The notes below the pieces were generated by a model, which saw only the letters and a list, made by a program, of their open reading frames with translations, was not told the DNA's origin and ran no database searches. 35,105 nt of DNA from IMG/VR virus record IMGVR_UViG_3300019776_000941, positions 1 through 35,105 of that record; one strand, given 5' to 3'. Source of the DNA: a virus. How positions within the stretch are numbered: position 1 is the first letter of the stretch; each line of letters begins with the position of its first letter. This document shows positions 1 through 35,105 of this stretch, piece by piece. Both the position numbers and the translations under genes were made by a program.

Positions 1-47
1 TCAACTAAAGATTCAGCGCGTGTTTTATCGATATGTAGAAGTTCCAT
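1..47 (-). CDS. 5' end of a late gene, probably the major capsid protein (gp23-like), cut by the window edge
   Basis: Only the first 15 codons are visible, reading MELLHIDKTRAESLV. The start is supported by an AAAGGAG purine run at 61-67, about 13 bases upstream, one of the few Shine-Dalgarno-like sequences in the window. The gene follows directly downstream of the gp22 scaffold gene on the same strand. In T4-like phages gp23, the major capsid protein, holds that place (order 21-22-23). The identity is inferred from position alone because too little protein is visible to recognise a family. The strong ribosome site would suit a very abundant protein. Confidence 0.5.
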   Translation of the reverse strand, partial: MELLHIDKTRAESLV

Positions 48-114
48 AGTTATTTTATTTCTCCTTTATAAAAAGAATATTTTCGACCTTATTTGTGAGG
101 TATGAAGGATGACC
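48..114 (-). promoter_or_regulatory. Leader between gp22 and the capsid-like gene, with a strong ribosome binding site
   Basis: This 67-base gap separates the gp22 stop from the next minus-strand start. Reading on the minus strand it contains TATAAAGGAG (61-70), which joins a TATAAA-like box to an AAAGGAG ribosome site. Most other genes here have no Shine-Dalgarno sequence, so this one stands out. I infer a separately boosted, highly translated capsid gene. No convincing terminator hairpin is visible. Confidence 0.4.
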
Positions 115-1083
115 TTAGTGTCTAAGTTTTAACTTAGAACCGTCAAGCTTCTTCATCTCATTCAGATATCCGCCAACAGGAGATTGATTCTCAACTGGTG
201 GTCTAGAAATGACTTCCTCAACAAGTGATTCTGTTTCAGGACGGTCAACGGCCTCAACGATCCGTCTTGTGACCTTTTCCTTAGCATCTTCGACTTGTTC
301 GGAAGTTTCCTTCTCGAACATCTCAACTACGTACTGATAGTTCTCTTGAATGTACTCGGGTGATTTACCTCTGAGTAACTTACTGACATATGCCTTAGTA
401 CTTTGTGGCATATCTTTTGTTTTTTCTTCAAGCAAAATTTTGGCTTCAGCGTTTTGCAACTTTGCGTTTAATGCTGTGTTAGCCTCAAGTGCTTCATTCA
501 ATTCCTTCTTTAAGGAATCGATTGTTGTCTTACCATCGATGAGAGCGTCTTTGATCTCACCATTGATAAATTCTTCATTAATACCAACAAGTTTACGAAT
601 CTCGTCAAGAACTTTGCGTGAGCGGATGTTCTCAACTGCTTCATTAACTTGTTTTGTTGGTACTACTTTTTCAAGATACAGATCCATGTAATTTGAAATC
701 TCGTCAACTAAACGTGAACGGAAGGATTCTGCTTCTTCTTTTAAAGTTGTTTCATACTTACTTACTACAGTCTCTAATTTAGCTGTATGATCTTCGTCGA
801 TCTTTGTAAGTACTGCTTTTAATTTTTGTGCATGATCAAAATCAATTGTCTCAACAAGCTTCTGAAGCTTTGCTGTGTGATCAGTATCGATTGACTCAAT
901 GAGTGATTCGAGCTTAGCAGCGTGGTCTTCATCAAGCTTTGTTGTTGCTGCTTCAACAGCAAGTTCTGCTCTTTGTTCTGCTTTTTCGTTTACGGCAGCT
1001 TCGAAGGCTTCGTGTACTGCGGTTAAGGTCTCTTCTGTGATGAGATCTTTGAACTGTTCTTTGAGAATTGATTTGAAGTCCAT
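115..1083 (-). CDS. 22: Prohead core scaffolding protein, T4 gp22-like
   Basis: This 322-residue, highly charged, mostly helical protein matches the T4-like prohead core scaffold, which fills the prohead during capsid assembly and is then digested by gp21. Residues 51-110 hold four tandem 15-residue repeats of the form D-x-D-H-x-x-K-L-x-x-x-(L/V)-x-x-(I/Y). A coiled-coil stretch follows at about 185-225, and a conserved RGKSPEY segment lies at 238-244. The N-terminus MDFKSILKEQ resembles the leaders of two other proteins in this window (starts at 3783 and 5454). An (L/I)xE site, ITE, lies at 15-17. The gene is downstream of gp21 and upstream of the probable capsid gene, as in T4. AATAAATA boxes stand 10-14 bases before the start. 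The family call is from memory of the fold and gene order and is fairly secure. Confidence 0.85.
   Translation of the reverse strand: MDFKSILKEQFKDLITEETLTAVHEAFEAAVNEKAEQRAELAVEAATTKLDEDHAAKLESLIESIDTDHTAKLQKLVETIDFDHAQKLKAVLTKIDEDHTAKLETVVSKYETTLKEEAESFRSRLVDEISNYMDLYLEKVVPTKQVNEAVENIRSRKVLDEIRKLVGINEEFINGEIKDALIDGKTTIDSLKKELNEALEANTALNAKLQNAEAKILLEEKTKDMPQSTKAYVSKLLRGKSPEYIQENYQYVVEMFEKETSEQVEDAKEKVTRRIVEAVDRPETESLVEEVISRPPVENQSPVGGYLNEMKKLDGSKLKLRH
754..933 (-). repeat. Four tandem 15-residue (45-base) repeats within the gp22-like gene
   Basis: The repeat units are DEDHAAKLESLIESI, DTDHTAKLQKLVETI, DFDHAQKLKAVLTKI and DEDHTAKLETVVSKY, with no residues between them. D1, D3, H4, K7 and L8 are kept in every unit. 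The period of 15 is close to two heptads plus one residue, which suggests a regular helical rod in the scaffold. The DNA copies have diverged, so this is an old duplication and not a recent slippage event. Confidence 0.85.
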
Positions 1084-1093
1084 ATTTGTTATA

Positions 1094-1105
1094 TATTTAT
1101 TTATT
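1094..1105 (-). promoter_or_regulatory. Late-promoter-like double AATAAATA box before gp22
   Basis: Two overlapping copies of AATAAATA (minus strand, 1098-1105 and 1094-1101) stand 14 and 10 bases before the gp22-like start. T4 late promoters have TATAAATA at -10. The assignment as a late promoter is inferred from that likeness and from recurrence upstream of other genes here. Confidence 0.5.
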
Positions 1106-1114
1106 CTAAATAGG

Positions 1115-1264
1115 TTAATTTTCTTCTTGGTTTACGTAGGAACGAATTTTATTTTTAATCTTAGCCTCAACAGCATCTTGTAAAGCTTGTTGGGCATCTG
1201 AGTAATCTTTGTTAGCAATTTTACCAATAAAGCTGTTGATTGTCTTTTGTTCTTCTTGTGTCAT
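1115..1264 (-). CDS. Small prohead core protein, possibly gp67-like (49 aa)
   Basis: A short open frame begins MTQEEQKTINSF, continues through GKIANKDYSDAQQALQDAVE and ends SYVNQEEN. It fills the gap between the ParB-like gene and gp22, with only short spacers on each side. The pattern, a hydrophobic helix then K-x-x-D-x-x-x-A followed by a lysine-rich helix, recalls the N-terminal half of T4 gp67 (a small prohead core protein), which is encoded close to genes 21 and 22. The acidic tail of gp67 is missing, so this is a shorter form. Being open, in place and of coherent helical composition, it is very likely a real gene. The gp67 label is tentative. Confidence 0.65.
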   Translation of the reverse strand: MTQEEQKTINSFIGKIANKDYSDAQQALQDAVEAKIKNKIRSYVNQEEN

Positions 1265-1272
1265 AAGTTTAT

Positions 1273-2178
1273 TTATCTAGTAGGCTGTTGTTGGGCTACT
1301 GGAGCTTGGCCCTGTTTATAAGGAGATACTACATCTATTTTTCCACTTTTTAAAGCATTTTCTAAATCTTTATCTCCTACTTTATTCATACCAGGTTGTG
1401 GCATTTCTCCCCTAGGTGGATTATTTTCCCACTTCGCTTCCTTACAATGATCTCTAAGAGCTTGAACATTTTGAATTATACGATCTTGAAATGTTTGCAA
1501 ATCTGTACAGAATTTTATTTGTATTGCTTGATTCAAAACTTCTTGGGTGGGATTTAAAATTTTACGAACCTCATCAAAACTACAATTTAATAAATTGGGT
1601 TCATTATTAGGTTTTGTTAGTAAGCTTGTTCCTGGTGATTTTAATGCTACTATAGCTGCCTGAATTGCCTTTAATCCACCTTCTTGCTCAAATTTGTCAT
1701 TTTGATAATTAGTTACTACTAGTTGTGCTTTCGGATTATAGCAAAATGTCTGGGACCAACGATGATGACCATCAAGTACAAAACGACCATTTAATACTAT
1801 AACAGAACCAGTATCTACTGGAGCTCCGGTAAATATTTTTGCAAACTCTTGAGGTTTATCTAACGGATAAGCTAAAGAATTAGCTATACCTATTTCTTTT
1901 TGTGTTGGCCATAATTGATTAACAGCAATATTAGCACCTGGTGTTACCGCAATTTGATCGTCAGACTGATTACCATCCTGCATACCCCCTTTTATAATGT
2001 TTGCTATTCTTTTATCATCAGAGTATTTTTTTAACCACTGTACAAAAGGTATATATTTTCCACTTATAGCATTTTGATATGCTTGTGTAAACTGTGTTTC
2101 ATCCCCAGGAAACTCTTCTTCTTTTAAAAGAACACGCATGTAAGCTTCTTCTAAAAGTATTTGATCTTTCTTTTTCAT
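1273..2178 (-). CDS. ParB/sulfiredoxin-fold domain protein in the head cluster, candidate packaged protein
   Basis: This 301-residue protein has a ParB-like core: NQLWPTQKEIG at 87-97, then VIVLNGRFVLDGHHRWSQ at 126-143. DGHHRW is the hallmark of the ParB/Srx nucleotide-binding fold. I recall similar TQxEI...DGHHRWSQ proteins in other T4-like marine phages, of unknown function. The C-terminal half looks less conserved and ends in a Gln/Pro-rich tail. The first 22 residues include LEEAYMRVLLKEE, nearly the same as the leader of the acidic protein starting at 8463. They contain LKE (18-20), a match to the gp21 (L/I)xE cleavage rule. Lying between gp21 and gp22, it is a candidate internal head protein. 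A GATAAATA box ends 6 bases before the start and overlaps the gp21 stop. Nuclease or CTPase activity is not shown. Confidence 0.75.
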   Translation of the reverse strand: MKKKDQILLEEAYMRVLLKEEEFPGDETQFTQAYQNAISGKYIPFVQWLKKYSDDKRIANIIKGGMQDGNQSDDQIAVTPGANIAVNQLWPTQKEIGIANSLAYPLDKPQEFAKIFTGAPVDTGSVIVLNGRFVLDGHHRWSQTFCYNPKAQLVVTNYQNDKFEQEGGLKAIQAAIVALKSPGTSLLTKPNNEPNLLNCSFDEVRKILNPTQEVLNQAIQIKFCTDLQTFQDRIIQNVQALRDHCKEAKWENNPPRGEMPQPGMNKVGDKDLENALKSGKIDVVSPYKQGQAPVAQQQPTR

Positions 2179-2184
2179 ATATAA

Positions 2185-2192
2185 TATTTATC
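2185..2192 (-). promoter_or_regulatory. Late-promoter-like GATAAATA box before the ParB-like gene
   Basis: GATAAATA on the minus strand ends exactly 6 bases before the ATG at 2178 and overlaps the gp21 stop codon. There is no ribosome-binding sequence between it and the start. With T4-type spacing, transcription would start at or beside the ATG. Confidence 0.5.
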
Positions 2193-2862
2193 CGAGTTTA
2201 ATTTTATTAATAAAGCCAATTAAGGCTTCTCTTAAGAATGTATCTGTGCCATGTTTAGGCATGTTAGAAAGTTTTTCACCGAGTTGAGCTCTGGCTGCTG
2301 CTGAACATTCAATAATTGAACCGTCCGGACGAATCATATACTCTCTTGACTCCATGACAGACTCAAGCATGGCATTTTGTACTGATGGTTGGTGTACAAC
2401 ATCAAGACAGATAAGATGGAAATTTGAAACGTGCTTGGCATCAGCCATCTCTTGAATATTACCTAAAGCACGAGAAGAGATACCCATTTTAATTCCATCA
2501 GTAATAAGTGACTTAAGAAGTTGACCCATTGGTGTATTAAGCACTTGAGACTTACCCATGAAGTAATTACCATTCTGTTTTAGTTCTGTAACAAGGTGAC
2601 AGGCATTAACAGGGTTAACTTCTGTTGATTGTGGGTGATTCATTTCACCGATAGCTCTACGAGACTTGACCATTTCATCTGTATAACGATTAACTTCTGT
2701 AATCATTTCATCTAGTTTATAGATACGACCGTTTTGATTCTTTTGCTCGGCCATTAAGAATGGTCCGGTAATGTAGAGTTTTTGTTCTCCTTGACGGTTC
2801 TTTTCCTCGATCATGAAATCAAGTCCGTCATGGATATCTTCGACTAAAAATTTAAGTCCCAT
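2188..2862 (-). CDS. 21: Prohead core protease, T4 gp21-like
   Basis: This 224-residue serine protease of the T4 gp21 type cleaves the scaffold, capsid and internal proteins after (L/I)xE during head maturation. Landmarks in order are ITGPFLMAEQKNQNGRIY (31-48), GEMNHPQS with the probable catalytic His76, GISSRALG with the probable nucleophile Ser129 or Ser130, and LDVVHQPS around Asp154. The length is close to T4 gp21 (about 212 residues). It is followed by the ParB-like gene, the small core protein and gp22, so the 21-22 order is kept with two insertions. The portal gene does not precede it as in T4; an unknown 289-residue gene does. An ATTAAATA box lies 10 bases before the start. Confidence 0.88.
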   Translation of the reverse strand: MGLKFLVEDIHDGLDFMIEEKNRQGEQKLYITGPFLMAEQKNQNGRIYKLDEMITEVNRYTDEMVKSRRAIGEMNHPQSTEVNPVNACHLVTELKQNGNYFMGKSQVLNTPMGQLLKSLITDGIKMGISSRALGNIQEMADAKHVSNFHLICLDVVHQPSVQNAMLESVMESREYMIRPDGSIIECSAAARAQLGEKLSNMPKHGTDTFLREALIGFINKIKLG

Positions 2863-2913
2863 AGGTTTTTATTATTTAATCTACTATGTCGCAATTTCTC
2901 CAGTAGTAATAGA

Positions 2914-3783
2914 CTATTTTATATGTTTACTTTCAGATGTTTGTAATCTTTGTCTTATATGTAAAGGTAGCTGCTGCATATATTTTTTCGCACCAACATC
3001 AGGAAGTTCTCCGGTATCGTATTTAGCTTTTTGAGCTCCCGCTACACCGTGTTGTTTGGCCATAAGTTCAGCTGTTTTCTTTTCTTGTTCTTTTGTTGCT
3101 TTATTTCTTTTACCGGTTTTAAATTCAGTGTATGAAGGTAAATGTTTATCGGGTGTACCTTCTTTGTCTAATTCTGCTGGGTTTATAACATCAATAAAAT
3201 ATTCATTTCTAGTTTGTACAGGTACTTTAAAGTAATTAAATACATTTTCAATTGCATTATTATCTATTTGTTCTTGTGTTAACCAAAATGATAATATCTT
3301 TTTTTCAAGCCATATTCTTCCTGCGTTTTTAAAAATCTTAGTTCGAATACTAAGATTTAATTGTATTTTTTCTCTTTTAACAGCTTCATCTGAACCGGTC
3401 ATATTATGAAAGAATTCTTCAAGTTTATTACTTTTTATTAATTTTAAAGTTTGTGGGCTATTAAAAATATCTTCAACTACTTTACTCGAGTTTGGAATTG
3501 CGGTATCAGGTAGAGTATTAAATGCTAGTAGTAATCTTTTGTTTAATGCAAAACTCTTGAATTTCATTTTTTCTAAAGTTTCAACTAAATCATCTATCAT
3601 ATTCCAATGTGTTGTTGCAGGATTTTTTCCGTACATAAAAAAAGGCTCAACACCAGGAAGGGCGTGCAATGTACCAAATACATGGGCATCATTATCATTC
3701 CAGCGAGCTTTTTTCTTATCGGGCATATAAACCTCATCAGGAGACTCATTTAAAATTTGATTTACGATGCTATTAAAGTCCAT
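2914..3783 (-). CDS. Unknown head-region protein with a probable capsid-targeting leader
   Basis: I do not recognise this 289-residue protein. Its N-terminus MDFNSIVNQILNE matches the first 13 residues of the small basic protein that starts at 5454 and resembles the start of gp22. The leader ends in LNE, fitting gp21 cleavage after residue 13. The middle is helical and mixed in charge. The last 60 residues are rich in Lys and Gln, typical of DNA-contacting internal proteins. It is the first gene of the leftward group that contains gp21 and gp22, and starts opposite the rightward membrane-protein gene with only 32 bases between them. An AATAAATA box stands exactly 6 bases before its start. A packaged internal head protein is the best inference. 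Confidence 0.7.
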   Translation of the reverse strand: MDFNSIVNQILNESPDEVYMPDKKKARWNDNDAHVFGTLHALPGVEPFFMYGKNPATTHWNMIDDLVETLEKMKFKSFALNKRLLLAFNTLPDTAIPNSSKVVEDIFNSPQTLKLIKSNKLEEFFHNMTGSDEAVKREKIQLNLSIRTKIFKNAGRIWLEKKILSFWLTQEQIDNNAIENVFNYFKVPVQTRNEYFIDVINPAELDKEGTPDKHLPSYTEFKTGKRNKATKEQEKKTAELMAKQHGVAGAQKAKYDTGELPDVGAKKYMQQLPLHIRQRLQTSESKHIK

Positions 3784-3789
3784 TTTATA

Positions 3790-3807
3790 TATTTATTTGA
3801 ATAAATA
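3790..3807. promoter_or_regulatory. Palindromic two-way late-promoter-like element between divergent genes
   Basis: TATTTATTTGAATAAATA is an 18-base perfect inverted repeat apart from its central TG. It offers AATAAATA on the minus strand 6 bases before the ATG at 3783, and on the plus strand 8 bases before the ATG at 3816. It therefore looks like two back-to-back T4-type late promoter boxes. An operator-type binding site is the alternative. Confidence 0.5.
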
Positions 3808-3815
3808 TTGCTACT

Positions 3816-4700
3816 ATGTTTACAGCATTGTTAGCCTTTACGGCATTATTGGTCGCTGGGTGCGGAGCTTATTTTTCCGTGCTCGGTATTGCAACATTAT
3901 TCTCTGGTCACTTTTGGCAGGTGGCTATTATGGCGGGATCTCTTGAATTAGGTAAATTAGTCGCCACATCATTCTTATATCGTTATTGGAAGAAGATAAT
4001 TTGGTTTCTTAAAGTATATATGATAACAGCCGTTCTCGTACTCATGTGTATTACATCAATGGGTATTTTCGGTTATCTATCATCTGGGTATCAAGTTAAC
4101 GCCGGTAAAACAGAACTCATTGACAACAAAGTAGTATTAATAGAACAACAAAAGACAAATATTAAAAATGAAATTGACCAAATTAACTCGCGTATTACTA
4201 CGCTTAATGAGGCTCGTAAATCTCAGGAAGCTCGTCTCCCGGAAATGTCACGCGCTGCAGCAAAGCCAGTCTATGAAGATATGGCAAGAGCTGCAGAAGA
4301 GATCAAAGGTTTAACAGCTAGAGTTCAACAACTTCAAACAACTCAATTCGAAAAGGATAATGAACTCATTACACTTAAGACCGATAGTAATTCTGTTCAT
4401 GATATTGGTACATTTAAGTTTGTAGCTGAATCTGTTGGCTTACCTCTTGATACAGTTGTAAAGATTTTTATTATCTGTATTGTAGCTGTATTCGATCCTT
4501 TAGCTGTAGCTCTAGTATTAGCTTACAATATAGCTAGAGGCGGCTCAATGTTAAAAGAAACTAAATCAACTAAACAGCTTTTAGTGGATGAACCTATTCC
4601 AGCTCAACCTAAGACAAAGACAATTATAACAGAAGAGATTATTGAAGAAGTTGTTCCTGATTCAGGAAAGACTAGAAAGTATTCAGGTCATCAGTCTTAA
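3816..4700 (+). CDS. Four-helix membrane protein with a long periplasmic or cytoplasmic coiled coil (DUF4407-like layout)
   Basis: This 294-residue protein is one of two rightward genes. Hydrophobic segments lie at about 3-29, 33-56, 64-90 and 213-240. A charged, heptad-rich coiled coil fills about 98-190. The last membrane segment carries VFDPLAVALVLAY, and a 55-residue acidic/basic tail follows. The arrangement of three helices, a coiled coil and one helix resembles DUF4407-type proteins, and similar FDPLA-containing membrane proteins occur in marine phages, to my recollection without a known role. It could be an envelope-remodelling, superinfection-exclusion or lysis-associated protein, but nothing shown here decides between these. 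It is inserted against the grain of the late operon and interlocks at its 3' end with gp4 through a shared TTAA. Confidence 0.8.
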   Translation: MFTALLAFTALLVAGCGAYFSVLGIATLFSGHFWQVAIMAGSLELGKLVATSFLYRYWKKIIWFLKVYMITAVLVLMCITSMGIFGYLSSGYQVNAGKTELIDNKVVLIEQQKTNIKNEIDQINSRITTLNEARKSQEARLPEMSRAAAKPVYEDMARAAEEIKGLTARVQQLQTTQFEKDNELITLKTDSNSVHDIGTFKFVAESVGLPLDTVVKIFIICIVAVFDPLAVALVLAYNIARGGSMLKETKSTKQLLVDEPIPAQPKTKTIITEEIIEEVVPDSGKTRKYSGHQS

Positions 4701-5155
4701 AGTCCTAAATGCTTTTCGGTTAGAATAGTAAATTCGTAACCTTTTTTCTTACACCATTGCTCGGCTGCCTGCCACTTTGCTCTATTTTTCACGTACTCAG
4801 CCTGGCGTCTTAATAGAGCTTTTGTGTTCTTGCCTGGTTTAGGGGGCTGGGTTTGAATAGAAGGCTTAATTTCTATAAGATATTTTTTAAATTCACCGTT
4901 TTTTGTTTTAAGAGTTATATTAGAATCAACAAAGTAACGAGACACTTTTCCAGTAAGAGGGTTTTGATAAGGTACTATAATTGATTCTGAACCCCACGAT
5001 ATTACAGCTGGGTTATAATCACACCATCTAAAGTATTTTAATTCGTAAGATGAGCGATAAAGGATAGGTAGAGTACCTTGGTACTTTTCCGGATGATTAG
5101 GCTTAAAGATGCCTTGTTTAAACTTAGATGTTCTTTTACGATTCACTTTTAGCAT
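4697..5155 (-). CDS. 4: Head-completion nuclease-fold protein, T4 gp4-like
   Basis: This is a 152-residue protein when started at the ATG at 5153-5155. It matches T4 gp4 (gp50/65), a head-completion protein with an endonuclease-like fold that acts on filled heads. Visible landmarks are YRSSYELKYFRWCD (33-46) with Glu38, RYFVDSNI (73-80) with Asp77, and LIEIKPSIQT (93-102) with Glu95-x-Lys97. Together they form the E...D...ExK pattern of restriction-endonuclease folds. YVKNRAKWQAAEQWC (121-135) is typical of the family. A longer frame starts at 5179, but the inner ATG is preferred: it overlaps the upstream stop (ATGCTAA) and gives the usual basic N-terminus. Its stop interlocks with that of the convergent membrane-protein gene. 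Confidence 0.85.
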   Translation of the reverse strand: MLKVNRKRTSKFKQGIFKPNHPEKYQGTLPILYRSSYELKYFRWCDYNPAVISWGSESIIVPYQNPLTGKVSRYFVDSNITLKTKNGEFKKYLIEIKPSIQTQPPKPGKNTKALLRRQAEYVKNRAKWQAAEQWCKKKGYEFTILTEKHLGL

Positions 5156-5454
5156 TTCCAGCGTCTTCTTGCAGCACAACCTCTTGTGTCTTTACCTGCA
5201 CAACCACCGGCTGGAATCCATGCTTTACTCCGAGCACAGAAGCTTTTTCTGCGCTTAGATGCTTTAGAGCCTTTTTTAACTTTACCGGTAACAGGAGCTT
5301 TAAGATTAGAGCCAGTAGCGCGATTATATTTTGCTCTACCTTTAGCTGTTAATCCACCACCACGACTTACAGGTAATTTTTCCCCGCGTTTAATAGACAA
5401 ACTAGGAGCTTTTTTTTCTTCTAAAATTTCTAATACAATATTGTTAAAGTCCAT
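5149..5454 (-). CDS. Small basic four-cysteine protein (DUF6321-like) with a capsid-targeting-like leader
   Basis: This 101-residue protein is very rich in Lys and Arg. Residues 1-13, MDFNNIVLEILEE, match the leader of the 289-residue protein (MDFNSIVNQILNE) and end in LEE, a gp21-type site. The remainder holds GGLTAKGRAKYNRATGSNLK (33-52), KASKRRKSFCAR (64-75) and a C-terminal ARRRWKC. I recall this GGL..KGR..YNR..GSNLK...SFCAR pattern from small phage and bacterial proteins grouped near DUF6321, with unknown function. Cys73, Cys85, Cys93 and Cys101 could bind a metal ion. Its basic nature and placement between neck and head-completion genes suggest an internal DNA-associated head protein. 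Its stop overlaps the gp4 start. Confidence 0.75.
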   Translation of the reverse strand: MDFNNIVLEILEEKKAPSLSIKRGEKLPVSRGGGLTAKGRAKYNRATGSNLKAPVTGKVKKGSKASKRRKSFCARSKAWIPAGGCAGKDTRGCAARRRWKC

Positions 5455-5462
5455 AATAGTAA

Positions 5463-6320
5463 TTATCCAATAAAGAACATAGCACCAGTGACATCTTCGT
5501 AAGTATTTTTTAACTCAGCTTCTAAAGCGTCTCTTTCAGCAATACCTTGAGACATAAAATCTTGATAGTTGACTTGACCACCGCCAAAGAGGTTTGTACC
5601 ACCGAACTTACCTCTTACGTTACCTACAGTAACCTTCGAAAGAGCTAAAGCATATCTATAAATCCATCTTTCGTTAATAAGATCTTTAACTGGTCTTTCT
5701 AAATAACAACCAACAACACCAAGATAAGTCTGTTCAGGAATAGGTTCTGGAATGATTCTAAGAATCTGATTTTTAGGATCAAATCTAAAATGAGGAGTCA
5801 TTGCAAGGACTTTTGTTCTAGTGTCAATAAATCCTTTTAATATTTCCCAACTGACAAGATCAAATCCGAAATTGCCAATCATGTAGCTAGAATAGATTTG
5901 CTGGGCCATGGCCTGCTCTAGCGTAAAGAGGGTGTTAATACCTGTAGTTTCACCGTATGTAAAAGAGAAACAATCAAGTACTCTTCTATATGAATTTAAA
6001 TCATAATCGTAACCAGCTGATAGACCGTTTGTAACTGTTGTCATTTCTGAGGTTTGATTAATGAGGGTAGCTACATTTATCCCGACCCCTCTTGTATACT
6101 TTGTAGAATCAAACACTAAGAATTCTTCTGTATACCCGGCATACTTAGTAAAAAACTCCATAGCTTGGGCAATACAGTCATATATCTGTTCATTAGCTAT
6201 TTCAACGTTAACTAAAGGCTCGCCCATTTGTCTACGAATTCTTTGTGCCAAGGCATCGTAACTCGTAATAACGGAGTTAAAGTTTGTTGAGCCTGATGTA
6301 TAACGTGGTAGTACGTTCAT
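5463..6320 (-). CDS. 13: Neck protein, T4 gp13-like
   Basis: This 285-residue protein resembles the neck (head-tail connector) protein gp13 of T4-like phages. The typical start of the family is visible: a short basic helix, then MGEPLVNVEIANEQIYDCI (32-50), followed by EFFTKYAGYTEEFLVFD. T4 gp13 is 309 residues, so the size fits. The middle region has aromatic-rich segments and the C-terminus is a helical tail ending in MFFIG. It is followed by gp4 and preceded by the gp14-like gene, so the neck and head-completion genes are grouped. An ATTAAATA box is 5 bases before the start. The assignment of gp13 rather than another neck component rests on memory of the family. Confidence 0.68.
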   Translation of the reverse strand: MNVLPRYTSGSTNFNSVITSYDALAQRIRRQMGEPLVNVEIANEQIYDCIAQAMEFFTKYAGYTEEFLVFDSTKYTRGVGINVATLINQTSEMTTVTNGLSAGYDYDLNSYRRVLDCFSFTYGETTGINTLFTLEQAMAQQIYSSYMIGNFGFDLVSWEILKGFIDTRTKVLAMTPHFRFDPKNQILRIIPEPIPEQTYLGVVGCYLERPVKDLINERWIYRYALALSKVTVGNVRGKFGGTNLFGGGQVNYQDFMSQGIAERDALEAELKNTYEDVTGAMFFIG

Positions 6321-6332
6321 ATAGTTATTTAA

Positions 6333-7037
6333 TTATATTTCTTTTAACCCTCCGTAGTAGCCGTATATTTCTGATCGATCAGAAGTATTTTCATCTACAA
6401 TACATTTTGCAGATTTATCATTGGATTGCTCATACGGTTGTACCAACTCTTCAGGATTAGCGCCTCCAGCCTCTCTTCCATACTCTTCATCATCATTGAA
6501 CTGAACATTAAGAGGTTCTGCTTTTGTACCAGGCTCGTATGAGTATTCCCAGCGCTTACACTTTATAACCCAAATGTAATGACCCATAAGAGCGTTTGCA
6601 TTAAATTGTAAATTTTGATCATCTCGTTCAGTTATTTCATATACCGGAGCACCTCTTCCACCGGGTCTATCTCCGTACCCGCCATACTCAGCTAATTCAA
6701 TAAGATCTCCTGCTTTTGGCTCTCTATACTGACCAAAGAATTCTTGAAAAGATGAAATATGCAATACACACGTCATATCACAATCAGCCATAATACCAAA
6801 CTTAGAAAGCATAATAGCATCATTTGTAATATCGGTTAACATTACAATAGGACCGGCGCTTACGAAAGGGGTTGTTGGGTCTTCCCCGTAAAGGTAATAA
6901 TGAGAAGAAAGAGTGTAGCCATGGGTGTAGTAAGTTACTTCAGCTCCATAATGCTCAATCTGTTCTTTCCAATAACCGGAGACTAAATTTCTCTCGTTAT
7001 CGTTTATTGTTTTATCTAGATAACGGACTTTTTGCAT
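6333..7037 (-). CDS. 14: Neck protein, T4 gp14-like
   Basis: This 234-residue protein is similar in plan to T4 gp14 (256 residues), the partner of gp13 in the neck of the virion. The N-terminal region (about 25-80) holds a YYTHGYTLSSHYYLYGEDP segment corresponding to the fold's first strands. SFQEFFG precedes EPKAGDLIELAEYGG (about 115-130), which matches the EPKxGDLI segment of gp14. YEITERDDQNLQFNANALMG then matches the YEI...FQxGxNA segment. The acidic C-terminal 60 residues are less conserved. It is followed after a 12-base gap by the gp13-like gene. The gp14 call is supported by motif order and by the neighbour but not by a search. Confidence 0.68.
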   Translation of the reverse strand: MQKVRYLDKTINDNERNLVSGYWKEQIEHYGAEVTYYTHGYTLSSHYYLYGEDPTTPFVSAGPIVMLTDITNDAIMLSKFGIMADCDMTCVLHISSFQEFFGQYREPKAGDLIELAEYGGYGDRPGGRGAPVYEITERDDQNLQFNANALMGHYIWVIKCKRWEYSYEPGTKAEPLNVQFNDDEEYGREAGGANPEELVQPYEQSNDKSAKCIVDENTSDRSEIYGYYGGLKEI

Positions 7038-7038
7038 G

Positions 7039-7617
7039 TTAGATTGTTGTTAATTTTTTAATGCCCTTTTTAAGAGAAGTTTTATGCTTTAGTTTTGTTG
7101 GGTCTTTATAAAGCTTTTCTAAATCTGATTTTGCTTCACCGAGAAATCTAGGCTTCTTTATCCATTTTTCTGTAAAAGGGTGGTAGATGGCTGGGTATCT
7201 CTCCTGATCTAAATCTCTAATGGTAGGAATATAATGAACGGGGTGTTGGGTGCCAGTGGCTAATTTACCGTTTAATTCTTTAATTGTCTGAAGAATTCTT
7301 TCTTTAAGCATATCATCTAAGTTTGTCTTGTTAATCAAAACTAGAATGTTTATAGAACATTTTTCAGATGAGTTTTCTTCTAATACGGGACCAACAATAA
7401 AGTAATCCCAAACTCTTTTTTTAGCATACTCTTGTTCTGCAGAATTAATACGATCAATATCTTGAAGTATTTGTGTTTTTATACCAGGTTGTAATTTTGG
7501 ATCTCCTCCACCAGGAAGAAAATACCAAACACGAGGATCTAAAGAATTAGGAGATACAGGGTCTGTATGATATGGGAGATAAGCTTTATCAAATTCCTCT
7601 TGAAACAATTTCTTCAT
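7039..7617 (-). CDS. Nucleotidyltransferase-like phage protein that appears to have lost its catalytic aspartates
   Basis: This 192-residue protein follows the plan of a minimal phage nucleotidyltransferase family that I recall. It has LDPRVW near the N-terminus, then KLQPGIKTQIL, then a core where that family has TGS...(S)DIDLH, and near the end a conserved YxPFTEKWIKKP. In the core this protein reads VGPVLEENSSEKCSINILVL. The glycine is kept, but the SDID positions are CSIN, so both metal-binding aspartates are replaced. If the alignment is right, the protein keeps the fold without the chemistry. The C-terminal 30 residues are Lys-rich. It lies just before the neck genes, with a strong terminator upstream at 7651-7670. 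A structural role is possible. Confidence 0.6.
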   Translation of the reverse strand: MKKLFQEEFDKAYLPYHTDPVSPNSLDPRVWYFLPGGGDPKLQPGIKTQILQDIDRINSAEQEYAKKRVWDYFIVGPVLEENSSEKCSINILVLINKTNLDDMLKERILQTIKELNGKLATGTQHPVHYIPTIRDLDQERYPAIYHPFTEKWIKKPRFLGEAKSDLEKLYKDPTKLKHKTSLKKGIKKLTTI

Positions 7618-7643
7618 ATATTGTATTTAAGCTTTTCTCTATA

Positions 7644-7687
7644 AACAGAAACGGCCCCTTGCGGGGCCGTCTTTTTTAATTTCTGTT
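7644..7687. terminator. Strong nested hairpin terminator
   Basis: An 8-base-pair perfect stem (ACGGCCCC at 7651-7658, GGGGCCGT at 7663-7670) closes a TTGC loop. An outer pair, AACAGAAA (7644-7651) and TTTCTGTT (7680-7687), extends it across the T run. Read on the plus strand, six T residues follow the stem; read on the minus strand, TTTCTGTTT follows, a weaker tract. Both flanking genes read leftward, so it should end the acidic-protein transcript. It is the only strong G+C hairpin terminator I see in the window. Confidence 0.85.
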
Positions 7688-7695
7688 AATACTTC

Positions 7696-8463
7696 TTACT
7701 TGAAAAACTCGCCTTTTTTTATTGTTGATTTAGCAGCGTGGCTCTTTGTATTTTGAAGAGATTTATCAAATGATTTTGCCGGTTTAAGCTCTGGATCTGA
7801 TTCAATGTCTCCACCATGTGCTTTACCACCATGAGGCTTTACTGAACCTACTTTATTGTTCTTATTTTGAAGAATTTTACTCTTATCACCGAGTGGCTTT
7901 AATTCAGTAGCTTCACCCATTGGCTTTTCTTCTTCTGATTCAATTTCTTCCTCAGGTGTTTCTTCATCACCAAATTCTGCTTCTACCTCTTCGGTTTCTT
8001 CCGAACCTGTTTCATCAGAAATTTTATCAAGAATGTTTTGAAGATGGTCCATTACAGCTTTAAGATCAGAAACGAGATCAGATACTTCATCTTTTTCGCC
8101 TTCTAGTTCATCAACCATGTCTTCATTTGAAGTTGGTACTTCAATTTCCATTTCCATCTCTTCGCCCATTTCTTCGTTAATTGTTGCTTTGAAAAGCTTC
8201 TCAAATGAGCCTTCGAATGATTTTTTAGGTGCTTCCATAGAGTCGTTTAATTTTTTTGGTTCGCCAGTAAGAATTTTTGTACCTTCAGCTTCTTCTGGAT
8301 TTTCTAAATCTTTTTTAGCTTTTTCAGCACCACTACCAGCTACTAGACCTACTTTACCACCTTTGGCGATTTCTTGTTTTCCGGCTGGGACTACTACGTT
8401 ATCTTTTTCTTCGTTAAGAAGAACTTGTGATGCGTAAATTTCTTCGAGAGGATTTTTCTTCAT
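7696..8463 (-). CDS. Acidic core-type protein sharing a leader with the ParB-like protein
   Basis: This 255-residue, low-complexity, strongly acidic protein has no enzyme motif I recognise. The N-terminus MKKNPLEEIYASQVLLNEE matches the leader of the ParB-like protein (LEEAYMRVLLKEE) and carries LNE (16-18), a gp21-type cleavage site. FEKLFKATINEE at about 87-98 may offer a second (I/L)xE site, INE. A Glu-rich region (about 100-185) includes a short coiled coil, SDLVSDLKAVMDHLQNILDKI. The last 70 residues are Lys/Gly/His-rich and end KSTIKKGEFFK. This composition suits a prohead core or internal head protein. The gene is the last before a strong terminator and lies between fibre genes and neck genes. 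An AATAAATA box is 12 bases before its start. Confidence 0.7.
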   Translation of the reverse strand: MKKNPLEEIYASQVLLNEEKDNVVVPAGKQEIAKGGKVGLVAGSGAEKAKKDLENPEEAEGTKILTGEPKKLNDSMEAPKKSFEGSFEKLFKATINEEMGEEMEMEIEVPTSNEDMVDELEGEKDEVSDLVSDLKAVMDHLQNILDKISDETGSEETEEVEAEFGDEETPEEEIESEEEKPMGEATELKPLGDKSKILQNKNNKVGSVKPHGGKAHGGDIESDPELKPAKSFDKSLQNTKSHAAKSTIKKGEFFK

Positions 8464-8475
8464 ATATTGTAATTA

Positions 8476-8483
8476 TATTTATT
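8476..8483 (-). promoter_or_regulatory. Late-promoter-like AATAAATA box before the acidic protein
   Basis: AATAAATA on the minus strand is 12 bases before the ATG at 8463, in a 44-base gap between genes. With the terminator at 7651-7670 it would define a one-gene late transcript. Confidence 0.5.
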
Positions 8484-8507
8484 CAAAATGGGATAATTTT
8501 CTATAGT

Positions 8508-8867
8508 TTATTGTAATATTACTGATGAGCTTGTTATTATAACAATTTTTGAGCCTGAAGGCGGGGGTGTTGTAAAGGTTATCTGATTTATACTCACCAC
8601 ATAGTCAACATCTGGTTCTTGTAAGACACCGTCAATAGCAACACGATAATCACTCGCATTTAAAGATACTCCGCCTTCGACCGCAAAAAGTGCTGAAATA
8701 CCATCTCCCACATAAACTGTTTTAACAGAATTAACAGCAGTTGAAACTATAGCTGAAAGACCTGCAAGTATTGTATCTAATTTTAGAAAGTTATTATTAA
8801 TAGTATCGAGAGAGTCTCCAATACATTCATCTTCACTTATTAAAGTAACTATTTGAGGTGTTGACAT
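8508..8867 (-). CDS. Small modular tail-fibre or adhesin protein with a GDG beta module
   Basis: This 119-residue protein has two parts. Residues about 13-32, ECIGDSLDTINNNFLKLDT, form a short helical motif also present in the 259-residue protein upstream (ECIGNSLATINGNFTNL). Residues about 49-113 form a beta module, VYVGDGISALFAVEGG...NASDYRVAIDGVLQEPDVDY...ITFTTPPPSGSKIVIIT, with close relatives in that same protein and in the one starting at 19453. The ending PPPSGSKIVI resembles phage-fibre modules. Its role is probably as a trimming or tip component of a fibre. It starts 5 bases after the 259-residue gene ends, without a clear ribosome site. Confidence 0.65.
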   Translation of the reverse strand: MSTPQIVTLISEDECIGDSLDTINNNFLKLDTILAGLSAIVSTAVNSVKTVYVGDGISALFAVEGGVSLNASDYRVAIDGVLQEPDVDYVVSINQITFTTPPPSGSKIVIITSSSVILQ

Positions 8868-8872
8868 TATTT

Positions 8873-9652
8873 TTAATTATTATAAAAGGTTAAAGATATA
8901 AGATCAGTATCTACAAGGTTACGATCATTATCCATAACAATTACTGTTATAGTATCTTCAGTTGTTGCTGTATTACTGTAGGTCACAATATTGGGAAATC
9001 TAGCTGTACCTAACATTAAATAGCTATTATTTATAAATGTTCCGGTATTAAATGTTATTGAGTAATTACCAATACTATTTCGTAATACATTATTAACATT
9101 ATATGTTTTTAAGATTTGTCTTGTTGAAACAGATAAGTCTGAAACACCGCTAACGTTTTTTGTTGCGTTAAAAGATACGAACGCTTTTGCTAGCTGAGCA
9201 GGTGAAATATTTGCAATCAAACTGTTTAACTGATTTATTTTAATGTTGGCTGCAGCTACAAAATTATCTACTGTACATATAGCTTGTCTTAGGTTAGTGA
9301 AATTACCGTTTATAGTTGCTAAAGAATTACCTATACACTCTGTTTTTAATATAGTAGTAATATCCGGTGCATTCGGACTTATATTTTGTAGTGGCTGTCC
9401 GGCTACAAAAACTGTTGCATCAGTAGAGTCAGCTATAATAACAATTTTTGCACCGTTGGCAGGCGCTATAGTAAAATTAATAAAACCGTTTGAATCAATA
9501 GTATAATCTACATCTGGTTCTTTTAATAATCCGTTAATATCTACCCGGTAGTTTGCTGCATTAGTAGATGCAGCTCCTTGTACAGCAAATTGTGTAGATA
9601 TACCGTCTCCGGTTATTACTGTCTTTTGATAATCTTCTATGCAAGTAGCCAT
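8873..9652 (-). CDS. Modular tail-fibre protein with a GDG module, ECIG motif and receptor-binding-type C-terminus
   Basis: This 259-residue protein has three parts. Residues 11-76 form the shared beta module (TGDGISTQFAVQG...NYRVDINGLLKEPDVDY...APANGAKIVIIAD). Residues about 108-130 hold ECIGNSLATINGNFTNL, and a helical stretch follows to about 165. Residues about 165-259 form a beta domain starting KAFVSFNATKNVSG...LKTYNVNN...YSITFNTGTFINNSYLMLG. It resembles the C-terminal domain of the 190-residue protein starting at 10712 and the common marine-phage fibre domain AWVxFxG...YNVSS...YxVxF. It is probably a receptor-binding tip. A weaker AATAAATT box ends exactly 6 bases before its start. 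Confidence 0.7.
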   Translation of the reverse strand: MATCIEDYQKTVITGDGISTQFAVQGAASTNAANYRVDINGLLKEPDVDYTIDSNGFINFTIAPANGAKIVIIADSTDATVFVAGQPLQNISPNAPDITTILKTECIGNSLATINGNFTNLRQAICTVDNFVAAANIKINQLNSLIANISPAQLAKAFVSFNATKNVSGVSDLSVSTRQILKTYNVNNVLRNSIGNYSITFNTGTFINNSYLMLGTARFPNIVTYSNTATTEDTITVIVMDNDRNLVDTDLISLTFYNN

Positions 9653-9653
9653 A

Positions 9654-10136
9654 TTATGAATTTATTTTATAAGGATGAGGGCCTAAAAACTCAGGCCAAA
9701 AATTTTGTATTTCATTAAAATCGTTAGGAATTTCCAAATCCGTAACATCTCTAAGTTGTTGCTTTTTAAAAGCAACTTCTTCTAATTTATTAGTGTCGTT
9801 TTTTTCTAATGCAATAATATATTCTGTATCTAAAGCTTGTAAAAGTGGTAGTCTCACTTCTCTCCACATATCTTTTAAAATTTCTTTTGCTTTATTAACA
9901 TCATATATAATTGAATTTTGAATACTATCTTCGTTTTCAAAATCTTCTTTTAAATTTATAGCATTTATAAAATTAGGATAAAAATAAGGCAATTCATTTC
10001 TTTCAATAACTTTACCAGCACCATAAATTTCTATAACATTATTTTTTACATTTTGAAGTAATTCTTCATTATTACCTGCAGGTACAGTAATAATAATATT
10101 ACTCAAACTACGAGCTACAATAATAGGGTCTTTCAT
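9654..10136 (-). CDS. Putative tail-fibre or tail-assembly chaperone
   Basis: This 160-residue protein has a beta-rich N-terminal half (MKDPIIVARSLSNIIITVP) and a helical second half. The region around 90-135, WREVRLPLLQALDTEYIIAL then a span with LEEVAFKKQQLRDVTD, matches the (R)xxLLxxxDxxxxxAxxxxD...xxLRDxTd pattern of phage tail-assembly chaperones and the fibre-assembly family that includes DUF4376. The last 20 residues, with FWPEFLGPHP, are unusual. It lies between two fibre genes and would serve them. It abuts its neighbours by a few bases, so translation is likely coupled. The chaperone call is a motif-level inference. Confidence 0.5.
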   Translation of the reverse strand: MKDPIIVARSLSNIIITVPAGNNEELLQNVKNNVIEIYGAGKVIERNELPYFYPNFINAINLKEDFENEDSIQNSIIYDVNKAKEILKDMWREVRLPLLQALDTEYIIALEKNDTNKLEEVAFKKQQLRDVTDLEIPNDFNEIQNFWPEFLGPHPYKINS

Positions 10137-10139
10137 ATT

Positions 10140-10712
10140 TTAAATAGGGAATGAAATATCTTGAGAAGTGTCTCCACCTAAAAACACTATATAAAATTCT
10201 GTTAAATAAGCTGCAGATGAAGCTTCAAATTTACATATTGTGGTGCTTTTATAATCATAACCATCAGGATCTAAATGATTTATATCTAGTGGTTCGATAG
10301 ATGGTATAGTTTTATAATTGCTTGCTGCAACCCATGTTTTATCGTTATTGTTATGAGAGGCGTCCGCTATAACACAATAACGACGGGAGGTAAATAAACC
10401 TGATGGAAAAGTTATATAAAATCTTGTATTTGAAAGTCCGGTTAATGAAGATATATTATAAGACGCTAAAATTTTAGGGGTTGCTAAAACGGCGGCATCT
10501 CCAAGACCTTCTGAATTGGATCGATAGGTGGCAACAACCCATGCCTTAACCGACCATGACTTATATGAAAAATTATTATCAAAATAATTTAAAAGACTAC
10601 TAACCGGGGCTTTAAACTCCCCACCTGGGGTTGTGGTACGAAACCCCACTAAATTATCGGTACCTAATAGTGTACCTTGGTTTGTAAATTGATTAAAGTT
10701 TTTATTAGCCAT
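10140..10712 (-). CDS. Tail-fibre protein with an AWV-type receptor-binding domain
   Basis: This 190-residue protein begins with a fibre-attachment-like segment, NQFTNQGTLLGTDNLVGFR followed by GGEFKAPVSSLLNYF, similar in plan to the start of the 160-residue protein at 19453 (SQLTPTTDLQPSDQIPLARG). Residues about 55-190 form a beta domain, KAWVVATYRSN...DAAVLATPKILASYNISSLTGL...FYITFPSGLFTSRRYCVIADA, related to the C-terminus of the 259-residue protein. It ends in SFPI like several marine-phage fibre tips. It is downstream of the 1547-residue protein, and an AATAAATA box lies 14 bases before the start. It is probably a fibre tip or its adaptor. Confidence 0.7.
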   Translation of the reverse strand: MANKNFNQFTNQGTLLGTDNLVGFRTTTPGGEFKAPVSSLLNYFDNNFSYKSWSVKAWVVATYRSNSEGLGDAAVLATPKILASYNISSLTGLSNTRFYITFPSGLFTSRRYCVIADASHNNNDKTWVAASNYKTIPSIEPLDINHLDPDGYDYKSTTICKFEASSAAYLTEFYIVFLGGDTSQDISFPI

Positions 10713-10726
10713 GACTTATATAAGTT

Positions 10727-10734
10727 TATTTATT
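10727..10734 (-). promoter_or_regulatory. Late-promoter-like AATAAATA box before the 190-residue fibre gene
   Basis: AATAAATA on the minus strand ends 14 bases before the ATG at 10712 and lies in the short gap after the 1547-residue gene. No Shine-Dalgarno sequence is visible. Confidence 0.45.
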
Positions 10735-10741
10735 ACTATTT

Positions 10742-13700
10742 TTATGGATTACCAAAGTATTTCATACGAGTATTATCAAATTCATTAATTGGTTCATCAG
10801 CAAATGTAATTAAACCAAATATTGTTGGTGTCGGTGTCGGTGTAGGTGTTTGAGTTGGTGTAGGTGTAGGTGTTTGAGTTGGGGTAGGTGTAAGAGTCGG
10901 GGTTGGTGTCTCAGTAGGTGTAGGAGTTGCATTAGGTAAAGTTGGAGTAAGGGTCTGAGTAGGTGTTGGTGTAAGTGTAGGCGTTGGGGTTATGGTAGGT
11001 GTAGGCGTTGGGGGTATGGTAGGTGTAGGTGTCAGGGTTATAGTAGGGGTCTGTGTAGGTGTAGGTGTTGGTACAGGCGGTGGGGGAGTAGGATCTATTG
11101 ATATAAGCTGTAAACGGATACCACATTTCCCGGTAGTAAGATTATAAGAAGTGACGCCAAAGCGAACAGAGCCAGTATAGCTATTTAGATATCCAGCGTT
11201 AATACGTCTTATGACACCGGTTTGACCAGGTGTTAATAAACCGGCATGTACTGCTGCCATAGGTAAATAAGAATTGTTTGTATAAGTTGTAGTACCGTAA
11301 ACAAAACCCCCGGTGAGGCTACCGGTAACTCTTATATCGCTGTAATTTGGACAAGTTGGAGTAGGCGTTGGAGTAGGTGTCTGAGTAAGTGTTGGTGTCT
11401 GTGTTATAGTGGGCGTTAATGTTAGGGTAGTTGTGGGTGTTGATGTCTGAGTAGGTGTAGGTGTTGATGTCTGAGTAGGTGTAGGGGTTGGTACTATAAC
11501 AGGGGTAGGTGTGGGTGTGGGTGTTTGTGTTGGAGTCGGGGTAGGACGAGGTCTTGTCGTACGGGTAGGGGTAGGAGATGGTGTAGGTGTTTGTGTAGGG
11601 GTAGGTGTTGTACAAGGGCTGTTAAAATAGTCTAATAAAATTAAAAAGTTTTCCCAAAGATATTTTAAGCTACGGTTAATAACTGTACTTGTTACAATTT
11701 CATTTTGACCTATAAAAATATCTTCTTTTTTATATTTAGGTGCTTTATATTCTTGACAATACCCTTGCTCTTTATTATAAAATAAAGAATTTCTAAATAT
11801 TTCTATATTATCCCAGAGACGTTGAAGAGCCCGATTATAAACCCAATCTTGTACATACTCATCTTTGTTAATAATAAGGTTTTCTAAATTCCAATATGTT
11901 TTTGGTAGATTACTTTTAAAAGAATTTATCTTCATTAAATCCAACGCCTTTAAAAGTTTATCATTACTCGTTAATAAAAGATTGCAGTACTCATCATGAA
12001 AAACGCTTTTTATATTATCTAAACACTGTGTTGTTTGAAAAATATAGCCTGCAAACACGCCATTTCGAAAATATTTGCAAATTTGTTCATTACCAACACA
12101 GTAAATAATTTCTCGATTATTATTCGTATTAATTTTAGTTGGTGCTGAATTTAATTTATTAACTAGGTAATTGAAAAGATATTCGCCAGTATAGGTGTAG
12201 ACATAAACGATACTATTGTCTAATAATACATGAATTTGTTTTTGAGAATCAACACAAAGACTTAAAATCTTATTTTCAACAAATCTTGTATCTTTTATTG
12301 TATTAAGCCATGTACCAGCACCAGTAAATTGTTTAATACAGTCATTACCTGTATCACAAACCCAAATATTATCATTTTGATCAATATGAATATCTTTTGG
12401 ATTTAAAAAGCGTTTCTTAGCATCTGGACCACCAAAACCGCCCCACGTTGTTAATATACGCCAATTTTTTCGCGGGGTATTGAACGTATAATTTAAACAA
12501 GTCACTCGAGCTAAATCTCCGTCAAGTACATATAAATTACCTGTACTATCAATCGTTATATTTTGAACATTAATAAAAGGTGTAATCCCATCAATAGTAC
12601 TCTGTATATCAAAATACTGTGCTCTATAATCAGATGATAAAACCCGTATTTGAGTTTTTAAAGCAGCATATATTATATTATTTTTAGAAACTGCTCCAAC
12701 CCAACTACACGGAGACTGTACAACACAATTTATATTTTCATAATCACTACCTAAACCTGGTAAATCTAAATTCCAATTTTTTTCATTACAAATAATAAGA
12801 GGAAACGCATCACAAGGTTCGTACCTCCAGCGTTTTTCATACTCATTTCTTTTTTTGGTCTGTTTCCAAGTTATAACTTCTTCAGCATTAATTGCTTTTC
12901 TTAATTTCCATTTCCATTCCGTACAGTATTTCTCTATACAATTAGGATTACCCTTTGAGATTTTGCAAAAATGTTGTTCCCATAAACCACAATTAGCAAA
13001 AAACCCTGTATCTTCAAAGCTTAAAGGATCTGCTGAAAAAACATCTGCCCATGTAACGGGTTGTGTAATTTGTGAGGTACTACAGTCTAAATCTTGCCAA
13101 GTCCATACTGGGCAAGGATCAACACCTATAACTATATCAGGCCCTAACCAACCTTGTAATTTAGTATAATCAGCAACATAAATTCTGCTTTTATCTTCTA
13201 AGTAATTTAAGTTATCGTTGAATTTTTTAATACAGGAATTAAAACTATCTTCTATACCAATTTCATTTGCACCAACAAAGGGTTGAGATTTCCAAGGTAA
13301 ATTTATATCTGTTTCGAGAATTTGATATTTTTCTGGTACTACGTCATGATAGTTATCTGTAACATATACAATATTAGAAAGAGTGAAATTTAAAGGTGGT
13401 TGATTATTTACTAAATATCCAGTTGCTTGAATAGTTTTAAAACCTACAGTACTATAACTAACAGTAAAGTTATTATAAATGTTATCCCCGGTAAGATATA
13501 AAGTATTATTTTCTCCAAAATTTATATAAAGAGCTGTTAATGCTTCAAAATTATTTGAAATATTTTGGAAGTAAATAGGGGTATTTGTAAGATTGTATTT
13601 ATTTGGTGTATATAAAGCTAAATTAATACGAGAAGGTACTAAAATTTGTTCTTGTTCTTGTAGAATGGTAGTTTTTGCTTTCCAGTCATAAGGCGGGAAA

Positions 13701-15385
13701 TTAATAATACTTGTAGCCGATCTTTCAACCGAAAGAGTAATTAAATTATCATTAAATTCACTAGCAGTAAATGGTATTAAACCTTGTTTATTAAAATTAA
13801 GAGTGTAGTAATATTGTTCAAGTGGGTCTGAAGTTATATTATTTGTTGTTGTAACAGTCCAATTTGCAGAAGAAAGGTTCCAGGTTATATTTGTTGCTGT
13901 ACAAGATGCTGGGGATGTTAAAAATAAATCTGCAGATAATGTACCTTCGTTACGCCACTTTTTAGGGTAGCTTGCTGAACATTCAATTGTTCCCCATGAC
14001 GATAAGGCTCGAGCGGTTTGACCTGACAAGCAGTTTTCAAAATTTGACCACTTCCATGCTAAACCGTACTTGTCATAACAGATATCTAATTCTTGAGGGG
14101 AAGAAAGAGCTGTGTTAAATGTTGCTAAAAAGGCAAGTTTACTACCATCAATAGGTAAATAAAGAGGGTTTAGAGAACCTGAGTCAAATATATATGCTAT
14201 AGAGGGATATGGTATAACTGAAATACTTTCTTTAAAACGGGTGTTGGTTAAGAGATCTTCATTATAAATATTTACAGTAGAAATATAATGCGGATAATAA
14301 ATCGGTACTCCCGTATAGTCATTTAAATAATATTTTGGTGCTGTTGATAAAAATAGATTATCAGTTAATTGTAATGAAATAGGCAATTTTGGATAAAAAC
14401 CTACTTCGGATGTTATTTTAGTATAAGCGGTATTAGTGGTAGCGGATGTTACTGAAAAGGTATTTGTTAAATTCCCTACAGACCAAATATATTTTTGAAC
14501 TTCAGGTATAGAACGGGCTGAAAGATATATTGTTTCAGTATGCCCTTCACCAAAAAAGCTTAACCCGGGGGATAGAGTGTAGTTTTGAGCACTTAAACTA
14601 ATTTGAGTTTTATGGTCTTTAAAGAATGATCCTGGGTATGCTATAAAATCAGCGTTTCCTAAAAAATAAGGAACAAAACGAGCCGTTATAGTTTTTGTAA
14701 CTGTATGTGGAGTAAACCACCCTCTCTGAGCCGATAAGTATGCAAAAGGGGAAGAAACAGCAGAAAGTTCAAATCGTACCGTACACAGTGCAGGCGTTGT
14801 GCTATTAAAATTTGTTGTTACGTCATTACTACTCTGTTGAATGTTATTTATAAAAAGTTTAGTTGTATGAAAACTTGAAGATATTGTTAAAAACTCAGTA
14901 GTAGCTCCGTTCACTTTAACTGCTGCACTATACGGAATTGTAGAAGTAAGTCGATAAAAAAGGGTATTAGCTTTTGTATTTTCAAAATTTATATATGCAT
15001 CTAAATCAATACTCGGAAAGGTATCATATAAATGTTTATATGTAGTAGATGTAAGAGGTGTTCCGCCCGAGTAAGATGAACAAGATATATTAAGAGTACA
15101 TATTTTATAAAAAGACGTGCGATAATTATACGTATCGGCAGAAAAATAAAATATTAAAGTATTGAATAGATTTGCAGGCTGTGCTGTGAGTTGACTATAT
15201 TTATTACCGCTTAAGTCTGTAGCGTATGCAAAGGTTTCTGGGAATCGCCAAACAATATTATTGTTAGAAGTAGCTATGATAGGAGTTGACCCGCTTGTAT
15301 CTAATAGAACCGCGGTTAAACTACGAACAAACGGTTCGTTGTTTATACGAATGGCGCTAATTGCAATGCTACTTAAAGATGACAT
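10742..15385 (-). CDS. Giant tail adhesin with a Cys/Trp module, NHL propeller and an LCCL domain between Pro/Thr linkers (1547 aa)
   Basis: The parts, in order, are as follows. About 1-750 is a long beta-rich, Ser/Thr/Asn-rich stretch, probably tandem Ig or PKD-like sandwiches. A Cys/Trp-rich module follows at about 754-868, whose core CIEKYCTEW...[14 protein letters not shown] (816-859) recurs in the 470-residue protein. Residues about 896-1153 are NHL-type propeller repeats such as [21 protein letters not shown] helical segment follows (about 1153-1250). Then come a Pro/Thr/Gln linker (about 1257-1344), an LCCL-like domain (about 1345-1430, [20 protein letters not shown]), a second Pro/Thr linker (about 1431-1520) and a 28-residue end with [15 protein letters not shown]. 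It is probably a surface-binding appendage of the tail. Its exact location in the virion is not shown. No signal peptide is seen. Confidence 0.8.
10826..11095 (-). repeat. Second Pro/Thr-rich linker tract (about 90 residues)
   Basis: A degenerate repeat on the minus strand encodes runs of (P-T)n with occasional Q, L and I, such as [10 protein letters not shown]. It lies between the LCCL-like domain and the C-terminal 28 residues of the 1547-residue adhesin. It is a likely extended, flexible stalk. The DNA is a GGTGTAGGTGT-type low-complexity tract that keeps other frames open, producing false genes. Confidence 0.9.
11095..11352 (-). other. LCCL-like domain within the 1547-residue adhesin
   Basis: Between the two Pro/Thr tracts, about 86 residues read [20 protein letters not shown], then [17 protein letters not shown], then [17 protein letters not shown]. 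The G-T-x-x-Y-T-x-x-S order, AAVHAGL, G-x-x-G-V and Y-x-G-S-x-x-x-G-V-x-S are the conserved features of the LCCL fold, known in animal extracellular proteins and in some bacteria. Cysteines are at its edges (CPNYSD and GKCGIRL). The match is by pattern and looks good. Confidence 0.7.
11353..11615 (-). repeat. First Pro/Thr-rich linker tract (about 88 residues)
   Basis: A tract of (P-T)n with Q, S, R and V interruptions, such as [19 protein letters not shown], joins the helical region to the LCCL-like domain. It has the same style as the tract at 10826-11095 but differs in detail (it contains RTTRPRP and PVIVPTP), so the two are related low-complexity linkers rather than recent copies. Confidence 0.9.
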
Positions 15386-15405
15386 TATATAGAATATTTA
15401 AACAA

Positions 15406-17844
15406 TTAATCTACCCAATCAATAGATAGTAACTCTGTATAAGTTGGTTTTGTTTGTTTAATTGCTTCTACTATAGTATTTTCAATTAAAGCTCTAATGT
15501 CGGGATCAGTTATTTGAGAGTTAACAATTTTTAAATTGAAAAACGAGCTCTTAAAACCGGGTATTTGATGCTTAAAAAAGCGATCAATGCCTTCTATATA
15601 CTGTAAATTAGAGGTAGGTATGTTCCAAATTATATCTTCTGCTATAGTTTTTGCATAAAGAAAATATTTTAAAAATTCTGGATTTAAAGCATAATCATAA
15701 ATTTTTATACTATCTATATATCCATCCCAAATTATAGCTTGAGAATTAATTTCTTTGTTTAAATTATCTACTTCTCCAGCCGGGCAACCAATATACATAT
15801 TAGTTTTATTTTTATAATTTAAAGTGTATTTATTAGGTATAACGAATTGATTAATTTTTTGATTATTAATATGAACTGATACTGTATTATTTTTTAATAT
15901 AACACTAATTAAATACCAATATTTGTCTGCTAAATATTCTATAGGGGTGGAATAAATTTCTGTAGTATTAGGTAGCTGTGGTATAGATTGTTTTAAAGAA
16001 AATTTTATTTGTAGTTGTTTTTTGTTTTTATATTTTAAAGGATTAAAAATTCTTTGCCATTCGTACCCGGTTATATCCCCTTTTGTGGTGAAAGACAAAA
16101 GATTGGCATTTTGATTAGAAAATATAGGATCAAATATATTAAGTTTGTCAGGTATAAAAGTGCTTTTAACAATCTCACCATCTAATGTTACTTGATAAAG
16201 TGTTTGTTCGTAATTGTGTATTATTATACCAAACCATTGCTGTTGTTTTAATTTGCGGTTATTTTGATATAAAAATGTTATGGTTTTTTTATCGGTGGAA
16301 GGATGTAAATTACCAATTTCAAAAACAGAAATTGTTTGTTTTGTTTCAGTGTTTATTTTTATTACTTTATTAGCATCGTATAAAACCCAAAGATTGTTGT
16401 CAGGGTCTATAGCTAAATTAGTACCTGTCCCTGTAAAATTAGGAAATAGGTTATTGTTAAGATATAATTTGCCGTCTGTTTTTATAACCCATTTATTGCT
16501 AAATTTATCAAATTTAATGTCGGTACAACTCAATTCTTGTATAATATTGCCGTTTGTGTCAAAACATCTTAGTTCATTAGTTATATACGGTTTTAATGTA
16601 TCCACATTTAGTAAAATTAAATCTTTATCAAATGTGTAAGTGCCGTAGGTAGTAACTACAATAACATTATTATTAATATCTATTAATAATTGTTTTGGAG
16701 TCCCGGACATTGTAAAATTAGATCCTGAGGATAAAAGAGTTTGGGTAATTAAAGTACCGTAGTGATTATATTTGTAAACTTTACGAGTTCTATCATTTAA
16801 AACCACAACTTCAGAATTTTCGTTTATTGCAGCATACGGTGGGTTTGTTGCTGCTCCTGTAATGACTTGAATACCTTTGTCATAGTACGCATTAAACTCT
16901 TGATTGAAGTAGAATAAGTGCCCGTATGTGTTTTCAGGAATAACAAAAAACGGATAATTTTTAAGATTGTTAAAATAAACACCGTAACCACTATCGTTGT
17001 AGCTACCTAGTAATTGTGTTGAAGGAGACGAGGACCAATCATTACTCTTTGTCCAAAATAATAAACTAAATTCATTTTCTAAAAAATAAGAAGAGTTATG
17101 AATTATCTTTGCATTTATAAAATCGGTATTGTTAAAACTTAATACGTTGCGATCAATATAACCAGTTTCTGAAACTTCTTCAATCCAATCTGTTTTAAAA
17201 TTATCTATTTGTATAGTATTGCTATACATACTTTCGTCTTTAAAATCTTGAGACCAATTTTCAATATTTAAGTGAATATTTTGTTGCTCTTTACCGCCAA
17301 AACTACTTACAATTTGAGTTGCTGTTTGTTCACCAATATGTTGATAACTAAACCAAGTACCGGGTTCTAGGATAAGAGAAGATGGTACATCAAAATAAAT
17401 CGGATCGTAAGTTTCATAATCAGAAAAATTAGCTTCTCCTTTTAAAGCTTCTTCATATTTTATACGACCGGGACTATAATAACGATCAAGCCATTGCGGT
17501 GATAAGGTTGATAAACTATACAACCAGCTACACAACCACTCTCCATTATGTCGTTGTTGAGGGTTACCTAAATAAGTATGATTTCCGTAATTACCAATTT
17601 TTTTAAAAATTTTATCAGCTAAAGCAGGAATCGGTCCAGGGGTAGCACCATCTTTAATTAAAGATGTGCTCGATATATTTTGCACTTCTGTAAAAAAAGG
17701 AATATGAAAATAGGTTGTACTATCTTTTTTTAAAGTAAGTTCAGTATTCTGAGCTTGATAACCAAGATAGATTTTATCATACCCATCTTCTTGATTAGTA
17801 CCGGTATGAAGTTTGTAGTAATATCTTTGTTTAAAATCGTCCAT
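15406..17844 (-). CDS. Tail structural protein with a LamG-like sandwich interrupted by a propeller (812 aa)
   Basis: This 812-residue protein has an N-terminal structural part (about 1-240) with a GEWLCSWLYSL...SPQWLDRYYSPGRI segment (about 103-130) that I recall from marine T4-like tail proteins. A concanavalin/LamG-like beta region starts at about 255 (FSLLFWTKSNDWSS). It is broken at about 320-565 by propeller-type repeats (LAIDPDNNLWVLYDANKVIKIN) and resumes at about 610 to 725 (KQLQIKFSLK, then YWYLISVILKNNTVSVHINN, then IWDGYIDSIKIYDYALN). The end, with TKPTYTELLSIDWVD, looks like a baseplate or fibre attachment tail. Its start overlaps the stop of the upstream 376-residue gene as TAATG. 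It is likely a carbohydrate-binding tail protein. Confidence 0.75.
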   Translation of the reverse strand: MDDFKQRYYYKLHTGTNQEDGYDKIYLGYQAQNTELTLKKDSTTYFHIPFFTEVQNISSTSLIKDGATPGPIPALADKIFKKIGNYGNHTYLGNPQQRHNGEWLCSWLYSLSTLSPQWLDRYYSPGRIKYEEALKGEANFSDYETYDPIYFDVPSSLILEPGTWFSYQHIGEQTATQIVSSFGGKEQQNIHLNIENWSQDFKDESMYSNTIQIDNFKTDWIEEVSETGYIDRNVLSFNNTDFINAKIIHNSSYFLENEFSLLFWTKSNDWSSSPSTQLLGSYNDSGYGVYFNNLKNYPFFVIPENTYGHLFYFNQEFNAYYDKGIQVITGAATNPPYAAINENSEVVVLNDRTRKVYKYNHYGTLITQTLLSSGSNFTMSGTPKQLLIDINNNVIVVTTYGTYTFDKDLILLNVDTLKPYITNELRCFDTNGNIIQELSCTDIKFDKFSNKWVIKTDGKLYLNNNLFPNFTGTGTNLAIDPDNNLWVLYDANKVIKINTETKQTISVFEIGNLHPSTDKKTITFLYQNNRKLKQQQWFGIIIHNYEQTLYQVTLDGEIVKSTFIPDKLNIFDPIFSNQNANLLSFTTKGDITGYEWQRIFNPLKYKNKKQLQIKFSLKQSIPQLPNTTEIYSTPIEYLADKYWYLISVILKNNTVSVHINNQKINQFVIPNKYTLNYKNKTNMYIGCPAGEVDNLNKEINSQAIIWDGYIDSIKIYDYALNPEFLKYFLYAKTIAEDIIWNIPTSNLQYIEGIDRFFKHQIPGFKSSFFNLKIVNSQITDPDIRALIENTIVEAIKQTKPTYTELLSIDWVD

Positions 17845-18974
17845 TATAATAGTAAAGTTTTAGAATAAAGATTATCTGTTGGAGCTGCTCCACCAGTAGG
17901 AGTTAAATGTGTTTTCAAATTACATATATTTACTTGTGCTCTTCCAGTTTTTATAGCTTCTTCAATCGAAAAACTGACAAGATAGTTTGTAGGAACATCT
18001 TCAAAATTTTTGTTAATCGTTACTGTAGTATTTTCAGTACCAACTTCATAATCGTTAAAGTAAGTAACCCAATGATTTTTAAGATCAAAATCTATAGCTA
18101 AAGATGATAGAGTTAAAGGTTTATAGTTAAAAACGTAATTATTAATTGTAGAATTATTTAAAACTAAACCAGTTGCTCGAAGTATATTTACTGATGAATA
18201 AGCAAGGTATCGATAACCGGTATTGGTAAAAGTTTGTATAATTAAATTATTGTTATCAATTTTGCAAATAAATCTTTGTCTGTATACTTCATCGTCTTTT
18301 AAAGAATAATCTTTAAGTCTAACATTATAAGGATATTCCTTATCAACTTGAACATACTTATTATTTACAAATAATTCTACTTCATTAGAATCATTTATAG
18401 GGGATATATGAAATACATCCCCGGATAAAGATAGAGTAAATACGTCTTGAGAATTATTATAGCTTGTGTAATAGATGTTTGAGTTTTGTGGTTGTAATTT
18501 AAAAGTTCCAGGTAATTGACCAAGATTTATATTTGTTAATGGTTCAAAAATATCTTTTAATTTTATTGCAGAGGTTAATATAAAACACGTACCTTTGTTT
18601 ATCGATATATCATGAAAATTATTGAATAAGTTTAATGTATTAACTTGTAACCCTGAATCGTATTTTTGAGAAGTTTTAATAAAGGTATAATTGTTATTTG
18701 TATAATAAAACTCTACATCTAACAAATTTGTTAAATTATTGGTTTGAACAGAAATGGGATTATATATACTTGCAATATCTGTCCATAACCACGGCTCGGG
18801 GTATAATTCTATATTATTTAAATTTTGAAAATCTGTTGACGATATTTCAATCCAATTTTTAGCATCAGGGCTATATGTTCGAAAATAATCATCTAAGGTC
18901 CCTGTCCAAGTATCTAAAATAATTGTAAAAAAAGCTTTATTATCAGAGCCTTCAAAAACAGCATATCTGTTCAT
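17844..18974 (-). CDS. Uncharacterised tail protein of the adhesin operon (376 aa)
   Basis: I do not recognise a named family. The protein is beta-rich, with many Asn, Tyr and Thr residues like its neighbours. The N-terminal segment EGSDNKAFFTIILDTWTGTL followed by YFRTYSPDAKNWIEIS resembles the opening of uncharacterised tail proteins in marine myoviruses. The C-terminal 90 residues (NHWVTYFNDYEVGTENTTVT and onward) look like an independent sandwich domain. Its start overlaps the stop of the 160-residue gene (ATGA), and its stop overlaps the start of the 812-residue gene (TAATG), so the three are probably translationally coupled and act together. No enzyme motif is visible. Confidence 0.65.
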   Translation of the reverse strand: MNRYAVFEGSDNKAFFTIILDTWTGTLDDYFRTYSPDAKNWIEISSTDFQNLNNIELYPEPWLWTDIASIYNPISVQTNNLTNLLDVEFYYTNNNYTFIKTSQKYDSGLQVNTLNLFNNFHDISINKGTCFILTSAIKLKDIFEPLTNINLGQLPGTFKLQPQNSNIYYTSYNNSQDVFTLSLSGDVFHISPINDSNEVELFVNNKYVQVDKEYPYNVRLKDYSLKDDEVYRQRFICKIDNNNLIIQTFTNTGYRYLAYSSVNILRATGLVLNNSTINNYVFNYKPLTLSSLAIDFDLKNHWVTYFNDYEVGTENTTVTINKNFEDVPTNYLVSFSIEEAIKTGRAQVNICNLKTHLTPTGGAAPTDNLYSKTLLL

Positions 18975-19453
18975 AGTGAATTAGTTTTATAAAGCATTAC
19001 AATACGGGTACCAGATGGAGGCGGAGTTGTAAAAACGATATTTGTCCCTGACAAAATAAAACTAATACTCGGTTCTTGAAAAACACCGTCTATATTAATA
19101 TAAAAATCATTTATATTAGTTGTTATAGCTCCTGTTACCGGGTAAACTGTTGTGGTACCGTTTCCAGTGTTTACTGTTTTTACTGTTTGTGGTAAACTTA
19201 AAACAATGGTATTGTTGATTAAATTTATTTTTATATCACTGCTTAAACAGCTTAGCGTATAAAACTGTAAGGTTGTTAGGTTTTTTTGAGCAAATATACC
19301 TGTTCCTGCTCCTATATTTAATGCAGTACTTGTAATTGCAGTTCCAGGCATACGACGAGTAGCATTTGCAAGTCCTCCACGGGCTAAAGGAATTTGATCT
19401 GACGGTTGAAGATCAGTAGTTGGAGTTAATTGTGAAATAGGTATACCTAGCAT
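18971..19453 (-). CDS. Small fibre-type protein with attachment N-terminus and GDG-type beta module (160 aa)
   Basis: Residues 1-35 (PISQLTPTTDLQPSDQIPLA, then RGGLANATRRMPG) are a classic phage-fibre attachment pattern: a short SQL.P....L...D.IPLARGG segment and an R-x-G turn. The middle 50 residues are beta. Residues about 93-155 form the third copy of the shared module (VNTGNGTTTVYPVTG...INIDGVFQEPSISF...FTTPPPSGTRIVMLY). The ending PPPSGTRIVM closely mirrors PPPSGSKIVI in the 119-residue protein at 8867. It is probably a fibre adaptor. An AATAAATA box lies 10 bases before its start, overlapping the stop of the 470-residue gene. Confidence 0.7.
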   Translation of the reverse strand: MLGIPISQLTPTTDLQPSDQIPLARGGLANATRRMPGTAITSTALNIGAGTGIFAQKNLTTLQFYTLSCLSSDIKINLINNTIVLSLPQTVKTVNTGNGTTTVYPVTGAITTNINDFYINIDGVFQEPSISFILSGTNIVFTTPPPSGTRIVMLYKTNSL

Positions 19454-19463
19454 AGCTGTTAAT

Positions 19464-19471
19464 TATTTATT
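19464..19471 (-). promoter_or_regulatory. Late-promoter-like AATAAATA box before the 160-residue fibre-type gene
   Basis: AATAAATA on the minus strand ends 10 bases before the ATG at 19453 and overlaps the stop codon of the preceding gene. It may give the following four coupled genes their own late start. Confidence 0.4.
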
Positions 19472-20882
19472 AAATTTTTATTAGAAGGTTATCTTCTGTT
19501 AAGATTGGTTCAGGATATCTCAGTTCACCGTCTTCTAGTATTAAATACTCAAAATCTACATCTGGTGGAATATAAAAAGGTCGAGGGTTGTAAAGAAGTG
19601 GGTACCTTACACCAGGGTTTCCAAAATATACATTAGGTATTATGTAATTGTTAATTAACGGGTTTTGAGGGGTGTTTATAGTAATTGAGGTCGCGGATAG
19701 TTTTGAATTTTGTACAGTAAAAAACAATTTAGATTGAGTTAAACCAGCATACAAAATACCATAATTGGTGTTGCGTTGCTTTATAATATGTACATTAGCT
19801 AATAAACTTGGTAATAATATAGGGCCAATTGCTAAAGAACAAGAATCCTTTGCAAAAGTATTGGAACTATAACAGGTTAAGGACGGGTAAAATAAAGAAT
19901 AGTTTTTATTTCTTATATACGTGTATACCGCGTCATAATTTCGAGGATCTTTTGGATCATCAAATATATTGTTTGTAAAAGTAAAAATAGAACTATCGGG
20001 TGTAACATATCTTGAAACGGTTTTTATAGGTGTACCGTCATTAAAATCCCAATCAATTCTATCAATGGGGAAGCTCCCTGCAACACTAGTTCGTGGAGAC
20101 AATATTACAGTATAAGGAGAAATGCCTGTTAAAGGGGCAGTTAAACACTGTAATTTAGCTTTTGGGGATATTTCTAATACCTCTACAATACCAGTTTTTA
20201 TAGTGGTACTCTCTACCGCATTCAACGTGTTTAAAAACGTAGCGTCAGGGATAGAACATATTGTATCATTTGGTTCATAGACCCATTTTTTCTCAAAAGC
20301 GGTATTAGTTTTAGTTTCTTCCCATTTTATAGGGGTGTCTGTATTTTCTTTAAGATTAATCCATGACCAAACTTTGCAATGTTTTTGTATACATTGATAT
20401 TCAGAATCCCACCATTTTGCTTTAGTACCAGTGCATTGCGTATCATCCCATGTTACGTTATTAAGCTGTGTAGATAATAAATCATCCCAAAACCAACGAA
20501 TATTATATTTACCTATACATGTATGAGCCAACGGATCTATAGGTGGGGTTAATTTAGTCTGTTTAAGTGTTAATGAGATTGTATATTTACCTGGCATTAT
20601 ATACAAATGTTCTATTCCAGAAAACGCAGATAAAGATACAATATTATTAATATCATTATAATAGTCACCAAAATTCCACAAATACTCCAAATATTCATAT
20701 CCAGGTAATTCAGTAGATGTATTGCGAATTAATATTTTTAAACCAGGCGCATAACCAGAAATATAATTTGTAGTTGTAAAAGCAGTTGTAGTTGTTAAAG
20801 GTGTTTCTAGCGGTAAACCTAAATCCCAAGTGTAATTACTTGGTACTGTTAATCCTGATAAAATTGTAAAATTAGCAATCAT
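19470..20882 (-). CDS. PKD-domain tail protein with the Cys/Trp module (470 aa)
   Basis: This 470-residue protein has a first PKD-like domain at about 45-108 (YLEYLWNFGDYYND ... HLYIMPGKYTISLTL). The Cys/Trp module follows at about 140-206 (WWDSEYQCIQKHCKVWSW ... KWEETKTNTAFEKKWVYEP), then a second, more divergent PKD-like domain at about 245-350 (IDRIDWDFNDGTPIKTVS). The C-terminal 110 residues are beta-rich, with Pro/Tyr-rich segments and an acidic end. PKD domains usually support protein or glycan binding on extracellular surfaces. Its start overlaps the stop of the 1634-residue gene (ATGA), implying coupled translation. It is probably a partner of the two giant tail proteins. Confidence 0.7.
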   Translation of the reverse strand: MIANFTILSGLTVPSNYTWDLGLPLETPLTTTTAFTTTNYISGYAPGLKILIRNTSTELPGYEYLEYLWNFGDYYNDINNIVSLSAFSGIEHLYIMPGKYTISLTLKQTKLTPPIDPLAHTCIGKYNIRWFWDDLLSTQLNNVTWDDTQCTGTKAKWWDSEYQCIQKHCKVWSWINLKENTDTPIKWEETKTNTAFEKKWVYEPNDTICSIPDATFLNTLNAVESTTIKTGIVEVLEISPKAKLQCLTAPLTGISPYTVILSPRTSVAGSFPIDRIDWDFNDGTPIKTVSRYVTPDSSIFTFTNNIFDDPKDPRNYDAVYTYIRNKNYSLFYPSLTCYSSNTFAKDSCSLAIGPILLPSLLANVHIIKQRNTNYGILYAGLTQSKLFFTVQNSKLSATSITINTPQNPLINNYIIPNVYFGNPGVRYPLLYNPRPFYIPPDVDFEYLILEDGELRYPEPILTEDNLLIKI

Positions 20883-23800
20883 AGTATATTCAGAGTTAAG
20901 TTTTGATACGTTGTGCCATATTCATTATTTGCAGTGAACGTTACAAAAATACTTCCTACTGCATTAAGCGGCACGGTACCAACAAAAACACCATTATTAA
21001 AAAGATTTAACCAATCAGGTAAATTGATACCCGTATATACAGTATTAGTAGGAGTTGAAGTTACTTGTATCGAAAAAGATTCTCCAGCAGTTAAATTATA
21101 TAATAAAGAATGATTGATTATTGGGGGTAAAATTTCAGTTGTTGGTTGATAAGTTGTTAAACTATATAAATCATAAGTTAAATCGTTTAGTTTAAGCTCT
21201 ATAATATAATTGTTATTATTTGCCTTTGCAGGTGTTATAAATGTATATTGTTTAGTAATTTTATTAAAAGATAATTTCGGTTTAAAAACTTCATTTAATT
21301 GTAAATCGTTTAAACGAGAAAGTTTAAAGTTATCTCTTTGTGTAATTGGAAATACTTTACGAAGAATACCAGTTATTAAATTATATTCAAATAAATTAGG
21401 TACATAGTTATAATTGTCTAAATTTACGGTGCTAAATAAAACTATATTAGCAGATGGGTCGAACCACGTCTCTCCGGCAATAGCGTAATTGTTAGTATTT
21501 TCACCGTTAAGTTCTCGAAGCACTGTTGTAGTAACAGGAGTCATTAACGAAATAAATCGAGCATCGTCGGGTGTGCTAAAAATTTGATTTGTGTTATAAT
21601 TGTAATTTATTTTGTCTAAGAACAAGACACTAGAAGTTTCGATATATAATGTATTAAAAAATGTATCAATTTTATAAATTTGATTACCAGTTAATAAAGT
21701 GTGTACCGAAGTACCAACAAACGTATCAAACACGCTAGATAAACCTATATAGCCCGGAAAAACTCTTTGTTTATTATTTCTAATCCAGATTTCTCCGGGC
21801 ACATTTTGTTGATTTGAGTAGGTTGGGTTTGTAAAATTTTTATATAAACCATACTGGTTGCCATATATGTCGGTACACCAATTATCTATAAATAGATTAT
21901 TCTTTTTAAGAACTTGAAAATCGACCCAAGAAGAAAGATTAATAACTTCTGTATAACTTCTTGGAAAATTTTCAGAGTCGCCCCACTCAGTATTTTTAAT
22001 ACCCGTCCAGGGAGTTTGTTGACTTGTTGGTGTAATGAGCCCTAAGACTTTTTTCGAATTACTATCGTAAGTAGATTGATATGGTATAAATTTTTGATAT
22101 TGTCTAAAGACATTTTTATTAACAGTACCAGCTATATTACTAGATATTGGTGGTTCTTTCAACCAGGTATTATTATCTTCAAATAAATATGGAGTTTTTT
22201 CGCTTTGTTTTGAAAAACCTTGTATATCTATAGCTTTATCAGGGTTTAAATATATACTAGTTAATGCATTTGAGGTTATATCTAAAGTGTAGGTGTAGTC
22301 TCTGTTAATGTATTTAGTTAATCCGAGATGTTGCGGTGTAAAGAAGCCACCAATTTCATCGTACGATTTTAAAGACTCAACAGTAGGAAATATTGCAAGA
22401 GATGGATTAGTTTGATTTAAAATGTTTTGCCAAGGCAGAGAAGCTCCATAAAACACAAACGGTGGTGTTGAATTAATAGTGGTTGTTTCGATTATAGGGG
22501 TAGTTGTAATGCTCCAAGTAAATGATGTACTAGCATTATAAATTATTTCAATAGGTTCATTTTCAACAAAGTTTTGTAAAAGTATAGGTGTTGGTGTGCT
22601 TAGTTGGGTTATATACGAATTTATATCGGTTTGAAATAGTTCTTTATTAGGAATTCCTGAAACATTAATTTGTAAGCTTGACCATTGTTTTTCATCAACG
22701 GTTTTTAAAAATGTTATAGGTTGTTTCCAAATTAAATCAGTATTGTAATTTCGGGTATATTGAATCTGTTCACCTCCGTTAAGCTGAATATCTGATATAT
22801 CAGGTATAGAGATTAAATTGAAATTATTATCTACACGAGGTGTATTAATACTACTATAGTCTGTTTTAAATGTCGCCCAAAAAGGTTTTGCGCCAACGTT
22901 TTCATGAGCGGCATTATTATTAAAACTGTTAGTATTATAATCCCATCCCTTTAAAGGCACTTTTAAGGTAAACCCTGGTACTTGGATTGGTGTACTCGTT
23001 AAATTAATTTTTTGTGTTGTTAATATTGTTGCGGTTATGGGTGGTATATTATTTACATAGTAATAACCATCAGTAATATTTTCACCGTCTATAACTCCAG
23101 TTATAGCTGTTAAAGCTGTAGTGTATATCCCGGTTATTGTAGGTGTAAAGGAAAAGCTTGGAGTATTATAATAATAAATTGTTTCATTGTTTGGAGTTGT
23201 AAGCTTCCAAGCAACATACTCTAAAATTTTAGAATATGTACCAGGGGGAGGATATTGATTATAATAAGGTATATTTGTAGTTACAATATATGAATCAAAA
23301 GGATGACTGACAATAACTGTAGAAAAAGAACGATCGGGGTATATTAAATTGCGTGATGCGTTTGGAATCGAAATTAAATCGTAGTTGCTCCATACACTAT
23401 ACAAACGAAATCCCGTTGTAATTGGTGTTAAAGTTTCACTTGTTAGGGTGTAATTAATACTTGAAGCTCGAGAATATATTAATATATCACCCGGATATAT
23501 GATCATATCTGATTTTTCGTTTGTAGATAGCCATTTTTTATTTTTAGAATCTTTTTTACCCTTCATCCAAATTCCGGTATTTAAATTATAAGGATGCCTT
23601 ATGATATAATATGGAAACTGACTACGAGTACGAGATTTTGCCCGATAATAAACGTAACCTTTACCCCTTTTAAGATAAAAATTGTTATTAGTAATAGTAG
23701 ATCCGCTATTCCATCTACCGGGATCCCAGCCAATATTGTTGTTTGTTTTAAACCAGCAAAAAGCAGTACTTTCCGGAAAGCTTGTACCAGAATTGTCTTT

Positions 23801-25783
23801 CCAGACATTTAAATCAAAAGGTTGAGGTGTGAAATTATCCTCAACAATAAAGTCTGTCTGTTGATTGTAATCGGTAAATAAAGATCCAGGGTGACCGAAA
23901 GGTGAAAAATATACCTGTTTACACGTGCATTTTGAAAAATCATTTACAGTAGGATTTAATATTTTTAAATATTCACAATCAGGATAATGTTTTTTTGTTA
24001 CAAAAACACTATTAACATCTGTATTGTTTTCTCCATTCCATATAAAACGGGTGAAAGCGCCCGTAGAAAAAATACAATTAAGTGTTGACTGTTGGGTTCC
24101 AGTAAGGTGTAAGGTGCTGTTAAAATATGGCGGACCGGATAACCATGCACATTCAGTCGCTGTTTCAATGGTATCATTAGTGCTTTTAATTTTGTAAATA
24201 ACATCACTATTTTTAAGGCTACTTCCTGCTACACTATAATCAATATTAATACTTGTAAGGGGTATTGGAGAGCAGATATCGTTATAGTTTTTAAAATATG
24301 CAAAAGATTCGTTATTTTCTATTTTTTTAAAAGGCCAAATTAAAGTTGAATCAGTGTTTGCAGCTATTGAAATACTTGTTTCATTCATACGATAGAGCCA
24401 AGCCTCTCCTATATTTCCTACATAACTTAATCCGTCATAGTTTGGAGGTACTTCTCGAATACGTATTTTATCGGCGTTTTTATAACTTGTAGAAGGATAT
24501 GCACCACTTTCTACAACAGTGGTGTCATTTATTTGTATAGTTTGTACACTTGATAAACTAGTATCTGTATTCCAATACACTCTCTCAATATTGCGTTTTA
24601 TTTCATCATCTAAATAGTTAAAGCGAATATCAGAGTTAAAGCCGTATCCGGTCCAAGATATGTCTTCTGCTGATATACCATAACCAGGGAAAGGGAATTT
24701 AAAAGTTGTTGTTTTATCGGCGTTAAACTTTGCTTGTAATTCAGTGTTTAAAACGTCTATTGTTTTATTATACAACCATGCCCCTTGTAAACTATTTTTA
24801 GTTCTTATGAAGAGGCTATCTCCCGGGGTACCGACTTGTTTAAAAATATCTGAGCTAAGAGCTAAAGGTGTATATCGTGGTAATGTACTAATGTTATTAG
24901 GGTAATTGCCGTATGGCCAATAAAACGAATTTGTGCCTTGTTCTATAGAAATATCATATACATCGGTATCTACACTAACTGTATAAGCTTGAGTTGTAAA
25001 AAAAACATTTCCTGCAGTTTGATTTATTAATTGTTGATGAAGTGCTAATAAATTAGGGTCATTAGTACTAAGAGAAAAAGCTAAAGTTCCTAATTTATAT
25101 AACCAATCAGTAGAACTTAAAGCTAGACCTCGGGATAAAATGAAATTTTGAACCTTAGGATTAGTGAAATCATAATATGCAGAAGCTGGTAGGGTACTTG
25201 AATGATCAGAATAACAGAACGTATCATACAAATCTTCTACAATAACGTGAATATCAGTAGATATGCTTGATAGAGCAGGAATTTTTTGCCAAATTGAGGC
25301 AGGTATAGAAATATTATTTTGAGTATAATTTTCTAATAATAATTCTCGAATTTGTTGTGTGAGACCAAGTTCAGTTCCAACTAAATTATGTCTAATTCTA
25401 GAATTTTTAACTTTATCTCGAAGACGAAAATAATAATAAGAAATTTCTTTTAGTTTGCGTGCAAAATATGGAATTGCTAAAAGAAGTTCTTTTTCATCTT
25501 CAATATTAATTTTATTGTACCAATTTTCAAGTTCTTGAGTAGAAAAGAAAAGCTGTAATTGTTTTAATAAGGATAAGTATTTTAGCTTAATTTGAGTTTT
25601 GCTATCTTGAACAATTGTGCTATATTGTTTATACCATTCAATTAAATATTCAGTATAAAGACGGTACTCCTGGCTAGGTATAAGACCTGTTGTAGAATCA
25701 TACCATTGCTTAAATGTGTAAGGGGTTCTATCTTGAGGATTAACTACAGATGTTTTAGACTGTAATATTCGGTTGTTTTTCAC
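20879..25783 (-). CDS. Giant tail structural protein with helical N-terminus and Ig-like C-terminus (1634 aa)
   Basis: The start is GTG at 25783. Residues 1-190 are helical and charged (EYRLYTEYLIEWYKQY; LAIPYFARKLKEISYYYFRL), a pattern I recall from large virion proteins of marine T4-like phages, where it may anchor to the baseplate. A very long beta-rich region follows. Around residues 620-720 is a segment starting CTCKQVYFSPFGHPGSLF and later CWFKTNNNIGWDPGRW, typical of the same group. The last 88 residues form a putative Ig (He_PIG-like) domain (PPIINHSLLYNLTAGESFSI then NEYGTTYQNLTLNI). It heads the six-gene adhesin set 25783-10742. An AATAAATA box ends exactly 6 bases before the GTG and no ribosome site is visible. 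The virion position is unproven. Confidence 0.72.
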   Translation of the reverse strand: MKNNRILQSKTSVVNPQDRTPYTFKQWYDSTTGLIPSQEYRLYTEYLIEWYKQYSTIVQDSKTQIKLKYLSLLKQLQLFFSTQELENWYNKINIEDEKELLLAIPYFARKLKEISYYYFRLRDKVKNSRIRHNLVGTELGLTQQIRELLLENYTQNNISIPASIWQKIPALSSISTDIHVIVEDLYDTFCYSDHSSTLPASAYYDFTNPKVQNFILSRGLALSSTDWLYKLGTLAFSLSTNDPNLLALHQQLINQTAGNVFFTTQAYTVSVDTDVYDISIEQGTNSFYWPYGNYPNNISTLPRYTPLALSSDIFKQVGTPGDSLFIRTKNSLQGAWLYNKTIDVLNTELQAKFNADKTTTFKFPFPGYGISAEDISWTGYGFNSDIRFNYLDDEIKRNIERVYWNTDTSLSSVQTIQINDTTVVESGAYPSTSYKNADKIRIREVPPNYDGLSYVGNIGEAWLYRMNETSISIAANTDSTLIWPFKKIENNESFAYFKNYNDICSPIPLTSINIDYSVAGSSLKNSDVIYKIKSTNDTIETATECAWLSGPPYFNSTLHLTGTQQSTLNCIFSTGAFTRFIWNGENNTDVNSVFVTKKHYPDCEYLKILNPTVNDFSKCTCKQVYFSPFGHPGSLFTDYNQQTDFIVEDNFTPQPFDLNVWKDNSGTSFPESTAFCWFKTNNNIGWDPGRWNSGSTITNNNFYLKRGKGYVYYRAKSRTRSQFPYYIIRHPYNLNTGIWMKGKKDSKNKKWLSTNEKSDMIIYPGDILIYSRASSINYTLTSETLTPITTGFRLYSVWSNYDLISIPNASRNLIYPDRSFSTVIVSHPFDSYIVTTNIPYYNQYPPPGTYSKILEYVAWKLTTPNNETIYYYNTPSFSFTPTITGIYTTALTAITGVIDGENITDGYYYVNNIPPITATILTTQKINLTSTPIQVPGFTLKVPLKGWDYNTNSFNNNAAHENVGAKPFWATFKTDYSSINTPRVDNNFNLISIPDISDIQLNGGEQIQYTRNYNTDLIWKQPITFLKTVDEKQWSSLQINVSGIPNKELFQTDINSYITQLSTPTPILLQNFVENEPIEIIYNASTSFTWSITTTPIIETTTINSTPPFVFYGASLPWQNILNQTNPSLAIFPTVESLKSYDEIGGFFTPQHLGLTKYINRDYTYTLDITSNALTSIYLNPDKAIDIQGFSKQSEKTPYLFEDNNTWLKEPPISSNIAGTVNKNVFRQYQKFIPYQSTYDSNSKKVLGLITPTSQQTPWTGIKNTEWGDSENFPRSYTEVINLSSWVDFQVLKKNNLFIDNWCTDIYGNQYGLYKNFTNPTYSNQQNVPGEIWIRNNKQRVFPGYIGLSSVFDTFVGTSVHTLLTGNQIYKIDTFFNTLYIETSSVLFLDKINYNYNTNQIFSTPDDARFISLMTPVTTTVLRELNGENTNNYAIAGETWFDPSANIVLFSTVNLDNYNYVPNLFEYNLITGILRKVFPITQRDNFKLSRLNDLQLNEVFKPKLSFNKITKQYTFITPAKANNNNYIIELKLNDLTYDLYSLTTYQPTTEILPPIINHSLLYNLTAGESFSIQVTSTPTNTVYTGINLPDWLNLFNNGVFVGTVPLNAVGSIFVTFTANNEYGTTYQNLTLNIL

Positions 25784-25822
25784 CGTAATTATTTATTACG
25801 GATATATTAAGTAACAATTACT
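25784..25822 (-). promoter_or_regulatory. Late-promoter-like box in a small palindrome before the giant tail gene
   Basis: The 39-base gap carries AATAAATA (25790-25797, minus strand) ending 6 bases before the GTG start. The box is enclosed in CGTAATTATTTATTACG (25784-25800), whose ends CGTAAT and ATTACG are complementary. It could be the promoter for the adhesin set and would yield a leaderless or nearly leaderless message. Confidence 0.5.
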
Positions 25823-26164
25823 TTATCGATAAATGCTCAAATACTGCTTTATTTCTCTTTGAGACAGCTCCATATTGGATGCTAAAAGAGAGATTTTATC
25901 ATCTTCTTCAGTCTTTTCTTCTTTAATCTTCTTTACGTATTGAATAAAAGGTACTTTAGACTTAGGATAGAGTTTAAGAAGTAATTTATAATGATACTCT
26001 TTCTCAATATTACCTAGGCTGTTTACACTTTCATTAATAGCTCCACAAATTTGAGGACTAACAAATCCTAACCACCTATTAATAAGATAAGGAATATAAC
26101 TCTCAAGCGGTAAATTACCTTTCTTATAAGTTGTAATATCTTTTATGTAATCAAATATTGTCAC
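25823..26164 (-). CDS. 62: Sliding-clamp-loader small subunit, T4 gp62-like
   Basis: This 113-residue protein resembles the small subunit of the T4 clamp loader (gp44/gp62 complex), which loads the gp45 sliding clamp. Matching features are TIFDYIKDIT at the start, ESYIPYLINRWLG (21-33), INESVNSLG (43-51), a basic HYKLLLKLYPKSKVPFIQY segment and a C-terminal helix with ELSQREIKQYLSIY. It is shorter than T4 gp62 (187 residues), but many marine relatives are short. The start is GTG, overlapping the stop of DUF366 as GTGA. No gp44 gene lies in the window. Its place in a modification cassette flanked by tail genes is unlike T4. Confidence 0.78.
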   Translation of the reverse strand: MTIFDYIKDITTYKKGNLPLESYIPYLINRWLGFVSPQICGAINESVNSLGNIEKEYHYKLLLKLYPKSKVPFIQYVKKIKEEKTEEDDKISLLASNMELSQREIKQYLSIYR

Positions 26165-26748
26165 ACTACAATCTTAGTCGTTGCAACAAAAACACTTGAT
26201 AAGATTGAATAAAAAATATTTTCAACCTCAGACATAAATTCCAATGCCTTATCTTCAGAAAGGTTGGTTGAAAAAGCAAATTCAGGTGCCTTAGGACCTG
26301 CACTGATATTAATACCTAGATGGATCAAAACAGCTCCGTTCTTTTCAGCTGCAATCGAAACTGAAGCCTTCTTATGCTCATCGCCCCACTTAATCATAAT
26401 ATCATCTCCATCAACATAGCCATCAGTTTGAAGGTATTTTGAACAAAGCAAAGAACCGACTTGAGCATTCAATAAGCGCTGAAATAAAACGCCGCCCCAA
26501 ATATCTTTACCTGGAATCTCTATAATAAAGTTCATAGCCATATCAGAATAGATATAATCTTTGTTAAGAGAGTCTTCCAAATCGATAAGGTTAGCTGTTA
26601 CTTCCATCGGGGCAATAAACGAAACAATATTACCAAAAGGATTAACTTCCTTTTTAAAAAACTTATAGGCAAAGCGGTCATGAATTTGACATCCGCCATA
26701 TAAGTCTTCACCGAATACTTCTTTTAGTTGAGCTCTAGTTATAATCAT
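26161..26748 (-). CDS. DUF366 family protein, linked to 7-deazaguanine metabolism
   Basis: This 195-residue protein fits the DUF366 family in length and motifs: LKEVFGEDLYGGCQIHDRFA (8-27), FKKEVNPFGNIVSF (31-44), LIDLEDSLNKDYIYSDMAMN, a VDGDDIMIKW turn, and SAGPKAPEFAFSTNL near the end. From memory, DUF366 genes tend to accompany preQ0/queuosine genes in bacteria, archaea and phages. The reaction is not something I can state with certainty. Here it lies two genes from an amidotransferase and QueC, which supports a tailoring step in a 7-deazaguanine pathway. Its stop overlaps the gp62 start. Nothing in the sequence suggests membrane or virion location. Confidence 0.78.
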   Translation of the reverse strand: MIITRAQLKEVFGEDLYGGCQIHDRFAYKFFKKEVNPFGNIVSFIAPMEVTANLIDLEDSLNKDYIYSDMAMNFIIEIPGKDIWGGVLFQRLLNAQVGSLLCSKYLQTDGYVDGDDIMIKWGDEHKKASVSIAAEKNGAVLIHLGINISAGPKAPEFAFSTNLSEDKALEFMSEVENIFYSILSSVFVATTKIVV

Positions 26749-26767
26749 AGTGTGTAAAGTATAAAAG

Positions 26768-27493
26768 CTATTCGGGTTTCTTCAAGGCATTTTGCCAATT
26801 TTCTTTAAAAATTTTATTAGATTCTTCCCATTCAGGAGTCATAAATGAGTTGCCCAAGCCATGATGCACAACAAAGATAGGCCAGGTTCCCATCTTAAGC
26901 TTCTTCTCATTTGCAGACAAACAAGAAGCAATATCGTAGTGATGAAACTTATGCCGTTCGTCAAAACACCATCCTGCTTCTAAGGCCTTCTCGACGTTAA
27001 CAGCTATAAATAGACCGTCAAGTACCAAACATCTCTGAGGCCAAGGACCAAACAATGTTGAAAGCTTTCGTGATTGATCTACTAAGATTTGGTTGCCTTG
27101 CTGCTGTGCTAAAGGATGGGTCACCGAACCGGAATGAGTCTCGCGAGGGGAACAGATGTGCCAGAGATTCTTATCTTGGAAGTTAAATTGAGCACCACCA
27201 GCTAGCCCTGTTATGTCCCAAGGTGATTCGTTTAACTTTTCTACAAGATTGAGATCATGAATCTCTAAATCGTCATGAACAAATAATACAATCTTATCTT
27301 TATTCTTTTCGTTTAAAAAGCGATTATAGACTTCAGGTAAACCGGCTGTATTATCTTTAACAATCTCAAAGTCAAACAATGTTTCATCATATCGCTTATC
27401 CCTGAGTGTCTGTAAAGAGCTAGTAAGAGGCCTTTGTTGGAACTCATCCAATGTCTTACATTTAGTTGCGGTTACTAATAATACTTGTTTCAT
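26768..27493 (-). CDS. Glycosyltransferase of the StrF-like GT2 type
   Basis: This 241-residue protein reads like a small GT-A-fold glycosyltransferase of the Glyco_tranf_2_5 (StrF-like) kind. GLPEVYNRFL (51-60) precedes VLFVHDDLEIHD (69-80). His73-Asp74-Asp75 supplies the DxD-like metal/nucleotide-sugar site. LAGG, LWHICSPRETHSGSVTHPL, the GPWPQRCLVLDGLFIAVN block (149-166) and a KFHHYDIASCLSAN segment (182-195) are typical of the phage version of this family. The donor and acceptor are unknown: modified DNA bases, a virion protein or the cell surface are all possible. Its start overlaps the stop of the amidotransferase gene (ATGA), and DUF366 and gp62 follow, so it is part of the same transcript. 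Confidence 0.8.
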   Translation of the reverse strand: MKQVLLVTATKCKTLDEFQQRPLTSSLQTLRDKRYDETLFDFEIVKDNTAGLPEVYNRFLNEKNKDKIVLFVHDDLEIHDLNLVEKLNESPWDITGLAGGAQFNFQDKNLWHICSPRETHSGSVTHPLAQQQGNQILVDQSRKLSTLFGPWPQRCLVLDGLFIAVNVEKALEAGWCFDERHKFHHYDIASCLSANEKKLKMGTWPIFVVHHGLGNSFMTPEWEESNKIFKENWQNALKKPE

Positions 27494-28134
27494 AGAATAA
27501 AATACGGGTTGTCATAATTGAAGGTCTCATACTCTTCAAAACCCATTCCATTAAATTTAAATACAATTCCGTCTTTATCAACTGGCTTTGAGCCCTCAAA
27601 GGCCACAGAACAAAATGAATCTTCGTTCATATGAAGAGAAGAGCCGGCTTTGACTAAAAAGATATCCCCGGTCTGAGAATTATAGATCCAGGAAGTTAAT
27701 AATCCTTTATACTTTTCGTATGTCTGTTTAAAGTTACCATTAGTCCAGCACAAATGATAAGGAATCATAGCAGAGTCAGTATTAAAAGCCATACATGTAG
27801 CATATGAATTTAGTTCGTAAAAGTTTTGAATGATACCATTATGCCCGACAAACCAATGCTTGTAGGAGAAGGGATGTGTAGTCTTAGGGGAGAAGTCTTG
27901 ACTTGTTGTATTAGTGGGAGCTCTTGAATGAAACAAACAATAGATAGGAAATTCTTCAGTCTCTTTTAATTGCTTTTTAAGATAATCTAATTCAAAGACT
28001 TCCTTCTGTTTAAGTAGTATAAAATTATTCTTAGTAACCCCTAAGAACCCAGATGACTGATAACCTCTATCAAGTCCTAATTTATAGAGGTCGTAAGCTT
28101 TGTTAATGTCACAAGCGCCAGATATTGCACACAT
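27490..28134 (-). CDS. Class II glutamine amidotransferase, stand-alone partner of QueC
   Basis: This 214-residue protein is an N-terminal-nucleophile glutamine amidotransferase. Cys2 would be exposed after removal of Met (MCAISGACD). HSRAPT (69-74), FVGHNGI (95-101) with the Asn99-Gly100 oxyanion pair, and FNTDSAM (117-123) are the expected glutaminase motifs. There is no synthase domain, so ammonia must pass to a partner. The gene starts inside the stop codon of queC (TAATG). In several phages and archaea a Gat-QueC fusion inserts nitrogen into a 7-deazaguanine (to make archaeosine or its DNA form). Here the two halves are separate genes, which is the more informative point. The amide acceptor is inferred. 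Confidence 0.85.
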   Translation of the reverse strand: MCAISGACDINKAYDLYKLGLDRGYQSSGFLGVTKNNFILLKQKEVFELDYLKKQLKETEEFPIYCLFHSRAPTNTTSQDFSPKTTHPFSYKHWFVGHNGIIQNFYELNSYATCMAFNTDSAMIPYHLCWTNGNFKQTYEKYKGLLTSWIYNSQTGDIFLVKAGSSLHMNEDSFCSVAFEGSKPVDKDGIVFKFNGMGFEEYETFNYDNPYFIL

Positions 28135-28862
28135 TAAGACATTATAGGCTGACAGCCGTATTTGTTCCAGTCAATATCTACAGCATACTTAACCGGGTCA
28201 ATTAACTTTGCCATAATCCATCCCTGAATACGACTAGAACAGGCCGGACAGGTGCCACAGGCTATCTCTTCTCCATTATAGCAGGTTAAAGTCTTAGAGA
28301 AGTCAGCACCTAATTCAATACCGTACTTAAAGATCTCTTCCTTAGAGAGCTTAATGAGCGGTGCCTGTACTTGAATTCTATGAAGCCTGTTAAGAGCTAA
28401 GCACTGATTAATCCTTTCAAGAAACAGACTAGTGCCATCCCAGTGCCCGGAAGTATCATCCACTAGAGCGGCTCCATACAAAACAGTATCACAGCTTCGG
28501 GATTCAGCATAAGCAGCTGCAATTGAAAGCATTGTCATATTACGATTAGGTACGTGAGACTTGTTCTGGGCCTCCCCGATAACATCTCTCATCTTTGGTA
28601 CATCGATGTCTGGGTTAGTAAGAGCAGAAGAGTCTGCAAGCTTAGCGTAAAAAGTTAGATCAACAACCGTATGCTGTTTAATTTTTTGATCCGGTCCAAC
28701 ACCTAAGTCAGTTGTATAGTTAATAGCCTTATCAATCTCAAGCTTATGACGCTGGTTGTAATTATAGGTTAAACAATAAACCTCTTCGAAGTTCTTAATA
28801 GCATGATGAAGTATTACAGTACTATCAGCACCACCAGAGAAGATAACTACACATTTAGACAT
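28134..28862 (-). CDS. queC: 7-cyano-7-deazaguanine (preQ0) synthase QueC
   Basis: This 242-residue protein matches QueC, which uses ATP and ammonia to convert 7-carboxy-7-deazaguanine to preQ0. It has the PP-loop FSGGADST (8-15), YNYNQRHKLEI (33-43), VPNRNMTMLSIAAAYAE (104-120), and GAALVDDTSGHWDG (130-143). The zinc-site cysteines are Cys194, Cys202, Cys205 and Cys208 in the C...CGTCPAC block. Length and motif order are normal for the family. It starts a five-gene cassette with tight overlaps (queC, amidotransferase, glycosyltransferase, DUF366, gp62). No FolE, QueD, QueE or transglycosylase (DpdA) lies in this window, so the rest of the route must be elsewhere or supplied by the host. Confidence 0.92.
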   Translation of the reverse strand: MSKCVVIFSGGADSTVILHHAIKNFEEVYCLTYNYNQRHKLEIDKAINYTTDLGVGPDQKIKQHTVVDLTFYAKLADSSALTNPDIDVPKMRDVIGEAQNKSHVPNRNMTMLSIAAAYAESRSCDTVLYGAALVDDTSGHWDGTSLFLERINQCLALNRLHRIQVQAPLIKLSKEEIFKYGIELGADFSKTLTCYNGEEIACGTCPACSSRIQGWIMAKLIDPVKYAVDIDWNKYGCQPIMS

Positions 28863-28889
28863 ATGCAGTATTATAGATTATTTTGAAGA

Positions 28890-31800
28890 TTATTCTACTA
28901 CTAAGTTTTTTGTTAAGTAGTAATTAAAATTCTTTTCTATTATGCCGTTATCCCCAAACCACTTTTCATACGTTGATTGTTGAGGGGTTAAAGTAGTAAA
29001 TTCAGAATCCCAATTTATAATATTTTCTATATATTCACCAGAATATTCAGGTTTAAAAGAATAGAATAAATAGTTAGTTAATACAGGAGATATAAAACCA
29101 TCTCCTTCAAAAACAGAAAGAGGGTAAATTAAAGTATTTGAAAGTGGAGGAACTTTAACTAAGTGTAAAGACGTATCGTAGCGGTTACGAAGTATTATAT
29201 AGGTATTAGCGGTAATATAATCTGTAAATGTGTTGAGGGAGTCTCCTAAACTAGCATTTAAAATCGGAGCTTCATTTTTTATACCCCAAAGCTTAGTGTG
29301 TGGTATTGATGTTAAGTCTAGTATTTTTTTAATATCTGCTGGTAAATCTAAACTATAGTCGTTGTAAGAAGTTTTTGTTTGTTCAGCTAAAGATAACAGC
29401 TGATTAATATTACAGGTGTCAACATCAGAGTGATTTAAATTAAAATTAGCTATTTTTTCATAAACCTCTCTGCCCATATCTTGATAAAAATTTTCTTCAG
29501 CGTCCCCTACTATAGCAGGTAAAAGTTGTTGGAAAAGGTTTTTATTATTTTTTAAAATTTCAGGTAAAGCTAAAGAGTAAAAATAATCAGCAGTATTAAA
29601 GCTGTCATTAATTTTTCGCATTTCATTATCATTACGGAAATTAGAAATATTGAAATTAACAGATACTCCTGATATAGGAAAAGTAGATAGATTTAAAATA
29701 TTAGTATATTTTTGGTACCACTGATTGCCTGTCCAATCGCAAAATGCTTGAGCAGATTTATAACCAGAATTATAATCTACTATTGTTGTATAATCTATAC
29801 TATCTGTATAATAACCTATAACAGAGTCAGGTCGTATTTTAAAAGATCTACCAGTTAAACTTGTTAAATTGGTATCGGCTGGTACAGTCCATGCATAGTT
29901 ATTATAAGAATTTATAAACCAAACACGATTATAAACATCTATAGCAAAACCTCCAACTGTTTCATCTATTTGCTCATCTTCGGGTTCTAGAAAACTAGGA
30001 ACATTTAAATTAGTAAAAGTAACATTTGGTGTATTGTTATTTACTTGCCAGAGTTTTAATTCCCCGGTACTAGAAACGATAACACCTATATTTTGTATAC
30101 CATGGGTAAACCATAAATTATTATAACGATCGAGAGCAATATAACTCGGGCGACTAAACCCCTGATAGGCTTGTAGCATGTCCCGAGTAGTGGTGTTATA
30201 AAGCTCAATAGAACCGTAAATAGGGGTTGTATTATATGAATTAGCTACCCACAAATTGTTATTAACATCTATAGCTAAATCTACCGGTACAGAATTTTCT
30301 GGTAACTGTATATTAGTTATAATTGAACCTTCTTTTTCATACTGAACTAAAAAACTGCACAGAGGGTGACTATAGGCTGTCCAGCAATTACTATTTTTAT
30401 CTGTTTGAACAATAGGTGGCTTATTAACAAAATCTCCGTCAAAAATATATTCATAATCGTCGCTTATACCAAAGGAGTTTTTTGGTACAACAGAAAATAA
30501 AAAGTTAAAATTTTTATCAAATTTTAAAACAGATACACTATTAAAAAGAGATACCCAAATACTATAATCTTGATCTAGACTAATGCTTGCTGGGGTTAAT
30601 CTTTCTTCATTAAAATTATAAGGTATAACGCTCGTTAAGCTCAATGTACTTATTAAAGTGCCGGTTGTATTAAATTTATATATACGATCATATTCACTGT
30701 CTGTTGCTATTAAATCATAATTTCTAGGGTCAACAGCCATTCCATAAATACCAGAATAACCAGACATAGAGTAATTAAACATTGAATTTTCTTTAATAAA
30801 GGGTACATTAATTTGTTTAATAAATCCATCAACTAACAACTTATTGTTTTGATAATAAGATATAGATTGACAAGCACTCGGATAAGGTAGTAGTGTTATT
30901 TTGTTTAAAGTGTTTTGTGTAGGATTTGAAACCCAAATATTAGGCTGGGGGGCGAGAGCTCCTGGATAAGGAAAAATTTCAGAAGTATAATCTGAATAAT
31001 CTGTAAATGCAGTTGTAGTTCCTGTAATAGTTGTATTGTTGCCTGTAATATTAGAGGTTATTGTAGTAAATATATAACCGCCTGTTTGATTATTTTGAGT
31101 ATCGGTTTGTTGAAAATATAAAGGGGTATTTTCAATAATTTGATCTGATATATTAAAAGGGGTATTTGTTAAATCGTTAAGAGTTAGATTTAGGGGTTGG
31201 TTGTTACCTAAACTATTTGTTTGTGGGTAAGTAAAAAGTATTTCACTAATAGTTTCATCACCTCCAGGTATTTTATTTGCAAGTTTGCTATGGCAAGTAA
31301 TCATTGTTGGTATTTTTACACCAACCCATTTTTGTGGATGAATTTCATCAATATAGTTACCTGTAATTTTTAGTAAATCAGGGGTTAAATCATTTACAAA
31401 CCAAACAATGCCTGTTGTTGCGCTTTTGTTGTTTGCATAACTTGGGTAGTCATTTATTGCAGATTCATTTTTGTAAATAAATCCTGATGTTTCAAGTGTT
31501 GTGGTAATTAAGACGGGACAATTCTTTGTAGGGTCCCCAGTACTAGTACTATCAACATAATAAAATTCTCCGGAGCCGGAAACACCTACAGTTTTATTAT
31601 TATAAACTATAGGTGTAGTATTTACTATAATAGATGTTACAAAATTTTTATCTTTATCTAGAAAACTCCAAGTTGGTATTAAAAAGTTCCATTTATAATC
31701 TTTAACTTGTTCATACGGTATAGACTTAGAGTTAGCAGCAAAAAGATTTACTTTTAGTGTTGGTACTATTTGAGAAGAAATAACATTAAATTTAAATGTT

Positions 31801-32123
31801 GAGGGGGTTGGTTTTCCCGGATTAGCGTAATATTCCGGTATATCAGTAAAAGAAATATAATCCCGAACAAGATAATCTACGGTTATAGATTGAGATGTAG
31901 TTTCTAAATTACCATTGACATCAATTGAACTTAAAGTAATGTTATAACTGCCTGGGTAGTTATAAACATGATTTGTTTGATCAGTATATTTTAATGTAGA
32001 ATTATCTCCAAAATTCCAAATAAAGCGATACACGTTTTTATTTGGAGTTGTATTAATTATTTCAAACTCGGTACCATAAACATACCCGCTTGTAGGTGTA
32101 ACTGTAAAGCTTGAAACTGCCAT
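28890..32123 (-). CDS. PKD and NHL-propeller tail protein downstream of gp6 (1077 aa)
   Basis: Residues 1-82 form a canonical PKD domain (YRFIWNFGDNSTLKYTD ... HVYNYPGSYNITLSSIDVNG). A beta-rich region follows to about 430. NHL-type repeats run to about 745, visible as AVDPRNYDLIATDSEYDRIY, SLDQDYSIWVSLFNSVSVL, AIDVNNNLWVANSYN and ALDRYNNLWFTHG. The C-terminal 300 residues are helical plus beta, with a tail ending TYEKWFGDNGIIEKNFNYYL. The gene occupies the position T4 uses for gp7 after gp6, but I see no gp7 motif I can rely on. A baseplate-linked appendage is the best guess. It begins one base after gp6 ends. Confidence 0.75.
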   Translation of the reverse strand: MAVSSFTVTPTSGYVYGTEFEIINTTPNKNVYRFIWNFGDNSTLKYTDQTNHVYNYPGSYNITLSSIDVNGNLETTSQSITVDYLVRDYISFTDIPEYYANPGKPTPSTFKFNVISSQIVPTLKVNLFAANSKSIPYEQVKDYKWNFLIPTWSFLDKDKNFVTSIIVNTTPIVYNNKTVGVSGSGEFYYVDSTSTGDPTKNCPVLITTTLETSGFIYKNESAINDYPSYANNKSATTGIVWFVNDLTPDLLKITGNYIDEIHPQKWVGVKIPTMITCHSKLANKIPGGDETISEILFTYPQTNSLGNNQPLNLTLNDLTNTPFNISDQIIENTPLYFQQTDTQNNQTGGYIFTTITSNITGNNTTITGTTTAFTDYSDYTSEIFPYPGALAPQPNIWVSNPTQNTLNKITLLPYPSACQSISYYQNNKLLVDGFIKQINVPFIKENSMFNYSMSGYSGIYGMAVDPRNYDLIATDSEYDRIYKFNTTGTLISTLSLTSVIPYNFNEERLTPASISLDQDYSIWVSLFNSVSVLKFDKNFNFLFSVVPKNSFGISDDYEYIFDGDFVNKPPIVQTDKNSNCWTAYSHPLCSFLVQYEKEGSIITNIQLPENSVPVDLAIDVNNNLWVANSYNTTPIYGSIELYNTTTRDMLQAYQGFSRPSYIALDRYNNLWFTHGIQNIGVIVSSTGELKLWQVNNNTPNVTFTNLNVPSFLEPEDEQIDETVGGFAIDVYNRVWFINSYNNYAWTVPADTNLTSLTGRSFKIRPDSVIGYYTDSIDYTTIVDYNSGYKSAQAFCDWTGNQWYQKYTNILNLSTFPISGVSVNFNISNFRNDNEMRKINDSFNTADYFYSLALPEILKNNKNLFQQLLPAIVGDAEENFYQDMGREVYEKIANFNLNHSDVDTCNINQLLSLAEQTKTSYNDYSLDLPADIKKILDLTSIPHTKLWGIKNEAPILNASLGDSLNTFTDYITANTYIILRNRYDTSLHLVKVPPLSNTLIYPLSVFEGDGFISPVLTNYLFYSFKPEYSGEYIENIINWDSEFTTLTPQQSTYEKWFGDNGIIEKNFNYYLTKNLVVE

Positions 32124-32124
32124 A

Positions 32125-33933
32125 TTAAATGGTATTTACAACAATTATTTTGTTTATAAGAGAGTTGCGATTATATAAAAATGGTACTTCGAACATTCTT
32201 GTAACTATATTATTTGTTAATACAACTTTATCGTTATTGGGGTAAAGTGTGTTCCAGTAATAAAATGACAAACCGGGTGTTCTAACAATAATATTTTGTT
32301 CTTCATAACGAACCGTTTCAATACTTTGAACGCCTTCTACTGCTAAAATTTCTTGAGTCAATCTCTGTATGTCAATTGTTTGGCCAAGTTTAACATTATT
32401 TTGATCAAAATAATTTAAAAGTATATTAGCAACATCATTTTTAATATTTTTGTTATTTCTTCGTGAAAAAGATTCTTTATAAACGTTTAAACCATAAAAA
32501 GGTTCATCTATAACCGGGTCAAAAGATGTACCTGTATCTACTCCAAATGTTAGACCTTTATAAACCGGATCAACAAATACAGTATCTGTAGTTAAAACTT
32601 TTACTTTATTAAGCGCATTAATTATAATTTCTTTTTGAGCTGTTGTTAGGTAATTATAATTTTGAGAAACACCTCGAGCTAATCCAACTATATAAACATT
32701 ATTAAAATTGCAGCTATCTGCAAATAAAACTTGGTTAAGTAAAGGTTGAGTTATTTGGGAAAGGTTTGTTAACCCTATCTCATAAAAATATTTTAAGTAG
32801 GTATCTACATATGTTTGATTGTTTATAACTTTTAAATCTGTAATAAAATTTGCAAAATTTGTTTTTATAAACGTTTCATAATCTGTGTCTGTTACTACTC
32901 TATATTGAGTTTTATAATTAGCTGCAGCTGATTCTTTAATTTGATCAGGAGTTTCAACTTCTTGAATATTAGTAGAGTTGTATGTGTTTCTAAAAATTAA
33001 ATTACTAAGAGAACTGTTGTTTAATAATTCGTATTGATTTTTAGTAACACTTGCAACAATTTCATTAAATTGAGTTGTAGCTAATCGTTTTAATTTAGCT
33101 GCATTAGTCAAAACATTAGGTCCTACTAAACCGCTTTGCCCTTTTGAGACCAAATAGTATATTGCTACTTGATCATTAGCTTCAAGTTTGTAGCCGTTAA
33201 TATTGTTACCAAATTTTATTTCATACCGTTTGTTAGGGTTTAAACGAATTTCAAAAGACTTTGCTTGTCTTGGTTCAAGATATAAATTAGCAGTTCTATT
33301 AAATTGTTCCCACGTCCCTGTTTTAATCGATTTTACATAAACATCGATATTATAATGATCTATTAAAGTATTTTCAGGTACATTCATTATAATTGTTTCG
33401 TTTACATCTCCTAGTGCAGTATATAAAGGATATTCTTGATAAACTCCTTGATACATTAATTTTTGCTGAGACAATTCTGTTAAAGAAACTAGACCTGTAG
33501 AATTAATAGCAAAAGTTAAATCTTCATTTACTGCAAAAGATGTTCCTTGTATTGTTAAAAATGAATAGCGAGGTATAGTGTAAAGACCTGGAGTAAAATT
33601 AATAGCTGAACAATTAAACGAAAGAGTAGAAGTTTGATAACCGATAGGGGAATAATCAATTAATTTTACTATACGGTTTATGTTTTCAAACAACTGAGCT
33701 TCAGTGTACATAGACTCAGTTGAAGTTCTGTTAAGATAGTAAATTAAAGTATTATAAGCATAGGCAATAATATCAATAATGGATGCTAAATTTGAACCTA
33801 CATAAACCTGATCAGTAAATGTTTTTTGTTCATTTAAACGATCAATAATAAGTTGACGCAATGTCATTGCGTCAAACGCAACATAACCACCTTTTGGAAT
33901 TGTATACAGTTCAGTATTTTGTTGAGTGTTCAT
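32125..33933 (-). CDS. 6: Baseplate wedge protein, T4 gp6-like
   Basis: This 602-residue protein resembles gp6, which forms the ring-joining part of the baseplate wedge of T4-like phages. The conserved start is visible: LRQLIIDRLNEQKTFTDQVY then GSNLASIIDIIAYAYNTLIY then YLNRTSTESMYTEAQLFENI (about 26-85), corresponding to the helical N-terminal motif with LLDLLAYNTHYN in relatives. A beta-rich middle contains KRYEIKFGNNINGYKLEAND. Helical and beta parts follow, with QTIDIQRLTQEILAVEGVQS near the end. T4 gp6 is 660 residues, so the size fits. It begins one base after gp25 ends, in the T4 order 25-6. Confidence 0.85.
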   Translation of the reverse strand: MNTQQNTELYTIPKGGYVAFDAMTLRQLIIDRLNEQKTFTDQVYVGSNLASIIDIIAYAYNTLIYYLNRTSTESMYTEAQLFENINRIVKLIDYSPIGYQTSTLSFNCSAINFTPGLYTIPRYSFLTIQGTSFAVNEDLTFAINSTGLVSLTELSQQKLMYQGVYQEYPLYTALGDVNETIIMNVPENTLIDHYNIDVYVKSIKTGTWEQFNRTANLYLEPRQAKSFEIRLNPNKRYEIKFGNNINGYKLEANDQVAIYYLVSKGQSGLVGPNVLTNAAKLKRLATTQFNEIVASVTKNQYELLNNSSLSNLIFRNTYNSTNIQEVETPDQIKESAAANYKTQYRVVTDTDYETFIKTNFANFITDLKVINNQTYVDTYLKYFYEIGLTNLSQITQPLLNQVLFADSCNFNNVYIVGLARGVSQNYNYLTTAQKEIIINALNKVKVLTTDTVFVDPVYKGLTFGVDTGTSFDPVIDEPFYGLNVYKESFSRRNNKNIKNDVANILLNYFDQNNVKLGQTIDIQRLTQEILAVEGVQSIETVRYEEQNIIVRTPGLSFYYWNTLYPNNDKVVLTNNIVTRMFEVPFLYNRNSLINKIIVVNTI

Positions 33934-33934
33934 T

Positions 33935-34435
33935 TTATGTATTTCGAGATGTTGGTATTACTATAAATGTTTGTTTTTTAATATCTAAAACAGAGTTTAT
34001 AGTAGTTTGAATATCTAAATAAGGTATATTAACAATAATATTTATATTATATTGATTATTATCAGGATCTAATATTACATCTACTGTTTCTACCCTAACC
34101 CGTGGCTCGTATTTGTTTATAGTGCTATAAATTTTATTACCAAGAGCTTGGCCGTTTCCTTCTGTTATAGGGGTAAAGAGCCATTGATAAAGATCTAAAC
34201 CATAATCAGGGAATAAAAAACGTTGACCGGGTATAGTATTGAATAAATTTTGTAATGAGTTACGAATAGCGGCTACATCAAAAGAAGCTTTAATATCTGT
34301 GCTAGGAATAGGTAAATTAAACCCAGGTACAAATAATTCTGTTTGTGTAATATCTAATGAAATATCTTTAAAAAGATATTTCTGCTCATAATAGTCTTTT
34401 GAGATATTTTCTAAACTTTTAATTTTTATAGCCAT
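33935..34435 (-). CDS. 25: Baseplate wedge protein, T4 gp25-like
   Basis: This 166-residue protein of the GPW/gp25 family starts the sheath-initiating part of the baseplate wedge. Family features are AAIRNSLQNLFNTIPGQRFL (55-74), FPDYGLDLYQWLF (75-87) and INKYEPRVRVETVDVILDPD in the C-terminal half. T4 gp25 is 132 residues; this form has an extra 30 residues at the N-terminus. It is the first gene of the leftward late group in the window, starts 49 bases from the divergent gene at 34485, and gp6 follows it. An ACTAAATA box lies 9 bases before its start. Confidence 0.88.
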   Translation of the reverse strand: MAIKIKSLENISKDYYEQKYLFKDISLDITQTELFVPGFNLPIPSTDIKASFDVAAIRNSLQNLFNTIPGQRFLFPDYGLDLYQWLFTPITEGNGQALGNKIYSTINKYEPRVRVETVDVILDPDNNQYNINIIVNIPYLDIQTTINSVLDIKKQTFIVIPTSRNT

Positions 34436-34484
34436 TTATACTATTATTTAGTACAAGAGTTGCATAAATAATATCAGAATTACT
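34436..34484. promoter_or_regulatory. Divergent gap with late-promoter-like boxes for both strands
   Basis: The 49-base gap separates gp25 (minus) from the right-end gene (plus). On the plus strand CATAAATA (34463-34470) lies 14 bases before the ATG at 34485. On the minus strand ACTAAATA (34445-34452) lies 9 bases before the ATG at 34435. The boxes match the T4 late -10 box in seven (CATAAATA) and six (ACTAAATA) of eight positions. No operator or hairpin is seen. Confidence 0.4.
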
Positions 34485-35030
34485 ATGGAAACAAAATTTG
34501 ACGTATTATATGAAAACTTACTAGAACGCTTTCAGCAAGGTGGTTTTTTAATTGGAGATCGAGTTCGCTTTAAAAAAGACATTTTAACAATGGAGTTTTT
34601 TAAAAGTAAAGGTCAAAACTTCATTGACGTAGTTAAATCTTGTATGGATCCGAGCTTTGATTTAAATCTTAGAGTGTCAGCCATTAAATCAATCTATCCA
34701 ACAACAACTCAAAATTATCGCGGCGGTACAGAATCTCCTGATGCTATATATGCAGATGTTATTGTAGAATATGCTCCTGGTCTTTACCGTACTCCAATGA
34801 CTGTTCCTATTGGAGCTCTTGAACTTCAAGATGACGGTATTAATACAGGCCCAGTTCCTGATTCCTTAAAACGTAAATCCCAAATCGAGATTAAACCTAA
34901 AGATGTTAAAGCAGAACAAGAAGCTAAAGCAGATATTAATTTAGGAAATAAAAATGTACAAATCCCTGGCGGGACTAAGTGGGATGATAAAAAGCCAGGA
35001 GCAGGTAATTCGCCAAAGAAAAAATACTAA
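34485..35030 (+). CDS. Conserved phage protein of unknown function, right-end plus-strand gene (181 aa)
   Basis: This 181-residue protein is one of two rightward genes. It begins METKFDVLYENLLERFQQGG, then FLIGDRVRFKKDILTMEFF, a form I recall from T4-like marine phages (a short helix, RFQQGGFLIGDRVRFK). The middle reads NLRVSAIKSIYPTTT followed by DAIYADVIVEYAPGLYRTPM and TVPIGALEL, a small beta domain. The last 50 residues are Lys-rich and disordered (KPKDVKAEQEAKADINLG). No enzyme motif is visible. The N-terminus contains LYE, compatible with a gp21 site but weak. A structural or internal head role is possible and unproven. It is expressed divergently from gp25. Confidence 0.7.
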   Translation: METKFDVLYENLLERFQQGGFLIGDRVRFKKDILTMEFFKSKGQNFIDVVKSCMDPSFDLNLRVSAIKSIYPTTTQNYRGGTESPDAIYADVIVEYAPGLYRTPMTVPIGALELQDDGINTGPVPDSLKRKSQIEIKPKDVKAEQEAKADINLGNKNVQIPGGTKWDDKKPGAGNSPKKKY

Positions 35031-35105
35031 GTAGATTTACTAGTATTCTGGCGTAGAATAGCATAAGTTATTCACATACATTCTTTGTCAAATTTATGAT
35101 TACAA

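Follow-up and report, generated by a model that had tools for sequence, protein, structure and literature searches.

An uncultured virus record of 35,105 bases, analysed here over its whole length and referred to as the window, carries a T4-like head cluster on its minus strand in which two proteins of 289 and 101 residues open with a common short leader, and this raises the question of what such a leader does and how far it is bound to the protein behind it. Read along the minus strand, the cluster comprises a head-tail adaptor (5463..6320; phrog_211, E=3.8e-25), the 101-aa protein (ORF 5454..5149), a head-closure protein with a TnsA-like fold (4697..5179, listed from a TTG, so that the real start may be further in; phrog_218, E=1.1e-48; PF08722, E=5.2e-19), the 289-aa protein (ORF 3783..2914), the gp21 prohead protease (2188..2862), a 301-aa protein, a 49-aa protein and the gp22 scaffold (115..1083; PF25623, E=4.7e-9). 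A sequence-only reading had placed gp21 next door to the 289-aa protein, and the PF03420 match at 2862..2188 bears this out (E=4.4e-28; phrog_207, E=1.8e-56); the best gp21 matches among cultured phages are cyanophages, at about 36-40% identity. On the opposite strand within the cluster lies a gene for a coiled-coil membrane protein (3816-4700, +), which is kept there in relatives. Elsewhere, the window encodes a 1547-aa protein with long repeats (10742-15385, −; 10 letters, not shown) that is probably a tail fibre, and an ORF of QueC type by eye (28134-28862, −) that could hint at modified phage DNA.

The two leaders, MDFNSIVNQILNE on the 289-aa protein (3745..3783, −) and MDFNNIVLEILEE on the 101-aa protein (5416..5454, −), are identical at 9 of 13 residues and both hold L11-x-E13, with a predicted gp21 cut after E13 in each case. 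When residues 2-13 were scored, this pair reached 39, the top value of all 465 pairs of window N-termini, while the best pair per shuffle of the N-termini had a median of 16 and never exceeded 31 (2000 shuffles). A position weight matrix derived from the leaders of other phages gave the start of the 289-aa protein a score of 15.2, which 0 of 300,000 random peptides attained, and the next-best of 156 ATGs tested, outside the two leaders, scored −11.6. That the two N-termini are alike by chance or simple paralogy, as might be supposed for genes of one cluster less than 3 kb apart, is hardly credible, since shuffled N-termini never reach the observed pair score, the leader motif recurs before many other bodies, and the bodies of the two proteins do not match, the last of which led us to reject plain paralogy. 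Moreover, the DNAs of the two leaders show 11 mismatches in 39 bases, including three synonymous codon changes, so that the peptide appears to have been kept rather than recently copied as DNA.

The bodies behind the leaders are indeed unrelated, as had been claimed. The predicted mature body of the 289-aa protein (276 aa; 2914..3744, −; predicted pI 9.2) is an orphan, for which we found no match in 790 proteins of related loci and nothing in Pfam, PHROGs, the phage collection (tblastn), PDB sequences or IMG/VR (peptide patterns), and the AlphaFold model built from its sequence alone is too poor for use (mean pLDDT 38). Most gp21 loci hold no gene at the corresponding position directly upstream of gp21, and the 289-aa protein is therefore dispensable. 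Where this position is filled, the occupant can differ, as indicated by locus L108, where a 226-aa protein bears MNFNSIVNELLYE on an unrelated body, and by L094 and L103, where a 101/106-aa protein has a leader of a second class, MLKDQKLIAEAY. One 217-kb relative encodes a protein of 297 aa (L172:10434-11327, −) that starts MDFNQIVRNVLFESPD and has SPD after the predicted cut as does the window's 289-aa protein; we rejected it as a homologue, as the likeness covers the first 26 residues only (13/26 identical) and the rest is unmatched.

The 88-aa body of the 101-aa protein (5149..5415, −; predicted pI 11.6) is a clear member of DUF6321 (PF19846; E=1.9e-18), its 67.3 bits exceeding the family cut-off of 28.5. 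No PDB entry matches the AlphaFold model of the 101-aa protein (mean pLDDT 80), and neither mature cargo matches an IPI, IPII or IPIII family in Pfam or PHROGs. Both mature proteins of the window are basic, as are the four computed cargos of relatives (pI 9.5-11.2). DUF6321 homologues elsewhere are mostly leaderless, beginning in other phages right at the domain (e.g., MAKKKGPSLSVGRGEKLP), or form the C-terminus of a protein of about 500 aa.

The gene behind the adaptor provides the clearest view of how leader and cargo are combined. A search for gp21 relatives yielded 56 loci, some of which may be near-duplicates of one another, and 32 of them include the adaptor; slot leaders were gathered by cargo signature plus an M[DN]F start. 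In 28 of these 32 loci the gene next after the adaptor opens with the leader, and in L136 and L138 an inserted ORF separates the leader gene from the adaptor. Bordered upstream by the adaptor and downstream by the head-closure gene, the slot holds DUF6321 cargo in the window and 11 other loci, in 15 loci a DUF5754-like domain, whose match to PF19058 (E 4e-4 to 0.03) does not reach the family cut-off, and a further subtype in L114 (phrog_7595, E=1.5e-17, the same PHROG as the DUF5754-like cargo). Identical 13-mers stand before both DUF6321 and DUF5754-like cargo. Between the window and L084, DNA identity is 89% upstream, 95% in the leader and 55% in the cargo, and the corresponding values for L091 and L090 are 88%, 97% and 55%; identity thus falls to about 55% behind residue 13, which places the exchange boundary at the leader end and therefore at the predicted cut site.

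Additional genes accompany the slot in some relatives. The T4 Alt protein is a head-packaged ADP-ribosyltransferase, and L097, not the window, encodes an extra 268-aa leader protein first in the slot (MSRFEQLVELILE; L097:4843-5649, +) that may resemble it, with a weak similarity to PARP/ART that does not reach the Pfam cut-off. Around the slot we also noted ORFs that look homing-endonuclease-like by eye (L103:4530-5447, +; L103:2647-3276, −; L097:6068-6652, +), and inserted ORFs of this kind could aid cargo exchange.

Across 32 distinct leaders, M1, F3, V7, L11 and E13 are invariant and residue 10 is I, L or V, giving the consensus M[DN]FxxxVxxILxE, whereas position 12 is free (E, T, L or F in slot leaders, N and Y outside the slot). 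The same spacing is seen in distant DUF6321 leaders, MTYNQLVEQLLTE in L005 and MQCLFETRFNEVLNE in L004. T4 gp21 cleaves after L/I-x-E, and in T4 IPIII residues 4 and 7 act in targeting and residues 8 and 10 in processing (PMC9026906). Aligned at the cut (T4 sequences from NC_000866), these four positions correspond to V7, I10, L11 and E13, so that P7 and P4 of the leader match the T4 targeting positions and are hydrophobic in the window as in the shared IPII and IPIII leader, MKTYQEFIAE/A (a slash marks the cut here and below); both phages encode gp21. The consensus is not identical to MKTYQEFIAE and is also longer, but identity with the T4 leader is not essential, because the leaders of T4 IPI and Alt differ as well.

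We consider it probable (about 0.8) that the leader is a capsid-targeting propeptide of the kind known from T4, which gp21 removes from a head cargo that is exchangeable and mostly basic. Less in keeping with this reading are the CFE of the presumed gp23 site in the window clade, the greater length and different sequence of the leader in comparison with that of T4, the leader-bearing L004 fragment, in which no gp21 was found, and the dispensability of the 289-aa protein. Packaging of the leader proteins would then proceed through binding of the hydrophobic residues F3, V7 and I10 to the prohead core, formed by gp22, whose related N-terminus may bind likewise, and the leader would carry the protein behind it into the head during assembly. 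The gp21 encoded alongside would cut after L11-x-E13, a step that we infer from LxE conservation, and the basic mature protein, either the 88-aa DUF6321 domain or the 276-aa orphan, would be freed within the head, would probably stay with the DNA and would be injected upon infection, where it may act in host takeover or DNA protection. The leader would thus serve as a constant address, with the cargo behind it swapped between phages.

It is also conceivable that the leader targets the prohead core and normally stays on the protein, with L11 and E13 kept as part of a binding helix. F3, V7 and I10/L11 would make one helix face, E13 could cap the helix, and the AlphaFold model of the 101-aa protein places a helix, at low confidence, at residues 3-12. 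We regard this as unlikely, since position 12 varies between the invariant L11 and E13, as expected for gp21 P3-P1, and the boundary of cargo exchange coincides with the predicted cut. In addition, two cultured T4-like phages, C48C1 and HTVC008M, have ELTE/A and PLEE/A immediately ahead of the same phrog_7595-like domain, although their N-termini are otherwise unlike the leader.

If the leader is a targeting peptide removed by gp21, it may be expected at N-termini and in the company of the protease. The motif was found 42 times at N-termini and five times elsewhere in 330,927 residues, and at least nine unrelated body clusters stand behind this one leader in the set examined. A search for the leader over related phage genomes, proposed in the earlier reading, retrieved it before further unrelated proteins, with DNA-pattern searches of IMG/VR placing it at the gene starts of proteins of 269, 185, 121, 111, 105, 61 and 43 aa, among others. 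The gp21 gene was present in 12 of 18 leader contigs and 5 of 30 control contigs (Fisher p=0.0013), and among contigs of at least 30 kb in 7 of 8 and 4 of 15, respectively (p=0.009), p-values that are optimistic because of near-duplicate or clade-mate contigs and one weak gp21 match (L221). The controls, sorted by judgement, were out-of-frame and internal matches, a repressor-like ORF and two other doubtful ORFs; they include matches such as MDFNVPVNAILRE and MNFDESVVSILPE, which we rejected as gene starts because 18-65 codons separate them from the preceding stop and their methionines appear to be internal. The leader-bearing DUF6321 contigs L003, L005, L124 and L126 all have gp21, whereas gp21 was found in 0 of 30 contigs with leaderless DUF6321, many of them fragments. 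For L004, whose DUF6321 gene does bear the leader, no gp21 was found within the 43-kb fragment, which also encodes a nucleotidyltransferase-like protein with a CTS-like leader, MKFDRYINFILE/S (L004:3736-4338, +). The proposal that the leader is a portable capsid-targeting signal is thus supported by its N-terminal specificity, the number of unrelated bodies behind it, its exchange as a unit, the retention of the gp21 residues and the association with gp21.

These distributions also bear on whether the leader might dock to the adaptor, neck or terminase instead of the prohead core, the proteins then being minor neck or packaging proteins. The slot does sit between the adaptor and head-closure genes, and in S-CRM01 and S-CREM2 the protein encoded between gp16 and gp17 has a DUF6321-type domain fused to it. 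However, the same leader is also found next to gp21 and, in larger genomes, at distant loci, and the LxE rule together with the gp21 association fits the prohead, which makes docking outside the core rather less probable still than an uncleaved leader.

The gp22 scaffold relates to targeting of cargo to the prohead core in a partial manner. Its N-terminus had been described as following a related pattern, and its start (MDFKSILKEQFKD; MDFKSILKEQFKDLITE in the feature annotation) does rank second and third in the pair test, with scores of 22 and 21 against the two leaders, but the likeness is restricted to the front part and there is no LxE at residue 13. The situation recalls T4, where the gp22 start MLKEQLIAE/A resembles the IP leader, as MDFKSILKEQ of the window gp22 resembles the cargo leader; unlike in T4 gp22, the conserved N-terminal sites in the window are LKE9 and ITE17, which belong to 12 conserved [LI]xE sites of the protein. 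Among other proteins, gp21 carries LVE8 close to its own N-terminus, invariant in three relatives, and a 255-aa acidic protein (7696..8463, −; pI 4.6), whose N-terminus MKKNPLEEIYASQVLLNE is conserved in relatives, is a possible further substrate. For gp23, the window clade has WCFE at the presumed cut site, which is not LxE, and the sister clade L132-L135 has WCLRE or WCLQE, so that LxE specificity is not confirmed by gp23 in the former (CFE) and is confirmed in the latter (LRE, LQE). In L084-L135, gp23 N-termini show a hypervariable linker after the presumed cut site.

The set of leaders recognised by the sequence-only reading was incomplete, as a second class on the neighbouring 301-aa protein had been missed. 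This protein starts MKKKDQILLEE/AY (leader at 2146..2178, −, with a less certain cut site), and its body (1273..2145, −), a candidate second-class cargo, belongs to no Pfam family and forms its own body cluster. The second leader, M-KDQ-LLEEAY or LIAEAY, includes I-A-E/A or L-E-E/A, as in T4, and stands before at least 13 unrelated bodies, this one included. It was found in the window, L096, L103, L106, L108, L122, L150, L160, L162 and L165, and in L103/L102 and L096 it heads bodies of 178 and 186 aa that are unrelated; the motif occurs 16 times at N-termini and 0 times elsewhere in the 330,927 residues. Since each tag stands before many unrelated proteins, M[DN]FxxxVxxILxE and M-KDQ-LLEEAY may be two portable tags of one head that load cargo sets to different places or at different stages, a suggestion that we make tentatively.

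Virion data from a cultured phage touch on the packaging step. Both gp137 (coverage 4.1%) and gp154 were detected in the S-CREM2 virion proteome (PMC10665884). The gp137 protein has a DUF6321-type C-terminus and is not tagged like the window's protein, and gp154, a cytidylyltransferase of the nucleotidyltransferase-like kind (L286:18109-18969, +), begins with the CTS-like MKNFSSFLTE/A. These virion proteins lend what we take to be indirect support to head packaging of leader proteins.

The closest known counterparts are IPI, IPII and IPIII of T4, in which a short common N-terminal leader ending in L/I-x-E precedes otherwise unrelated basic proteins (PMC9026906, PMC3012670); in T4, Ip1-3 block type IV restriction enzymes (PMC12373910). 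Unlike these, the leader described here has 13 residues and the consensus M[DN]FxxxVxxILxE, its cargos are not homologous to the T4 internal proteins, and the window's candidate cargo genes lie within the head cluster, whereas those of T4 lie at two ip loci. That one portable leader can head changing cargo was described by Repoila et al. (1994; cited in PMC12373910) for T-even phages and is also stated in PMC3012670 and PMC9026906. The system resembles the variable ip genes of these phages, with one address, many cargos, polymorphic positions and cargo genes recognised by their leader, and differs from them in its other, uncultured T4-like lineage, in two cargo families alternating in one slot and in a second leader class. 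Hence the principle is known in T-even phages, and the tag, the lineage and the cargo list are new; our literature search found no paper on the M[DN]FxxxVxxILxE leader or on DUF6321.

To our knowledge, little has been learnt about phage head cargo beyond T4 and a few giant phages, because these proteins diverge too quickly to be traced by homology. A conserved tag that follows a clear rule offers a way to list candidate injected proteins of uncultured phages, and the tag searches so far list more than 10 candidate cargo families. Should the two-tag reading be true, either tag could reveal head cargo of such phages from sequence alone. DUF6321 and the DUF5754-like domain are two widespread families of unknown function, and their alternation in one slot suggests that they may do equivalent work.
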